From assembly GCA_024644725.1 (NCBI GenBank), contig JAHEHE010000001.1:25257-89256 (forward strand): DNA of 64,000 nucleotides. The letters are read 5' to 3'. The notes beneath the pieces were generated by a model. It ran no database searches, had not been told where the DNA came from, and worked only from the letters and a program-made list of their open reading frames with translations. The first letter of the stretch is position 1, and every line of letters begins with the position of its first letter. This stretch comes from Flavobacteriaceae bacterium. Lineage in GTDB: Bacteria; Bacteroidota; Bacteroidia; Flavobacteriales; Flavobacteriaceae. The translations under genes and the position numbers were made by a program. This document shows, piece after piece, positions 1-64,000 of the stretch.

Positions 1-2
1 AC

Positions 3-2057
3 ACTCTGACCAAAAAGGTTTACAATGCCTCCAAAGACATCGCCAACATAGGTGGAACAGCCATCACGGTCCTGGAGAATACTCCCTCAGTTCGCGTCGA
101 TGAGCAGGGAAATATTTCGATCCGGGGGAACACAGCTCTGGTTCTTGTCGATGGAAAGCCATACGGAGGGCAAAGGAGCAATGCGGATCTTTTGAGCATG
201 ATACCCTCCAACAGCATTGCCAAGGTTGAAATCATAGCACAATCTGCAAAATACGACTCAGAAGGAGGAGGCGGAATTCTGAACATCGTCCTGAAAAAAA
301 GATCCTCGGAAGGTTACAATGGCACAATCGAGGCGCATGCAGGAAATCCTGCCAATCACGGGGTATCCACGTTTATCAACTACCGCACAGACAAGGTCAA
401 TATCTTCTCAACAGCCAGCTTCAATCATCAGGTTCCAATAAAAAAGACCGAGATAGAGCAGGTGTTTTTGGACGATGACCAGAATCCGACAGGAAACTTT
501 GAGGAACTCAGAACCGACTACAAACAGCGCAACAGCTTTCTTTTCAACATCGGCAGTGATTTCTTTATCGATGATAAAAACACCGTGACCACCAGCATCA
601 TGTATACCACCAACAACAAAAACTATGACTCCGAGCTGGCCCTGGATGACTACCAGCCCGTAAATGAGTTGGTACGTTCCTCACTCCGGGATGTGGATGA
701 GAATTCAGACGAGACCTTTCTCGAGGCTTTTGTGCAGTACAGCAGAAAATTCGAAAAAGAAGGGCATCAGCTTTCCGCGGACTTGAAATACGACAACAAT
801 GTAGGTGAAAACGATACCGACATACTCAATACAGAGACCTTTCCGGGCGATGGGCTCAGCGAGCAGAAATATGTCAAAGACGAGGGGGTGGACAACTTCT
901 ATGTAAAGGTCGATTACAGTCTTCCTTTGGGCGAAGCTTCAAAATTTGAAGCCGGGCTTAAATCCAACTTTCGAATGTACAACAATGATTTCTTGTCGAG
1001 TAACTTGAATCCGAGCACACGGCGGTTCGACATCAATCCCGATTTTTCTAGTGAGATCGTCTACGACGAGAGAATAAACGCCTTTTATGTCAATTTTGCA
1101 CACGAAGTCGATCAGTTCAGTTTTTCTGTCGGACTAAGGGCTGAACTTACCCAAACCCTGATCGAGGAACAGAATGTTGAGGAGGATTTTGAAAACGACT
1201 ACAACGACCTTTTCCCTTCTGCATTGGTTACCTACAATATGAAGGATCAGAACTTTTTCTCGATCGGATATGCGCGCTTCATTGACCGCCCTACAGTTTC
1301 ACAGTTAAATCCCTTCAATTCATTTGCGGATGAACGATTCATCCTCCTGGGCAACCCTTTTCTGCAACCCTATTACACCAACTATTTCTACCTGGAGTAT
1401 TACCATCAGTTCGAAAGACTTTCATTGAATACGGCTTTGTTCTATTCGAATTCAACAGATCGAATCATGAATGTCCTCAGAAACACCGGCCTTCAAACTC
1501 CTGATGGATTTGATGTATATACCCGTCAACCCATCAACAACGGAACGCTCAATTATACAGGACTCGAATTCGAGGCGACGTACAATCCCACCGGAAAGAT
1601 CAGGCTCTACGGTATCATCAGCCCCTATTATGCAGATTTGTTCGATACCCTCGACGGTGCTTACGATTTTACAAACTGGGTATTCTATGGCAATTTCAGA
1701 TTCCTGTACCAGTTTACGAATACGTTTCGCTTCAACGTTGACTACACCTATCAATCAGCCCAAAAAACGGCAATCACCGAACTCGAAGACTTTCAATATG
1801 TGAACTTGAGTTTGAGCAAAGACTTGTTTTCGGGAAGATCCACCCTGACATTTCGAGTCAACGATGTGTTTTATACCCGGGAAGCTCGTTTCAACTCTCT
1901 GGAGGCCAACACGATCACAAATCGAAATTTCATCTACGACACCCAATATCTGCTTTCCTTTTCTTACAGATTCAACAAAGCGGGACGTCGCAATGCGCAC
2001 AATCGCTCGAAGGATCTGGATAAAAACGTATTTGAAATCGAAGATCAGATAAAATAG
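3..2057 (+). CDS. TonB-dependent receptor / outer-membrane beta-barrel protein, 5' truncated by window edge
   Basis: Frame is open from base 3 (TLTKKVYNASKDIANIGGTAITVLENTPSVRVDEQGNISIRGNTALVLVDGKP), a plug-domain signature, followed by a beta-barrel rich in aromatic residues. Confidence 0.9.
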   Translation, partial: TLTKKVYNASKDIANIGGTAITVLENTPSVRVDEQGNISIRGNTALVLVDGKPYGGQRSNADLLSMIPSNSIAKVEIIAQSAKYDSEGGGGILNIVLKKRSSEGYNGTIEAHAGNPANHGVSTFINYRTDKVNIFSTASFNHQVPIKKTEIEQVFLDDDQNPTGNFEELRTDYKQRNSFLFNIGSDFFIDDKNTVTTSIMYTTNNKNYDSELALDDYQPVNELVRSSLRDVDENSDETFLEAFVQYSRKFEKEGHQLSADLKYDNNVGENDTDILNTETFPGDGLSEQKYVKDEGVDNFYVKVDYSLPLGEASKFEAGLKSNFRMYNNDFLSSNLNPSTRRFDINPDFSSEIVYDERINAFYVNFAHEVDQFSFSVGLRAELTQTLIEEQNVEEDFENDYNDLFPSALVTYNMKDQNFFSIGYARFIDRPTVSQLNPFNSFADERFILLGNPFLQPYYTNYFYLEYYHQFERLSLNTALFYSNSTDRIMNVLRNTGLQTPDGFDVYTRQPINNGTLNYTGLEFEATYNPTGKIRLYGIISPYYADLFDTLDGAYDFTNWVFYGNFRFLYQFTNTFRFNVDYTYQSAQKTAITELEDFQYVNLSLSKDLFSGRSTLTFRVNDVFYTREARFNSLEANTITNRNFIYDTQYLLSFSYRFNKAGRRNAHNRSKDLDKNVFEIEDQIK

Positions 2058-2082
2058 GTCCGATCAGGTAAAATAGGGCATA

Positions 2083-2112
2083 AAAAAAAGCTTGTCACAA
2101 CAAGCTTTCCTT
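2083..2112. terminator. Intrinsic, probably bidirectional terminator
   Basis: Perfect stem AAAGCTTGT-CACA-ACAAGCTTT (2087-2108) preceded by A-run; lies between convergent genes. Confidence 0.6.
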
Positions 2113-2129
2113 TCTAATCCGTCAAGGAT

Positions 2130-2297
2130 TTATTTTGATTTGGCTTTCTTTTCAGCCCTTTTCAGTTTCCAATTCTCCATCAAATTTCCAAACAGCCAGT
2201 AAGGAACCACGAAGGTCAACAAGAAGATCAACATCCAGAATCCCATGGTAAAAACCGTGAGAAATACCAAAAATCCTAAAAAAACATCAATTTCCAT
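2130..2297 (-). CDS. Small (55 aa) membrane protein, not in the supplied ORF track
   Basis: Reverse-strand ORF MEIDVFLGFLVFLTVFTMGFWMLIFLLTFVVPYWLFGNLMENWKLKRAEKKAKSK*; hydrophobic segment plus basic tail; abuts the terminator. Confidence 0.6.
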   Translation of the reverse strand: MEIDVFLGFLVFLTVFTMGFWMLIFLLTFVVPYWLFGNLMENWKLKRAEKKAKSK

Positions 2298-2497
2298 CCT
2301 TCGTGCTGTTTAAAATTCGCCTCAAAAATAAGACATATTTTGAGATTATCAACCATTTGAAGAAGATTTTATGATCTTGATTTATAGAATGAAAATAGCT
2401 GTTTCGGGATTCATGCAACGGTTACAATGATGTCAAATTCGGCTCTTAAAATAGACCAATTAACAGTGAAATTCAGACATTTTTTGAGGGGTTTTCG

Positions 2498-2505
2498 TAT
2501 CTTTG
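2498..2505 (+). promoter_or_regulatory. Putative Bacteroidota -7 box (TATCTTTG) for fumC
   Basis: Matches TANNTTTG consensus 31 nt upstream of the likely ATG at 2536; -33 element is weak. Confidence 0.35.
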
Positions 2506-2535
2506 TTTAATACGTTTACCACTAAATTTTATCAC

Positions 2536-3936
2536 ATGAAATACAGAATTGAGCACGATACCATAGGAGAGGTTAAAGTGCCTGTGGACAAGTATTGGGG
2601 AGCCCAAACCGAACGATCTAGAAACAATTTCAAAATAGGTCCTGAGGCTTCGATGCCCAGAGAGATCATAGAGGGTTTTGCCTATTTGAAAAAAGCGGCT
2701 GCATATGCCAATCATGACCTGGGCGTGCTCAGTCTGGAAAAAAGAGATGCAATCGGAGAGGTATGTGACGAGATTCTTCGCGGAGAGCTCTATGATCAGT
2801 TTCCTTTGGTGATTTGGCAAACCGGCTCCGGAACCCAGAGCAATATGAACTGTAATGAGGTGATCGCCAACAAGGCTCATTTGAACAGTGGCGGAAGCCT
2901 GGAAGGCCAGGATCGATTCATTCATCCCAATGATGACGTGAACAAGTCTCAGTCTTCAAACGACACATTCCCGACCGGAATGCACATTGCGGCATACAAA
3001 AAGATCGTCGAAGTCACCCTGCCGGGCGTACAAAAGCTACGTGACACTTTGGAGGCCAAGTCGAAAGCCTTCACAGATGTTGTGAAAATCGGGCGAACCC
3101 ACCTGATGGATGCCACCCCTCTTACCCTGGGGCAGGAATTTTCAGGTTATGTCTCGCAACTGGATCACGGAATGAAGGCACTCACCAATACCCTGGATCA
3201 CCTGTCTGAACTTGCCCTGGGAGGCACCGCAGTGGGTACCGGAATCAATACCCCGGAAGGCTATGACACCCTGGTTGCGCAGTACATTGCGGATTTCACC
3301 GGTCTACCATTTGTTACTGCAAAAAACAAATTTGAGGCCCTTGCGGCTCACGATGCCATCGTGGAGACCCACGGTGCGCTCAAACAGCTGGCGGTTTCTC
3401 TGATGAAAATTGCGAATGACATTCGTCTTCTGGCTTCCGGACCTAGAAGTGGTATCGGAGAGATCATTATCCCGGCAAACGAACCGGGCTCATCGATTAT
3501 GCCGGGTAAGGTCAACCCGACCCAGGCGGAAGCAATGACCATGGTTTGCGCCCAGGTAATAGGAAATGACGTTGCCGTCACCGTTGGTGGACTCAACGGG
3601 CACTATGAGTTGAATGTATTCAAGCCGGTGATGGCTTCCAATACGCTTCAAAGCGCACAACTACTGGGTGATGCATGCGTATCATTCAATGACAATTGTG
3701 CGATCGGAATCGAACCCAACCTGGACAGAATCAAGTATCTGGTGGACAATTCCCTTATGCTCGTAACGGCTCTCAATACCAAGATCGGTTATGAGAATGC
3801 GGCTAAAATAGCCAAGACTGCGCACAAGAATGGAACAACCTTGAAGGAAGAGGCCGTCAACCTGGGATTGCTCACGGCTGAGGAATTCGACGAATGGGTA
3901 AAACCGGAAGACATGGTTGGAAGCTTAAAAGTCTGA
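2536..3936 (+). CDS. fumC: Class II fumarate hydratase
   Basis: [32 protein letters not shown]..., [16 protein letters not shown] signature. Start at 2536 preferred over 2503. Confidence 0.97.
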
Positions 3937-3937
3937 C

Positions 3938-4483
3938 ATGTGCAACAGCTTCAATAAAAAGTTCCTCGACGAGGCTGCAAAGCACTGGAGCGGTTCTGAA
4001 GATCAGAGTGATGGACGCGCGAATGGTTTCATGAAAGAAGCAATCCAACTCGCCCTGAGAGGTCTGGACAACAATGACGGTGGCCCTTTCGGATGCGTAA
4101 TCGTCAAAGATGGCAAGATCATAGGGAGAGGCAACAACCGGGTCACCTCGGAGCACGATCCAACGGCGCATGCTGAGATTCTGGCCATACGTGAAGCCTG
4201 TGCTCATCTGGGCAGTCATCAACTCGAAGGATGCGTCATTTATACGAGTTGCGAGCCCTGCCCCATGTGTCTTGGAGCCATATACTGGGCCAGGCCCGAT
4301 CAGGTTTTCTATGCAGGAACCCGGGAGGACGCAGCCAAAAGTGGTTTCGACGATGCGTTCATTTACGAGCAGATCGGGCTCCCTCCCGAGGGAAGGAGCA
4401 TTGAATTCCTGCAGATGGACAGAAAGGAGGCACAATTGGCCTTCAAACGTTGGGATGAAAAAGAAGACAAAACAGAATATTAA
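3938..4483 (+). CDS. Nucleoside/guanine deaminase family (CDA fold)
   Basis: Zn motifs HAEILAIREAC and CEPCPMCLGAIYWAR; starts 1 nt after the fumC stop codon. Confidence 0.85.
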   Translation: MCNSFNKKFLDEAAKHWSGSEDQSDGRANGFMKEAIQLALRGLDNNDGGPFGCVIVKDGKIIGRGNNRVTSEHDPTAHAEILAIREACAHLGSHQLEGCVIYTSCEPCPMCLGAIYWARPDQVFYAGTREDAAKSGFDDAFIYEQIGLPPEGRSIEFLQMDRKEAQLAFKRWDEKEDKTEY

Positions 4484-4497
4484 TTAAATTCTTGATT

Positions 4498-4908
4498 ATG
4501 AAAAATGTAGGTGTTTGGATAGACCAGAAAGAAGCAAATATCATTACCCTGGTGAATGAGGAGGCAATCAAGACCAAGACCATTTATTCGGATGTGGAGA
4601 CACGTGTTCGCATTGAAGGTGAAAAGAAGCAGTTTGGAAGATTCGGCGATCAGTATCTCGTGGATGAGAAAGGAAAGAAAAATCGTGTTGAGGAATACAC
4701 GACACGGTATCTCAACAGGGTGATCAATGAACTCAAAAGTGCCGACCAGATCATGTTATTCGGACCGGCCCAGACGAAAAAAAGATTGGAAAAAATGATG
4801 TTTGAGGATCAAAACCTGGTTCAGAAACTTAAGGAAACCAAGGTCTCGGACAACATGACCGACAATCAGAAGATTGCCTACGTAAAGAGTTATTTCAAAG
4901 AGAATTGA
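4498..4908 (+). CDS. Conserved hypothetical protein, possibly baeRF/host-attachment-like
   Basis: MKNVGVWIDQKEANIITL...; fold suggestion is only by sequence resemblance. Confidence 0.55.
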   Translation: MKNVGVWIDQKEANIITLVNEEAIKTKTIYSDVETRVRIEGEKKQFGRFGDQYLVDEKGKKNRVEEYTTRYLNRVINELKSADQIMLFGPAQTKKRLEKMMFEDQNLVQKLKETKVSDNMTDNQKIAYVKSYFKEN

Positions 4909-5064
4909 TCAGACGCGACCCCGACTCATATTGCGGATACGATTGTAATACTCCTCGTATTCCCGCTCAGCTTTTTTGTGTTCCTTCGTCTCGAAGAGAG
5001 CCTTTCCTACCTTGCCTGCCTTCTTAAGGGATTCCGGAACAGACTTTTCTTTATCAACGCTCAT
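4909..5064 (-). CDS. Small (51 aa) charged hypothetical protein, not in ORF track
   Basis: MSVDKEKSVPESLKKAGKVGKALFETKEHKKAEREYEEYYNRIRNMSRGRV*; fills the gap between flanking genes. Confidence 0.5.
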   Translation of the reverse strand: MSVDKEKSVPESLKKAGKVGKALFETKEHKKAEREYEEYYNRIRNMSRGRV

Positions 5065-5136
5065 TTTTTAGCAATTTCCTATATAAACGCAAGAAACTGC
5101 TCCTTTATTATACTGGTTTATTTTACTGAACCTTAA

Positions 5137-7020
5137 TTAGTTCCAATTTGAATGATGAGATTCCCCTTCGGGATCATCCGTTCTCTGATAGGTATGGGCC
5201 CCGAAGAAGTCGCGCTGGGCCTGGATCAGATTTGCAGGTAAATTTCTAGTCGTTGAATCGATCCAAAACTGGTAAGCGCTCGAAAAACAGGGTAAACTTA
5301 CACGCCTGTTTAAACCCTCTCGCAGTAGCTCGACAACCGAAACTTCCCCTTTTGCCAATGCTTCTCGTATAGTTTGGATCATAAAGAGATCGTCATTTTT
5401 CGCAAAGTACGCCTTCAGTTCATTCATGAGCTCGGATTTGATGATGCATCCATTGGACCATATCCTTGCTATCGATTGAAAATCCAGATCCCAATTAAAC
5501 TCAGAGGAGGCCTGTGCCATCAGTTGAAAACCTTGTTGGTGATTCACAAGGCGTGCAAATTCATAGGCGTTTTTCAGAATCTCCACGTCAAGAGTGGCCC
5601 TTTTCACTTCCGTCTCGGAAAGCGTCGAGGCCAGATACTCCCTTCTCTCCTTAAAAGAAGAAATATACCGTGCAAAGACCGCCTCGGTCATCATCCCATT
5701 GGGCACGCCAAGATCGAGAGCCACCTTGCTCGACCAGGAGCCCGTGCCCTTGTTGCCCGCACGGTCAAGAACCCGATCCAACAAGTAGTGATCTCCTTCT
5801 TTCTTTTTTAAAATCTTCACAGTAATGCCCAGCAGATAGCTCGACAGGCCGCCTTCGTTCCAGGCTTCAAAAATCCGTGCGATCTCCTCGTTGCTCTTTT
5901 CTAGTCGCAGCAGGGCATACAATTCGGCCAAAAGCTGCATTTCCACATATTCAATGCCATTGTGCACCATTTTTATGAAGTGTCCTGAACCATCCGGACC
6001 TACATACGAGCAGCACGAATTCCCGGAAGCATCCCGGGCCGCTATCGCCTCAAGGACAGGCGCTACCTTCATATAGTCTTCCTTGTTGCCGCCAGGCATG
6101 ATGGACGGTCCCTTTCTGGCTCCTTCTTCTCCCCCGGAAACCCCGGCACCAATAAAACCAATACCATGGGCTCCAACATATTCAGATCTTCTCTGTGTAT
6201 CAATAAAGTGCGAGTTCCCCCCGTCAATAATCACATCCCCTTCCGAAAGCAGAGGCAGCAATTGCTCCATCACGATGTCAACAACCTTACCGGCTTTGAT
6301 CATGAGCAAAATTTGCCTGGGCCGGGCAATGGATTCCACGAAATCACTGAGATCCGTAAAACCGTGAAGATTGGAATACCTAACATTTTCACGAAGAAAG
6401 TCGCTTACAACTTCTTTTTCCTCTCTCTCTGCCCTGTTAAAGACCGATAGCTCGTAACCCTTATCGGCAATGTTGAGACTCAAGCTGGCACCCATGACGC
6501 CCAGCCCGTAAACTCCAAAAACACTCTTATTATCCATTTTGATTCTTGAGATGATTTGTTCGGTTATTTGTTTTGGGGACTTTTCGATATCGATCACCAG
6601 GCCATAAGCGGGCTCCTCCAGGTCATCAAACTGGGACCTGAGCAATCTCGAACCCATGTAGTGCCCTGATCTTTCATTCAGACGGTTTTCGATCAATTCA
6701 TAACTGCCCTTGAGAAATATCCAATGTGGATTTCTGACCCGGGACGACAGCTTTTGCCTGTACTTCTCCTTCAAAGCCGAGCAAGCAAGAACGGCTCCAC
6801 CCGCTTTTTGCCATTTCGCCAAGCTGAGAGACAGGACCTCCAACCAACCCTTGCGATCATTGTCGTCCAGAGCTATTCCCCGGGACATCTTTTCTACGTT
6901 CTCCGTGGGGTGAAAATCATCGGCGTCATAAAAAGCAATCCCCAGGTGATCAGCGAGCTGTTTTCCAATGGTCGATTTTCCGCATCCACTCACGCCAAAA
7001 ACCACGAAAATATCATTCAT
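5137..7020 (-). CDS. Gluconokinase / 6-phosphogluconate dehydrogenase (decarboxylating) fusion
   Basis: N-terminal P-loop GVSGCGKST plus DADDFHP (gluconokinase); from MDNKSVFGVYGLGVMGASLSLNIADKG a full long-type 6PGDH (IDGGNSHFIDTQRR, GAGVSGGEEGARKGPSIMPGG). Confidence 0.93.
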   Translation of the reverse strand: MNDIFVVFGVSGCGKSTIGKQLADHLGIAFYDADDFHPTENVEKMSRGIALDDNDRKGWLEVLSLSLAKWQKAGGAVLACSALKEKYRQKLSSRVRNPHWIFLKGSYELIENRLNERSGHYMGSRLLRSQFDDLEEPAYGLVIDIEKSPKQITEQIISRIKMDNKSVFGVYGLGVMGASLSLNIADKGYELSVFNRAEREEKEVVSDFLRENVRYSNLHGFTDLSDFVESIARPRQILLMIKAGKVVDIVMEQLLPLLSEGDVIIDGGNSHFIDTQRRSEYVGAHGIGFIGAGVSGGEEGARKGPSIMPGGNKEDYMKVAPVLEAIAARDASGNSCCSYVGPDGSGHFIKMVHNGIEYVEMQLLAELYALLRLEKSNEEIARIFEAWNEGGLSSYLLGITVKILKKKEGDHYLLDRVLDRAGNKGTGSWSSKVALDLGVPNGMMTEAVFARYISSFKERREYLASTLSETEVKRATLDVEILKNAYEFARLVNHQQGFQLMAQASSEFNWDLDFQSIARIWSNGCIIKSELMNELKAYFAKNDDLFMIQTIREALAKGEVSVVELLREGLNRRVSLPCFSSAYQFWIDSTTRNLPANLIQAQRDFFGAHTYQRTDDPEGESHHSNWN

Positions 7021-7040
7021 ATTCGAGACTTGTTATCATG

Positions 7041-7667
7041 TCAGCCGATCGTCCAGGCGTTGCCCACGTCACTCAACGGAATACAAGGTTTATAGCCTCC
7101 TGGTATCGGATCGAAAACCAGAAAGTCCTTTCCAATTCTTTCGGATGTAAAATATCCCAGTAGTGCAAATTCCCGCACCGTGAACAAAAATTTGTAGAGT
7201 GCAAAACTGTCTTTTTCTTCGTCTGTGATCTCTTCGGCTCCTTTTTGCTGTTTGTGCAGAATGGCCTTCTTTTCTGCTTCCGGAAGATCGAAATAGGTTT
7301 TAAAGACATCCAAAACCTCCTGTCGGGTCGCACCGTTTGCTTCTCCTCCGGCATGGCTCGCAACACCTTCGGCGAAAAATGCCCCGCCACGCAAGACCCA
7401 CTCCTGATCCTTCTTTACGAGGATGTCGGCACACATTTTGTCTACAAACTGGGGCAGGTTCAGCTCCACTCCGCCTGGAAGGTCTGAGCTGGGTAAAATA
7501 ATGTCGACAAGATGGTTAACCATCGGCTTGAGTTCGTCACTTAGAAAATCAGCTGTCCAGGACGGCTCCGGTTTTGAACAGGACTCAAGAATTCCAAGGA
7601 CTGCAGGTGCACTCACCACATATCCGATTCCAAGCGACAAGTTTTTTATGGCTTCTCTCCTCTTCAT
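7041..7667 (-). CDS. Gluconate 2-dehydrogenase subunit 3 family protein with Tat-like signal
   Basis: MKRREAIKNLSLGIGYVVSAPAVLG...; start codon overlaps the upstream GMC stop (ATGA). Start moved from 7763 to 7667. Confidence 0.8.
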   Translation of the reverse strand: MKRREAIKNLSLGIGYVVSAPAVLGILESCSKPEPSWTADFLSDELKPMVNHLVDIILPSSDLPGGVELNLPQFVDKMCADILVKKDQEWVLRGGAFFAEGVASHAGGEANGATRQEVLDVFKTYFDLPEAEKKAILHKQQKGAEEITDEEKDSFALYKFLFTVREFALLGYFTSERIGKDFLVFDPIPGGYKPCIPLSDVGNAWTIG

Positions 7668-9394
7668 GACGCTTTTGATTTGTTTTCCCGTAGGAGTTTT
7701 TCTGCAGCGTAATTGGCCGCTCTCGCGGTGATCGCCATATAGGTCAATGACGGGTTCTGGCAACCCGAAGAGGTCATGCAGGCCCCGTCTGTGACATAGA
7801 CATTGGGCACGGTATGCACCTGGTTGTATTTTCCGAGCACCGAGGTTTTGGGATCCCTTCCCATTCGGGCCGTACCCATCTCATGTATGCCCAAGCCGGG
7901 ATAGAACTCCTCCTGATTGTCATAAGGCATTATTTTGGTGTATCCCGCAGCTTTCATCATTTTTACGGCCTGCTCAACTATGTCCTTGCGCATCTTCTTC
8001 TCATTTTCCTTGTACTCCACATCGAAATCCACCGTGGGCAATCCCCAGTCGTCGAGGTTGTCATAGTTCAGGCTCATCTTGTTCTCGTGATAGGGCAGGC
8101 ATTCACCAAAGCCTCCCATTCCGATGACCCAGGGCCCGGGCTTCATCAGCTCCTCCTTGAGGTCTTCTCCATAGCTCATCTCTTTGATGGCCCGCTTCCA
8201 ATTGGATCGGCTTGCACTTCCCTGATAACCGAAGCCTCGAATGAAATCTGTCAGTTCTGTTTCTCCTTCAACATTTCTGAAACGGGGGATGTAAAAACCA
8301 GCCGGTTTGCGCCCTTTGTAGTATTTGTCCTCGTGTTCCTCTACGACTGCATACGCTCCGGCTCCAAGATGGTGATCCATGATGTTGTGACCCAACTCAC
8401 CACTGTCATTCCCAAGACCATTCGGAAATCGATCGGATCTGGATTGCATGAGGATGGCAGCTGAGGCAATTGCCGAGGCGCAACAGAAAATAATGGAAGC
8501 TTTGTAAAAGAATTTTTCCTTGGTCAGGGTGTCGATAATTCTGACCCCTGTCGCTTTTTTCAAAGTGTCGTCATAGACTATTTCATAGGCTATTGAATTG
8601 GGCCGCAGGGTCATGTTACCGGTCCTCTCCGCCGCAGGAAGGGTTGAGGCATTGCTGCTGAAGTAACCCCCAAAAGGGCATCCTCTCATGCAACGGTCCC
8701 GGTATTGACACTTCGCCCTTCCCTGGTAGGTTTTGTCCCCTGTGATATGCGCCACTCTGGCGTGAGTAACAATTCTACCCTCCATGTTCTCGTGGACCCT
8801 GCTGGCAAAGTCTTCCTCAACGCAATTGAACGGCATCGGCTCAGTGAGCTTCCCGTCGGGGACCTGGTCGCTACCAATATTATTGCCGCATACACCAATG
8901 TAATCTTCCACCTTGTCGTACCAGGGTGCCAGATCCTGATAGCGAATGGGCCAGTCAACGCCGTGACCGTCTTTCTTGTTCGCCTCAAAGTCATGAGGTC
9001 CCAAACGGTAGGAATGCCGGCCCCACGTAAGGGATCTTCCCCCCACATGATAACCCCGCATCCAGTCAAATCTTTTCGTTTCAGTGTATGGATGATCAAT
9101 GTCATCTACGAACCAGTGTCTCCACTGCTCATCTGTCGTATAGCCGGTTCTGGCCTGCTTTTCCTGTCGTTTTCTGTCTTCAGCGGCAGTCTCACCGCGG
9201 TGCTCAAAATCCCAAGCCTCCATATGCATAGTGGGATAATCGACCACATGCCTCACCATACGGCCCCTTTCCAGTACCAGAGTCTTGAGCCCTTTCTCGC
9301 ACAGCTCCTTGGCCGCCCATCCGCCTGAAATACCTGTGCCAATGACTATGGCGTCGTACTCAACCGGTTGTTCTTTTTCTTTTCCTTCTTGCAT
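7664..9394 (-). CDS. GMC family oxidoreductase (gluconate 2-dehydrogenase / glucoside dehydrogenase large-subunit-like)
   Basis: FAD motif DAIVIGTGISGGWAAKELCEKGLKTLVLERG; C-terminal GTARMGRDPKTSV...NVYVTDGACMTSSGCQNPSLTYMAITARAA. Confidence 0.9.
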   Translation of the reverse strand: MQEGKEKEQPVEYDAIVIGTGISGGWAAKELCEKGLKTLVLERGRMVRHVVDYPTMHMEAWDFEHRGETAAEDRKRQEKQARTGYTTDEQWRHWFVDDIDHPYTETKRFDWMRGYHVGGRSLTWGRHSYRLGPHDFEANKKDGHGVDWPIRYQDLAPWYDKVEDYIGVCGNNIGSDQVPDGKLTEPMPFNCVEEDFASRVHENMEGRIVTHARVAHITGDKTYQGRAKCQYRDRCMRGCPFGGYFSSNASTLPAAERTGNMTLRPNSIAYEIVYDDTLKKATGVRIIDTLTKEKFFYKASIIFCCASAIASAAILMQSRSDRFPNGLGNDSGELGHNIMDHHLGAGAYAVVEEHEDKYYKGRKPAGFYIPRFRNVEGETELTDFIRGFGYQGSASRSNWKRAIKEMSYGEDLKEELMKPGPWVIGMGGFGECLPYHENKMSLNYDNLDDWGLPTVDFDVEYKENEKKMRKDIVEQAVKMMKAAGYTKIMPYDNQEEFYPGLGIHEMGTARMGRDPKTSVLGKYNQVHTVPNVYVTDGACMTSSGCQNPSLTYMAITARAANYAAEKLLRENKSKAS

Positions 9395-9400
9395 AGTTTC

Positions 9401-9916
9401 TTACAGATATCTTTCTTCAACTACCTTCAGGTGGTGCAGCAAATGACCACAGATGATAAAACCCAGGGCACGAACGCTAATTTGATTTCCATCGATCTTT
9501 CCCATTCTTTTCAGAATTTTCTCATTCATCGAGGCAAACATCAGGATATTGGATTTTCGGATCCAATTGAATTCCTCCAGCAATGAGGCCAGGCTCCTGT
9601 CAGTTAACTCGCAGTTTTCAGCATACAGGTTCTCATCGAAGCCCGGCAGCTCGGTAGAATCCTTGCGCGCAAATCGCAGTGCTCTGTAGGCAAATATGCG
9701 CTCTGTATCCATGATGTGTTGGAGCAACTCCTTGATGCTCCACTTCCCTTCAGCATATCGATAGTCCTCCTTTTTAGGGTCGAGCCCTTTGAACAAGGAA
9801 TTACAGGCTTCGAGACTTGTTTTCAGAAGTTCGTTCAAATCCGAATCTCCAACAGGAATCGCATCCAGATAAGGTTGATAGAATACAGCGTATTCCTCTC
9901 TGCCGGGTCTTGGCAT
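9401..9916 (-). CDS. DinB superfamily protein
   Basis: GKWSIKELLQHIMDTERIFAYRALRFAR ... GHLLHHLKVVEERY, typical DinB/YfiT metal-binding His pattern. Confidence 0.85.
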   Translation of the reverse strand: MPRPGREEYAVFYQPYLDAIPVGDSDLNELLKTSLEACNSLFKGLDPKKEDYRYAEGKWSIKELLQHIMDTERIFAYRALRFARKDSTELPGFDENLYAENCELTDRSLASLLEEFNWIRKSNILMFASMNEKILKRMGKIDGNQISVRALGFIICGHLLHHLKVVEERYL

Positions 9917-9975
9917 CCGCGTAAATTTTTTGAATTAAAAACCCGCTAATTTAACGAATTTCATTGAGATGAAAG

Positions 9976-11163
9976 TCAGGGAGAAAGAAGTCGAAAGGAC
10001 TGCTTGGCGATCTCTAATTCCTCATTTGTCGGAACGACAAGCAGGGTCACCTCGGCACCATCTGTTTGAATCTCCCGGATGGAATGTTCCCTGACCCGGT
10101 TCTTGTCTTCATCAAGATGGACCCCAAAGAACCCCATGTCTGCACAGATCAAACTCCGTAAAAGATCGGAATTCTCACCAATTCCTGCCGTGAACACCAG
10201 GGCATCTAAACCATTCATCGCAGCTGTATATGCTCCAATGTATTTCTTCACCCGATAGGCGTTCATCTTCAGGGCAAGGTTGCAAGCCTCGTCTCCCTGT
10301 GAAGCTGCAGTTTCTATCTCTCTCAAATCGCTGAATCCGGTAAGGCCCAGCATGCCGCTTTTTTCCTGCAAGATACTCTTGACCTCATCAACAGAGTATC
10401 CCAATTCATCAATCATATGAAAAATCACGGATTGATCGATGTCACCGCTTCGCGTTCCCATGATCAAGCCGTTCATTGGACCAAAGCCCAGCGAGTGCTC
10501 CACACTTTTTCCGTCTTTGACCGCTGTGATGCTGCAGCCGTTACCCAGATGCACCGTGATCATTTTAGCCGCTTTGCCTTCCAGATACGCTGCAGCCTTC
10601 TCTGAAACATATTTGTGACTGGTACCATGGAAACCATAGGTTCGAAGCTGATGCTTGCGATAGATCTCTTCGGGAATCGCGTATCGATAGGCTATTTCCG
10701 GAATCGTCTGGTGAAAAGCCGTATCGAACACCGCCACCTGGGCAGCTTCAGGAAAAATTCTTTCGGCGACTTCGATCCCTTTGAAATTATGCGGATTGTG
10801 CAACGGTGCCAGGTTGAATAGCTCCTGGATCTTCGCTTTGACCTTCTCATCAATGCGCACAGTTTCAGAGAAACTGCTTCCGCCATGAACCACGCGGTGC
10901 CCTACAGCATCAATTCCAGAGGCGTCCTCAATCACTCCCTTTTCCGGGTCGAGGAGAAGACCGGCAATCATTTGAAGACCTGCTTCGTGGTTTCTTATTT
11001 CTTTTTCCTGCTCAAACTCTCCTCTTTCTGAACGGTATTTTATCCTTGATCCTTCCAGGCCAATGCGTTCTGCCACTCCAGAAGCTATCACCACTTCCGA
11101 GGGCATGCCAATCAATTGAAACTTGATGGATGAACTGCCCGAATTGATCACAAGGATTTTCAT
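9976..11163 (-). CDS. ackA: Acetate kinase
   Basis: MKILVINSGSSSIKFQL..., VAVFDTAFHQTIPE, YGFHGTSHKYVS. Confidence 0.97.
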   Translation of the reverse strand: MKILVINSGSSSIKFQLIGMPSEVVIASGVAERIGLEGSRIKYRSERGEFEQEKEIRNHEAGLQMIAGLLLDPEKGVIEDASGIDAVGHRVVHGGSSFSETVRIDEKVKAKIQELFNLAPLHNPHNFKGIEVAERIFPEAAQVAVFDTAFHQTIPEIAYRYAIPEEIYRKHQLRTYGFHGTSHKYVSEKAAAYLEGKAAKMITVHLGNGCSITAVKDGKSVEHSLGFGPMNGLIMGTRSGDIDQSVIFHMIDELGYSVDEVKSILQEKSGMLGLTGFSDLREIETAASQGDEACNLALKMNAYRVKKYIGAYTAAMNGLDALVFTAGIGENSDLLRSLICADMGFFGVHLDEDKNRVREHSIREIQTDGAEVTLLVVPTNEELEIAKQSFRLLSP

Positions 11164-11176
11164 TGTTTTCATCGTA

Positions 11177-13282
11177 CTAAACTTCAGCAAGTTCCATTTG
11201 AGCCTGAATGGCAGTTATCACAACAGTGTTGAAAATGTCGTCGACCGTGCACCCACGACTGAGATCGTTGACCGGCTTGTTCAAGCCCTGAAGCATCGGC
11301 CCAATGGCAATGGCCCCTGTTTCCCTTTGGACTGCCTTATAGGTATTATTGCCTGTGTTCAGATCAGGGAAGATCAGGACACTCGCCTGCCCGGCAACCT
11401 GGGAATCCGGCATTTTCTTACTTCCCACGCTCATGTCAACGGCCGCGTCATACTGGATCGGCCCCTCAATCTTGAGTTCAGGTCGCTTTTTCTTGACTAT
11501 TTCCGTCGCTTCACGAACCTTGTCAACATCCGCTCCGGAGCCAGAGGCCCCAGAGGAATAGGACAACATGGCCACTTTGGGCTCAATTCCAAAGGCGGCA
11601 CTCGATTCAGCTGAGGAGATGGCGATCTCAGCTAGCTGCTCTGCGGTAGGATTCGGATTTATGGCACAATCTCCAAAAACCGACACCCGATCTTCAAGAC
11701 ACATGAAAAAGACCGAGGAAACAACTGAAACGTCGGGTTTGGTCTTGATGAATTGCAAAGCCGGTCGAATCGTGTGTTGTGTGGTATGGACAGCTCCGGA
11801 AACCATCCCGTCAGCGTGCCCCTTATACACCATCATGGTCCCAAAAAAGGAAACGTCAGCCATCAGATCATGAGCCATAGGGCGGTTGACACTCCTGTGT
11901 TTTCTAAGTTGATAAAGAGTCTCGGCATAATCCTCAAAATGATCCGAATTTACCGGATCGATGATAGGAATCGAGTCCAGGTTCATAGGAATGCCGAGCT
12001 GGGCGATTTTGCTCTTAATCTGATCGGGTGACCCCAACAAGGTGATGTCAACAACGTCCAGTGCCTGAAGCCTGGAAACGGCGAGAAGAATTCTTTCATC
12101 CGTACCTTCTGGCAAGACAATATGCTTTTTCACCTTCTTCGCTTTTTTAAGCAGATTGTACTGAAACATTCTGGGAGTAAGTCCCCGTTTCTTGAATTTG
12201 AGATACTTCTTGGTTAGTGATTCCATATTGACATACTTGTCAAAGGTGATCAAAGACGTGTAGATTCTTTGCTCATTGTTCGGATAGATGTGGGATCGGA
12301 TAGCCCCGATATCATTGGCTACCTCAAAGGTGCCTCTTTCAACGGTGAGGATAGGAACAATCTCCCGAAGACCTTTTATCAATTGGATCACGGCTTTCTC
12401 CGGAGAAAGCCCTCCGGTCAGAACAATTCCGGCTATTTTCGGATAGTTGTCAGAAATACTGGCTTGTAGAGTGGCCAAAATAACATCCGCACGGTCCCCG
12501 GGCGTGATAACGAGACAATTCTCTGTGAGGTGAGTCAAAAAGTTCCGGAGCTGCATCGCCCCTACTGCAAAGCTCTCTACCTGATTGTTAACCTGGTCTT
12601 CCCCAAGTACAAGCTCTGCACCTATATCGTTGACTATTTCTTTGATGGTAGGATTGAAAAGACTGTTTATCAAAGGAATCGCTGCGACAAAAATCTCATC
12701 GCTCAATTTCTCAGAGATTGCCTCCTCCATCTTCAAAAGATCTTTTGATTCCACCTTGTTGGCAATCACGCCGAGTACCTGAACCTCTTTTTCAACAAAA
12801 GAGTCATAAGCCAGGTGCAGATTTGAAACCAGCTCCTCATCGGTTTTTCCTTTCCCTGTACCTACCAGGATTACGGGCGTACCTAGATTCTTCGCGATTA
12901 TTGCATTCAGATCAAGTTCGACAAAGGCGGCTTCCCCGGAAAAATCGGTACCCTCCAAAAGAATAAAATCAAAGCGCTCCTCAAGCTCTTTGTACTTCTT
13001 GAAAATGATATCGACAATTTCCTCTTCCTGATCATCGATCTTCTTTTGGATTACATCATGTACGGTAAGGGCATAGCAATCTTCATATGACATGTCGAGA
13101 TTAAAATGAGACAGCACGGTTTCAATGTGATTGTCCTTTTGACCTTGGATGACATTCTCAATGATGGGTCGAAAATAGCCCACTCGTTTCGTTCGTCCCA
13201 GTATAATTCGCAGAAGACCCAGTGTAATCAGGGACTTACCACTTTCCGGTTCACCGGTGGCGATGTAGATCGCTTTGTTCAT
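11177..13282 (-). CDS. pta: Phosphate acetyltransferase (long form, N-terminal DRTGG/BioD-like region)
   Basis: MNKAIYIATGEPESGKSLITLGLL...; C-terminal PTA domain KHIVLPEGTDERILLA, lies upstream of ackA. Confidence 0.96.
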   Translation of the reverse strand: MNKAIYIATGEPESGKSLITLGLLRIILGRTKRVGYFRPIIENVIQGQKDNHIETVLSHFNLDMSYEDCYALTVHDVIQKKIDDQEEEIVDIIFKKYKELEERFDFILLEGTDFSGEAAFVELDLNAIIAKNLGTPVILVGTGKGKTDEELVSNLHLAYDSFVEKEVQVLGVIANKVESKDLLKMEEAISEKLSDEIFVAAIPLINSLFNPTIKEIVNDIGAELVLGEDQVNNQVESFAVGAMQLRNFLTHLTENCLVITPGDRADVILATLQASISDNYPKIAGIVLTGGLSPEKAVIQLIKGLREIVPILTVERGTFEVANDIGAIRSHIYPNNEQRIYTSLITFDKYVNMESLTKKYLKFKKRGLTPRMFQYNLLKKAKKVKKHIVLPEGTDERILLAVSRLQALDVVDITLLGSPDQIKSKIAQLGIPMNLDSIPIIDPVNSDHFEDYAETLYQLRKHRSVNRPMAHDLMADVSFFGTMMVYKGHADGMVSGAVHTTQHTIRPALQFIKTKPDVSVVSSVFFMCLEDRVSVFGDCAINPNPTAEQLAEIAISSAESSAAFGIEPKVAMLSYSSGASGSGADVDKVREATEIVKKKRPELKIEGPIQYDAAVDMSVGSKKMPDSQVAGQASVLIFPDLNTGNNTYKAVQRETGAIAIGPMLQGLNKPVNDLSRGCTVDDIFNTVVITAIQAQMELAEV

Positions 13283-13407
13283 GGTAGAAAGTTTGTGCAA
13301 AGATACTCATATCATGAATTAATCATATGACATGCAGGTAACATTTGTGACCCTTAAATCAGCTCCTGTCAGAACGGTATGAAATATTTGGGCTAGATTT
13401 GTAAGGG

Positions 13408-14652
13408 ATGAGAGTTCTATTCAAAAATATTAAGCAACTCCTGCAGGTCAGGGATACAGATGTCGAGAAAGTAGCAGGTAAAGACATGGGTGAATTACCC
13501 GTTCTCGAACATGCCTTTCTGGTCACCGAAAATGATAGGATTGCGGATTTCGGCCCGATGGATCATATCCCGGACATCAAAGCGGACCACGAAGTGGATG
13601 CTACGGGCAAAATGCTGCTGCCTACCTGGTGTGACTCACACACGCATCTCGTGTATGCGGGAAATCGGGAAGAGGAATTCGTGGACAGGATTCGCGGCTT
13701 GAGTTATGAAGAGATTGCTGCACGCGGGGGCGGAATACTAAACTCAGCTCGCCGGCTTGGGTTGAGCTCGGAAGATGAAATTTACGAACAATCCTCAAAG
13801 CGATTGAAGGAGATCATGCAACTGGGAACGGGCGCGGTCGAGATCAAATCCGGGTATGGCCTGACCACCGAGTCAGAACTTAAAATGCTTAGGGTGATCA
13901 AACGGCTGGCTGAAGCTTATCCCATTGACATCAAGGCTACTTTCCTGGGGGCCCACGCTTTCCCGGAGCCTTTCCGGGATTCCCGGGATCAATATGTAGA
14001 TCTGATTTGTGACGAGATGATTCCCAAAGTGGCTCAAGCCGATCTTGCAGAATTCATCGATGCTTTCTGTGAAAAAGGCTATTTTTCAGTGGATCAGACC
14101 CAAAGGATAATGGAAAGAGGCCAGGAGTTCGGTCTTGTTGCCAAGATTCACGTGAATCAGTTCAACAGCATCGGCGGGATTCAGGCAGCCATTGATTCAA
14201 AGGCTCTTACGGTTGACCATCTTGAGGTGATGACCGAACAGGATTTCATAGACTTGGAGAGGTCTGAGGTAATGCCCGTTGCGCTTCCTTCCTGCTCCTA
14301 CTTTTTAAGCATTCCCTATACGCCCGCCCGGCAAATGATTGATCGCGGGATGCCTCTTGCCATAGCAACAGATTTCAACCCGGGTTCGACGCCCAGCGGA
14401 AACATGAACTTCGTGCTTTCAACGGCATGCATCAAAATGCGGCTTACCCCGGAGGAAGCGATCAACGCCGCAACGATCAATGGTGCCTACGCGATGAATC
14501 TCAGCGGAAGCCTGGGAAGCATCACAAGGGGCAAACTTGCTAATTTGATATTGACCCGGGAGATTCCCTCTTATGGGTTCCTGCCATATGCCTTCGGAAG
14601 CAATCACATCGAACGGGTAATGATAAGAGGTCAATTTCTGCCTGAAGAATAA
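13408..14652 (+). CDS. hutI: Imidazolonepropionase
   Basis: WCDSHTHLVYAGNREEEFVDRIRGLSYEEIAARGGGIL, ATDFNPGSTPSGNMNFVLSTACIKMRLTPEEAI. Confidence 0.96.
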   Translation: MRVLFKNIKQLLQVRDTDVEKVAGKDMGELPVLEHAFLVTENDRIADFGPMDHIPDIKADHEVDATGKMLLPTWCDSHTHLVYAGNREEEFVDRIRGLSYEEIAARGGGILNSARRLGLSSEDEIYEQSSKRLKEIMQLGTGAVEIKSGYGLTTESELKMLRVIKRLAEAYPIDIKATFLGAHAFPEPFRDSRDQYVDLICDEMIPKVAQADLAEFIDAFCEKGYFSVDQTQRIMERGQEFGLVAKIHVNQFNSIGGIQAAIDSKALTVDHLEVMTEQDFIDLERSEVMPVALPSCSYFLSIPYTPARQMIDRGMPLAIATDFNPGSTPSGNMNFVLSTACIKMRLTPEEAINAATINGAYAMNLSGSLGSITRGKLANLILTREIPSYGFLPYAFGSNHIERVMIRGQFLPEE

Positions 14653-14656
14653 TTTT

Positions 14657-15154
14657 ATGAACGACAGGATAAGCGATTGGGTCGACCAGATGACCGAAAT
14701 CCAAAATGGGAAGCCGTGGATCGGGAGCAACTTCAGCAAAAAAATGAAACTTCTCTCCGAAAAAGATTTCTTCAGACGGCCAATGCAACACATGCACAGC
14801 GTTGCAGAGATCATCTCACATCTGACAACCTGGAGAGAAGAAACTTTGATAAAACTGCAAAAGGGTGCTGGAAGCCTCAAAGACGATGATCCGTCAAACT
14901 GGAAAGACCCGGCTACATTAAAATCCATCGGTCAATCAAAAATAATGGATGACTACGACAAAAGTCTCTCGGAAATCTTGTCTTTTCTGGAAGGGGAAGG
15001 CGACGAATTTTTGCGTAAAACCTATTTTGACGGTGACTTCAATGGTGAATATACCTATGCCTGGCTCTTGCAGGGGATGTTGCATCACGACATCTACCAC
15101 CTGGCACAAATCGGCTATATCGTCAAGTTTCTAAGACTTGGCGGGAACCAGTAA
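14657..15154 (+). CDS. DinB superfamily protein
   Basis: MHSVAEIISHLTTWREETLIKLQ ... GMLHHDIYHLAQIGYIVKFLR. Confidence 0.8.
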   Translation: MNDRISDWVDQMTEIQNGKPWIGSNFSKKMKLLSEKDFFRRPMQHMHSVAEIISHLTTWREETLIKLQKGAGSLKDDDPSNWKDPATLKSIGQSKIMDDYDKSLSEILSFLEGEGDEFLRKTYFDGDFNGEYTYAWLLQGMLHHDIYHLAQIGYIVKFLRLGGNQ

Positions 15155-15197
15155 TCAGGGAATTCTTCGTAAATTTGCAAACTAAAGTATCCTATCT

Positions 15198-16064
15198 ATG
15201 TCAGAGAATCTAACTGTACCCAGGCAGAAGAAACCGGAGTGGCTCCGGGTAAAACTCCCTGTGGGAAAGAAATATAAGGACCTGAGGGGGCTTGTAGACA
15301 AATACAAGCTCAACACAATCTGTACCAGTGGAAGTTGCCCAAACATGGGGGAATGCTGGGGAGAAGGAACGGCTACGTTCATGATCCTGGGCAATATATG
15401 CACCCGATCCTGTGGCTTCTGCGGAGTCAAGACCGGGAAACCGGAAAGTGTAGAATGGGATGAACCGGAAAAAGTCGCGCGTTCCATACATCTGATGAAA
15501 ATCAAGCATGCCGTCATCACGTCTGTCGATAGGGATGATCTTAGGGATGGAGGGTCAATCATTTGGGCGGAGACCGTTGAAGCGATCCGGCGCAGCAACC
15601 CGGAGACTACACTCGAAACGCTTATCCCTGACTTCAGGGGCATCCGGAGAAATATCGATCGGATTGTTGACGTGGCACCCGAAGTAATCTCCCACAACCT
15701 GGAAACGGTAAGGCGACTTACCCGGGAGGTAAGAATTCAGGCCAAATACGATCGAAGCCTGGAGGTCCTGGAATACATCAAAGATTCAGGGCAGCCCAGA
15801 ACAAAATCCGGAATCATGCTAGGCTTGGGTGAACGTGAAGAAGAGGTGATCGAAACCTTGCACGATTTGAAAAAAGCCAAAGTGGATATTGTCACTATTG
15901 GACAATATCTTCAACCGAGCAAAAAACACCTGCCGGTTCATGAGTTCATTCCACCGGAACAATTCGAGAAGTACAAACGCATAGGTTTGGAACTCGGTTT
16001 CAGGTATGTTGAAAGCGGTGCTCTTGTCCGTTCTTCTTACCGGGCAGAAAAACACCTGGTATGA
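15198..16064 (+). CDS. lipA: Lipoyl synthase
   Basis: Radical-SAM CTRSCGFCGV, auxiliary cluster CTSGSCPNMGECW, C-terminal RSSYRA. Confidence 0.97.
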   Translation: MSENLTVPRQKKPEWLRVKLPVGKKYKDLRGLVDKYKLNTICTSGSCPNMGECWGEGTATFMILGNICTRSCGFCGVKTGKPESVEWDEPEKVARSIHLMKIKHAVITSVDRDDLRDGGSIIWAETVEAIRRSNPETTLETLIPDFRGIRRNIDRIVDVAPEVISHNLETVRRLTREVRIQAKYDRSLEVLEYIKDSGQPRTKSGIMLGLGEREEEVIETLHDLKKAKVDIVTIGQYLQPSKKHLPVHEFIPPEQFEKYKRIGLELGFRYVESGALVRSSYRAEKHLV

Positions 16065-16157
16065 TTTAACATAGGATTAACAGTGCGTTTTCAAAAATGG
16101 AATGGAATTTGCTACCTTTATACTGAAGCAAAATTCCCCATTAGTTTTGACTTCGTT

Positions 16158-16184
16158 ATGATTAATTTTGAGTTAGTAAGCTAA
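16158..16184 (+). CDS. Candidate nano-ORF MINFELVS* (unit 1)
   Basis: ATG ATT AAT TTT GAG TTA GTA AGC TAA; identical codons in units 1 and 2. Confidence 0.3.
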   Translation: MINFELVS

Positions 16185-16213
16185 AAGGCTCTTCATTTTT
16201 TGGAGGGCCTTTT
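16183..16213 (+). terminator. Intrinsic terminator, unit 1
   Basis: Stem AAAAGGCTCTTC / GGAGGGCCTTTT with G-U wobbles, T-rich 3' side. Confidence 0.65.
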
Positions 16214-16440
16214 ATTTGATCAAACGATTTACTCCCTATCAAATAATGCATTGCGATTGAGAAGAATCTCTCCGCACACCTGGTTTCTGAAAAAGAAATC
16301 AACAAAAAATGCGATACCGGCAAATAAATTAATAAATTCATAACAAATATTAACAAATCTGTAACACTTGACAACGAGTTTGGCACGAGATTTGCAAATA
16401 TTCAATTGAAGCAAAGTTCCCCACAGATTTTGTTTTCATT

Positions 16441-16467
16441 ATGATTAATTTTGAGTTAGTAAGCTAA
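16441..16467 (+). CDS. Candidate nano-ORF MINFELVS* (unit 2)
   Basis: ATG ATT AAT TTT GAG TTA GTA AGC TAA. Confidence 0.3.
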   Translation: MINFELVS

Positions 16468-16496
16468 AAAGCACTTCATCCCGAAGTGCTTTTTTG
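16466..16496 (+). terminator. Intrinsic terminator, unit 2
   Basis: AAAAAGCACTTC atccc GAAGTGCTTTTTT. Confidence 0.75.
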
Positions 16497-16697
16497 TTTG
16501 GAACAGAATATTTGAAAGTTTTCAGCCGGGAAAAAGTGGCATTTATTAACAATAACATTCAAATCTTGCAAATAATTGCAAGACGTGGTCAAAAAAATGG
16601 TTAAACCAAATATTTTTCACTATAATTTTGTTGAATTATCAAAATATTCTTACCTTGTAACCGTAAACAAAGTTCCTCACAAAATTTTGTTCTTCAT

Positions 16698-16724
16698 TTG
16701 ATTAATTTTGAGTTAGTAAGCTAA
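16698..16724 (+). CDS. Candidate nano-ORF (TTG start) [M]INFELVS* (unit 3)
   Basis: TTG ATT AAT TTT GAG TTA GTA AGC TAA; same codons apart from the start. Confidence 0.25.
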   Translation: MINFELVS

Positions 16725-16753
16725 AAAGCACTTCTTTCGAAGTGCTTTTTTTC
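16723..16753 (+). terminator. Intrinsic terminator, unit 3
   Basis: AAAAAGCACTTC TTTC GAAGTGCTTTTTTT. Confidence 0.75.
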
Positions 16754-16793
16754 GTTTCCAAAAGTCGGTTTTGGCATGTGAAATCGATTTGCG

Positions 16794-17606
16794 TCAGCAA
16801 CGCCGAATGAATTCAAGAACCAGATCATTGAGTTTTTCCTCCGATCCTCTTGCGGCCTCCTGCACTGCTTCGTGAGAAACCGGCTCAATTTTGCCCTCGA
16901 TACCGAGGTCGGTGATCACCGAAAGTCCAAAGCACTTCATATCCATGTGCCTGGCAACAATCACCTCAGGAACCGTGCTCATCCCGACCGTATCTGCACC
17001 CACCAGTCTGACCATTCGATACTCAGCCGGTGTCTCGAAGGTAGGTCCCTGAAGTGCCAGGTACACCCCTTGTCTGACGGGTATGTTCTTTTCTCCCGCA
17101 ACCTCGTTCATAATCCGAATCATTTCGAGATCATAAGGCTCATGCATATCGACAAATCTGGGGCCAAAACGCGAATCGTTTTCACCCCTTAGCGGATGTT
17201 CGGGCATAAAATTGATGTGGTCCGTTATAATCATGATGTCACCGACCTCAAAATCAGGGTTCACCCCCCCACTGGCATTCGAAACCATCAATTTCTCAAC
17301 TCCGAGAAGCTTCATGACCCGCACCGGAAAAGTAACTTCCTCCATTTCCCATCCCTCGTAATAATGGAAGCGGCCTTGCATGGCGACGACTTTTCTCCCT
17401 GAGAGTTCCCCATAGATCAGTGCACCGGTGTGACCGCTGACCGTGGAGACCGGGAAATTGGGAATGTCGTGGTACGGAATCTTCTTTTCGACCCGGATCG
17501 TCTTTGCCACACCCCCCAGTCCTGTGCCCAGGATAATGCCAATCTCAGGATTTATGATCCCCAACTCCTTTAAGAATTTAGCCGTTTCCTTGATTCTTTC
17601 GTACAT
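16794..17606 (-). CDS. punA: Purine nucleoside phosphorylase
   Basis: EIGIILGTGLGG, GRFHYYEGWEMEEVTFPVRVMKLLGVEKLMVSNASGGVNP. Confidence 0.95.
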   Translation of the reverse strand: MYERIKETAKFLKELGIINPEIGIILGTGLGGVAKTIRVEKKIPYHDIPNFPVSTVSGHTGALIYGELSGRKVVAMQGRFHYYEGWEMEEVTFPVRVMKLLGVEKLMVSNASGGVNPDFEVGDIMIITDHINFMPEHPLRGENDSRFGPRFVDMHEPYDLEMIRIMNEVAGEKNIPVRQGVYLALQGPTFETPAEYRMVRLVGADTVGMSTVPEVIVARHMDMKCFGLSVITDLGIEGKIEPVSHEAVQEAARGSEEKLNDLVLEFIRRC

Positions 17607-18621
17607 AATTGTGTATTAATTGGTTAAAGCGATCCTCTCCGTCGAGGAACCGGGTCTGAATCGGCAGGTAAAAAACTGGCAGCTCCGAGAACTCAAAGTT
17701 CCTGACAAAATCCTTTTCCGTCGTGAGCACAATTCGCTTGACACCCTTGAGCTGATTAAATGCTGATTCAATTCTAGTGTGCTCGCTTTGGGTCAATTGA
17801 TGATGGTCACGAAATTTCAAATGCTCAAAATCAATATCTTTCTCCCTCAAATACTCGAGCAGAGGCTCTGGGTTTGCAATGCCGGTGACCAGTACGATCT
17901 GACAAGAACGAAGCTCTTCCAAAGTCAAGGCACCCGTTTTACCTATGGCTTTGTCGGCATATCTGATTCCGGTAAAGAATACTTCCTGGTTATCCTCGAC
18001 CTTCAAACTGCCAAGTATCGACTTTCTTTCATTTTCCTTCAAATCATTCGGACATTTACTAACCAGAATGACATCCGCCCTTCGGGCTCCCGTTTTCGAC
18101 TCTCTCAAGTTTCCAGAAGGAAGTACCTGATCCTCAGAATACAATTTTCCGTAACTCGTCATCAAGACGTAAAAGCCCGCTTGTATTTTCCTGTGCTGAA
18201 ATGCATCATCCAAAAGCACCAGCTCCGGAGGTCCTGTGGTTTCCAGCAAAGCTGTCACACCTCGCACCCTATTCTCATCCACAGCCACCTTCACGCCATC
18301 AAACTTTTTAAAAAACTGGTAGGGTTCATCTCCAATCATTTCAGCATTGGTGCCGTTTTCTCCCAAAAGAAACCCACTGGTTTTTCTACCGTAGCCCCTG
18401 CTCAGAATGGCAAGGTCAAAATCATCTTTTAGCAGGCGGACCAAATACTCGATCATCGGGGTTTTTCCCGTTCCACCCACACTGAGATTGCCTACCGCGA
18501 TCACAGGTATCTCAAAAGAGACGGATTTCAACCATCCTCTGTCGTAGAAATAGTTTCTCAATCCGGTAATCGCTGCGTAAAGAAGCGAAAAGGGAAACAA
18601 TATTTTTCGTAGGATACTCAC
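17578..18621 (-). CDS. lpxK: Tetraacyldisaccharide 4'-kinase
   Basis: VIAVGNLSVGGTGKTPMIEYLV, AILSRGYGRKTSG, LLDDAFQHRKI. Confidence 0.95.
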   Translation of the reverse strand: MSILRKILFPFSLLYAAITGLRNYFYDRGWLKSVSFEIPVIAVGNLSVGGTGKTPMIEYLVRLLKDDFDLAILSRGYGRKTSGFLLGENGTNAEMIGDEPYQFFKKFDGVKVAVDENRVRGVTALLETTGPPELVLLDDAFQHRKIQAGFYVLMTSYGKLYSEDQVLPSGNLRESKTGARRADVILVSKCPNDLKENERKSILGSLKVEDNQEVFFTGIRYADKAIGKTGALTLEELRSCQIVLVTGIANPEPLLEYLREKDIDFEHLKFRDHHQLTQSEHTRIESAFNQLKGVKRIVLTTEKDFVRNFEFSELPVFYLPIQTRFLDGEDRFNQLIHNYVRKNQGNG

Positions 18622-18631
18622 TCCACGTCAA

Positions 18632-19777
18632 CTAGGAGAAAGGGACGTAATCGACTATTTCCAAACCGTAGCCGATCATCCCTACCCGTTTTCCGGAATA
18701 TTTGTTATTGGAGATCAATCGGATTCTCGAAATGTTCAGATCGTGCAGGATTTGCGCGCCGATTCCAAAATCCTTCTCATCCATTTTGATAAGAGACTCG
18801 ATCTCGGAGCCACTCTGAACATTTTTCAGGTTGCTCAAACGCCTGAGCAGGTCAAATGATTGGTGCTCCTGGTTGATGAACACAATGGCACCCTTGCCCT
18901 CTTTTTCAATAAGATCGAACATTTTTCCCAATTTGTCATCGGGGTTGCTCATCAAGGTTCCCAGAATGTCATTGTTGATCAGGGTGGAATTGATCCGAAC
19001 CAAAACCTCGTCACCCAGTTTCCACTCCCCTTTGGTCAGGGCCAGGTGAACCTGATTGTTCGTGGTTTGCCTGTAGGCTCTCAAACAAAACCTTCCGAAT
19101 CGAGTTTCCAGGCCGAAATCCTCAACTTTCTCGATCAGAGAATCATGGTTCATTCGGTAGGCTACCAGGTCCTCAATCGAGATGATCTTCAGGTCGTACT
19201 TTTCGGCAACCTTGACCAATTGGGGCAATCGCGCCATGCTGCCATCTTCATTCAGTATTTCAACCAGCAACCCGGCTGGTTTCAAACCGGCTAAACGCGC
19301 CAGATCGATCGCGGCCTCGGTATGACCCGTTCTGCGCAACACGCCTCCCTCTTTGGCCCTTAGCGGAAAAATATGACCGGGCCTTCCCAGGTCCTCAGGT
19401 TTTGTAGTTTCTTCTGTCAGGGCTTTCACTGTTTTGGCCCTGTCATGGGCCGAAATTCCGGTGGTGCATCCCTGGCCAATCAAATCAACGGATACCGTGA
19501 ACTGCGTATTGTGGAGAACCGTATTCTTGCCGACCATCAGGTCCAGGTCAAGATCTTCACACCTGGATTCAGTCAAAGGGGTGCAAATCAGACCTCTTCC
19601 GTGTGTCGCCATAAAATTGATCATTTCCGGGGATACCATCTCAGCTGCCGCAATAAAGTCTCCTTCATTCTCCCGGCTCTCGTCATCAACAACGATGATG
19701 AGCTTCCCCTTTTTTATGTCCTCAATGGCCGCTTCAATCGTATCGAGCCTTATTTCAGTTCGCGTGGTCTTATCCAT
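18632..19777 (-). CDS. 3,4-dihydroxy-2-butanone-4-phosphate synthase with degenerate GTP cyclohydrolase II-like domain (RibBA/RibBX-like)
   Basis: RibB part VVDDESRENEGDFIAAAE ... ATHGRGLICTPL; RibA-like half lacks the Cys zinc motif. Confidence 0.93.
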   Translation of the reverse strand: MDKTTRTEIRLDTIEAAIEDIKKGKLIIVVDDESRENEGDFIAAAEMVSPEMINFMATHGRGLICTPLTESRCEDLDLDLMVGKNTVLHNTQFTVSVDLIGQGCTTGISAHDRAKTVKALTEETTKPEDLGRPGHIFPLRAKEGGVLRRTGHTEAAIDLARLAGLKPAGLLVEILNEDGSMARLPQLVKVAEKYDLKIISIEDLVAYRMNHDSLIEKVEDFGLETRFGRFCLRAYRQTTNNQVHLALTKGEWKLGDEVLVRINSTLINNDILGTLMSNPDDKLGKMFDLIEKEGKGAIVFINQEHQSFDLLRRLSNLKNVQSGSEIESLIKMDEKDFGIGAQILHDLNISRIRLISNNKYSGKRVGMIGYGLEIVDYVPFS

Positions 19778-19780
19778 CCG

Positions 19781-21223
19781 TCAGGTTTGTTTCTTGTCCA
19801 ATTTGAATACTCTGTTCATAAAATTTGTAATCGGCTGTAAAAATGCATCGATATTGAAAATTCCTTTGTCATTTGTGGCTCTGATCATCAAGAGAATACC
19901 GAATGGAAGCAAAACGAAAGTAGCCAACCAACCGCCGATAAATGGTGAGACCGTGTTGGACTCCGCCATGTTCTTTCCCAAAGTGGAAATGAAGAAATAT
20001 ACGACAAAAATTACGATCGCGATTATCATGGGCAGTCCAAAACCACCTTTTCGAATGATGGAGCCCAATGGGGTGCCCACGAAGAAGAGAACCAGGCAAG
20101 CTACTGAAAATGCAATTCTCTTGTGAAATTCCGTGTTGTACCCGTTGATGATCTTCTGTCTGTCTTTCAGGGTGTCTTTGAAATTGCCGAGATTGTCAAC
20201 ATTTCCCTGAGCCGTGATATAAGCGTTGTCGACCAGAACCTTCAGGCTTTTATCATTGAAATTATCCATGATATCAGGCTCGAGAGGGCTATCCATGACC
20301 GTATCCTTGGTCAAACTACCCCCCTTGAGCGACAAATACAAGCGCTGGGCCCTGTTTCCTACAAACTCTTTGTAGGGTGTTTGCAAGGAGTCAATATAGA
20401 ACTCGAGCTGCCTCAGGCTCAACATCTCTTTACCTGTTTTGTATTTGACATCATCGGGGTCGAAATCCCCAATATTTGAAACATCGATATTCACCTCATA
20501 CTTGTCAAAGTGAGCCTTGGTAAAGGCCATTTTTTTACGAACCAGCTGGGTCGACTTGTTCCCGATGATATCTTCATAATAAAAACCGTCCTCCAGGATA
20601 AGGGTCAGGTACCGGCTGCCCTCTTCGGAAATGATCTCACCTTGCTTCGCCGTTATGACCTTGTTGTTCACCGCATTCGATCTGAGCTCGTAAATCAGCA
20701 CATTGCGAAGAAAATTTTCGTCTTTGCCAAACTTCTCGTCAAACTTGATGCTGTAATTTGGGATTTCTGTGTTGAATGTCCCCGGAACCAAAGCTAATCC
20801 GGGTTCTTTCATTCGCATGTTGTAGATCAGGTTCTTGGATTTTAGCGAGGCGTAAGGAAACACATAATTGAGAAAAAGGAAGTTCCCGATGCTCATGACA
20901 AACATGAGTATGACAAGAGGGCGTATGAAACGTTGAAGTGATATTCCCGCAGACTTTATTGCTGCGAACTCATAATTTTCAGCCAGGGCCCCCAGGGCCA
21001 TGATGGAGGACAATAGGATGGCCACGGGCAATGCGGTCGGAACCATCATAAGCGCCATGTACCCCAGGAACTTCAGAATAATCACCAGTCCAATACCCTT
21101 ACCTGCGATCTTGTCAAATTGAAGCCAAAGTGCCTGCATGATCATTACAAAGAGGATCACAAAAAACGTTGCGAGAAACGGGCTCAGGAAGCTCTTAAGT
21201 ATGTACCGATTTAGAATCTTCAT
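19781..21223 (-). CDS. LptF/LptG family LPS export permease
   Basis: MKILNRYILKSFLSPFLATFFVILFVMIMQ...; YjgP/YjgQ topology and FHKRIAFSVACLVLFFVGTPLGSIIRKGGFG. Confidence 0.92.
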   Translation of the reverse strand: MKILNRYILKSFLSPFLATFFVILFVMIMQALWLQFDKIAGKGIGLVIILKFLGYMALMMVPTALPVAILLSSIMALGALAENYEFAAIKSAGISLQRFIRPLVILMFVMSIGNFLFLNYVFPYASLKSKNLIYNMRMKEPGLALVPGTFNTEIPNYSIKFDEKFGKDENFLRNVLIYELRSNAVNNKVITAKQGEIISEEGSRYLTLILEDGFYYEDIIGNKSTQLVRKKMAFTKAHFDKYEVNIDVSNIGDFDPDDVKYKTGKEMLSLRQLEFYIDSLQTPYKEFVGNRAQRLYLSLKGGSLTKDTVMDSPLEPDIMDNFNDKSLKVLVDNAYITAQGNVDNLGNFKDTLKDRQKIINGYNTEFHKRIAFSVACLVLFFVGTPLGSIIRKGGFGLPMIIAIVIFVVYFFISTLGKNMAESNTVSPFIGGWLATFVLLPFGILLMIRATNDKGIFNIDAFLQPITNFMNRVFKLDKKQT

Positions 21224-21239
21224 GATTTAAGATTCACAA

Positions 21240-21890
21240 CTACCTGTTTATCAGGTAATTCATGTCTGTGTATTTTTTCTCATCAAAAGTGAAGGCACCG
21301 TCTCCAATATTCTCATCGGTTCGCATGTTCCTGGACGTAAGGGTGGTTCGTGTTTCATTGTTCCCAATCTCAATGACCTGGTAGATGTGTTTTGTACTCA
21401 CTTCGATTCCCACAAGGATTGAAGCCACCTCTGAATCCGAATCAATTGGGGTCAGACGCACGAATTGAATCTTTTTCCCATCTTCATTTTTCAGCTCATC
21501 CATGGCGTAGGTATAGCCCGATTTATAGAATGTGTAGAACTTCGATGGCGTAAAGGTATTCTCGGGATCCACATCCGCATCTGAGATATTCACCTCTTCA
21601 TTTTCGGGAATGATCGTATAGGTTTTCGAACCGTCAAAAATCTGGGTGGATCCAAAAAGGTTAACCACATATTTTTCGCCTTTCAACATCAGCGAACCTG
21701 TGAGCTCCTGGCTCACATCCTCGGCCTGGTTGTCAAGAACATAGTCGAAATCCATGGAAATCGTCTTATATCCACTCATGGTGGTCGAGGCTTGGTCAAG
21801 CCACTTGCCTGCTTCAGGATCATTTTGAGCTCCCAGTCCAATGGACAGGAATGCAATCACAATAAATATACTCGCTCTTATCAACTTCAT
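21240..21890 (-). CDS. lolA: LolA-like outer-membrane lipoprotein carrier
   Basis: MKLIRASIFIVIAFLSIGLGAQ signal peptide and LolA-like YVVNLFGSTQIFDGSKTYTIIPENEEV. Confidence 0.85.
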   Translation of the reverse strand: MKLIRASIFIVIAFLSIGLGAQNDPEAGKWLDQASTTMSGYKTISMDFDYVLDNQAEDVSQELTGSLMLKGEKYVVNLFGSTQIFDGSKTYTIIPENEEVNISDADVDPENTFTPSKFYTFYKSGYTYAMDELKNEDGKKIQFVRLTPIDSDSEVASILVGIEVSTKHIYQVIEIGNNETRTTLTSRNMRTDENIGDGAFTFDEKKYTDMNYLINR

Positions 21891-21906
21891 TCTATTCTCT
21901 TTTGAA

Positions 21907-24333
21907 TCAATTCTTTTCATCTTCTAATAATTGTTGAAGGGCTGCCAGATCCGTCACAAGCACCTGACGCGCTTTGCTTCCTTCAAAAGGGCCCACGATA
22001 TTTGCAGCTTCCAGCTGATCGATGATCCGGCCCGCCCGGTTATAACCCAATTTCAGTTTTCTCTGCAGAAGAGAAGCCGAACCCTGCTGTGCGGTCACCA
22101 CAAGGGCAGCTGCTTCTTCAAAAAGCTTGTCCCTTCCTTCAATGTCAATGTCAATTCCCGTGCCACTTTCCTCTCCGACGTATTCCGGTAATTGATGGGC
22201 CTGTGGATACGCGCGTTGCGATCCAATGAAATCGGTCAATCGCTCCACCTCAGGCGTATCGATGAAGGCGCACTGCAGACGAGTCAATTCATTGCCTGTA
22301 GAAATGAGCATATCCCCCTTTCCAATCAGCTGATCGGCCCCCTGAAAATCCAGGATGGTGCGCGAATCGATTTTGGAGGTCACCCTGAAGGCCACGCGAA
22401 CCGGGAAGTTAGCCTTGATAATACCCGTTATTACATTCACAGATGGCCTCTGGGTCGCAACGATCAGATGAATTCCTATCGCTCTGGCCAACTGGGCCAA
22501 ACGGGCAATCGGAGTCTCGATTTCTTTTCCTGCCGTCATGATGAGATCCGCAAACTCATCTATCACAAGAACAATGTAAGGAAGATACCTGTGTCCGTTC
22601 TCCGGATTGAGCTTGCGAGCTATGAATTTTTTATTGTACTCCTTGATATTCCGAACAAAGGCGTTCTTTAGCAGATCATAGCGCTGATCCATCTCGATAC
22701 AGAGTGAATTCAAGGTATTGATTACCAAGGTGGTATCGGTAATAATGGCATCCTCGGTATCGGGTAGCTTCGCCAGATAATGACGTTCGATCTTGTTATA
22801 GAGCGTAAGTTCCACTTTCTTCGGATCGACAAGCACAAATTTTACCTCGGCCGGGTGCTTTTTGTACAGCAGTGATGCCAATACCGCGTTCAAACCGACT
22901 GATTTCCCCTGACCCGTTGCCCCTGCCATCAGCAGGTGAGGCATTTTTGCCAGATCAACCACAAAGGTCTCGTTGGAAATTGTTTTCCCCAATGCAATGG
23001 GAAGGTCCATTTTTGTATTCTGAAATTTCTGGGATGAAAGAACGGATTTCATAGAAACCACGGACGGCTTTTTGTTTGGAACCTCAATACCAATTGTCCC
23101 TCTTCCCGGAATGGGCGCAATTATTCGTATTCCAAGGGCCGACAGCGACAACGCGATATCATCCTCAAGATTCTTGATCTTGGAAATGCGAACCCCAGCA
23201 TCCGGCACTATCTCATAAAGGGTAACGGTCGGACCTATCGTTGCCTTAATGCTTGCTATGCCAATTTTGTAGTTGTTGAGTGTATCTACAATTCTGTCTT
23301 TATTGGTCTCGAGCTCAGCTTTGTTAATCTGGATGTTCTCATTGGAATAGTCTTTTAACAAGTTGAGTTCCGGGAATCTGTACTTGGAAAGCTCAAGCTT
23401 CGGATCAAACTCCCCAAAATCCTTGACCAGGGTGTTGCTCAAGTTCTCAACAGTGTGCTCTTCAAAAATCGGGTTCTCAACCTCTATCTCCAACTCTTCT
23501 TCTTTTTCGCCAGCTTCAATTGGATCTACTTCAGTTTTTGGAGGATCAGGTTTTTTAGGCTCTGAACGGCTCTCCAGATTCAACTCCTCCCCTTTCGTAT
23601 CCAGAGACTCCCCAATCACCGTCTCAAATGAGTCAAACTCCAGCTCGATCTCCTGTTCGGTGTTCTCGTAAGTGGTGCCTTTTACAAATCCGTCATCCGT
23701 CACGTCCTCTAAAGCCTCCGATTTCGCTTTTCTCTTTGGAGGATTTGGCAACCAACTCTTTATTCTTTGGGGGGTAATCTTAAAACGCAGAATCACAAAA
23801 ATCAGAAATGAAAAAACCAGGATCAATACTACGCCTATTTCACCCAGGTAGATTTCCAAAAAGTCATTCATCTCAAAACCGACTTTGCCACCCATCAGCT
23901 CATTGTCCTTTTTGAAATGGCCCAGGGCAAGGGAGAGCCAGATCATCATCAACAACCCGATCCGCCAGGGCCTGTACAACTGTTTTACGGGAATGTTCAG
24001 GATGATATAGAGACCCGTGAAAAAGAGCAGGATGGGAAAGAGAAAAGTGGCAACCCCGAACCCGTCATAGACAAAAAAATCAGCGAGTGTGGCCCCAAGC
24101 TTCCCAAGGATATTTTCGGCGCTCAGTGACTTGTCTGAAAGGTCATTCAGGATGCTCTGATCCTTTTTCCAAACTTGAAGAAAAGAGTAAAACGAAATCA
24201 GAAGAAAAATAGAGGCACTGAAAACAAACACTCCAAAAACCAGATGCGTTTGCTGACTCTTCAAAAAGCTCAAAAACTTACCCTTGCCTTTGCCTTTCTT
24301 CGCTTTGGAACTGGGTTTTTTCCGTTTCGCCAT
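21907..24333 (-). CDS. ftsK: DNA translocase FtsK/SpoIIIE
   Basis: N-terminal TM segments, Walker A GATGQGKSVGLNA, VLVIDEFADLIM, C-terminal gamma winged helix. Confidence 0.96.
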   Translation of the reverse strand: MAKRKKPSSKAKKGKGKGKFLSFLKSQQTHLVFGVFVFSASIFLLISFYSFLQVWKKDQSILNDLSDKSLSAENILGKLGATLADFFVYDGFGVATFLFPILLFFTGLYIILNIPVKQLYRPWRIGLLMMIWLSLALGHFKKDNELMGGKVGFEMNDFLEIYLGEIGVVLILVFSFLIFVILRFKITPQRIKSWLPNPPKRKAKSEALEDVTDDGFVKGTTYENTEQEIELEFDSFETVIGESLDTKGEELNLESRSEPKKPDPPKTEVDPIEAGEKEEELEIEVENPIFEEHTVENLSNTLVKDFGEFDPKLELSKYRFPELNLLKDYSNENIQINKAELETNKDRIVDTLNNYKIGIASIKATIGPTVTLYEIVPDAGVRISKIKNLEDDIALSLSALGIRIIAPIPGRGTIGIEVPNKKPSVVSMKSVLSSQKFQNTKMDLPIALGKTISNETFVVDLAKMPHLLMAGATGQGKSVGLNAVLASLLYKKHPAEVKFVLVDPKKVELTLYNKIERHYLAKLPDTEDAIITDTTLVINTLNSLCIEMDQRYDLLKNAFVRNIKEYNKKFIARKLNPENGHRYLPYIVLVIDEFADLIMTAGKEIETPIARLAQLARAIGIHLIVATQRPSVNVITGIIKANFPVRVAFRVTSKIDSRTILDFQGADQLIGKGDMLISTGNELTRLQCAFIDTPEVERLTDFIGSQRAYPQAHQLPEYVGEESGTGIDIDIEGRDKLFEEAAALVVTAQQGSASLLQRKLKLGYNRAGRIIDQLEAANIVGPFEGSKARQVLVTDLAALQQLLEDEKN

Positions 24334-24409
24334 AGTCCACAAAAATACACAAATAATTTAGCTTACAATGGCCTTTGAAATCCCATAAAACATCGTCCCT
24401 GAGCCCCGT

Positions 24410-24808
24410 TCAAAGTAAGTTCGCAACCCTTGGCGCATAGATGATTATGCCAACCACCACAGCCAGCACAGCAGCAAACCCGACGCCTCCAGCAGAGATG
24501 TCCTTGATCCTGCCAATCTTCGGATCGTATTCGGGATTGACAAAATCGCATAATTTCTCGACCGCGGTGTTCAAACCCTCCGCCGCCAATACCATACCGA
24601 TACATAGCGTTTGGAGCATCCACTCCGTAGGCGATATGCCGACTAAAAAGCCAAGAATTGAAACAAGCACCCCAATTCCAAGCTGAACCATAATACTGTG
24701 CTCAGAACGAATCAGGATCAGCATGCCCCTGAAAGAATAGCGAAGACTCTTGAGTCTTCCTTTTACAAAACCATCTTGATTTGCAGACATTAAATTACCG
24801 GACCCCAA
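24410..24808 (-). CDS. dgkA: Diacylglycerol kinase (DgkA family); start could be 24790
   Basis: GLNTAVEKLCDFVNPEYDPKIGRIKDISAGGVGFAA signature. Confidence 0.9.
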   Translation of the reverse strand: MGSGNLMSANQDGFVKGRLKSLRYSFRGMLILIRSEHSIMVQLGIGVLVSILGFLVGISPTEWMLQTLCIGMVLAAEGLNTAVEKLCDFVNPEYDPKIGRIKDISAGGVGFAAVLAVVVGIIIYAPRVANLL

Positions 24809-25309
24809 TCATTTGAGTGCCTCCAGTGCGGCCTCATAATTTGGCTCCTGTGCAATTTCTGGAACCTGCTCGGTATAGGCCACGATCCCCTCTTCATCGA
24901 TAACGACGATGGCACGGGAGTGCAAGCCCTTCATAGGTCCATTTTTAATGGTTACCCCGTAGCGTCTGCCAAATTTACCCTTCATGAAATCGGACATCGT
25001 AATGACGTTCTCGATTCCTTCAGCCGCACAAAACCGGGAGTGGGCAAAGGGCAAATCCTTGGACACATTTATAATGACCGTATTGTCAAGTCCGGCAGCC
25101 GCTTCATTGAATTTGCGCATCGAAGCCGCACAGATACCAGTGTCAATGCTGGGAGTGATATTCAGAAGAACCTTCTTGCCTTTGAAATCTTTCAGTTTTC
25201 CGGTGCTGAGATCCGTTTTGACCAATTTGAACTTGGGAGCCTTCTTTCCTATTTTGGGAAGTTTGCCGATGGTTTTGATTGGATTGCCTTTGAGTGTTAT
25301 TTTTGCCAT
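24809..25309 (-). CDS. tpx: Thiol peroxidase
   Basis: LNITPSIDTGICAASMRKFNEAAAGL, peroxiredoxin Tpx. Confidence 0.95.
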   Translation of the reverse strand: MAKITLKGNPIKTIGKLPKIGKKAPKFKLVKTDLSTGKLKDFKGKKVLLNITPSIDTGICAASMRKFNEAAAGLDNTVIINVSKDLPFAHSRFCAAEGIENVITMSDFMKGKFGRRYGVTIKNGPMKGLHSRAIVVIDEEGIVAYTEQVPEIAQEPNYEAALEALK

Positions 25310-25387
25310 GTTTGTCTTTAATTGATATTATACTCCTTCAAATTTACGGAAAATAAAAACTACGCAGAGGTCCGTTGTTGGTTTCCT

Positions 25388-26776
25388 TTACAAATGAATC
25401 ACCTCGTCATAAGCAGCTGCTACAGCTTCCATGACAGCCTCACTCATGGTGGGGTGAGGGTGAATCGCCTTGAGCACTTCATGGCCCGTTGTTTCAAGCT
25501 TTCGACCCAGGACGGCTTCAGCGATCATATCGGTCACACCTGCTCCAATCATATGGCAGCCGAGCCATTCCCCGTATTTCGCATCGAAAATAACCTTCAC
25601 GAATCCTTCGGAAGCCCCGGCAGCTTTGGCCTTTCCGGATGCTGAGAACGGGAATTTTCCGATCTTCAGATCATATCCTTCTTCCTTGGCCTGCTTTTCG
25701 GTCAATCCTACACTGGCAATTTCCGGAGTCGCATAAGTACATCCGGGAATGTTCCCGTAATCGATGGGCTCCGGGTTGAGGCCTGCGATCTTCTCCACGC
25801 AGGTAATACCTTCGGCAGAAGCCACGTGGGCCAGAGCCGGTCCGGGAACGACATCACCTATGGCGTAATATCCGGGCAGGTTCGTCTGGTAAAAATCATT
25901 GACGAGGATTTTATCTTTGTCTGTCACGATACCCACATCTTCGAGGCCCAAATTCTCAATATTGGACTTGATACCAACCGCAGAAAGCACAATATCAGCT
26001 TCAACGGTGGTTTCTCCTTTCTTCGTATCCACTGTGGCTACCACCCCTTTGCCCGAGGTGTCAACTTTCGTTACGCTGGATGAGGTCATTACCTTGATTC
26101 CCGATTTTTTAAGGGAACGCTCAAATTGCTTCGAGATCTCTTCATCTTCCAGTGGAACCACATTGGGTAGGAATTCAATGATCGTCACCTGGGTGCCCAT
26201 TGTATTGTAAAAATGAGCGAATTCTACTCCAATCGCGCCTGAGCCCACTACGATCATGCTTTTCGGCTGCTTTGGCAATGTCATGGCCTTGCGGTATCCA
26301 ATCACCTTTTCACCATCAATGGGTAGAAAAGGCAGTTCCCTTGAACGGGCACCCGTAGCAATAATCACATGATCTGCACTGTATTCGGTTACTTTGCCAT
26401 CGGCATCGGTAACATCCACTTTCTTTCCGGCCTTGACCTTCCCATTGCCTTCGAGGATGTCGATTTTATTCTTTTTCATCAGAAACTGAACCCCTTTGCT
26501 CATGGATTCAGCGACACCCCGGCTTCGTTTGATCACGGCGCTGAAGTCCTTATCGATTTCCTTCGCTTTGAGCCCGTAGCTGTCAACATGTTTCAAATAG
26601 TCATAGACCTGGGCGCTTTTGAGGAGTGCCTTGGTCGGTATGCATCCCCAGTTGAGGCAAATTCCACCCAATTCTTCTCGTTCAACAACGGCTGTCTTAA
26701 AGCCCAATTGCGAGGCCCTGATGGCGGTTACATATCCCCCCGGACCACTACCGATAATGATGATGTCGTATTTCAT
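25388..26776 (-). CDS. lpdA: Dihydrolipoyl dehydrogenase
   Basis: GGICLNWGCIPTKALLKSAQ redox motif; HPHPTMSEAVMEA C-terminus. Confidence 0.97.
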   Translation of the reverse strand: MKYDIIIIGSGPGGYVTAIRASQLGFKTAVVEREELGGICLNWGCIPTKALLKSAQVYDYLKHVDSYGLKAKEIDKDFSAVIKRSRGVAESMSKGVQFLMKKNKIDILEGNGKVKAGKKVDVTDADGKVTEYSADHVIIATGARSRELPFLPIDGEKVIGYRKAMTLPKQPKSMIVVGSGAIGVEFAHFYNTMGTQVTIIEFLPNVVPLEDEEISKQFERSLKKSGIKVMTSSSVTKVDTSGKGVVATVDTKKGETTVEADIVLSAVGIKSNIENLGLEDVGIVTDKDKILVNDFYQTNLPGYYAIGDVVPGPALAHVASAEGITCVEKIAGLNPEPIDYGNIPGCTYATPEIASVGLTEKQAKEEGYDLKIGKFPFSASGKAKAAGASEGFVKVIFDAKYGEWLGCHMIGAGVTDMIAEAVLGRKLETTGHEVLKAIHPHPTMSEAVMEAVAAAYDEVIHL

Positions 26777-26835
26777 TTATTATAGAATTATTTTCTTGTT
26801 GCAGCAAAATCGCTCCTTGATTTCGGACTGCAAAT

Positions 26836-28071
26836 TTAATCAAATTTTATTGCTTTTACCGGACTTATTTTGCTGACAATGTATGAGGGTATCAACAGCA
26901 TGAGCAGGCATAGCAAAAGGGTTCCCACATTGATAAGCACCCAGGCCGGAACACTGATATAAACCGGAGCCTCATTCACATAGTACGTTTCGGGATTCAG
27001 GCGTATCACCCCAAAATACTTCTGGATCAGGAGCAGGCCCAATCCGACCAGGTTCCCCCAGAACAGTCCCTTGCCGATCAGGTAAGCGGCGTTGTACAGA
27101 AAAATCCGGCGAATGCTCCAGTTCTGGTTTCCAAGTGCCTTGAGCACCCCAATCATCTGGGTCCGCTCGAGAATAAGAACGAGCAGCGCTGTAATCATAT
27201 TGATCCCTGCGATCAGGATCATGACCCCAATGATCACAACAATGTTGGTATCGAAAAGGCTCAGCCATTCGAAGATGGCCGGGTATTTCTCAGCTGTGGT
27301 AAGGGCGTTTAGGGTCGGATCGATGGAACGATAGACCTCGGCGCCTGTATTTCGAAGACGATCAAAATCGTGAATGAAGACTTCAAATCCGCCGACCTGG
27401 TCTTTGTCCCATTTATTGATTCTCTGTATGTGTCGAATGTCTCCGATGATGAAAGTCTCGTCAAATTCCTCGAATCCGGAATCGAAGATGCCAACGACCT
27501 CGAATTTTCGAGAATTTGGAGCCAGGTTCGGATCGTCTTTCACAAAAAACATGTGAAAAATGTCTCCCGTCTCAAGTCGCAGGCGACCTGCCGTTTTATT
27601 CGAGAGTAGCACTTCATTTGAAAGCTCCTCGTCAAACCGGGGTACTCTCCCGCGTTTCAAGTAGGATTTGAAAAAGGACCAGTCGTAGTCTTTGTCAACA
27701 CCCTTGAGGACGATCCCTTCAAATTCGTTGGGAGTCCTTATGATCCCTGCTTTGGTGGCAAAAACCTGTACTTTTTTTACGTTGGGGACGCCTTCGAATT
27801 CGGGATAGAAATCCTGGTTCCGCGATACCGGTGTAACCGTGACTTTGGAATTGTTCGCATCGTAGTGACTGATCTGAATATCCCCGTTGAATCCCGAAAT
27901 CTTCTCCTTGATCTTTTTCTGGAGTCCAACTCCGGTGGCAACCGAGAAGAGCATGACTGCGATGCCAATGGCAATGGCGAGAATGGAAATACGGATGATC
28001 GGAGAGGAAACGCTATTTTTGTATCGCTTGGAAGCAATGATCCGTTTGGCAATAAACAATTCGTAGTTCAA
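26836..28071 (-). CDS. ABC transporter permease (FtsX/LolC-E family)
   Basis: MNYELFIAKRIIASKRYKNSVSSPIIRISILAIAIGIAVMLFSVATGVGLQ; four TM with large periplasmic domain. Confidence 0.9.
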   Translation of the reverse strand: MNYELFIAKRIIASKRYKNSVSSPIIRISILAIAIGIAVMLFSVATGVGLQKKIKEKISGFNGDIQISHYDANNSKVTVTPVSRNQDFYPEFEGVPNVKKVQVFATKAGIIRTPNEFEGIVLKGVDKDYDWSFFKSYLKRGRVPRFDEELSNEVLLSNKTAGRLRLETGDIFHMFFVKDDPNLAPNSRKFEVVGIFDSGFEEFDETFIIGDIRHIQRINKWDKDQVGGFEVFIHDFDRLRNTGAEVYRSIDPTLNALTTAEKYPAIFEWLSLFDTNIVVIIGVMILIAGINMITALLVLILERTQMIGVLKALGNQNWSIRRIFLYNAAYLIGKGLFWGNLVGLGLLLIQKYFGVIRLNPETYYVNEAPVYISVPAWVLINVGTLLLCLLMLLIPSYIVSKISPVKAIKFD

Positions 28072-28127
28072 CTTTCTTCTCTGCTAAATCCGACCAAAAA
28101 TACATATTTAATCGGATTTAAAGTGAA

Positions 28128-28634
28128 TCAAAGCGGAAGTCGTTTTTTGAGATTTTCGACGATGTTGAAGGCAGCCGGACAGATTTCTGTGTTTTTCAAA
28201 GTCAGATCGGTGATTTGAATGAATTTTTTTCGATCGGTGTGTGGGTATTCCCTGCAAGCCTTGGGGCGCGATTCGTAGATGAAACAGGCATTGTCATTCC
28301 CCAGAAAAGGACAGGGGGCCTGTTTGAGAACCATGAAATCATCCTCATCCCTTCGCAAATACTGACTTATAAAGCTGGGCTCTTTCAACTTGAGAACCCG
28401 TGCGATGCGACTTATGTCCTTGTCCGTGAAAATAGGACTCGTCGTTTTGCAGCAGTTGCCGCAACTCAGGCAATCTGTCTGGGCGAATTCTTCCTCGTGA
28501 AGCTCCTGTACAATGAGGTCAAGACGCTTTCTGGGCTTTTTCTTGAGCTTGTTGAAATACTTTTTGCTTTCGGCTCTTTTTTCCAAAGCTTTTTGAGGAA
28601 GATCCTTTAATAAATTTTCTATGGATGAAGACAT
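28128..28634 (-). CDS. YkgJ-family cysteine cluster protein
   Basis: FAQTDCLSCGNCCKTTSPIFTDKDISRIA ... CPFLGNDNACFIYESRPKACREYPH. Confidence 0.9.
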   Translation of the reverse strand: MSSSIENLLKDLPQKALEKRAESKKYFNKLKKKPRKRLDLIVQELHEEEFAQTDCLSCGNCCKTTSPIFTDKDISRIARVLKLKEPSFISQYLRRDEDDFMVLKQAPCPFLGNDNACFIYESRPKACREYPHTDRKKFIQITDLTLKNTEICPAAFNIVENLKKRLPL

Positions 28635-28709
28635 ACGTTCAAAAGTAAAACATCTTGAAAGAAATCACGGGAAAATAATTAATTTTGCCGCTCATTAAAA
28701 CAATTTCAG

Positions 28710-30485
28710 GTGATCCACAGCATTTTAGATCCGATAGTAAAAAAAGGCTTGAAAAGCATCTATGACGTAGAAATCGAGACCCTGGAATTCCAGGAAACGC
28801 GTAAAGACTTTGAAGGCGATGTGACTTTAGTGGTTTTTCCTCTGTTGCGGCAGATCAAAGGAAATCCTGCCATGATCGCTGAGACCATCGGAAATTACCT
28901 CCTTGAAACTTCGGAGTTGGTTTCAGGGTTCAACGTGATTAAGGGGTTTCTTAACCTGGTGATTACAGACGAGTACTATCTGAATTATTTCAATGCCCTG
29001 GAAAAAAATGAAAATTTTGGAAGGATCGAACCTGCCCCGGACGGGGATGCCATAATGGTCGAATATTCCTCCCCAAATACGAACAAACCATTGCATTTAG
29101 GGCATATACGTAATAACCTTCTCGGCTATTCGGTGTCTGAAATTCTGGCTGCTTCAGGTAAAAAGGTCTACAAGACTCAGATTATCAACGATCGAGGGAT
29201 CCATATCTGCAAAAGCATGGTGGCCTGGCAGCACTTTGGAAACGGAGAAACTCCAGAAAGCACCGGCCTCAAGGGAGATAAACTGGTGGGCAACTACTAC
29301 GTCCGTTACGACCAGGAATTCAAGAATCAGGTAAAGACATTGATTCAGGAAGGGCTGGACCCCGAGGAAGCGGCCAAACAGGCACCCATTCTGCTTGAAG
29401 CCCAGGAAATGCTGAGAAAATGGGAGTCGGGAGATCCGGAAACGGTGGCACTCTGGAAAATGATGAATCATTGGGTTTACGAGGGCTTTGACGAAACTTA
29501 TGAGGCCCTGGGAGTCGATTTTGACACGAAGTATTACGAAAGTGACACCTACCTTTTGGGGAAGGAGTTTGTCGCCGATGGTCTCGAGAAAGGAATTTTC
29601 TACCGGAAAGAGGACGGATCCGTTTGGATCGATCTCACCGAAGAGGGCCTGGATGAGAAGATCGTGCTCAGAGCGGATGGAACAGCTGTTTACATGACCC
29701 AGGATATCGGAACGGCCATTCAAAGGATCGCTGACTTTCCCGACATCAACGGACTGGTATACACGGTTGGAAACGAACAGGACTATCATTTCAAAGTGCT
29801 CTTTCTGATTTTGAAGAAAATGGGCTTTGAATGGGCACAAAACCTGCATCACCTTTCTTATGGCATGGTGGATCTGCCTGAAGGAAAGATGAAATCAAGG
29901 GAAGGAACGGTTGTTGACGCTGATGACCTGATGACAGAGATGACCAACACGGCCAGAGACATTTCTCGTGAACTGGGCAAGCTCGATGGCTACTCGGAAG
30001 TGGAGAAAGAGGAGCTGTATCGCATCATTGGTCTCGGCGCACTCAAATATTACATTTTGAAGGTGGATCCGAAAAAGAGGATTCTTTTTGATCCGAAGGA
30101 GTCGATAGATTTTAACGGCAACACAGGCCCTTTCATTCAGTACACCTATGCCCGGATCCAGTCCATTTTGAGAAAGGCTGACTTTGACTACAGTGCGCCC
30201 GCAGAGAACCTGAGTCTCGATCCGAAAGAAAAGGACCTGATCAAGCTTTTGGAAGGGTTCCCTACATTGCTTCAAACAGCCGCCAAAAGCCTGAGTCCTG
30301 CACTGATCGCCAATTATACCTATGACCTTGTGAAAGCCTATAATTCCTTTTACCAAACGGTTCCGATTCTCGGGGTAACAAATGATCTGGAGAAGAGGTT
30401 CCGGGTGCAGCTTTCTGAGGCGATTGGCTTTGCCATCCAGTCGGCCTGTTCCCTTCTGGGCATCGAAGTTCCATCCCGTATGTAA
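28710..30485 (+). CDS. argS: Arginyl-tRNA synthetase (GTG start)
   Basis: VEYSSPNTNKPLHLGHIRNN, KMKSREGTVVDADDL, TGPFIQYTYARIQSIL. Confidence 0.97.
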   Translation: MIHSILDPIVKKGLKSIYDVEIETLEFQETRKDFEGDVTLVVFPLLRQIKGNPAMIAETIGNYLLETSELVSGFNVIKGFLNLVITDEYYLNYFNALEKNENFGRIEPAPDGDAIMVEYSSPNTNKPLHLGHIRNNLLGYSVSEILAASGKKVYKTQIINDRGIHICKSMVAWQHFGNGETPESTGLKGDKLVGNYYVRYDQEFKNQVKTLIQEGLDPEEAAKQAPILLEAQEMLRKWESGDPETVALWKMMNHWVYEGFDETYEALGVDFDTKYYESDTYLLGKEFVADGLEKGIFYRKEDGSVWIDLTEEGLDEKIVLRADGTAVYMTQDIGTAIQRIADFPDINGLVYTVGNEQDYHFKVLFLILKKMGFEWAQNLHHLSYGMVDLPEGKMKSREGTVVDADDLMTEMTNTARDISRELGKLDGYSEVEKEELYRIIGLGALKYYILKVDPKKRILFDPKESIDFNGNTGPFIQYTYARIQSILRKADFDYSAPAENLSLDPKEKDLIKLLEGFPTLLQTAAKSLSPALIANYTYDLVKAYNSFYQTVPILGVTNDLEKRFRVQLSEAIGFAIQSACSLLGIEVPSRM

Positions 30486-30603
30486 CCCAATTGTCAGAGG
30501 TTCAAAGGGAGACTCTTTTGTCAAATGGCGGGAATTCGATACCTTAGTAGGCTCAATTCTCTAAAATACACGCCTTACAAGTGCGTTTTTTTAAGTTTAT
30601 GTT

Positions 30604-31134
30604 ATGATGAAAAGAAAAGTAATTATCCCCCTCTTCTTACTTTTATCATTTTATATGAGTCAGGCCCAGCTGATCATGATTGATGGTGAGACCGGTGAGT
30701 TCAAATACGAAGAGGTCGTCCAGACAGCCGGCATGTCGAAGGGTGAAATTCAGGAAAGAGCGAAACGTTGGTTGAGCGAATACTACGTCTCCGAAGATTC
30801 GGTTCATGTAGACTCTGCAGGCATCAACAGGCTTTGCTCGAACAAAATCAAATGGATCCTGATCAAAAAAGGAATTGACATTGAAGTCTTTTTCGATGTC
30901 GACATCAAATTCAAAGACGGCAAATACAAATACGCGTTCTCTGATTTCAGAGAGGGTAAAATGGTGAGAGGCGAATTGCAGAGCATGAGCCTGAAGACTT
31001 ACATCGAAAGATTTCCTCAAGCCTACCACATTGGAATTGAAGAACCTATCGACAGTGAGATTACCAAGGCCATCAACAGCTTGAAATACTTTGTCACCCA
31101 TGGGGCGATGGAAAAACCGGAAGAAGACTGGTAG
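30604..31134 (+). CDS. Secreted protein, DUF4468 (TBP-like fold) family
   Basis: Signal peptide ...SFYMSQAQ; KGEIQERAKRWLSEYYVSEDSVHVDSAGINRL. Confidence 0.65.
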   Translation: MMKRKVIIPLFLLLSFYMSQAQLIMIDGETGEFKYEEVVQTAGMSKGEIQERAKRWLSEYYVSEDSVHVDSAGINRLCSNKIKWILIKKGIDIEVFFDVDIKFKDGKYKYAFSDFREGKMVRGELQSMSLKTYIERFPQAYHIGIEEPIDSEITKAINSLKYFVTHGAMEKPEEDW

Positions 31135-31141
31135 TTAATTG

Positions 31142-32437
31142 TTAGAGAAGTTCCAGAACCCGTTCCAGGGCCATACCCCGCGAAGCTTTTATCAAAAACG
31201 TAGTGTTTTCAAAATCAAGAGCGGCAAAGTGATCCGCAAAGTCCTCGTATTTTGGAAAAAACTTTACACGATCGCTTTCAAGGGCCACTTCAGCGAAATT
31301 CTCACCTATTAAATAGATCGCATCCACGTTTGTGGAATCGATGAGCTCGGCTATTTTTTGATGCTCCATGGCGCTGTCTGCACCCACCTCGAACATATCG
31401 CCCAGGACAGCGACTTTTTTCTTGGCTTCCAGTCCTTTTAAATTCGCAATGGCCGCCTCCATGCTGTTGGGGTTCGCATTGTAAGCGTCCAGGATAATCG
31501 TACTCGAACCCCTTTGAATCACCTGGGATCGGTTGTTTGAAGGTCGATACGATTCGATTCCTTTCGCTATATCCTCCATGTTAACCTCAAAGTACTTTCC
31601 AACGCAGGCTGCCGCCGCCATATTCTGATAATTGTAGGCTCCGATCAAATCGCTCCTGATCTCTCGGCCTTCGAACCCCATCCTAACAAAAGGATCTGCG
31701 TCGATGAATCGAACATTACAACCCGGGTCATCGGCTCCTGACTCTTTCACATTGCCAATGACATAACGTTTCATGGATGCTGTCCGTTCCATCTGAACCG
31801 GGTCAGGAGCATTGACAAAAACAGTTTTATCATGTGCGGCCAGGTGCCTGTACATTTCCGTTTTTCCTTCGATGACACCCTGCAGGCTGCCGAACCCTTC
31901 CAGGTGAACCCTGCCAAAATTCGTTATGTAACCGTAATCCGGATAGGCGATATCGCACAGCGCGGCTATCTCACCGGGATTATTGGCCCCCATCTCCACC
32001 ACACCGATCTCAGTTGACTCATCCATCTGAAGAAGTGTCAGGGGTACCCCGATGTGATTGTTGTAATTTCCTTGCGTGGCCCAGCATCTGTATTTTTGGC
32101 TCAACACGCCATAGATCAATTCTTTTGTTGTGGTTTTCCCGTTGCTGCCGGTCAGTGCCAGGATAGGAACCCCCAGCTTTCGGCGGTGATACGTTGCGAG
32201 ATTCTGAAGCGTCTTGAGCGCATCATCGACCAGGATCATTCGGTCATCTGTTTTGAACTTCTCATCGTCAATCACGGCATAAGCGGCTCCTTTGTCAAGG
32301 GCATCACTGGCGTAAACATTACCATTGAAATTACCGCCCTTGAGCGAAAAGTAAATGGAATCCTCGACATTGAGTCTTGTGTCTTTGACCACTTTGGGAT
32401 GCGCGCAAAACAAGGAGTAAAGGTCTTCTATTCTCAT
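31142..32437 (-). CDS. murF: UDP-N-acetylmuramoyl-tripeptide--D-alanyl-D-alanine ligase
   Basis: ALTGSNGKTTTKELI, IVLDAYNANPNSMEAAI; start moved to MRIEDLYSLF. Confidence 0.95.
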   Translation of the reverse strand: MRIEDLYSLFCAHPKVVKDTRLNVEDSIYFSLKGGNFNGNVYASDALDKGAAYAVIDDEKFKTDDRMILVDDALKTLQNLATYHRRKLGVPILALTGSNGKTTTKELIYGVLSQKYRCWATQGNYNNHIGVPLTLLQMDESTEIGVVEMGANNPGEIAALCDIAYPDYGYITNFGRVHLEGFGSLQGVIEGKTEMYRHLAAHDKTVFVNAPDPVQMERTASMKRYVIGNVKESGADDPGCNVRFIDADPFVRMGFEGREIRSDLIGAYNYQNMAAAACVGKYFEVNMEDIAKGIESYRPSNNRSQVIQRGSSTIILDAYNANPNSMEAAIANLKGLEAKKKVAVLGDMFEVGADSAMEHQKIAELIDSTNVDAIYLIGENFAEVALESDRVKFFPKYEDFADHFAALDFENTTFLIKASRGMALERVLELL

Positions 32438-32447
32438 GGGATAAATG

Positions 32448-32482
32448 TAAAAAAAAGCTCCGTATCGTTTGGATACGGAGCT
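32448..32482 (-). terminator. Intrinsic terminator after gldJ
   Basis: Stem AGCTCCGTATC/GATACGGAGCT with T-run on the minus strand, between gldJ and murF. Confidence 0.75.
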
Positions 32483-32506
32483 CAATTTATTTTGACTCTG
32501 AGAGAT

Positions 32507-34180
32507 TTATTTTCTCATTTCCTTACGTCTTCTTGAAAAAGACATCTGTCCGAGTTTGTCAGTGGCGCATCGGAAACCGATGTAGTTGGTTGCCATGTAC
32601 TCAGGCAGGTATCTTCTCTGAGACGGATCCAACCAGTAGGCTCTATCCTTCCAGGATCCTCCCTTAAATACTCGGGTCTGGTCGCTGATCAACGTATTTC
32701 TTGTTTTGGTATCATACTGCTGGATGATCAAACCACTCTCACCGATCTGACGCGGAATCTGAGGTGAGTTGTACATTCTCGGTTTGCTGTCTACCTCATC
32801 CTCGTCGCGGAAAAATTGCTTGGTCGAGGCCAGGTCTCCATCTCTACTGTCGATGTTGTACGCCTTTTCATAGTTTCTTCTCATGAAGGCATCTCTTTTC
32901 GTCACCGGCACGTATTTCACGCTACCCGGAAGGTCCCTGGGAACAATCTTTCCGTTGTCAAGCGTATCGAATTCCACACTGTTGTAGTCAACGATCACTA
33001 CATTGCCTTCCTTGTCTATCTTTTTCTTGGTGAATACGTTTCCACGGAAGTAACTGAAGTCATTGGCATCATTGTCAATAATAGGCCTGTATACATCAGC
33101 CACCCATTCTGCGACGTTTCCGCTCATGTCGTACAATCCAAATGCATTGGGCTTATACGATTTGATTTTCATAGTGATGTCTGCTCCGTCATTGCTCCAT
33201 CCAGCCAAACCACTGTAGTCTCCCTTGCCTTGTTTGAAGTTGGCCATTTGGTCACCTCGGTAACGTCTTGAAGTCTCCCGGGTCGAATTACCATCCCAGG
33301 CATATTTCTTTCTTCCTCGAATCGAGTTATACTCTCTGTTCTCCACCTCAGCTTTGGCTGCGTACTCCCACTCTGCCTCTGTTGGCAAACGGAAGCGTTG
33401 TGCCAGAATACCGTCTGAAGTCTTCACATGACGACCTGTGAAAGAGCCACTGGATGGTTTTTCTTTCTTTGAGAAGTCTTTGATCCCTTTGTAGTAAATG
33501 GTCGAATCACCGTCGAACAACAAGTTCGGATTGGTCAGGTAGGTCTCTGTGTCAAAACGGTTTGCACCTTCCACTTCAAGAGAGTCCAGATCGAAAAGGG
33601 TGTGCAACACGCCTTTTTCAATGAGAATCTTCTCGTTCACCCTGTCGGTTCTCCACTTGCAGTATTCCGTTGCCTGTCTCCAGGAAACGCCCACAACCGG
33701 GTATTCCGCATAAGCAGGATGCCTCAGGTAATTCTCAGTCAACAATTCATTGTATCCCAAGGTATTTCTCCAAACAAGTGTATCCGGCAATGCGGCCTGA
33801 TAGATTTTGCGATAGGTATCATCGGATGGAGGAAATACTTTTTCGAGATATTGCAGATAAAGCAAGTACTCGATGTTGGTCACCTCTGCCTCGTCCATAT
33901 AAAAGGAACGCACCTGTTGCTTCACAGGCGTGGTGTTCCAGTCAAACATAACGTCATCCTGCACACTCCCCATAGTAAAGGTACCACCTTCGATCAGAAC
34001 CATACCCGGAGGTGGCCCTGTTTCTCTATAGTTGGCATTCGCCTGGAACCCGCCGTATTTCGGATTATTGTACTCCCAGCCGGTCAGGGTAGACACGGCC
34101 TTGTTGCTTTTGCTGCAACTCGCCATAAGCACGGCCAAGAGCCCGAGGAGAATTAGTCTGTTACTGCTAAACTTTTTCAT
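32507..34180 (-). CDS. gldJ: Gliding motility lipoprotein GldJ (FGE-sulfatase fold)
   Basis: Lipobox LMASCSKS; GMVLIEGGTFTMGS; divergent from porU, upstream of murF as in gliding flavobacteria. Confidence 0.95.
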   Translation of the reverse strand: MKKFSSNRLILLGLLAVLMASCSKSNKAVSTLTGWEYNNPKYGGFQANANYRETGPPPGMVLIEGGTFTMGSVQDDVMFDWNTTPVKQQVRSFYMDEAEVTNIEYLLYLQYLEKVFPPSDDTYRKIYQAALPDTLVWRNTLGYNELLTENYLRHPAYAEYPVVGVSWRQATEYCKWRTDRVNEKILIEKGVLHTLFDLDSLEVEGANRFDTETYLTNPNLLFDGDSTIYYKGIKDFSKKEKPSSGSFTGRHVKTSDGILAQRFRLPTEAEWEYAAKAEVENREYNSIRGRKKYAWDGNSTRETSRRYRGDQMANFKQGKGDYSGLAGWSNDGADITMKIKSYKPNAFGLYDMSGNVAEWVADVYRPIIDNDANDFSYFRGNVFTKKKIDKEGNVVIVDYNSVEFDTLDNGKIVPRDLPGSVKYVPVTKRDAFMRRNYEKAYNIDSRDGDLASTKQFFRDEDEVDSKPRMYNSPQIPRQIGESGLIIQQYDTKTRNTLISDQTRVFKGGSWKDRAYWLDPSQRRYLPEYMATNYIGFRCATDKLGQMSFSRRRKEMRK

Positions 34181-34343
34181 AATTATTGTTGACTTTATTT
34201 AGATATACTAAAACTAACGAAAGGTTTGACATCCTGTGAATATCAACTTCAATCTCGCTTTCAATGCTTGTATAACGATTGTTTTTTACCTTTATTATGT
34301 GTATTGTTGTAAATTCTCAATATTTAAGACTTTATTCCCAGTC

Positions 34344-37300
34344 ATGCGCGTCAGGGTACTTTCAATTCTCTCGTTTTTACTGTTTACGCTTTGGAGTCAC
34401 GGTCAGGTTTCGGATTCCCGATCCTTCGAACTGGAATGGGAACAATCACAGCTGCGATCCTCCAGGCATGGCATCAATCTTCAGGTGCCCATAGTTCGGA
34501 ATCAGGGATTTGACGCCAACGCCCTGCCCACCTACTCTACTTCCTTCAACGTGCAAAACAAAGGAATCGTGCTCGACTACCAAATTATTAATGTTAAATT
34601 TTCCTCAATTTCAGACCAGGAGATGTCGGGTATCCGTCAAGCGGACATCCCCAACGCGCTGAATCCGAAATTTTCCCTTTCCTCGGTCAGGGGCAAAACC
34701 CTGGGCACGATCGATATCAATCCAATGATTCGACAGGGTGGACAAGTGAAGAAAGTTACTTCATTTACCTTGAATTACAACCTTGGGGCCGATGGGGCAT
34801 TGGGTTCTTCAAATCGGTCTGCCACCATCGCTATGAAAGAAAATTCGGTCCTGAGAACAGGAACCTGGCACAAATTCAGGATCGACACCACCGGAATATT
34901 CAAGATCGACAAAGAGCTACTCGGAGAAATTGGAGTCAACACAGCCGGGTTGGACCCGAGGAACATCAGGATCTACGGCAACGGCGGAGCGATGCTTCCT
35001 CAGCGCAACGACGCATTTCGATATGATGACCTCGAAGAGAATGCCTTGTATGTAGAAGGCGAAGAGGATGGTGTTTTTGATGATTCGGACTACATATTGT
35101 TCTATGGTCAGGGGCCTGAAAGCTGGATTCTGGATACGTCCGACTTCTTTGAAACCCGTCACACGACGAATCTCTACAGCGATCACGCTTACTATTTTGT
35201 CACTGTGGACCAGGGACCTGGGCGACGTATTGAAACCCGGGCGCCTATCGAAGAATCGGCTGCTGTTGTTTTGGATACCTATCACGATTTTGCCCTGCAC
35301 GAAATTGAGGAGATCAATTTGTTCTCCAACGGCCAACAATGGCTTGGGGAAGACTTCAGCTTCCAGGACACGAGAAGCTTCAATTTCGAATTCCGGGACC
35401 TGGATAGCTCCAGGGAACTGAGCATCCGTCTGCGTGGGGCGGCGGTCTCGTTTTCGAATACGAGCATGAGCGCCTCCTTGAACGGCGCACCCATTGTCAC
35501 CCTTTCTTTCAGGGCTCAGAACCCGAATTCTCTCACCCTGGCCTCGACCAGCGAGGAGTCCTCGGCTTTCAGCTCGAATTCGGAGCGCCTGCAGATCCAA
35601 ATCAATTATGACAATGGTGGAAATCCCTCTTCAAGGGCCTACCTGGATTACATAGAAATTCTGGGCTCGAAGAACCTGATCGCGAGGGATCGCCAGTTTG
35701 GATTTCGCAATGTGGATGCCACATCTGCGGGTACTATCTATGAATACAGCATACAAAACTCTGCGAATGTCATGCATCTTTGGGATGTGACCAACCCTTT
35801 GAGCCCGGGAGCTGTCATGAATCTGTCAGGAGGTTCGGAATTTCGCTTTCGCTTCAGGGGAGGAGAGCTTCGCGAATATGTGTTGAGCACCGGCGACGAT
35901 TTTCTCGTGCCTGAGACGACAGAGGATTCCCCCATTGAAAACCAAAACCTGCACGCTTTGAAGGATCTGGATTATCTGATCATCACACGTGATTTTCTTA
36001 TCGGCGAAGCGGAGAGAATAGCAGATTATCACCGGGAGCAATCGGGCCTGAACGTCGCTGTAATCGATCTTGAACAGGTTTACAACGAGTTCTCCTCTGG
36101 ATCCCCTGACCTCACGGCCATTCGAGACTTCATCAGGCACTTGTATATGAATTCGAGCCCCGAAAGGAGAATTCGTTATCTCTGCCTCTTCGGTGATGCT
36201 TCTTTCGATTTCAAGGACCGAATTTCCGACAACAACAATCTTGTTCCCGCATTTCAAAGCTTCGAGAGCTTCAACCTGGCCACTTCTTATGTGACGGACG
36301 ATTATTTCGGTATGATGGATGAAACGGAAGGCGATCTGGTGAGTTCAGACAAACAGGATGTGGCTACAGGCAGGTTCGCTGTCACCACCCTTTCAGAAGC
36401 GCAGGACGTGGTCAATAAAACCCTTAAATATTATGCTGAGAGTTCATTTGGAGACTGGAGAAACACAGTGACCTTCGTCGCCGATGATCCGGATGAACCG
36501 AACGAATTCATTCTCCAGCAAACGGTTGACCTCATCGCTCAGGAAGTCGAATCGACCCGACCCGAATTCAATTTGAAAAAGATCTATTCGGATGCATATC
36601 CCCAGGAATCGACAGCGGGCGGAGAACGCTACCCTGCAGTGAATCAAGCCATTGATAACGCGGTGGAATCCGGATCCCTGGTTCTCGACTATTTTGGGCA
36701 TGGCGGCGTCAACGGCTGGGCGAATGAGCGCATCCTTGAGGTTCCCCAGGTTCAAAACTGGTCCAATTTCAATACGCTGCCCTTGTTTATAACCGTAACC
36801 TGCGAGTTCGCGCGTTATGACAATCCGCTAAGGCCAACCGCTGGAGAATTCGCCCTGCTCAACAGAAATGGTGGACCCGTATCGCTGATCTCCACTACAC
36901 GTGAGATCTTCATAAGCGTCGGACAGGTCTTCAACAGAACTTTGTTTGAGCAGCTTTTTGACCCTGAAAATGAATCGTATAGCATTTCTGAGGCGCTGAT
37001 GTACTCCAAACACGAATTCGGATCGCCTCAACGTTTGTTCGTCTACTTTTTCGGAGATCCTGCGATGAGACTGGCCCTGGGTAAACCGGATATCAAACTC
37101 ACCCGAATCAACGGCAAGGATATTGATCAGCAGGCCGATACCCTCAAGGCACTCTCAAGGATAAACCTCGAAGGAGTCGTGACGGACGCTGCAGGCAATC
37201 CGGCGAGCAACTTCAACGGCACCTTGAGCGCAACTATTTTTGACAAGGCGTTGGACAAGAGCACCCTCGACAACGACAATTTTGGAAGAAAAATGGAGTT

Positions 37301-38168
37301 CACCTCTATTGAGAGCAAGATTTTCAGGGGACGAGCGTCAGTTACAGCTGGTAAATTCGCCTTTGAGTTCATCGTGCCAAGAGACATTCGGATTGCCTAT
37401 GGCCAGGCGAAAATAAGTCTCTATGCCGACAACCAGCAGATCGACAAGGCCGGAGCCGACCGGTCAGTGGTCGTCGGGGGCGTGGATCCGAATGCACCAG
37501 AGGACACCCAGGGCCCGACAATTCAATTATTCATGAATGACGAGTCATTTGTAGACGGGGGAAATACCAGCTCTTCACCCCTGCTATACGCGATACTGGA
37601 AGACGAATCCGGAATCAACACATCCATCACCTCTGTCGACCATGACATCATTGCCATTTTGGATGACGACAATGCCAACCCTTATGTCCTGAACGACTAT
37701 TATGAAACTGAGCTTGATGACTTTAAGAAGGGCAAAGTCAAGTTCCCTTTCAGGGAACTTGAGCCTGGTTTGCACACGGTTAAATTTAAATGTTGGGATA
37801 CGTACAATAATCCATCTGAAACAACGTTAACTTTTATTGTAGTCAATGACAACGACTTAATATTAAGTAATGTATTGAATTACCCAAATCCGTTCGTGAA
37901 TTATACCGAATTTTGGTTCAATCACAACAAACCGAATGAGGCCCTGGAAGTACAGGTGCAGATTTTCACGATCTCGGGTAAGCTGATAAAGACCCTTAAC
38001 CAATCCGTTCAATCTGACGGTTTGCTCTCCAGGGAAATAACCTGGAACGGACTCGATGATTTTGGGAACAAAATTGGTAAGGGCGTTTATGTATACAGAC
38101 TTCATGTTAGATCGATGCTTTCAAATGCCTCGGCAGAAAAATTTGAAAAACTCGTCATTCTGCAATAG
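34344..38168 (+). CDS. porU: Type IX secretion system sortase PorU
   Basis: Gingipain-like C25 motif DYFGHGGVNGWANERIL and TVTCEFARYDNP; FlgD-like C-terminus; followed by porV. Confidence 0.95.
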   Translation: MRVRVLSILSFLLFTLWSHGQVSDSRSFELEWEQSQLRSSRHGINLQVPIVRNQGFDANALPTYSTSFNVQNKGIVLDYQIINVKFSSISDQEMSGIRQADIPNALNPKFSLSSVRGKTLGTIDINPMIRQGGQVKKVTSFTLNYNLGADGALGSSNRSATIAMKENSVLRTGTWHKFRIDTTGIFKIDKELLGEIGVNTAGLDPRNIRIYGNGGAMLPQRNDAFRYDDLEENALYVEGEEDGVFDDSDYILFYGQGPESWILDTSDFFETRHTTNLYSDHAYYFVTVDQGPGRRIETRAPIEESAAVVLDTYHDFALHEIEEINLFSNGQQWLGEDFSFQDTRSFNFEFRDLDSSRELSIRLRGAAVSFSNTSMSASLNGAPIVTLSFRAQNPNSLTLASTSEESSAFSSNSERLQIQINYDNGGNPSSRAYLDYIEILGSKNLIARDRQFGFRNVDATSAGTIYEYSIQNSANVMHLWDVTNPLSPGAVMNLSGGSEFRFRFRGGELREYVLSTGDDFLVPETTEDSPIENQNLHALKDLDYLIITRDFLIGEAERIADYHREQSGLNVAVIDLEQVYNEFSSGSPDLTAIRDFIRHLYMNSSPERRIRYLCLFGDASFDFKDRISDNNNLVPAFQSFESFNLATSYVTDDYFGMMDETEGDLVSSDKQDVATGRFAVTTLSEAQDVVNKTLKYYAESSFGDWRNTVTFVADDPDEPNEFILQQTVDLIAQEVESTRPEFNLKKIYSDAYPQESTAGGERYPAVNQAIDNAVESGSLVLDYFGHGGVNGWANERILEVPQVQNWSNFNTLPLFITVTCEFARYDNPLRPTAGEFALLNRNGGPVSLISTTREIFISVGQVFNRTLFEQLFDPENESYSISEALMYSKHEFGSPQRLFVYFFGDPAMRLALGKPDIKLTRINGKDIDQQADTLKALSRINLEGVVTDAAGNPASNFNGTLSATIFDKALDKSTLDNDNFGRKMEFTSIESKIFRGRASVTAGKFAFEFIVPRDIRIAYGQAKISLYADNQQIDKAGADRSVVVGGVDPNAPEDTQGPTIQLFMNDESFVDGGNTSSSPLLYAILEDESGINTSITSVDHDIIAILDDDNANPYVLNDYYETELDDFKKGKVKFPFRELEPGLHTVKFKCWDTYNNPSETTLTFIVVNDNDLILSNVLNYPNPFVNYTEFWFNHNKPNEALEVQVQIFTISGKLIKTLNQSVQSDGLLSREITWNGLDDFGNKIGKGVYVYRLHVRSMLSNASAEKFEKLVILQ

Positions 38169-38207
38169 CAATAACAACAAGTTCTCAACCCTAAAATGGT
38201 TTTTTAA

Positions 38208-39356
38208 ATGAAAAAATTAAGCGTCGTTGTCCTAGTTTTGCTCCTGGGTCTTTCAAAGGCATATGCCCAGGATGACGAAGTCAACCCGATTACAACAGCC
38301 GCACCTTTTCTGCTCATCGCTCCTGACGCACGCGCGGGAGGTCTCGCGGATATGGGGGTAGCCACCTCTCCGGATGCAAGCTCACTTCATTACAACCCGG
38401 CCAAATACGCATTTTCCGAATCGCAATGGCAAATCGGACTGAATTACACACCCTGGTTGAGAAACCTGACCAATGACGTGAGCCTGACCAGCCTTTTTGT
38501 GTCCAACAAGATCAACGAGAGAAGTGCCTGGGCAACCAGTCTGACCTATTTTTCTTTGGGATCCATCGAGCTGACAGACGGCTCCGGCATAAGCCTGGGA
38601 ACAGAGAACCCCAACGAGTTCGCCATTGACGGGACCTATTCCCTGAAACTTAGCGAAGTGATATCCATGGCCGTCGGCCTTCGATACATTCATTCGAACC
38701 TTGCGGTACGCGTCGACAATTCAGAAATCCAGACCGTGAACACCTTTGCCGTGGATGTTGCCATGTACTACCAGAGCCTGGAAAAAAATTATGGCGACTT
38801 CAACGGAAGATGGCGCGCAGGTGTCAACATATCTAATATGGGTCCCAAGGTGGAACTGGTCGTTGGAGGTCAGGAGAGCTTCATTCCGACGAACTTCAAG
38901 ATCGGGGGTGGTTTCGATTTCATCCTCGACAATTCCAATACGATTACTGCAGGCCTCGAACTGAATAAGCTCCTGGTGCCTACTCCTCCGATACGAGACA
39001 ACGCTACCGGGGAGATCATTGCTGGGATGGATGACAATGTGGGCTTCCTGCAGGGTATGTTCCAGTCCTGGTACGATGCACCGCGGGGATTCGAGGAAGA
39101 AATGGAAGAATTCATCTGGCAGTTGAGTGGAGAATATCTGTACAACGATGTATTCGCGTTGAGAGCCGGGTATTTCCATGAGAGCCCGAACAAGGGTAAC
39201 CGACAGTACTTCACGCTGGGAGCCGGGTTTAAATTCAGGAGTACTTCTCTTGACATTTCTTATCTGATCAACTCCTCGGACGTCAACAATCCGTTGGAAA
39301 GCACACTGAGATTTTCATTGACCATCAACCTGGGTGACAGCTATGCGTATTTCTAG
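38208..39356 (+). CDS. porV: T9SS outer-membrane shuttle protein PorV (LptO)
   Basis: FLLIAPDARAGGLADMGVATSPDASSLHYNPAKYAF, beta-barrel. Confidence 0.95.
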   Translation: MKKLSVVVLVLLLGLSKAYAQDDEVNPITTAAPFLLIAPDARAGGLADMGVATSPDASSLHYNPAKYAFSESQWQIGLNYTPWLRNLTNDVSLTSLFVSNKINERSAWATSLTYFSLGSIELTDGSGISLGTENPNEFAIDGTYSLKLSEVISMAVGLRYIHSNLAVRVDNSEIQTVNTFAVDVAMYYQSLEKNYGDFNGRWRAGVNISNMGPKVELVVGGQESFIPTNFKIGGGFDFILDNSNTITAGLELNKLLVPTPPIRDNATGEIIAGMDDNVGFLQGMFQSWYDAPRGFEEEMEEFIWQLSGEYLYNDVFALRAGYFHESPNKGNRQYFTLGAGFKFRSTSLDISYLINSSDVNNPLESTLRFSLTINLGDSYAYF

Positions 39357-39359
39357 AAT

Positions 39360-39842
39360 ATGAGAAATCTCAATATCCGATCACATTTTGAAGAATACCA
39401 GGACATTAGCGAGCTCTCGAAAGATGACCAGGAACTTTATAGAAACGCTGTCGAAGCTCGAGACAAGGCTTACGCCCCGTACTCAGAATTCAGCGTAGGG
39501 GCGGCTCTGCGTTTGGAGAATGGTCTGATCGTCTCAGGTAACAATCAGGAAAATGCTGCCTATCCATCAGGCATGTGTGCCGAGCGAGTTGCGGTTTGGA
39601 GCGCACTTTCTCAATACCCGGATGTAAAAATCAAAAAGTTGTTTATCACAGCACGCTCTGAAAAAAAAGAAGTGAAAAGACCTGTTTCGCCTTGCGGATC
39701 ATGCAGACAGACCCTGGCCGAATACGAGACTCGGCAGAAGCAACCTATGGAGGTCTACTTTACAGGTGAAACCGGGATCATTTTGAAGGCGGCCTCCGTG
39801 CGCGACCTGCTACCCTTCATGTTCGACAATACTTTGCTCTGA
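39360..39842 (+). CDS. cdd: Cytidine deaminase
   Basis: YAPYSEFSVGAAL, MCAERVAVWSA, SPCGSCRQTLAEY. Confidence 0.95.
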   Translation: MRNLNIRSHFEEYQDISELSKDDQELYRNAVEARDKAYAPYSEFSVGAALRLENGLIVSGNNQENAAYPSGMCAERVAVWSALSQYPDVKIKKLFITARSEKKEVKRPVSPCGSCRQTLAEYETRQKQPMEVYFTGETGIILKAASVRDLLPFMFDNTLL

Positions 39843-39902
39843 GGCATAAATAAGGAACCGGATCAATAAAAAATCCTAAATTTGTTGGTAAACGCAGATA
39901 CC

Positions 39903-40313
39903 ATGCAAATTAGTGATCAGGGAAAAAAATACCTTTTAGAAGCAGCGCGCTGGGCGACATTCCTCGGCATAGCAGGCTTTATCATGATTGGACTTTTAGT
40001 AATACTCTCTTTTTCGATTGGCAGCATCCTTTCAAGTCTTCCGGAAGGCTATCTCGGTGGGATTCCTCCGCGCTTTTTCAGTTTTTTCTACCTCATAGTG
40101 GCGGGAATCTACTTCATCCCGGTGTACTACCTTTTCCAATTCGGGATCAAAACAAAAAAGGCCTTTGAAGACGACGACATCGGCATGCTGACTTTTGGGC
40201 TCAAGAAGCTTCGCTCCCATTACAAATTCATCGGCATCCTTTTCATCATAGCCGTGATTCTCTACTTCTTTTTAATCCTTTTGGGAGCCTTCGGATTATT
40301 GCTGGCCAGCTAA
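39903..40313 (+). CDS. DUF5362-like membrane protein
   Basis: Four predicted TM helices; MQISDQGKKYLLEAARWATFLGIAGFI. Confidence 0.6.
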   Translation: MQISDQGKKYLLEAARWATFLGIAGFIMIGLLVILSFSIGSILSSLPEGYLGGIPPRFFSFFYLIVAGIYFIPVYYLFQFGIKTKKAFEDDDIGMLTFGLKKLRSHYKFIGILFIIAVILYFFLILLGAFGLLLAS

Positions 40314-41009
40314 GGGAGCCAGATCCTGTCCGGTTTCCAGTTCATAGGCTTTGAACCCCGGTTTAAAAATCCGGGCGGAAAGAGACCCTTTTAGAAGCAT
40401 TTGCTCGTCCCTGACTTCGATCCAGCTGCCTTCGCGCAGCCCGATCACAACCTGTTCATTGTACGTGTGAAACTCGGCAATCCGGGTTTCGCGGGTTTCT
40501 CCCTGGTGCTTTGAATCCGGATCCGGATCCAAATAGTGTGGATTGAGATTAAATGGCAACAAATCGAGGGCCTTTAGACTGGGCGGATCAACAATCGGCA
40601 TGTCATTGGTGGTCATGACGTTTGGCCCTGTAATGTTGCTGCCAGCGCTGGTTCCCAAATAGGGGGTCCCACTGCGCACCACTTCTCGTATCACCGGCAG
40701 TAGGTCTTCCTGGTACAATCGATCGAGCAGAACAAATGTGTTACCTCCTCCGACGAATATGGCTTCCGCTTTTTTTACCGCATCACGGGCGCTATCCAAC
40801 TCGTGGATTCCCTTGACTTCAATAGCCAGGGGTTGAAAGGCCGTTCGGACTCTTTGGGTGTAGTCGTCGTGACTCATCCCGCCGGGCCTGGCATAGGGAA
40901 TAAAAAGGAGACTCGATACATTTTCAAAGAATTTTGACAATTCGGGAAGCAAGTATTCCAGGTATCCTCCACCGTATAAAGTAGAGGTGCTCGCCACGAT
41001 CATTTTCAT
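40296..41009 (-). CDS. pepE: Dipeptidase E (peptidase S51)
   Basis: IFVGGGNTFVLLDRLY, YLGTSAGSNITGPNVMTTNDMPIV. Confidence 0.93.
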   Translation of the reverse strand: MKMIVASTSTLYGGGYLEYLLPELSKFFENVSSLLFIPYARPGGMSHDDYTQRVRTAFQPLAIEVKGIHELDSARDAVKKAEAIFVGGGNTFVLLDRLYQEDLLPVIREVVRSGTPYLGTSAGSNITGPNVMTTNDMPIVDPPSLKALDLLPFNLNPHYLDPDPDSKHQGETRETRIAEFHTYNEQVVIGLREGSWIEVRDEQMLLKGSLSARIFKPGFKAYELETGQDLAPLAGQQ

Positions 41010-41107
41010 GCGGTTTTACTTTTCTCAAAAGTAAGCAATTCTCTCTTTAACAAAAGTTTATCAAGAGATTTCTGTGATATTTGGCTCCAGTGTTGTTACT
41101 TTGAAGC

Positions 41108-41890
41108 ATGAAAGCGCTCAGCTTCTGGATCATCATCTGCCTGCCTGTTCTCATCTTTTCACAGGAAAATCGCACCCTGATCTCAGGTACGGTGCGCAGT
41201 GACACGCTCCACATCGAAAATGCCCATGTGATCAACAAGACCTCGAACAAGGGGAGCATCACCAATAAGCTCGGTCAATTCAAAATTTCGGCAAAAAAAG
41301 GAGATACCCTGATCGTTTCTGACATACAGTACCAAGGGGAAATTATTGTGCTCAGTGCCCAACAAGTGCGAGTTGGATACCTGGACATTCAGCTCGAAGT
41401 GCTCACCAACGAACTGGAAGAAATTGTCCTGAAACAATACGGTAATATGGCGGAAGAACTGGGTTTGCCCAATGCAGGAAAGAAACCACTGAGCAAAGTG
41501 GAACGCAATCTGAACGCTTACAGCCAGAAAAGCACACCCATGGTGATTCTACAGGCCCTTCTCTTCAAGCCGGGTGGGATCGATGACATCTACAACATCG
41601 TCTCAGGCAACCGAAAACGCGACCGGAAACTGAAGCAGCTCATGGATCAAGACTTCCGTCAGGAGCAAAACAACACCATTGGGGCTCAGATCCGGGCCTA
41701 TCTAAAGGATGACTTTTTTATTAAAGAAGTTGAGATTCCCGAAGAACTGATCGAACCCTACATCCGATATTGCATGCCCAAAGGACTTCCTCGTCTCTAC
41801 CGCGAGCAAAGGTTGATCGAAGTGATCGATATTCTATTGAAGAGCAAAGAAGAGTTCTTGAAATGGAATGCTGAGGACTTTCCGGAGTAG
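41108..41890 (+). CDS. Carboxypeptidase-like regulatory domain secreted protein
   Basis: SGTVRSDTLHIENAHVINKTSNKGSITNKLGQFKISAKKGDTLIVSDIQYQ (CarboxypepD_reg-like). Confidence 0.75.
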   Translation: MKALSFWIIICLPVLIFSQENRTLISGTVRSDTLHIENAHVINKTSNKGSITNKLGQFKISAKKGDTLIVSDIQYQGEIIVLSAQQVRVGYLDIQLEVLTNELEEIVLKQYGNMAEELGLPNAGKKPLSKVERNLNAYSQKSTPMVILQALLFKPGGIDDIYNIVSGNRKRDRKLKQLMDQDFRQEQNNTIGAQIRAYLKDDFFIKEVEIPEELIEPYIRYCMPKGLPRLYREQRLIEVIDILLKSKEEFLKWNAEDFPE

Positions 41891-41892
41891 GC

Positions 41893-42501
41893 TCAGATAC
41901 CTCCGATCTCCCAGATGTATTTGCTGGCCAGTGATTTATAAGGATGCCAGTTGTCAGCGATTTCGATCAACTTGCTCCGCAACTCTTTTTCTTCCAATTG
42001 CAATCCGTAAAGATCCTTCATTACATTTCTTATCCCGAGGTCATCGATAGGAAAAACGTTGGGGCGGTCCATGGGAAACATCAGGATCATTTGAACCGTC
42101 CATTTGCCGACGCCTTTGATCTGTGTCAGGTAGCGAATCACCTCCTCATCAGACATCGACTGAAGAAATTCAAAGCTCATGTCATTCTTCAATTTGAACT
42201 CAGCCACATTTTTGAGGTAGTTTGCCTTACTTTTTGAAAGCCCGACTCTCCTCAAAAGACTGTGGTCAGTGAGCAACAATTGATTGGCATCGGGGTAACC
42301 ACCCGGAAAGATATCCGTGAATCGCCTCCAGATGATTCGTACCACCTTGATTGAAATCTGCTGGGAAACTATCGAATTTAGCAGTGAAACATAGATGTCA
42401 ATGTCAAGTTCAGGTTTTATCTCCAGGTCGAGGTCGGAGATGGCCCGATGCAAAACAGGGTCCCTTCGGTAGTGTTCTATGATGTCCTGATAAGGTATCA
42501 T
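41893..42501 (-). CDS. DNA-3-methyladenine glycosylase II family (HhH-GPD)
   Basis: LLNSIVSQQISIKVVRIIWRRF, YLTQIKGVGKWTVQMILMFPMDRPNVFPIDDLGI. Confidence 0.92.
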   Translation of the reverse strand: MIPYQDIIEHYRRDPVLHRAISDLDLEIKPELDIDIYVSLLNSIVSQQISIKVVRIIWRRFTDIFPGGYPDANQLLLTDHSLLRRVGLSKSKANYLKNVAEFKLKNDMSFEFLQSMSDEEVIRYLTQIKGVGKWTVQMILMFPMDRPNVFPIDDLGIRNVMKDLYGLQLEEKELRSKLIEIADNWHPYKSLASKYIWEIGGI

Positions 42502-42586
42502 GCTAATCCTTTTTTCAAATCACTTTGATTCTTACCTTTGCGAAATCTTTTGAACCGCTCAAAAGCACAACAAAAATACGTATTTC

Positions 42587-43102
42587 ATGAAGATTAAAAT
42601 CCTTCTCACCTTCCTCGTTCTATTCGGTTTCACGCTGTCTTCGTTCGGGCCTCACAAACACTACATCAGTCTGACGCAGATCGAGTACAAACCGGCTGAG
42701 AAATCAATGCAGATCACCATGCGCTTCTTCATTGACGATCTCGAGAAGGCTGTTGGCAGCCGTTTTGACAAGAAATTGGCGCTCGCCACCGCAGATGAAA
42801 TGAAGAACGCCGATGTTTACATCGAAAGGTACCTCGAGAACAAATTCAAAGTGTGGGTGAACGGAACCGAGCTCACTCCAAATTACCTCGGAAAGCAATA
42901 TGAGGATGACCAGGTTTTCTTTTTCCTGGAGGTGGACAACGTTGAGGATATTGAAATCATCGAAGTGCAGAACAGCATGTTGATGGAAGTTTACGAAGAA
43001 CAGCAGAACTACATCAAATTGCGCATAGGGGAAGTGGACAAGACCTTCATCCTGATCAAAGCGAATGATAAAGAAATGTTAAAAATGGCCACGACCAGAT
43101 GA
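42587..43102 (+). CDS. DUF6702-like secreted protein
   Basis: Signal peptide, HKHYISLTQIEYKPAEKSMQITMRFFIDDLEKAV; precedes M1 peptidase. Confidence 0.65.
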   Translation: MKIKILLTFLVLFGFTLSSFGPHKHYISLTQIEYKPAEKSMQITMRFFIDDLEKAVGSRFDKKLALATADEMKNADVYIERYLENKFKVWVNGTELTPNYLGKQYEDDQVFFFLEVDNVEDIEIIEVQNSMLMEVYEEQQNYIKLRIGEVDKTFILIKANDKEMLKMATTR

Positions 43103-43155
43103 TTCGTAAAAAAAGGATATAAATTCGGCCGATTAAAATTGCATCACATACCCTT

Positions 43156-45420
43156 ATGAAGAAAATTACACTTTGGATCGTCGCCTTGTCGGTCTTCGCC
43201 ATCGGAAATGCCCAGAATGAAACGAACACAGCGGTTGAACAGCAGCAAGGGCACTATAACTTAAGTAAATTCAGGCAGTTGAAGCAGGAACTTGCAACTC
43301 CCAACAGCTACAGAACGGCCTCAGGTGCGCCTGGACATGAGTACTATCAGCAAAAAGCCGACTACAAGATGGATATCGTGCTGGACGATGAGAACCAGCG
43401 TATCTATGGAGAGGAAACCATTACCTACTATAACAACTCTCCGGATGATCTGGATTATCTGTGGGTTCAACTGGATCAGAACGTTCGGGCCGCGGATGCC
43501 AAGACAAATGATGTCAAAGCAGGAGGCCCATCCAACTATTACAATCCCAAAAAATTTACCGAGGAATTCCTCGGCAAGCCCTTTGATGGTGGTTTCAAGA
43601 TCGATTTTGTCAAGGATCTCAAGGGCGAAGATATGACGTATACCATCAACGGCACCATGATGCGAATTGATTTGCCTTCTGAGCTGAAATCCGGAGAAAA
43701 AACCTCATTCAACATCAAATGGTGGTACAATATCCCGAACCATGTGGTAGATCGGGCCCGATCAGGGTTTGAGCATTTTGAAAAAGACGGAAACAACACC
43801 TACATCATCGCCCAGTTCTTTCCGAGAATGGCGGTTTACAATGACGTGGAAGGATGGCAGAACCTCCAGTTTCTCGGTCGCGGTGAATTCGCCCTGGTTT
43901 TCGGTGACTACGAGGTGAACATCACCACCCCGGCTGATCATGTATTGGATGGTACGGGTCACATCCTGAACCGAAAAGAGATGCTTACGAAAAAGCAGTG
44001 GAAAAGGTATCAGGAAGCCCTGACCTCTTATGACGAGCCTGTTGTTATCGTAACCCAGGAAGAGGCCGTCGAAAACGAGAAACAAGCCTCCAACAAAACC
44101 AAGACCTGGAGATTGAAGGCTGAAAATGTGCGTGACTTTGCCTTTGCGACCTCAAGAAAATACATACTGGACGGGCAGGCCGTGAAGATCGGTGACAGCA
44201 CAGTGATGGCGATTTCACTGTATCCCAAAGAAGGAAACCCGCTGTGGGAGGAGTACTCAACCCGGGTCGTCGCCAGCACGCTGGAATCCTATTCCCGACA
44301 GATGTTTGACTATCCTTACCACAAAGCAATTTCGGTTCACGCCAAGCAGATTGGCATGGAGTACCCGATGATCTGTTTCAATTTCGGTCGTCCAAAACCC
44401 GATGGTACGTATTCGGAGAGAACCCGAACCGGAATGATTGGAGTCATCATACACGAGGTGGGTCACAACTGGTTCCCGATGATTGTGAATTCAGACGAGA
44501 GACAATGGGGCTGGATGGATGAAGGCCTGAACAGTTTCGCGCAGTTATTGGCGGAGCAGGATTTCGAGCCCGGCTTCCCATCACGGAGCTTCCCGGACAA
44601 AGTAGTGGACTACATGGGAGGCGATCAAAGTCGCATCTCACCCATTATGACCCAGCACGACAACGTATATCAAAGCGGGCCAAATGCCTATTCCAAACCG
44701 GCGGCAGGTTTGTACATGCTTCGGGAAGTCATTCTCGGGCATGAGCTTTTTGACAAAGCCTTTAAAACCTATGCGCAAAGATGGAGATTCAAGCATCCAA
44801 CCCCTGCTGACTTCTTTCGCACGATGGAGGATGCTTCCGGAACGGATCTGGACTGGTTTTGGAGAGGATGGTTCTTCACTACAGATTACAACGACATTGG
44901 GATAAAGGGAATCAACCAATACCGTGTATCGGATGAACCAACGGAGCAAATGAAGGAACTTGTGAGCCGGTACGACCTAAACATGGAGGATTATGCGGGC
45001 AATCTGTACCTGGAAAAGATTGAGTCGATCGATGAAATGGGGGCACAAACACCTGTGCAGAATATCACCTTGCTCAATGAGTACCTGGCGGACAATTTTT
45101 CTGAGAAAGAACGAGAATCCTTGAAGGATACGAAATACTTCTATGAAATTGTGTTTGAAAAGCCGGGAGGCCTGGTGATGCCCATACTGGCAGAGATTAC
45201 TTATGAAGATGGGACGAAGGAGAACAAGTACTATCCTGCCGAGATCTGGCGTTTTAACGACAAGGAAATCAAGAAAGTCTTTGCCTCTGAAAAACCGATT
45301 GCTTCCATCGCGATCGATCCGAAGAAGCTAACAGCGGATGTGAATCTGGAAAACAACAGCTGGCCCCGTGAAAAAGAGGAAAGCAAGTTCGAGGCCTTCA
45401 AAAAGGAGATCGCAAAATGA
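43156..45420 (+). CDS. M1 family metallopeptidase
   Basis: Zn motif VIIHEVGHNWFPMIVNSDERQWGWMDEGLNSF; signal peptide. Confidence 0.95.
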   Translation: MKKITLWIVALSVFAIGNAQNETNTAVEQQQGHYNLSKFRQLKQELATPNSYRTASGAPGHEYYQQKADYKMDIVLDDENQRIYGEETITYYNNSPDDLDYLWVQLDQNVRAADAKTNDVKAGGPSNYYNPKKFTEEFLGKPFDGGFKIDFVKDLKGEDMTYTINGTMMRIDLPSELKSGEKTSFNIKWWYNIPNHVVDRARSGFEHFEKDGNNTYIIAQFFPRMAVYNDVEGWQNLQFLGRGEFALVFGDYEVNITTPADHVLDGTGHILNRKEMLTKKQWKRYQEALTSYDEPVVIVTQEEAVENEKQASNKTKTWRLKAENVRDFAFATSRKYILDGQAVKIGDSTVMAISLYPKEGNPLWEEYSTRVVASTLESYSRQMFDYPYHKAISVHAKQIGMEYPMICFNFGRPKPDGTYSERTRTGMIGVIIHEVGHNWFPMIVNSDERQWGWMDEGLNSFAQLLAEQDFEPGFPSRSFPDKVVDYMGGDQSRISPIMTQHDNVYQSGPNAYSKPAAGLYMLREVILGHELFDKAFKTYAQRWRFKHPTPADFFRTMEDASGTDLDWFWRGWFFTTDYNDIGIKGINQYRVSDEPTEQMKELVSRYDLNMEDYAGNLYLEKIESIDEMGAQTPVQNITLLNEYLADNFSEKERESLKDTKYFYEIVFEKPGGLVMPILAEITYEDGTKENKYYPAEIWRFNDKEIKKVFASEKPIASIAIDPKKLTADVNLENNSWPREKEESKFEAFKKEIAK

Positions 45421-45425
45421 TTTGG

Positions 45426-45908
45426 CTATGACTCTGGCCCTTCTTGTACCGGGACGACATGACTGTTTTTAACCTCATGGATAATGAAAGTGGAATGCGC
45501 GCTTCCGATATGATCCATCCGCGTTAGTTTGTCATTGATAAAGTCGTGATAGGCTTTCATGTCGTTGACCATCACCTTCAGCAAATAGTCATAGTCTCCG
45601 CTGACGTTGTAGCATTCAAGCACCTCATCAAACCGTATGACTTCCCGTTCGAATTTTACGACGTATTCGTGACGGTGCTGGAGAAGCTTGATCTGGCAGA
45701 ATACGACGAATCCGCGACCGGCTTTTACCCTGTCAATCAAAGCGGAGTATCCTTTTATGACGCCTTCCTTCTCCATTTTCTTGATGCGCTCATAGACCGC
45801 TGTAGGTGACAAATCGAGATGCACCGAGAGCTCTTTGGTTGTTATTTTGCTATCCTTTTGAAGAAAGGAAAGTATGCGTCGATCTGTAGTGTCAAGTCTC
45901 ATTTTCAA
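45426..45908 (-). CDS. Lrp/AsnC family transcriptional regulator
   Basis: LDTTDRRILSFLQKDSKITTKELSVHLDLSPTAVYERIKKMEKEGVIKGYSA. Confidence 0.95.
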   Translation of the reverse strand: MKMRLDTTDRRILSFLQKDSKITTKELSVHLDLSPTAVYERIKKMEKEGVIKGYSALIDRVKAGRGFVVFCQIKLLQHRHEYVVKFEREVIRFDEVLECYNVSGDYDYLLKVMVNDMKAYHDFINDKLTRMDHIGSAHSTFIIHEVKNSHVVPVQEGPES

Positions 45909-46121
45909 AACTTGTTTGGGGTTATTTTTGAATTATTTCCTAAGAATTTTGCACGCCCAGGGTGAAAAAATTTCTGTAAACCGTCTTACTAACAACAAAT
46001 ATTGGACAATATATCTATATTTTTCTTTTATTATAGATTTATTTTCTTATTATATTTAATATTATTGATTTTATAACTATTCTGATGTACTTTTACTTGA
46101 AATTAAGTAAATCGTATCATT

Positions 46122-47336
46122 ATGGCATTCAATCCAGCAGATCAAATTCAGGACTTACAATATTTTGGAGAATTTGGCGGGGTAAACCCTTCAATTTCAG
46201 ATTCTTCTACCTACACTTTTCTTGCGGCCAAGTCGATGATCGACACCTTCGAAGGAAATTTAGCCGGTTGCTATCTTTATTCCAGGCACATGAGCCCTTC
46301 TACACTGTACCTGAGTCAGGCGCTCGCGGCCATGGAAGGCACTGAAACAGCTAATGTGTCCTCTTCAGGCATGGGATCCATCTCAACGGCATTGTTGCAG
46401 GTTTGCAATCAGGGAGATCACATTGTTTCCTCACGAACCATATACGGGGGCACCTATGCCCTACTCAAAAACTTCATGCCCAAATTCGGAATAGAAACCT
46501 CGTTTGTCGACATAACCAATCTGGATAAAATAGAAGCTGAAATCAAAGAAGACACCAAAGTACTCTACTGTGAAAGCATAAGCAACCCTTTGCTTGAGAT
46601 AGCTGATATCCGGAGCTTGGCAGAACTCGCTAAAAAATACGATTTGACCCTGATGGTCGACAATACTTTTTCACCCTTGCAAATCTCACCCGCCCAACTC
46701 GGGGCTGACCTTGTGATTCACAGCCTGACCAAATTCATCAACGGAACCAGTGATACCGTGGGAGGCGTGATTTGCGGATCCAATGACTTCATCGATTCGA
46801 TGCGAAGCGTCAACGACGGTGCCGCCATGCTGCTCGGCCCGGTCATGGACAGCCTGAGGGCTGCGAGCATCCTGAAAAATTTGCGCACACTTCACATCCG
46901 CATGAAAAAGCACAGCGAAAATGCCATGTACCTGGCCAAAAGATTTCAGGAAGACGGATACAAAGTCATCTATCCGGGCCTCGAGAATCATCCTCAGCAC
47001 GAATTGTACAAGACTATGAGCAATCCGGAATACGGATTTGGCGGCATGCTTACCCTGGACGCCGGTTCGCTGGAAAAAGCAGATGACCTGATGGAGCTTA
47101 TGCAGAAGAGAAACCTGGGATACCTGGCGGTCAGTCTCGGATTTTACAAAACCCTGTTCAATGCCCCGGGAACAGCCACCTCTTCAGAGATTCCTGCTGA
47201 TGAACAAGCTGAAATGGGACTCACTGATGGGTTGATCCGCTTCTCAATCGGCCTCGACAACAACATAGAGCGCACCTATGAGGAGATGAAACGCTGCCTC
47301 GTGGAACTTGATGTGATTCAGAAAGTACGAGTCTGA
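46122..47336 (+). CDS. Cys/Met metabolism PLP enzyme, methionine gamma-lyase-like
   Basis: VDNTFSPLQISPAQLGADLVIHSLTKFINGTSDTVGGVICG PLP-lysine region; divergent from Lrp. Confidence 0.88.
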   Translation: MAFNPADQIQDLQYFGEFGGVNPSISDSSTYTFLAAKSMIDTFEGNLAGCYLYSRHMSPSTLYLSQALAAMEGTETANVSSSGMGSISTALLQVCNQGDHIVSSRTIYGGTYALLKNFMPKFGIETSFVDITNLDKIEAEIKEDTKVLYCESISNPLLEIADIRSLAELAKKYDLTLMVDNTFSPLQISPAQLGADLVIHSLTKFINGTSDTVGGVICGSNDFIDSMRSVNDGAAMLLGPVMDSLRAASILKNLRTLHIRMKKHSENAMYLAKRFQEDGYKVIYPGLENHPQHELYKTMSNPEYGFGGMLTLDAGSLEKADDLMELMQKRNLGYLAVSLGFYKTLFNAPGTATSSEIPADEQAEMGLTDGLIRFSIGLDNNIERTYEEMKRCLVELDVIQKVRV

Positions 47337-47351
47337 CTTGGACCAATCTGA

Positions 47352-48302
47352 TTACAGGTTAGCCAGGTATTCGGTCACATTTTTTTGGATTCGCCCTTCC
47401 AGGTTTGAAGTATCGGATTTTTCAAAGGTCTTTCCTGTGATATTCTCGTAGAGCTCAATATAGCGGTCGGAGATCTCTCTGATCTTTTCGTCACTCATGT
47501 TCGGAATCACCTGCCCTTCTTTGCCTTGGAATCCATTCTCGATGAGCCAGCGGCGCACGAATTCCTTGGAGAGCTGCTTTTGAGGTTCTCCTTTGTCCTG
47601 TCTTTCCTGGTATCCGTCGGCATAGAAATACCGAGAGGAATCGGGCGTGTGTATCTCATCGATCAAAACGATCTTACCCTCTGAAGTCTTTCCGAATTCG
47701 TATTTGGTATCCACCAGAATCAGGTCACGCTCAGCAGCCAGCTCGGTACCCCTTTGAAACAGCTTTCGCGTGTAATCTTCAAGGGTTTCGTAGTCCTTTT
47801 CAGAAACGAGGCCCTGAGCGATGATCTCCTCCCTTGAGATGTCCTCATCATGAAGACCGTCATCTGCTTTGGTCGAGGGCGTGATTATGGGTTCAGGAAA
47901 CTTGTCATTCTCCTTCATTCCCTCAGGCATCGGAACCCCGCAAAGCGTCCTCTTGCCATCTCGATATTCGCGCCAGGCATGTCCTGAAAGATAACCCCGG
48001 ATGACCATTTCCACCTTGAAGGGTTTTGCCAGGTAGCCTACAGCCACATTGGGATCCGGGCAGGCAATGAGCCAGTTGGGCACCAGATCACTTGTCGCCT
48101 CCAGCATATAAGAGGCAATCTGATTCAAAATCTGTCCCTTGTATGGAATCTGCCTGGGCATGATCACGTCAAATGCCGACAAACGATCACTCGCAATCAT
48201 TACCAGGTACTTATCATCTATGTTGTATACTTCTCTCACTTTTCCCTTGTAAACGCTCTTCTGACCAGGAAAATCAAAGTTGGTGTTGTTAATGGTATTC
48301 AT
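47352..48302 (-). CDS. purC: Phosphoribosylaminoimidazole-succinocarboxamide synthase
   Basis: [42 protein letters not shown]. Confidence 0.97.
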
Positions 48303-48326
48303 ACAATTGAATCGAATATGGATGGA

Positions 48327-49271
48327 TTAATCGGTTTCTATGCTCGTGTAGGCATCGATGATCTTTTTGACCAGTTTGTGCCGGATGACATCTTGTTCAT
48401 CCAGGTGGACGACTCCAATGCCTTTGATTCCCTTTAGGGCCAGTAGGGACTCCTTCAGACCGGACACCTGTCTGCGGGGCAGGTCGATCTGGCCCGGGTC
48501 ACCCGTGATGATGAATTTGGCATGCTTGCCCATGCGCGTGAGAAACATTTTCATCTGGTTATGGGTCGTGTTCTGCGCCTCATCCAGGATGACAAAGGCA
48601 CTGTCCAGCGTTCTTCCTCGCATGAAGGCCAACGGAGCAATTTGAATCACCCCCTTCTCCAAATAAGCCTGAAGCCTCTCATATGGAATCATATCGCGTA
48701 AAGCGTCATAGAGCGGCTGCATGTAGGGGTCGAGCTTTTCCTTGAGGTCGCCGGGCAGGAAGCCCAGGTTTTCACCGGATTCGACCGCCGGTCGGGTCAG
48801 GACGATCCTACGGACCTGCTTGTCTTTCAGCGCTCTTACCGCAAGTGCCACAGCCGTGTAGGTTTTTCCGGTTCCGGCCGGACCCACTGCAAAAATCATG
48901 TCATTGCGACGGATCTCTTCGACCATCTTTCTCTGATTGACTGAAATGGCCTTGATCAGCCTACCCGAAACGCCGTGAACGAGAACCTCATCGGATCCGC
49001 CCGTGGCCGATTTCACCTTATCGTCACTGAGAAGCCTTTCGATGCTGTTGTCGTCCAGTTTGTTATACCTGTGAAAGTATTTGACCAGCTCTCCAAACCT
49101 CTTTTCGAAATCGTCGAGCAGAGCGGGTTCCCCGTAAATTCTCACCTTGTTGCCCCTAGTGACGACCTTGACCTTGGGAAAGTGTTTTTTCACCTGATCC
49201 ATGTTTCGGTTGTGCGGCCCAAAAAAGTCGTTGGCGGCAATATCTTCCAGTTCAATTATTCTTTCGTTCAA
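48327..49271 (-). CDS. PhoH family ATPase
   Basis: FAVGPAGTGKTYTAVALAVRALK, LTRPAVESGENLGFLPGDLKEKLDPYMQPLYDAL. Confidence 0.96.
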   Translation of the reverse strand: MNERIIELEDIAANDFFGPHNRNMDQVKKHFPKVKVVTRGNKVRIYGEPALLDDFEKRFGELVKYFHRYNKLDDNSIERLLSDDKVKSATGGSDEVLVHGVSGRLIKAISVNQRKMVEEIRRNDMIFAVGPAGTGKTYTAVALAVRALKDKQVRRIVLTRPAVESGENLGFLPGDLKEKLDPYMQPLYDALRDMIPYERLQAYLEKGVIQIAPLAFMRGRTLDSAFVILDEAQNTTHNQMKMFLTRMGKHAKFIITGDPGQIDLPRRQVSGLKESLLALKGIKGIGVVHLDEQDVIRHKLVKKIIDAYTSIETD

Positions 49272-49422
49272 GCTTTCTTGTCTCGTTTAAAAATTAAGCG
49301 TGGCGGGCTTTTAAAATACTATTATTTGATTAGATTTGTACTGCAAAAATAGCACATTTTACAAGCAATTCACCAATCCTTGAAATTATTGTAAACCGTC
49401 TTTCCGAACCTGCGATCAGCCT

Positions 49423-50253
49423 ATGTCAATCATAACACTTACAACCGACTTTGGTACCAAGGACCACTTTGTAGGTGCAGTAAAAGGATCTATTTACAAC
49501 GAGTTGGAAGAGGCCAAGGTGATTGACATTTCCCACCAGATCACTCCGTTCAGCATCACCCAGACGGCCTACGTGCTCAAGAATGCCTACAAAAACTTCC
49601 CCAAGGGAACGATTCATATCATCGGGGTCGACTCTGAGATCAGTGTCGAGAACAAACCCATTGCTATTTTGCTCGACGGACAGTATTTTATAGGATGTGA
49701 CAATGGCATCCTCTCACTGATCACCAATGAAATCAGGCCGGAGAAAATGGTGGAAATCACCATACCGGATCCGGAGGAATATCAATTCGCCATCCTGGGC
49801 AAATTCATCAAAGTAGCCTGTCATATTGCACGAGGAGGAATGTTGGAAGTGATTGGGATGCAAATAGACAGCATCAAGGAAATCGTGGAGATTCAGCCTT
49901 TCATAAACTCTGAAAAGAACCAGATCCTGGGAAGCGTCATCTACATCGACAATTTTGGCAATGTGGTCAGCAATATTTCAAAAAGCGTATTTTCGGAAAT
50001 TGGAAAAGGCAGGGACTTTGAAATCGTTGCGAGAAATTACAGGTTTACAAAGGTCTACAAGAGATATAATGAAGTCGTGGATTATACGATCCCTACCGAC
50101 AAAAGACAAGATGACGGGAAGCGGCTGGCTCTGTTCAACTCGGCCAGCTTCCTGGAAATTGCCCTGTATCGCAGCAATTTAAAGACCGTAGGTGGAGCCT
50201 CGGTGCTCCTGGGGCTGAAGTACAGGGATCCGATAACGGTTAAGTTTTTTTAA
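49423..50253 (+). CDS. SAM hydroxide adenosyltransferase (DUF62)
   Basis: MSIITLTTDFGTKDHFVGAVKGSI, DISHQITPFSITQTAYVLKNAY. Confidence 0.93.
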   Translation: MSIITLTTDFGTKDHFVGAVKGSIYNELEEAKVIDISHQITPFSITQTAYVLKNAYKNFPKGTIHIIGVDSEISVENKPIAILLDGQYFIGCDNGILSLITNEIRPEKMVEITIPDPEEYQFAILGKFIKVACHIARGGMLEVIGMQIDSIKEIVEIQPFINSEKNQILGSVIYIDNFGNVVSNISKSVFSEIGKGRDFEIVARNYRFTKVYKRYNEVVDYTIPTDKRQDDGKRLALFNSASFLEIALYRSNLKTVGGASVLLGLKYRDPITVKFF

Positions 50254-50274
50254 GAACCAAGCAGGTATAGAAAA

Positions 50275-50568
50275 ATGCTCGTCAGAATCGTACATATGAA
50301 ATTCAAAGCGGAAGAGATCGATGCCTTCCTGGAGAATTTCGATTCCGTCAAATCGAAAATACGCTCATTCAAAGGATGCCAAAAGCTCGAACTCTACAGA
50401 GACCAGGAGGATCCGACGCGATTTTTCACCTACAGCTACTGGGATTCGGAACAGGATCTCAATACGTACAGGAAATCGCCCATGTTTGAAACAGTCTGGA
50501 AGAAAACCAAATCGATGTTCTCAGAGCGAGCACAGGCCTGGAGCCTCGATAAAATCAGAATCAGCTAA
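50275..50568 (+). CDS. ABM-domain (antibiotic biosynthesis monooxygenase-like) protein
   Basis: MLVRIVHMKFKAEEIDAFLENFDSVKSKIRSFKGCQKLELYRDQEDPTRFFTYSYWDSEQDLNTYR. Confidence 0.85.
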   Translation: MLVRIVHMKFKAEEIDAFLENFDSVKSKIRSFKGCQKLELYRDQEDPTRFFTYSYWDSEQDLNTYRKSPMFETVWKKTKSMFSERAQAWSLDKIRIS

Positions 50569-50571
50569 ACC

Positions 50572-51291
50572 ATGATCGCAATCTTAAAAAAGGAAATCGA
50601 CGTCTTTTTCTCGACCCCCATCGGATATTTGGTCATTGCCGTGTTTCTGCTGGTCAATGGTCTTTTTCTCTGGGTCTTCAATGGTGACTTCAACATTCTC
50701 AACGCAGGTTTTGCCGACCTGAACAATTTCTTTTTCCTCGCACCCTGGTTCTTTGTCTTTATCATTCCGGCCATGACCATGCGGAGCTTCTCGGATGAGA
50801 TTCGACTGGGCACCATCGAGATTTTGAAAACGAGCCCCATTAGCAGCTGGGAGATCATATTGGGCAAATATTTGGGATCGCTGCTCCTGATTCTTATCGC
50901 GCTAATTCCAACCGTATCCTATGTCTATACCGTCATCCAATTGGCTGCAACTCCTTCCGATATTGATTTTGCGAGCATTATAGGATCCTATATCGGGCTT
51001 ATGTTCCTGGCAGGTGGGTTTACGGCGATTGGACTTCTGGCCTCTGTTTTATCGAGCAACCAGATCGTGTCTTTCATCATCGGAGTAACCCTTTCTTTTG
51101 CCATGTATTACGGGTTTCAGGCCCTTGGGGACCTGGATGTGTTTCCCGGTCTGTCCCTGGAGAATTGGGGCATGAGCGCCAGGTACCGAAGTATGGGACG
51201 CGGTGTGATCGACACTCGGGATGTGCTCTATTTTTTGAGTGTTGCCTTTGTCTTTCTATATCTGACCAAACTGAAATTTGAACAAAAATAA
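50572..51291 (+). CDS. gldF: Gliding motility ABC transporter permease GldF
   Basis: MIAILKKEIDVFFSTPIGYLVIAVFLLVNGLFLWVF; overlaps/abuts gldG. Confidence 0.93.
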   Translation: MIAILKKEIDVFFSTPIGYLVIAVFLLVNGLFLWVFNGDFNILNAGFADLNNFFFLAPWFFVFIIPAMTMRSFSDEIRLGTIEILKTSPISSWEIILGKYLGSLLLILIALIPTVSYVYTVIQLAATPSDIDFASIIGSYIGLMFLAGGFTAIGLLASVLSSNQIVSFIIGVTLSFAMYYGFQALGDLDVFPGLSLENWGMSARYRSMGRGVIDTRDVLYFLSVAFVFLYLTKLKFEQK

Positions 51292-52959
51292 ATGCCGGAT
51301 CAACGTAGTGCGAAAATGAAAAAAGCTCCCATTCAAATCCTTATCGTCCTTGGCCTGGTTATCGTGGTTAACTTTTTAGGGAATTCGCTCTACAAGAGAT
51401 TTGACCTGACCCGTGACAACCGATATACCCTTTCGGACGAAACCATTTCCCTGGTCGAGAGTTTGAAGGAGCCCATCATTGTCAAAGTCTATCTGCAGGG
51501 AGATTTCCCTTCGGAGTTCAAAAGACTGCAGGCCGAAACCGACCAGCTTCTGGAAGAGCTCAGTGCGATCAACGATCAGATCGTCTATCGTTTCATCGAC
51601 CCATTGAGCAACCCGAAAGAATTGATCGACAAGGGGCTGCAACCCAGCAGACTCACGGTTCAGGAAGGGGGAAAAGTGTCAGAAGCCGTGATTTTCCCAT
51701 GGGCCATCGTCTCCTACAAGGGCAAAGAAGAAAATGTGTCATTACTGGTCAATTCTGTGGCCGAAAGCCAGGAAAAGCAATTGCAGAATTCGATTGAGAA
51801 CCTGGAATACGAGTTCGCACATGCCTTTGCCAAGATAAAAGAGGACAAGAGCAAGAGAATTGCAGTGCTCAAAGGAAATGGGGAGCTCGATGACCTCTAT
51901 CTCTATAGCTTCCTGAAGAAATTAGGGGAATACTATCACCTGGCGGCCTTTACGTTGGATTCCGCAGAAACGGACCCTGTGTCTACTTTGAGACAGCTGC
52001 GGGACTATGACCTGGCAGTGATCGCCAAACCCACCATCCCCTTTACAGATCAAGAGAAATACCTTATGGACCAGTACCTGATCGGAGGAGGCAAGACGAT
52101 GTGGCTGATCGACAATGTTCACGCCGAGATGGACAGTCTCTTGACCACAGGCAAATCCCTGGCCTACAATCGGGACCTCGGTCTTACGGATTTGTTTTTC
52201 AGCTATGGGGTGCGGATCAACTACAATGTGTCCAAAGATCTTTACAGCTCGACGATTCGGCTCGCATCTGGGAATACCGGCAATCAGGTGCAATACCAGG
52301 ATTTTGTTTGGCCTTATTTTCCCTTGATTTTTACGGATGACCAGCATCCGATAACAAAAAACATCGATCCTGTTCTTCTCAAGTTTCCGAGCAGTATGGA
52401 TACGCTTCAGAATGGATTGAAAAAAAGAATTCTGTTGAGCTCCTCGGCGAACGGACGCATCATTGGCACACCCACTCCAGTCGCATTGGACGAAATTGCA
52501 CAGGAGATCAATCGGAATGAATTCAATGATGCCGCGATTCCCTTCGGGGTCCTGCTGGAAGGCAGCTTCAAATCGGCTTACGCCGCTAGGATCAAGCCTT
52601 TTCAATACAGTGAATCCGCTGAAAACAGCCCGATGACCAAAATGATGGTGATCAGTGACGGGGACATCGCGGCGAATGAGGTATACCGGGGAGAACCTCT
52701 GCCGTTGGACAAAGACAAATGGACACAACAGCCCTATGGCAACCTGAGCTTTTTGCTCAATGCCACTCACTACCTGCTCGATGAAAATGGAATCATCCGG
52801 CTGAGGGCCAAAAGCCTGGAGCTTCAGTTCCTGGACAAGGAAAAAGCATATAGCGAACGTGGGCGCTGGCAAATCATCAACCTGGTTCTGCCTCTTGTCC
52901 TTTTATTTGCACTGAGCATACTCTTCAAAATGATCCGTGTCAAACGTTATGCCCGTTAG
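51292..52959 (+). CDS. gldG: Gliding motility ABC transporter substrate-binding-like protein GldG
   Basis: N-terminal TM, RFDLTRDNRYTLSDETISLVESLKEPIIVKVYLQGDFPSEFKRL. Confidence 0.93.
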   Translation: MPDQRSAKMKKAPIQILIVLGLVIVVNFLGNSLYKRFDLTRDNRYTLSDETISLVESLKEPIIVKVYLQGDFPSEFKRLQAETDQLLEELSAINDQIVYRFIDPLSNPKELIDKGLQPSRLTVQEGGKVSEAVIFPWAIVSYKGKEENVSLLVNSVAESQEKQLQNSIENLEYEFAHAFAKIKEDKSKRIAVLKGNGELDDLYLYSFLKKLGEYYHLAAFTLDSAETDPVSTLRQLRDYDLAVIAKPTIPFTDQEKYLMDQYLIGGGKTMWLIDNVHAEMDSLLTTGKSLAYNRDLGLTDLFFSYGVRINYNVSKDLYSSTIRLASGNTGNQVQYQDFVWPYFPLIFTDDQHPITKNIDPVLLKFPSSMDTLQNGLKKRILLSSSANGRIIGTPTPVALDEIAQEINRNEFNDAAIPFGVLLEGSFKSAYAARIKPFQYSESAENSPMTKMMVISDGDIAANEVYRGEPLPLDKDKWTQQPYGNLSFLLNATHYLLDENGIIRLRAKSLELQFLDKEKAYSERGRWQIINLVLPLVLLFALSILFKMIRVKRYAR

Positions 52960-53050
52960 GCTCATAAAGTTTTGTTAAAAAAATGCGGATTTTTTAACCA
53001 TCCTGAGAATTGACTTAATTTTAAACAAACTTTAACAAAAACTAAATTCT

Positions 53051-53896
53051 ATGCAATCTAAAATCATTACACTATTTATGGCGCTTGTGGCATTTACCGT
53101 TCAGGCGCAGATCCAAACCCCCCAACCAAGTCCTGGTGCTGAAATTGAGCAGGTAATCGGACTCACCGAGATTGAGGTGGACTACTCCAGACCCGCGATG
53201 CGAGGCAGAACTATCTATGGAGATCTGGTTCCTTACGGCAAATTATGGAGAACAGGTGCCAATACCAGGACCAAATTCTCGACAAGCACCGACATCACGG
53301 TACAGGGAAAAGAACTTAAGGAGGGAACCTACGGAATCCTTTCTGTTCCCAATAAAGACTCCTGGGACATCATCTTTTACACAGAAGCCGAAGGAGGTGG
53401 AGCGCCAAAAGAGCTCGACAAGAGCAAAGTTGCCCTGACCGTTCAAGCCAAACCGGAAAACACCGGATACGACATGGAGAACTTCACTATCGCTTTTGGA
53501 GATCTCGCAGATGGTTCGACAGGAATGATGTACATCATGTGGGAAAAAACGCGTGTGCCCCTGAAAATAGGAACACCTGCCAAAGAAATAGCCATGAAGA
53601 GCATTGAAGATGTTATGGCTGGAGAACCCACTGCCAATGATTATTTCCAGGCAGCTGCCTTTTATCACGAAGCGGGTGAAGACATGGACAAGGCCCTGGC
53701 GTGGGTGAGCAAAGCCGTGGAGATGAACCCGGATGCCTTCTGGATGTCGCGACGCAAATCTTTGATCCAGGCAGACATGGGAGACAAGAAAGGTGCTGTT
53801 GAAACGGCCAAGGTATCTCTGGCTGCTGCCGAAAAAGCAGGAAATGCCGATTACATGAAAATGAACAAGGAATCCATAGCGGAATGGAGCAAGTAA
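53051..53896 (+). CDS. DUF2911 domain secreted protein with C-terminal TPR-like region
   Basis: VDYSRPAMRGRTIYGDLVPYGKLWRTGANTRTKFSTSTDITVQGKELKEGTYGILSVP. Confidence 0.9.
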   Translation: MQSKIITLFMALVAFTVQAQIQTPQPSPGAEIEQVIGLTEIEVDYSRPAMRGRTIYGDLVPYGKLWRTGANTRTKFSTSTDITVQGKELKEGTYGILSVPNKDSWDIIFYTEAEGGGAPKELDKSKVALTVQAKPENTGYDMENFTIAFGDLADGSTGMMYIMWEKTRVPLKIGTPAKEIAMKSIEDVMAGEPTANDYFQAAAFYHEAGEDMDKALAWVSKAVEMNPDAFWMSRRKSLIQADMGDKKGAVETAKVSLAAAEKAGNADYMKMNKESIAEWSK

Positions 53897-53931
53897 AGCT
53901 TGCTTTATCAAGTTGATAAAAATAACAAACG

Positions 53932-54423
53932 ATGAGAATTTTAAGTATATTTTTGGCACTGGTCATGATCACGTCGATCAGTTGTGCACAGAAAAGCCCG
54001 CGAAAAAATGCTAAAGGCATAATAGGTGGAACGACAATTGAAATCGACTACGGCGCTCCAAGCGTCAAAGGAAGAAAAATTTGGGGTGGTCTTGAAAAGT
54101 ACGGTGCCGTCTGGAGAGCCGGGGCCAACGAGAACACGACAGTGTCTTTTGACAAAGATGTCAAAGTAGCTGGACAGGACCTGCCGGCCGGAAAATACGG
54201 CTTCTTTATCATCCCCAATGAAACCGGAGATTGGATCGTTATCTTCAACAAGAAGAACGATGGCTGGGGAGCCTATTCATACGCTGAGTCAGATGATGCA
54301 CTTCGTGTCTCCGTAGCACCTCAGATGGTGGACGACAACCAGGAAGAGTTGATGTATGCTGTGACCAATGAAGGAATTTTGTTCGGTTGGGAAAAGGCGC
54401 GTCTGAATATCCCCGTGGAATAA
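53932..54423 (+). CDS. DUF2911 domain secreted (lipo)protein
   Basis: IDYGAPSVKGRKIWGGLEKYGAVWRAGANENTTVSFDKDVKVAGQDLPAGKYGFFIIP; paralog of the preceding gene. Confidence 0.9.
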   Translation: MRILSIFLALVMITSISCAQKSPRKNAKGIIGGTTIEIDYGAPSVKGRKIWGGLEKYGAVWRAGANENTTVSFDKDVKVAGQDLPAGKYGFFIIPNETGDWIVIFNKKNDGWGAYSYAESDDALRVSVAPQMVDDNQEELMYAVTNEGILFGWEKARLNIPVE

Positions 54424-54468
54424 CCATGTTGCGAAATCACAGGATTTCACAATAGGAAAATGAAATTG

Positions 54469-54493
54469 AACCCCGGTCTACCGGGGTTTTTTT
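54469..54493. terminator. Intrinsic terminator between convergent genes
   Basis: AACCCCGGT CT ACCGGGGTT followed by T-run. Confidence 0.8.
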
Positions 54494-56174
54494 ATGCCTT
54501 TTGGATTCCCTCTTTGCCTGTAAATCCATTCAAGATCAGAGCCAGGACGATAACGATCGTGCACCCGAGAAGATTCAACCAGAGATAAGGAAGAATGTCT
54601 GCAAACCAGACTCCGATAATGATCAGTTGAGTGACCAGGGCTGCCCGGAAGACTGAATTCGCTTTAACCTGCTTGAAAAAGAATGCAAGCAGGAAAATTC
54701 CCAAAATATTTCCGTAAAAGATGGATCCGATGATGTTGACCAGCTGTATGAGGTTGTCGAACAAATTGGCCACACTTGCCACCAGGATCGCCAGTATTCC
54801 CCAACCCAGGGTAAACCATTTGGTTGCCTTCACATAGTGACCCGGATCCTTCTTGGTCTTTTCGTTGCGTTGATACAGATCGATCATGGTCGTCGCCGCA
54901 AGGGCGTTCAATTCAGAAGCGGTCGAGGACATCGCCGCCGAGAGGATCACTGCCAGAAGCAAGCCGATGAGTCCCCGGGGTAGATTGTTGAGGATAAAAT
55001 GAATGAAAACATAGTCCTTGTCATTGGTCTCAACCGTGTCATCCGCCTTCAATATGATTTCCTTGGCACGCTCCCTGTTCTTGTATTCCTCGGCATTCAG
55101 CTCCTTGATGCGATCTCTTGTGATCTTATCTCCTGAACCGGTGCCCAGCTGCATCTGGAGGGTTTTCTTCTCTTCTTCAAGACCTCTGTGCGTTTTCTGA
55201 ACCTCCGCGTACTCTTCCGCATATGTAGATTCCATGACCGCTTTGGTGGCCGCCGGATTGAAATTCACAGGGGACGCATTAAACTGGTAAAAAACAAATA
55301 CCATAACCCCAACGAGCAGTATGAAAAACTGCATAGGCACTTTTAAGAAGCCGTTGAAGATGAGCCCCAACTGGCTTTCCCGTACCGATTTCCCCGACAG
55401 GTAACGCTGCACCTGAGACTGATCCGTCCCAAAGTAGGACAGCATCAGGAAGGTTCCGCCTAAAAATCCCGTCCAAACGGTGTATCTGTTGTTCAGGTCG
55501 AAAGAAAAATCCAGGACCTTCATCTTGTCACTCGCACCTGCTATTTGCAATGCATTGGTGAACGAGATATCTTCAGGCAGATAGCTGACAATCAAGAAGA
55601 ATGCTGCGAACATCCCTATGAAAATGACCGCCATCTGCTGCTTTTGTGTTACACTCACAGCTTTCGTTCCCCCGCTAACCGTATAGATGATCACCAGGAC
55701 CCCGATCAGGATGTTAAGGGTCAGCAGATTCCAGCCCAAAACGGCAGAAAGTATGATGGCCGGGGCAAAAATGGTGATCCCGGCGGCCAAACCCCGCTGA
55801 ATGAGAAAAAGTATGGCTGTAAGTGTTCTTGTCTTCAGGTCAAAGCGGCTCTCCAAATACTCATAGGCCGTATAAACATTGAGTCGGTGGTATATGGGAA
55901 TGAAAACCAAACAGATAATGATCATGGCGATGGGCAGACCGAAATAGAACTGGACAAAACCCATGCCGCTGTGAAATGCCTGACCGGGCGTCGACAGAAA
56001 AGTGATGGCGCTGGCCTGAGTAGCCATGACAGACAAACCGATGGTCCACCATTGGGCTTCACTCCCACCCTTGATAAAATCTTTTACATTCTTGCTACCG
56101 CGCGTTTTCCAGGATCCGTAGATAACAATAAAGAGCAACGTGGCTATGAGAACCAACCAATCAAGTGAAGCCAT
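54492..56174 (-). CDS. Sodium:solute symporter (SSS family)
   Basis: Multi-TM; GGSEAQWWTIGLSVMATQASAITFLSTPGQAFHSGMGFVQFYFGLP. Confidence 0.93.
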   Translation of the reverse strand: MASLDWLVLIATLLFIVIYGSWKTRGSKNVKDFIKGGSEAQWWTIGLSVMATQASAITFLSTPGQAFHSGMGFVQFYFGLPIAMIIICLVFIPIYHRLNVYTAYEYLESRFDLKTRTLTAILFLIQRGLAAGITIFAPAIILSAVLGWNLLTLNILIGVLVIIYTVSGGTKAVSVTQKQQMAVIFIGMFAAFFLIVSYLPEDISFTNALQIAGASDKMKVLDFSFDLNNRYTVWTGFLGGTFLMLSYFGTDQSQVQRYLSGKSVRESQLGLIFNGFLKVPMQFFILLVGVMVFVFYQFNASPVNFNPAATKAVMESTYAEEYAEVQKTHRGLEEEKKTLQMQLGTGSGDKITRDRIKELNAEEYKNRERAKEIILKADDTVETNDKDYVFIHFILNNLPRGLIGLLLAVILSAAMSSTASELNALAATTMIDLYQRNEKTKKDPGHYVKATKWFTLGWGILAILVASVANLFDNLIQLVNIIGSIFYGNILGIFLLAFFFKQVKANSVFRAALVTQLIIIGVWFADILPYLWLNLLGCTIVIVLALILNGFTGKEGIQKA

Positions 56175-56177
56175 GAA

Positions 56178-56294
56178 TCAGGAAAAATAAGTCATTATGA
56201 AGTAAAAGACCACCAGGTAGATCGCATTGGCCACGAGCACCCAGGTATAGGATCTTTCCCATTTTCCTGAAACTGCATTCTTGTTGTCTTCCAA
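56178..56294 (-). CDS. 38-aa single-TM protein (TTG start), not in ORF track
   Basis: LEDNKNAVSGKWERSYTWVLVANAIYLVVFYFIMTYFS*; fills the gap between PIG-L stop (56298) and SSS start (56174). Confidence 0.6.
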   Translation of the reverse strand: MEDNKNAVSGKWERSYTWVLVANAIYLVVFYFIMTYFS

Positions 56295-56297
56295 AAT

Positions 56298-58814
56298 CTA
56301 CTTTTTAAGTTCGGTTTCCAGTTCGTTTCTCCCGATGGACAGCATGTTGGCAAACAGCTTGTATGCACCGGGAACGCCGGCCGGGAGCTCTCTGAAAAAA
56401 GACAGCCCTGTATAAATATAGTGACCTTCTCCATACTTTGCAACTAACAGGCTTCCTTTCATCGGGTCTTCTCCGTTTTCCTCGAAGGAGAAAAGCGGTG
56501 TGAATTCATCGGACCATTCACCCGGGAAGTACAAGCCACGCTCCTGCACCCATCCGTCAAAATCTGATTTTTCTATCTTGTTCGGATAGTTCATAAGCTC
56601 ATGGTCCGGAGCCAAAAAAGTGACCTCGGCGTTCTCGTCGGTAATTCTCTGTCTTGAAAGCTTGAGTTCGAAGGGAGCCAGGTTCTCCTCGACTTTCAGC
56701 CTCCTGTTTGTATTGTACTGCACAATCATTGTTCCTCCTTTTCTGACGTAGTTCAACAGGGCAGCCTGCTTCACCACCAATTCGTCCACGGTGTTATAGG
56801 CCCTTATTCCCACGATGACCGCATCGTATTGGGAGAGTGACCTTTCGGAGATCAGCTTCGGGTCAATCTCGCGAACCTCATAGCCTATCTGCTTCAGGTA
56901 TTTGGCTACTTCGTCTCCCGCGCCGTTGATGTATCCAATGCGGCCCATTTTCTTGTTCAGGTCGAGACGCACGACTTTTGATCCCGAGGGCAGGAATACC
57001 ATCTGTTTCGGGATATGCTCATAATCGATCTCAACCAGGGATTTGTCATACGCACCATTTGAAGTCTCTACAATCGGTTTCAGGATTCCTTCACTCTGTT
57101 TCTGAGGCGGAGTCACCATAAAGCGAACTACAACTTCCTCTTCTTTGTTCTTTGTGCTGAAATCAGCGCTTTCCGGCTCTACTCCCCATCCTTCGGGCGC
57201 TTCAAGGCGAACTGTTCCCGAGAGCCCGTCTTTGTGCGGATTGACAACAACCGGAATCTCACGGGGCGAATTGTCGTCGAAAAGAACCACTTTCGAGCGA
57301 ATCGATGAGGAAACTTCAGGAACGATTTCAAAGGGCTGATAGACCTCACCTCGCACCGGATCGTTGTATTTGTAGACTACATCTCTTTCAAACGAAACAT
57401 CCTGACCGTCGATCTCCATATTGAATTGAAGCCGCAGTGATCGAGGCGTGACAGGCTCTCCGATCATTTCCAGGTCATCCACATCATACATGCCCAAACT
57501 CCAGGGTTTATCCAACCAGTAGGCCGAGGTCAGTCCCAGATTATCAGGGAGTTGAACCGTCATCTTTTCTTTAAAACCTGTGTTGAAGGGAAGATCTTTG
57601 CCCATTTTCTGTTCCTTCTGCATGGGCAAGACCCAAACCGATTTCAACTCAACATTCACGGGGCTTCGATTGATGGCCTCCACCTCGATATCGAGCTTTT
57701 CACCTACCGTGGAATGCGGTTCACCCGAGACACCTTCCAGGTAAAGGCCGAGACAGGCTGCGATAATGTCTTTGATCTGTTGCGTTTTGAACTCTCTCCA
57801 GTGCTTATTTTCGAGCTGGACGATCAGTTCATAAGCCTGCATGAGTGCGGGAACACTTTTCGAAGGATTTTCAAAATCATAGTCTTCCTGGACCTGCTCC
57901 AGAATCTTCTGAATCTCCTGACCTCCCTTCACTCGTGACCAGGTCGTATTGATGCCCTCAAAAATGTCGGATTTCTCCTTGGGCATCGTTCCTTTGAGCA
58001 ATTGCAGGTATTCCATTTCGGATCCCCGGGTTCCGGTGCTGCCAAACCCTTGGGATTTGTGCATGCTGCGACTCAAGGAGGCAATTTCGGAATTGGAAAG
58101 CCCCTGACCATTGTAATAGGTGCCAATATCCACCGAAAGCATTTTCGACTTGTCCACCTCTTCGAATTTCTCGCGGCTGCCGTAAAACCACCAATGGGTA
58201 TTGAAGAAAATCCGTTTGGGTTCCCAGGCCGAAAAACCCGGGGTGTCGTAATCCTTGTCAGGGGCCAGATCAAAGGCCTCCAGGCTCAACATAGCCGAGG
58301 AGGTGTGATGCCCGTGGGTACGTCCTGCGGATTCGGCATCGAATCGGTTGATTATAATATCCGGCTGAAACTCACGCATGACCCGAACCACATCATTGAG
58401 GACTTTCTCCTTTTTCCAAATCTCCAAAGTCTCGTCGGGGTGTTTGGAGTATCCGAAGTCATTCGCCCGGGTAAAAAACTGCTCTCCCCCATCAGTCTGA
58501 CGTGCCCTGAGAAGCTCATTGGTCCGGATGACACCGAGAAGCTCCCTGATTTCGGGACCTATAAGATTCTGCCCCCCATCCCCTCGCGTAATGGACAGAT
58601 AAGCTGTACGAGCATGAACCTCGTTCGAAAAATAGGAGATCATGCGCGTATTCTCATCATCAGGATGTGCTGCCAGGTACAGCACCGTTCCTAAAAAATT
58701 CAATTTTTCAATTTCGTGATAGATATCACTTGAACTCAATTTTTCAGGGGCCTGTGCGTTTCCGGGAGCGCAGAGAGTCAAAGCGACAAACAAGAATAGT
58801 AAGCGTATTTTCAT
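56298..58814 (-). CDS. PIG-L family deacetylase, large secreted form
   Basis: YLAAHPDDENTRMISYFSNEVHARTAYLSITRGDGGQNLIG; start moved to MKIRLLFLFVALTLCAPGNAQ. Confidence 0.93.
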   Translation of the reverse strand: MKIRLLFLFVALTLCAPGNAQAPEKLSSSDIYHEIEKLNFLGTVLYLAAHPDDENTRMISYFSNEVHARTAYLSITRGDGGQNLIGPEIRELLGVIRTNELLRARQTDGGEQFFTRANDFGYSKHPDETLEIWKKEKVLNDVVRVMREFQPDIIINRFDAESAGRTHGHHTSSAMLSLEAFDLAPDKDYDTPGFSAWEPKRIFFNTHWWFYGSREKFEEVDKSKMLSVDIGTYYNGQGLSNSEIASLSRSMHKSQGFGSTGTRGSEMEYLQLLKGTMPKEKSDIFEGINTTWSRVKGGQEIQKILEQVQEDYDFENPSKSVPALMQAYELIVQLENKHWREFKTQQIKDIIAACLGLYLEGVSGEPHSTVGEKLDIEVEAINRSPVNVELKSVWVLPMQKEQKMGKDLPFNTGFKEKMTVQLPDNLGLTSAYWLDKPWSLGMYDVDDLEMIGEPVTPRSLRLQFNMEIDGQDVSFERDVVYKYNDPVRGEVYQPFEIVPEVSSSIRSKVVLFDDNSPREIPVVVNPHKDGLSGTVRLEAPEGWGVEPESADFSTKNKEEEVVVRFMVTPPQKQSEGILKPIVETSNGAYDKSLVEIDYEHIPKQMVFLPSGSKVVRLDLNKKMGRIGYINGAGDEVAKYLKQIGYEVREIDPKLISERSLSQYDAVIVGIRAYNTVDELVVKQAALLNYVRKGGTMIVQYNTNRRLKVEENLAPFELKLSRQRITDENAEVTFLAPDHELMNYPNKIEKSDFDGWVQERGLYFPGEWSDEFTPLFSFEENGEDPMKGSLLVAKYGEGHYIYTGLSFFRELPAGVPGAYKLFANMLSIGRNELETELKK

Positions 58815-58975
58815 ATGGGATGGTTTTCTTATTGCCGACCCGTAAAACGGTGGCCGAACGAATACGAGCAAAGCTAAAAAAATATCGTCTAGCGCCCGAT
58901 TATTTATGAAAATCTTAACACCATTCGTGTTGATATCCTAAGCAAATAAATTTTCACGGTTAGGGTATAATATAA

Positions 58976-58983
58976 TATATTTG
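58976..58983 (+). promoter_or_regulatory. Putative -7 box TATATTTG for dnaN
   Basis: Matches TANNTTTG about 68 nt upstream of dnaN ATG. Confidence 0.35.
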
Positions 58984-59050
58984 TAACGCTGCGATCAGGT
59001 CGCCGGACCCAACTATGACGCAGGTCAATACAAACTCACAATTGTAAAGA

Positions 59051-60169
59051 ATGAAATTTATAGTTTCCAGTTCACAACTTTTGAAGCAACTGCAGATCCT
59101 AGGGGGTGTTATCAACTCGAACAATACCCTTCCTATTCTCGATAATTTTTTATTCGAGCTTACCAATAACGAACTTAGAATCTCAGCCTCTGACCTGGAG
59201 ACGACCATGAGTACTTCGCTCGAAGTGGAAGCTGACGAGACGGGTGCCATTGCGGTGCCTGCACGCCTTTTGCTTGACATATTAAAGACCTTTGCAGAAC
59301 AGCCGCTGACCTTCAAAGTGGAGGACAATCATACAATTGAAATCAGTTCGGACAGTGGTAAGTACGCCCTGGCCTACGCAGATGGAGAGGAATTTCCGAA
59401 AGCCGTTGAATTGGACTCGCCCAGCAGCGCCATCTTGCAGGGAGATATCCTTGCTACCGGAATCTCAAAGACCATCTTTGCCTCGGGCAATGACGACCTG
59501 AGACCGGTTATGAGTGGCGTGTTCTTTCAATTGAATCCGGAAAGCCTGATTTTCGTTGCAACGGATGCCCACAAATTGGTCAAATACGAAAGGAAAGACA
59601 TAAAGGCCAACGAGGCTGCCGAATTCATCATGCCTAAAAAGCCTTTGAACCTGCTTAAAAACATTCTTGCAGGAAGCGATGATGAAGTCAAAATCGAATA
59701 CAATGACACGAATGCCCGTTTCGCTTTCGGCAACAGCGTGCTCATTTGCAGACTCATCGATGGCAAGTATCCGAATTACGAAGCAGTAATTCCCAGGGAA
59801 AACCCGAACAAACTCACGCTTGACAGGAGCTCTTTTTACAATTCAGTTCGCAGGGTGTCGATCTTTTCGAGTAAAACCACACACCAGATCCGACTGAAAA
59901 TGGCAGGAACTGAGCTCAAGATCTCGGCTGAGGATCTGGACTTTTCAAACAAAGCTGACGAAAGGCTGCAATGCAGCTATGAGGGGGATGACATGCAAAT
60001 TGGCTTCAACTCTCGTTTTTTGATGGAAATGCTCAACCATTTGAACTCTAACGAGATCCTTTTGGAGATGTCTCTGCCGAACCGAGCGGGGATTCTAACA
60101 CCTGTAGATGGCCTGGAGGAAGGTGAGGAAATCACCATGCTTGTCATGCCCGTTATGCTCAGTAATTGA
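59051..60169 (+). CDS. dnaN: DNA polymerase III beta clamp
   Basis: MKFIVSSSQLLKQLQILGGVINSNNTLPILDNFLFEL; C-terminal MLVMPVMLSN. Confidence 0.97.
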   Translation: MKFIVSSSQLLKQLQILGGVINSNNTLPILDNFLFELTNNELRISASDLETTMSTSLEVEADETGAIAVPARLLLDILKTFAEQPLTFKVEDNHTIEISSDSGKYALAYADGEEFPKAVELDSPSSAILQGDILATGISKTIFASGNDDLRPVMSGVFFQLNPESLIFVATDAHKLVKYERKDIKANEAAEFIMPKKPLNLLKNILAGSDDEVKIEYNDTNARFAFGNSVLICRLIDGKYPNYEAVIPRENPNKLTLDRSSFYNSVRRVSIFSSKTTHQIRLKMAGTELKISAEDLDFSNKADERLQCSYEGDDMQIGFNSRFLMEMLNHLNSNEILLEMSLPNRAGILTPVDGLEEGEEITMLVMPVMLSN

Positions 60170-60382
60170 TCAGGTGAATTGAGCTAAATTCTTCTTTTTC
60201 TTGACCTTAGAAATCACTTAAATTTGGATTTTTGGGAGCATATGCTTATATTGCACCCCAGAAAATAGTTGAATCCCCCTAGTATTCAATTTATTTTTTA
60301 GTGAAACTTTAGGACTTTTTACCGGATTAAATACTGGTTTTCAGTCTCTTGTGTTTTATACACGGAAGTGGAACGAAAATAA

Positions 60383-61084
60383 ATGCCTATGAAAAAAAGA
60401 TTACTCCTCCTACTAATTTTATTGGTTGCATTTTCTCTGTCCTATGGACAAATGGATTATTCTGAAGTACAATTCAGAAGTTTTATCTATAAATATAAAG
60501 AAGAACAGCCACGCACCTCAGAGATCGGTATTGAAAAAGAGTTTCTCGAAGAGATCATCTACCTGTTGGGCAAGGATATCTATACCCGTCAGGAACTGGA
60601 AGAAATCGTATACAAGACCTGGTTGGCCATGGAAAACCCTAAGGTATTTGATTATGTCTACAAGGATTTTTCCGTTTCGTCGAACAAGAACTGGGGAAGC
60701 GAGAATGCGAATGGTGAAATTGTACTTGAGCCCAACCCCTATCTGACCGACTGGACAGTAAGCGACGACGAGTACCCTTATTTCCAATTGGCCCTTAACA
60801 AGATTCTGGAGCACTTCCAACTCATGACCTATGGAGATGATGCAGAGAGTGTAGCCAGCTCTTTTAACAACTTGTTGATTACCAGAGAATTTGAGCTGAC
60901 AGAACCCAGAGATGATGACTGGGCGTACTCCTACCTGGAAACTATAAACCAGGATCTGGCACAACAGGGTCTGGTGGCTCTCGTGACGAAAGGGTATTAC
61001 AACATTGTTGTTTGTGACCTGGAGAGCAAGGAAAAGCTCACAGATTTATTTGAAAAATTCAAGTGGGAATTGGTTCAACCCTAA
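60383..61084 (+). CDS. Secreted protein of unknown family (paralog A); start may be 60389
   Basis: Signal peptide ...LSYGQ; shares blocks with 61216-61914. Confidence 0.75.
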   Translation: MPMKKRLLLLLILLVAFSLSYGQMDYSEVQFRSFIYKYKEEQPRTSEIGIEKEFLEEIIYLLGKDIYTRQELEEIVYKTWLAMENPKVFDYVYKDFSVSSNKNWGSENANGEIVLEPNPYLTDWTVSDDEYPYFQLALNKILEHFQLMTYGDDAESVASSFNNLLITREFELTEPRDDDWAYSYLETINQDLAQQGLVALVTKGYYNIVVCDLESKEKLTDLFEKFKWELVQP

Positions 61085-61110
61085 TTCCTGCTGAAGTTCC
61101 CCTCATTGAT

Positions 61111-61144
61111 ATCTGCTTTTAGAAATAAAAGCAGATTTTTTTTT
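61111..61144 (+). terminator. Intrinsic terminator
   Basis: ATCTGCTTTT agaaat AAAAGCAGAT followed by T8+. Confidence 0.8.
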
Positions 61145-61215
61145 ATTAAATTAGCCAATAAAAGGGGGTTCATTTCGTTAAAAACCCAGACGATTTTGAA
61201 CGTTAAACACTATCA

Positions 61216-61914
61216 ATGGTGAAAAAGGTCGCTTTTCTGATTTTCTTCATGCTCTGTGGAATTGGCGCTTTTTCTCAACAAAAGGATTATACCGAGATCA
61301 AGTTCAAGAGCAAGTTGCGGCATTACACAAAGGTAAAGCCCAAAACGAGAGAATTTGGCATTGATAAAGCGCTCTTTGATGAATTGGCCGACAAACTCAC
61401 CATGGACGCCTTCAACGACAAGGAGAAGGCCGTGCTGGCCAACAAGTTGTGGTTGGCAGTCTCCGATCCCCAGAAATTCGACTTCGTTTACAAAGATTAT
61501 TCACTCAACACCATCAAGAATTGGGGGGTCAAGATCAAATTTGAGGATCCCAATTTTGAGCCCAACCCCTACCTGGCCAAATGGACGGTCACTGGTGATG
61601 AATTCTTGTATTTCCAATGGGCGATAACCCAAATTTTGACCTATGAAGGACTCATGGCCTACAGCGAGAAAGCCAAGGTCGCTCAAAAGGCCATTCACGA
61701 TCTGATCCTGATAAAGCACTTGAATTTCTATGCGCCGCGAACCGACGAATACGCCTATGATTATTTGCATCGCAACAATTCACTGCTTGCCAAAAAAAAC
61801 CTGGTCATTCTGATTTACAATTACCATTTTGACTACCTGGTGTGCCGATTGGACGAGAAAGATCGCGTCATCGAACTCCTCGGAAAACTCAAATGGGAAT
61901 TTGTCGTTCCGTAG
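61216..61914 (+). CDS. Secreted protein of unknown family (paralog B)
   Basis: Signal peptide ...GAFSQ; FVYKDYSLNTIKNWG, EPNPYLAKWTVTGDEFLYFQ as in paralog A. Confidence 0.75.
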   Translation: MVKKVAFLIFFMLCGIGAFSQQKDYTEIKFKSKLRHYTKVKPKTREFGIDKALFDELADKLTMDAFNDKEKAVLANKLWLAVSDPQKFDFVYKDYSLNTIKNWGVKIKFEDPNFEPNPYLAKWTVTGDEFLYFQWAITQILTYEGLMAYSEKAKVAQKAIHDLILIKHLNFYAPRTDEYAYDYLHRNNSLLAKKNLVILIYNYHFDYLVCRLDEKDRVIELLGKLKWEFVVP

Positions 61915-61916
61915 GC

Positions 61917-61942
61917 TAAAAAAAGCGACTATTTAGTCGCTT
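61917..61942 (-). terminator. Intrinsic terminator of the cupin gene
   Basis: AAGCGACT atttAGTCGCTT with A-run on + (T-run on -). Confidence 0.65.
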
Positions 61943-61949
61943 AATCGGT

Positions 61950-62426
61950 CTATTCCTCAACTGCAAAGGCATCGACAGGCTCCACAAAACCTACAAATAA
62001 AACGCATGGCTCCTTGCTAATGCATTTTGCAGTGTGCTCCTTTTTGGCAGGCCCAAAGGCATAGTTCCCCGTTTTCATGATTCTTTTTGGCTCTCCCTTG
62101 TAAGTGACTTCCAACTCCCCCGACAGGAGTATCATTCTTTCGGCTGAATTGTGCCAGTGATTCGGAAGGTCCAGTCCTCCCTCAAATTTAAAAACTACGT
62201 CTGTGTTTGGGACCGCCATGTCTCCATGCAAAACCGCTGCCTTGCATCCTTCAGGTATAAAAGGAGGGCATGGACCCCATTGTATCGATTTATCATCGAT
62301 TGACTTGAGTACAGAGTTTTCCATTTCTGAGCCATCACCTTTCTGAGCCATCGCTGTAGTTACCAGCAAAAGCGTCAAAAGAGTGAATAGGGACGCCAGT
62401 TTTTGAAAAGATTGTAAGGTTTTCAT
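61950..62426 (-). CDS. Secreted cupin-domain protein
   Basis: GGLDLPNHWHNSAERMILLSGELEVTYKGEPKRIMKTGNYAFGPAKKEHTAKC; signal peptide from MKTLQSFQKLASLF. Confidence 0.85.
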   Translation of the reverse strand: MKTLQSFQKLASLFTLLTLLLVTTAMAQKGDGSEMENSVLKSIDDKSIQWGPCPPFIPEGCKAAVLHGDMAVPNTDVVFKFEGGLDLPNHWHNSAERMILLSGELEVTYKGEPKRIMKTGNYAFGPAKKEHTAKCISKEPCVLFVGFVEPVDAFAVEE

Positions 62427-62645
62427 AGTTCTAGGGTTTAAGTTATTAATTTGATTTTTGGAATTCGATATTTTCAAAGGACTTTGGTTTCTTGAAGGAC
62501 TAAATTCAAAGATCACTCCCAAATGAGACGGTTGCACTCTTGAAACACCGAAATAACCAGGTCCTTATATGCTCACTAAAATAGAACTGAATTTTGGAAT
62601 CGATTATAAGAATAGCATCAAAAACCTGTAAAAATGATTCATTTC

Positions 62646-63770
62646 CTATCTCACCAGTTCTGAGGGAAGAATATGGTAGGCTCCGGAAAAACACTTTGAA
62701 AAATACGCCGGACTGTTAAAACCTGTATCAAAGGCAACTTCAGAGATATTCCCTCTTTTTTTCAAAAGCAGATGCAGGGCTTTTTCGAGACGGTATTCTT
62801 TTACAAACGTGTTCAGTGACTTTCCCGTCAATCCTTTCACCTTTCTATAGAGTTGAGCCTTGCTGAGCCCCAGATTGGAGCTGAAGTGTTCAACTTTGAG
62901 ATCAGCCCGGGTATAGGAAATATCCAGAAAGTCCATAAGGGCATTAAGGAAACGCTCTTCCTCTGGGTTCAAAGTGCGTATATCCCGCTGTGGCAAACCC
63001 GTATTCTGATTTTCGCTATCGTATAGGTCCCTGAGGTCAGAAGAGATGATGATCTTCCCCTGGACAGCATGACAAAGCCTTTCTGCTTGTTCTATAGTTT
63101 GTTTGAACAATCCTTCCTCATGTTCAAACGGTAGACCGGAGCTCAATCCAATTTTAATTACCAGATCATCCTTGGGCCGGATATCCGTGGGCTGCATCTT
63201 GTCTTTAGACAATTCCCTGATTTGGGTTAATTCGAAATCTCTGTCCCTGAAATAATCCTTCAGTTTCTGGGCGCAATTCAATGCGGCAGACACCGATCGG
63301 AATGAAATGAGCACCCTGTATCTTTCAGACTGTACCTCCGTACCATCAAACTCTTTTATTATTTGAGTCATTGCTTCGTCGCAGGCGGCAAGGTTCTGAG
63401 CGGAAACACATTTATTAATTCGGATCACCATCAAAATCCGAAATGCCGGGTCATTAATGATGTTCAGGTCGGTGTTTCGGGCCTTCGCCGGATCTTCGAT
63501 GCGCCCAAGAAAAGATTCGACTATACTCGGTTCTACCTCAATGATTCGGTTGGCAACGGCTCCATGAGCCTCGTTGTGCATGTCCTGCAAAGCTTGTTTG
63601 TTTGGGGCCTGGATCAGGCAAAAGGCCGTATTTCGGACCTCATCGAACCAATAGGTCATTCCCTTGCACCCGAATTTATGTTCAATCTTCAAATCCTCCT
63701 GATGAAGTCTTGCTACTTCCTCAGCTGTGACCGATTCGGGAAGGTCATGGCGATCCATAAAAATAGGCAT
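62646..63770 (-). CDS. DUF4242 (SCO4226-like nickel-binding fold) + nucleotidyl-cyclase-like domain + AraC-type HTH regulator
   Basis: N-term MPIFMDRHDLPESVTAEEVARLHQEDLKIEHKFGCKG; middle VIKIGLSSGLPFEHEEGLFKQTIEQAERLCHAVQGKIIISSDL; C-term LSKAQLYRKVKGLTGKSLNTFVKEYRLEKALHLL...VAFDTGFNSPAYFSKCF. Confidence 0.8.
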   Translation of the reverse strand: MPIFMDRHDLPESVTAEEVARLHQEDLKIEHKFGCKGMTYWFDEVRNTAFCLIQAPNKQALQDMHNEAHGAVANRIIEVEPSIVESFLGRIEDPAKARNTDLNIINDPAFRILMVIRINKCVSAQNLAACDEAMTQIIKEFDGTEVQSERYRVLISFRSVSAALNCAQKLKDYFRDRDFELTQIRELSKDKMQPTDIRPKDDLVIKIGLSSGLPFEHEEGLFKQTIEQAERLCHAVQGKIIISSDLRDLYDSENQNTGLPQRDIRTLNPEEERFLNALMDFLDISYTRADLKVEHFSSNLGLSKAQLYRKVKGLTGKSLNTFVKEYRLEKALHLLLKKRGNISEVAFDTGFNSPAYFSKCFSGAYHILPSELVR

Positions 63771-63951
63771 GGTCAGTTGATTTTAATTGATTGACAACGT
63801 GATTGTTGTACTAATATAGCAAAAAAGCACGAAATGTTTAATTTTTGGGTTACAATACGGGGAAATAACTGAACGTTTGACTATGCCGATACCGCTAAAG
63901 TTCAGTAGAAGCAGATATGATGAAAATACCATCTATAACTCTAATAGAGGT

Positions 63952-64000
63952 CGGTATTCCCCTACAACAGTTTGGTATTCGTCTCGACAGGTCAGTATTC
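63952..64000. repeat. Three direct repeats of (C/T)GGTATTC / AGTATTC at ~20-21 bp spacing
   Basis: GGTATTC 63953-63959, GGTATTC 63974-63980, AGTATTC 63994-64000; cut by window end. Confidence 0.5.

Follow-up and report, generated by a model that had tools for sequence, protein, structure and literature searches.

Three tandem units lying between lipA and punA in the DNA of a marine Flavobacteriaceae bacterium analysed here (64,000 nucleotides, the window) almost certainly belong to a genuine small-RNA family, each unit being a predicted RNA gene of ~90 nt that has a separate promoter and terminator and, between them, a 5' hairpin followed by a conserved linker and core. We lean modestly towards a function as stress-induced, sigma-54-driven sibling antisense RNAs that act in trans and block outer-membrane-protein mRNAs. 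An earlier, sequence-only reading of this DNA had proposed stand-alone tandem sibling small RNAs, and the separate promoters and terminators and the conserved structure of the units point the same way. Beyond that reading, the data described below point to a sigma factor and to likely target mRNAs, and reveal dispersed copies and a taxonomic range that is narrow.

The lipA-punA array

The array is bounded by two conserved neighbours identified by domain content and synteny, lipA upstream (lipoyl synthase, 15198..16064, + strand; Radical_SAM with a weak LIAS_N match) and the convergent punA downstream (purine-nucleoside phosphorylase, 16794..17606, - strand; PNP_UDP_1). No same-strand gene was found between the two, in keeping with the earlier statement that no protein gene lies downstream on that strand before punA. 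The small RNAs, all on the + strand, were located at 16126..16215 (unit 1, ends inferred from structure), 16409..16498 (unit 2) and 16665..16753 (unit 3), with covariance-model scores of 95.5, 109.9 and 99.8 bits from a model itself built from these three units, and fold z values against shuffles of -3.6, -4.6 and -3.2, respectively. These coordinates bear out the tandem spacing first reported, the ~90-nt units being separated start to start by 283 bp and then 257 bp. A 27-nt block, GATTAATTTTGAGTTAGTAAGCTAAAA, has the same letters in all three units and forms the conserved core of each (16160..16186, 16443..16469 and 16700..16726, + strand), which is near-invariant in 65 copies of the family. 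As searches allowing up to three mismatches gave no match in 100 shuffles, the identity of this block in three units is not due to chance. Upstream, unit 1 carries a 5' hairpin with a C-rich loop (16128..16150, + strand), defined by alignment and covariation with 96.3% of helix 1 cells paired, and a AAGCAAARTTCCYCA-type block lies within a small hairpin in every unit, the unit 3 version being AAACAAAGTTCCTCA. Intrinsic terminators were assigned from sequence and fold at 16183..16214, 16466..16499 and 16723..16750 (+ strand), with stems of GGCTCTTC/GGAGGGCC in unit 1 and GCACTTC/GAAGTGC in units 2 and 3.

The observation that the unit 1 stem differs and still pairs extends to the relatives, where alignment of 58 copies revealed changes on both sides in 12/12 terminator pairs. 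In the same alignment the 5' hairpin had 96% of cells paired and both-side changes in 5/8 pairs, and covariation was far lower in shuffled and slid controls. The core stays near-invariant while hairpin and terminator covary, and linker and core are predicted to be mostly unpaired in each unit; a third helix, apparent within the core, shows too little variation for covariation to bear on it. The sequence-only reading did not recognise the family, and an Rfam 15 search of the window likewise returned no match at the gathering threshold, and all sub-threshold matches scored far under the cut-offs of their families, the best being EF3314_EF3315 (24.6 bits, where the threshold is 100). No earlier description of this RNA family was found, nor did a search of the literature yield any small RNA from Lutimonas.

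Two readings that deny the core a role in a small RNA were weighed against these data. The core of units 1 and 2 can be read as ATG ATT AAT TTT GAG TTA GTA AGC TAA (MINFELVS), and if the units were leader-peptide or small-protein genes this would account for the in-frame ATG before the core in 43/65 copies and the stop after it in many. However, the ATG is missing in 22/65 copies, several have no stop any longer, and the eight codon changes found in the core among 65 copies are all non-synonymous (8/8, with 0 synonymous), indicating that the core is not a peptide gene; peptide coding was rejected on this ground and is barely credible. The block might instead be a mere 3'-end motif (three-frame stops or transcript-end processing) before the terminators of ordinary transcripts, given that sequences resembling TTTTGAGTTAGTTAG lie in front of terminators in other genera of the Flavobacteriaceae. 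We consider this improbable, because hairpin and linker are conserved along with the block, no same-strand gene precedes it within a unit, and 27/29 GTTAG-preceded terminators in the window and the Lutimonas loci belong to the RNA family, so that GTTAG is not a general terminator feature in those loci. Separately, TTTTGAGTTAGTTAG or a similar sequence was seen before terminators or in 3' UTRs near position 1500 of L007, L031, L129, L102, L111, L112, L114 and L119, and in other genera forward TTTTGAGTTAGTTAG-like matches outnumbered those of a reversed-pattern control; they may represent a separate 3'-end motif.

Distribution and synteny of the family

Allowing up to two mismatches, every genome of the genus (22/22) contains the core, at one to seven copies each, and the block is thus not absent from relatives. 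Apart from MAGs of the Flavobacteriaceae, Flavobacteriia and Bacteroidia, an exact core scan of GTDB genomes returned only the named species Lutimonas halocynthiae and L. saemankumensis, and no exact core was found in viral contigs. A covariance-model search had been proposed with the earlier reading; of the genomes sampled within the family, only those of the Lutimonas genus and one neighbour, g176, matched two such models (R1 and R2) strongly. Weak matches of 35-43 bits in other genera were not accepted as members, and one such candidate, L081, looks like a 3' UTR. The lipA check suggested at the outset was also carried out, and the order lipA-[one to three units]-punA is kept throughout the genus, and g176 shares it, as far as the contigs reach. 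Only the three lipA-punA units were found when the source genome itself was searched. Some species carry further copies, up to seven in some genomes, in other, mostly convergent spacers adjoining clpX, sppA/folA, gldC/folK, aroA, a DNA glycosylase gene and rpsT (gene names as read from translations), and several of these positions are common to different species, some also to the neighbouring genus.

Copy numbers of up to seven per genome at intergenic, mostly convergent sites are also what one would expect of a MITE-like or REP-like repeat, mobile or duplicated, that carried a terminator only incidentally and had no regulatory role. Against this stand the positions kept between species and in part in the neighbouring genus, the compensatory stem changes, the near-fixed promoter spacing described below, the lack of any sighting of long inverted ends and the lack of exact cores in viral contigs. 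Moreover, when the units of seven complete arrays were placed in a tree, those of unit 3 clustered together, and units at the same position are more alike (0.79) than units within one genome (0.68). Such a repeat is therefore a very improbable explanation, and the position-wise grouping indicates that the array and its promoter split predate these species.

Promoters and candidate regulators

The promoter-like box described earlier for each unit is present in all three, but the boxes are not of one kind. Unit 1 has a sigma-54 -24/-12 element, TGGAATGGAATTTGCT (16098..16113, + strand), in which GG-N10-GC is kept and the rest is off consensus, with TGGAACGGAATTTGCT and TGGTATAGATTTTGAT as homologues. 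The unit 2 sigma-54 promoter, TGGCACGAGATTTGCA (16381..16396, + strand), fits the consensus TGGCACGNNNNTTGCW throughout. No sigma-54 site was found before unit 3, whose box TACCTTGT (16651..16658, + strand) fits TAnnTTGY (SM5-like) or a variant sigma-A -7 box; the element is absent from the unit 3 orthologues too, many of which have TAnnTTGY or TAnnTTYG boxes. The spacers had been thought unconserved, and this does not hold throughout, since a TTAACA-N5/6-TAACA direct repeat recurs upstream of the sigma-54 elements, as TTAACA-N5-TTAACA before unit 1 (16066..16082, + strand), a candidate activator site, and as TTAACA-N6-TAACA before unit 2 (16350..16366, + strand).

Across the family a sigma-54 -24/-12 element was identified, on sequence alone, in 46/64 distinct copies, with a TGGCAY-N5-TTGCW-like form lying upstream of the hairpin at a near-fixed distance of 51-57 nt before the core, and none was found in shuffled upstream DNA. 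A TTAAC-type direct repeat (TTAAY-N-TAAY) lies upstream in 28/31 tested sigma-54-bearing copies, in 23 of them ~15-17 nt before the TGG (mean of 2.2 in shuffles). The 2.38 Mb covered in the relative G011 contained just 11 noncoding sigma-54-like sites, two of them belonging to units 1 and 2, which are also the only two with the upstream repeat; the site orthologous to the unit 2 promoter is one of just two noncoding top-score sites. Copies like unit 2 are thus very probably under sigma-54 control.

Other G011 sites precede htpG, rsfS-ftsH and lipoproteins, those at htpG (TGGTAT-N5-TTGAT) and rsfS-ftsH lying upstream of 1090878 and 2254108, respectively. Promoters have been mapped in Flavobacterium psychrophilum, where SM4 corresponds to sigma-54 and SM5 to TAnnTTGY, and SM4 genes include GroEL, DnaK, ClpB, Lon, HtpG, Skp and the putative regulatory RNA Rfp36 (PMC9723704). 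The G011 sites before protein-quality genes agree with this regulon. The source genome contains rpoN and encodes a protein combining a receiver with a sigma-54-activator (AAA) domain. Sigma-54 activators (PF00158) were found in the genus, none of them assigned to these promoters; the best activator of the source genome itself, L136 (G000:C136), has receiver and AAA domains without a recognised C-terminal DNA-binding domain. Hfq is absent from 22/22 genus genomes.

Predicted targets and comparison with known systems

Target prediction was carried out on 2044 leaders of G011, representing two thirds of one genome and with the first ATG taken as start. The 27-nt core alone gave no pairing excess over shuffles, and a signal appeared only once the linker was included. 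With the full RNA the top target was a SusC/RagA-type receptor at -30.5 kcal/mol (mean -6.3, sd 2.8), with an OmpH-like gene second and OmpA fourth, compared with -16 to -21.4 at best for seven control RNAs in which linker and core were shuffled. When duplex energies of a 43-nt region were compared with 60 shuffles, the first match was equalled once and the second and third never, the second being an uncharacterised 222-aa protein. Wzc (537840), which ranked second with the 27-nt core, dropped back with the longer region and was set aside. The predicted pairing spans the AUG of the receptor, OmpH-like and ompA mRNAs, the predictions for the first two being derived from G011 alone. The best predicted target forms part of a SusC/SusD-like pair (G011:906647-909874) near rpsL/rpsG (rpsL-like gene at 912022) and is probably a major receptor.

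For ompA the comparison was extended to other species. The predicted antisense segment of unit 2, UCAUUAUGAUUAAUUUUGAGUUAGUAAGCU (16436..16465, + strand), would pair with the ompA leader over the AUG, and the predicted pairing of a species' own RNAs with its own ompA leader was better than with shuffled leaders in 16/19 species, with z of about -4 to -7 in array species and -5.3 in the source genome. Pairing was weaker with the ompA leaders of 28 genera that lack the RNA (mean about -16 versus -23), and was lost in the dispersed-copy species G021, G005 and G016, for each of which one copy was compared. As the CTTACTT of the ompA leader is found in genera without the RNA, it is older than the RNA family. 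A species' own RNA outperformed those of other species on its own leader in only 11/19 cases, so that there is no clear co-variation beyond shared descent. In other Flavobacteriaceae (L299-L326) the ompA leader is strongly conserved, as in TTTAACAACTTACTTTTGCTTACAATTAACACTTAAAAATTAAA, and has the look of a promoter together with a leader; in Lutimonas this leader takes an altered form. Overall, the chances that outer-membrane-protein mRNAs are the targets appear evenly balanced.

The same data bear on a less likely, though serious, alternative, namely that the sigma-54 sibling RNAs act on other mRNAs or serve as a sponge or titration RNA for an RNA-binding protein recognising the core. A 15-nt core is conserved more strictly than one pairing site requires, it recurs in RNAs that are shorter and have no hairpin (L038, L047, L066, L069), and both the lack of excess in the core-only scan and the lack of ompA pairing in dispersed-copy species would fit. 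Full-length pairing with three outer-membrane-related mRNAs nevertheless beats shuffled RNAs, and the ompA site exceeds shuffled leaders in most species. In the short relatives (L038:764, L047:3925(-), L066:3207(-), L069:1948(-)) a sigma-A-type TATNTTTG-like box stands directly before GATTAATTTTGAGTTAGTAAG, followed by the terminator, and a ~55-nt RNA would begin with the core.

For antisense control of outer-membrane-protein mRNAs, we infer transcription, stress induction, an activator, mRNA pairing and repression, as follows. A stress signal would act through an enhancer-binding protein to activate sigma-54, after which the sibling RNAs would accumulate; linker and core (UCAUUAUGAUUAAUUUUGAGUUAGUAAGCU) would then pair over the start codon and leader of the OmpA, SusC-type TonB-dependent receptor and OmpH-like mRNAs, stopping translation initiation on mRNAs without Shine-Dalgarno sites. 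As a counterpoint, the OmpH/Skp gene sits in the F. psychrophilum sigma-54 regulon, and its repression by sigma-54 RNAs would therefore make an odd loop. More speculatively, these Flavobacteriaceae may use sigma-54 instead of sigma-E for envelope or protein-quality stress, through Hfq-independent start-codon antisense sibling RNAs on Shine-Dalgarno-less outer-membrane-protein mRNAs, with the unit 3 promoter as a second input; we regard this wider scheme as doubtful. Few small RNAs are understood in the Bacteroidota, in which Shine-Dalgarno signals are lacking. If true, the mechanism would show how bacteria without Hfq or Shine-Dalgarno sites lower outer-membrane-protein synthesis under stress, with the sigma factor, the pairing region and three mRNAs named, and the predictions are testable since the genus includes the cultured species L. 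halocynthiae and L. saemankumensis.

Several known systems resemble the family in part. The LhrC1-5 RNAs of Listeria are multicopy siblings with C-rich loops, several of them in tandem, but they belong to another phylum, have other promoters and gave no Rfam match here. Within the same bacterial family F. psychrophilum has the small RNAs Rfp36 and Rfp18, the former with a sigma-54 (SM4) promoter (PMC9723704). The Lutimonas RNAs may be distinct from these, going by the strong matches of R1 and R2, which among the family genomes sampled were confined to Lutimonas and one neighbouring genus. Qrr1-5 of Vibrio are, like the Lutimonas RNAs, siblings of similar size with their own terminators and a near-identical pairing region. 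The Qrr RNAs work with Hfq and LuxO on quorum regulators, whereas the 22 of 22 genus genomes lack Hfq and the predicted Lutimonas targets are outer-membrane mRNAs; there is no sequence relation and no Rfam Qrr match, and the Lutimonas copies stand in tandem at lipA-punA, unlike Qrr. The comparison with Qrr, drawn already in the sequence-only reading, is apter than could be seen then because most copies carry sigma-54 promoters, as do the Qrr RNAs (PMC10162802). MicA and RybB of enterobacteria and VrrA of Vibrio are driven by a stress sigma factor and downregulate ompA and further outer-membrane mRNAs, with which they pair in the 5' region (PMC1804206, PMC2628432). These three depend on sigma-E, whereas the Lutimonas RNAs carry sigma-54 elements, and the sequences are unrelated. 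MicA and RybB act through Hfq, unlike VrrA, which has no strict need for it. If the proposed mechanism is true, the Lutimonas RNAs would do under sigma-54 and without Hfq what MicA and RybB do under sigma-E, as a counterpart independent of both these and Qrr.

Follow-up and report, generated by a model that had tools for sequence, protein, structure and literature searches.

The window analysed here, a stretch of 64,000 nt, belongs to the genome of a Lutimonas-like member of the Flavobacteriaceae. Between lipA and a convergent purine nucleoside phosphorylase gene (punA), it carries three copies of a 24-nt block, ATT AAT TTT GAG TTA GTA AGC TAA. An earlier note had located these blocks, together with the preceding codon, at 16158-16184 (ATG), 16441-16467 (ATG) and 16698-16724 (TTG), and both positions and letters proved exact. 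A search of the window for the 24-nt block with up to three mismatches retrieved only these three, and none in 100 dinucleotide shuffles; no further copy was found in the whole of its own genome bin. Each block is part of a unit of ~90 nt; every unit has a promoter to itself and, at the 5' end, a conserved hairpin, neither of which had been described in the earlier note. The features of the locus are as follows.

15198-16064, + strand: lipA, lipoyl synthase, upstream neighbour (TIGR00510 above cut-off).
16067-16081, + strand: TAAC-N7-TAAC direct repeat upstream of unit 1, a candidate activator site (sequence).
16098-16112, + strand: sigma54-like -24/-12 promoter of unit 1, TGGAATGGAATTTGC, with a degenerate -24 element (fixed offset as in other units).
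16124-16217, + strand: predicted small RNA unit 1, from predicted +1 to terminator (fold z-score -4.1; homolog alignment).
16125-16154, + strand: 5' hairpin of unit 1, C-rich loop TTCCCCAT (fold; family-wide stem pairing).
16161-16180, + strand: invariant segment of unit 1, the predicted pairing seed and previous "nano-ORF" (block search, homologs, tiling).
16182-16214, + strand: intrinsic terminator of unit 1 (fold).
16351-16365, + strand: TAAC direct repeat upstream of unit 2 (sequence; family statistics).
16380-16395, + strand: sigma54 -24/-12 promoter of unit 2, TTGGCACGAGATTTGC, near consensus (sequence, fixed offset).
16407-16498, + strand: predicted small RNA unit 2, from predicted +1 to terminator (fold z-score -4.8; model match).
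16408-16437, + strand: 5' hairpin of unit 2, loop TTCCCCAC (fold; family-wide stem pairing).
16444-16463, + strand: invariant segment of unit 2, predicted seed (block search, homologs, tiling).
16466-16497, + strand: intrinsic terminator of unit 2 (fold).
16631-16658, + strand: non-sigma54 promoter of unit 3, TTG ... TACCTTGT (fits TAnnTTGY, near the sigmaA box TAnnTTTG).
16663-16753, + strand: predicted small RNA unit 3, from predicted +1 to terminator (fold z-score -3.4; model match).
16666-16691, + strand: 5' hairpin of unit 3 (fold).
16701-16720, + strand: invariant segment of unit 3, predicted seed (block search, homologs).
16722-16752, + strand: intrinsic terminator of unit 3 (fold, sequence).
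16794-17606, - strand: purine nucleoside phosphorylase I (punA), downstream neighbour, convergent (TIGR01700 above cut-off).

A unit opens with a promoter, followed by a 5' hairpin whose loop is rich in C; then come the invariant ATTAATTTTGAGTTAGTAAG and, last, an intrinsic terminator. The predicted seed covers ~20 nt (GAUUAAUUUUGAGUUAGUAAG), and the conserved UUUUCAUUAU lies directly 5' of it. Compared with shuffled sequence, all three units have the more stable fold (z -3.4 to -4.8). In the predicted fold only ~44% of the invariant segment is unpaired, which speaks against its proposed role as a seed. The fold also bears out the earlier observation that the TAA of the block abuts or overlaps the foot of the terminator stem. 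Across the homologous units described below, intrinsic terminators are present in 68/69, and the stem sequence varies between units. The terminator of unit 3 has a stem and T-run on the minus strand too, and could end the convergent phosphorylase transcript. Pairing in the 5' stem is kept in 92.6% of cells (37 units), compared with 45-73% when the partners are slid by 1-3 columns. Most changes in this stem are one-sided and give G-U pairs, few are double (compensatory), and the covariation is modest and partly common to the -1 slide control. The loop of this hairpin is C-rich and conserved (CCCCA, CCTCA), without complementarity to the SusC leaders discussed below. Three units (L043, 729-784; L060, near 74; L073, near 3187-3285) have no 5' hairpin: a TAnnTTTG-like box stands just 5' of the block, which is followed directly by the terminator. 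Because these units keep only block and terminator, the block is apparently the core functional part.

To place the units in a wider context, a set of 71 distinct units was assembled from Lutimonas and related marine genomes. In G025, a genome of the same genus, the lipA-punA gap likewise holds three units, as does the array of L. saemankumensis in this gap, and G148, from another genus, has one unit with the same neighbours. A covariance model detected more copies in relatives of G148, some of them at a second location, and a second model without the exact-block requirement added variant copies. The gap between lipA and the phosphorylase gene holds the majority of the units; the remainder are found after tag, sppA, gldC or other genes, with the gene downstream of these dispersed copies usually on the opposite strand. 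As the dispersed copies have no constant partner gene, they point to an action in trans. A scan of 84,980 named genomes returned 45 stretches, nearly all from Flavobacteriaceae, and the named strains of Lutimonas saemankumensis and L. halocynthiae carry units. In an even sample of 400 Flavobacteriaceae genomes, matches were confined to 5 genomes from 2/237 genera, so the sRNA family is narrow, although the filters of this search were strict. Matches in G162, G193, G319 and G398, from a first order-wide model search, were rejected as chance matches resembling coding sequence, and L004, L005, L059, L061 and L064 as chance matches to a short segment. A phage or mobile origin was rejected as well: viral contigs searched for the unit gave no match, and the copies adjoin housekeeping genes. 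Scans against Rfam gave no match at gathering level and permissive matches at chance level, and the open full-text literature (subscription papers and preprints being outside this scope) gave no match for Lutimonas combined with small RNA. We are very confident that the three blocks belong to a multicopy small RNA (sRNA) family.

A -24/-12 element, TTGGCAY-N5-TTGC, is found at a fixed offset 5' of the block in 49/71 units. The chance level is ~0.004 per unit for a loose version of the pattern and 0.02 per kb per strand for a stricter one, with 800 kb of G025 as the background sample. Neither the presence of this promoter type at units 1 and 2 nor the recurrence of the unit in related genomes, in the lipA-punA gap and elsewhere, had been recorded in the earlier note. 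Judged by the distance from the -12 element, transcription would start within ~2 bases of the foot of the 5' hairpin, near the TGAAGC located there. Most of the non-sigma54 units have sigmaA-like boxes, and the TACCTTGT of unit 3 is close to both the sigmaA box and the SM5 motif of Flavobacterium psychrophilum (PMC9723704). A TAAC direct repeat with a period of 10-12 bp accompanies 39/49 sigma54-type units, against ~0.4% expected for a stretch as long as this. It is situated roughly 15-30 bp upstream of the -24 element and is possibly the binding site of an activator. RpoN is encoded in 6/6 genomes, and each of five genomes has 2-4 sigma54 enhancer-binding proteins, with 4 in L. saemankumensis. 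Genes under sigma54 promoters in F. psychrophilum include those for chaperones, envelope stress and gliding (PMC9723704). Control of the units by sigma54 is in our view highly likely.

The reverse complement of the conserved region, CTTACTAACTCAAAATTAATCATAATGAAAA, resembles the start region of a flavobacterial gene in having A at -3, -6 and -10 to -13. The mRNAs of F. johnsoniae are without Shine-Dalgarno sequences, and A at these same positions stimulates initiation (PMC6847099). A precedent for action at such a site is the multicopy sRNA family FopS, by which SusC-like transporters are repressed at the start codon (PMC11697453). The 31-nt region paired with 648 predicted starts of G025 better than 60/60 shuffles. 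For 32 starts from SusC-like loci the mean was -14.5 kcal/mol, vs -10.2 for 200 core-shuffled seeds, of which 0/200 reached a value as low. Non-redundant SusC leaders (n=23) gave -8.96 vs -5.48 for all starts (p=1.6e-7), and a gene-level test with one representative per similar leader (n=23) against all starts gave p=6e-6; these values are to be read with the SusC leaders having been tested after the idea had come from the sequence and the FopS precedent, and with leaders of related genes not being independent. When the RNA was tiled against the leaders 5' of the start codon, a single peak appeared exactly on the invariant segment TGATTAATTTTGAGTTAGTAA, at -8.96 for SusC leaders vs -5.47 for all leaders and -5.42 for shuffled SusC leaders. 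The predicted duplexes typically span the start codon, from ~-25 to +7. Pairing is poor, however, for several of the SusC leaders, and a search for near-perfect targets (19-nt reverse complement, up to three mismatches) yielded the units themselves and otherwise near-chance matches, with the exception of one SusC leader in G148.

Enrichment is also seen in the SusC leaders of six flavobacteria that yielded no copy (-7.69, p=2.5e-6), and the difference between genomes with and without an sRNA copy reaches only p=0.06. Because of this enrichment where no copy was found, the motif of the SusC leaders may have another reason. SusC leaders thus share a motif within the Flavobacteriaceae, which the sRNA either exploits or merely resembles. 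Judged by statistical complementarity, SusC mRNAs are more likely than not the main targets.

We propose that the three blocks serve as pairing seeds in a tandem array of sibling sRNAs, of which the first two would be transcribed from sigma54 promoters and the third from a housekeeping-like promoter. Each RNA, ~90 nt long, would comprise a 5' hairpin near the +1, the ~20-nt seed and an intrinsic terminator. Activation of sigma54 would cause the RNAs to be made, and in the cell their seed would pair with the leaders of mRNAs for SusC-type TonB-linked importers, from ~-25 to +7. Such pairing would hide the A-rich positions that flavobacterial ribosomes use instead of a Shine-Dalgarno sequence and, with these positions covered, importer translation would be blocked. 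Of this, computation shows how the RNA is built and conserved, that its copies are dispersed, which promoter class they have, that sigma54 is present and that there is statistical complementarity to SusC leaders. The whole account, in which sibling sRNAs that are mostly sigma54-driven repress SusC-like importers, is one that we consider probable.

The same sigma54-controlled siblings could instead have main targets other than SusC, such as mRNAs of lipoproteins or exported proteins, or could act broadly on start regions. We regard this as rather unlikely, even though the reverse complement of the seed has the generic look of a flavobacterial start (PMC6847099), all starts as a set pair slightly better with the seed than with shuffled seeds, and lipoprotein and SusD-like starts are among the best single pairings. 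When only the core was shuffled and the first ten bases were kept fixed, the shift was 0.4-0.8 kcal/mol for ordinary, secreted and lipoprotein genes, compared with ~4.2 kcal/mol for SusC-like genes. A broad effect on lipoprotein and secreted-protein genes was set aside as weak on this measure.

It is less probable still that the main role of the RNAs is to bind a protein or to titrate another RNA, with the binding site in the segment, where a weak AUUAAUU-UUG-AGUUAGU hairpin can form. Multicopy decoy RNAs exist in other bacteria, the segment is conserved almost absolutely, and the variants AGT for AAT and ATA for GTA keep its small hairpin paired. However, the variants L067 and L074 break this hairpin, it is exactly on the segment that pairing with SusC leaders peaks, and Hfq and RRM_1 proteins were not detected in the genomes searched (see below).

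The earlier note had read each block as an eight-codon ORF and left three options: a translated micropeptide (MINFELVS), a leader peptide controlling the following hairpin, or a motif acting at the RNA level. The codon before ATT is ATG in 48/71 units and codon 8 is a stop in 53/71, as either peptide would have it. The other preceding codons are ATA (12), GTG (5), TTG (3), AAG (2) and AAA (1), so that 15/71 units have no usable start codon (ATA, AAG, AAA), and the stop is missing or displaced in 18 units (none within nine codons in 17, a premature or internal one in 1). Codons 2-7 of the 71 units show 0 synonymous changes and several that alter the residue (AAT -> AGT/CAT, GTA -> ATA, TTA -> TAA); the invariance of the block is here partly the result of how units were selected, because the search fixed the block for most of them, whereas starts, stops and model-found variants are free of that bias. 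Furthermore, the block lies near the predicted RNA start in units without the 5' hairpin, and attenuation would have no target, because no gene in the window follows the terminators in the same direction (punA being convergent). The comparison of homologs suggested earlier, for synonymous change and start conservation, thus revealed a block that is kept without start or stop; both peptide options become very improbable, and the RNA-level option gains support. It is just as hard to believe that the units are nothing more than terminators or elements of the lipA 3' UTR: unit 1 starts ~60 nt past the lipA stop and ends in a terminator, but a promoter of its own precedes each unit, termination does not call for three tandem copies sharing an identical 20-nt internal block, and copies also occur after tag, sppA, gldC and other genes.

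Sibling sRNAs of the kind proposed here have counterparts elsewhere. The Qrr sRNAs of Vibrio exist as several near-identical copies, have sigma54 promoters, share a conserved region for pairing and depend on Hfq. The present units share the first three of these properties with Qrr, but have another sequence, structure, phylum and probable target set, and are arranged in tandem arrays. A search for Hfq (PF17209) found none in 6 genomes, with positive controls, which is a further difference from Qrr. RybB and MicA of enterobacteria are SigmaE-driven, Hfq-dependent envelope-stress sRNAs that repress outer-membrane proteins. The likeness is that an alternative sigma factor would drive sRNAs repressing importers or outer-membrane proteins; the sequences are unrelated, and SigmaE and Hfq set RybB and MicA apart. 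This analogy holds only if sigma54 answers envelope stress here, as has been suggested for F. psychrophilum (PMC9723704). Rfp18 of F. psychrophilum, an sRNA from the same bacterial family that affects genes for secreted proteins, is reported to pair through its third stem-loop and to target metalloproteases (PMC9723704), and differs in these respects.

The closest parallels are FopS and GibS of Bacteroides thetaiotaomicron (PMC11697453, PMC7366714), which are likewise multicopy paralogous sRNAs in Bacteroidota. They resemble the present units in an extended AT-rich seed and an intrinsic terminator, and in start-codon action and SusC-like targets, both of which are predictions here. In contrast, neither FopS nor GibS was among the best permissive, chance-level matches in the Rfam scans, the host is a member of the Flavobacteriaceae and not of the Bacteroidaceae, and most units have a sigma54 promoter and an added 5' hairpin. 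RRM_1 (PF00076), the family of the FopS partner RbpB, had no match in 5 genomes, while the control Bacteroides ihuae was positive. With no Rfam match, this promoter class, the 5' hairpin and no RRM_1 detected, we infer a mode of action like that of FopS in what appears to be a separate family. We tentatively suggest, as a possibility that falls somewhat short of an even chance, that these are previously undescribed sigma54-controlled sibling sRNAs, tandem and dispersed, which silence SusC-type importers as a group without an Hfq or RRM_1 chaperone. In Bacteroidota they would correspond to the envelope-stress sRNAs by which outer-membrane proteins are repressed, and their seed would be matched to a flavobacterial start region lacking Shine-Dalgarno sequences.

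Targets are known for few of the trans-acting sRNAs of Bacteroidota, and the examples described in the cited literature are from Bacteroides and F. psychrophilum. If the repression of SusC-type importers is true, stress or environmental sensing would be linked to nutrient uptake in marine flavobacteria, which are major degraders of polysaccharides, and the units would offer a natural test of how an sRNA blocks translation where Shine-Dalgarno sequences are not used. The prediction is directly testable, since the named strains of L. saemankumensis and L. halocynthiae carry units. If borne out, it would also point to SusC leaders as a target that recurs among sRNAs of the phylum. In other flavobacteria, unrelated sRNAs or another factor may act on the same leader motif. 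The leaders of SusC-like genes of flavobacteria without the sRNA (L185-L214) often have TAACT-AAA motifs 5' of the ATG, which are partly complementary to the segment.
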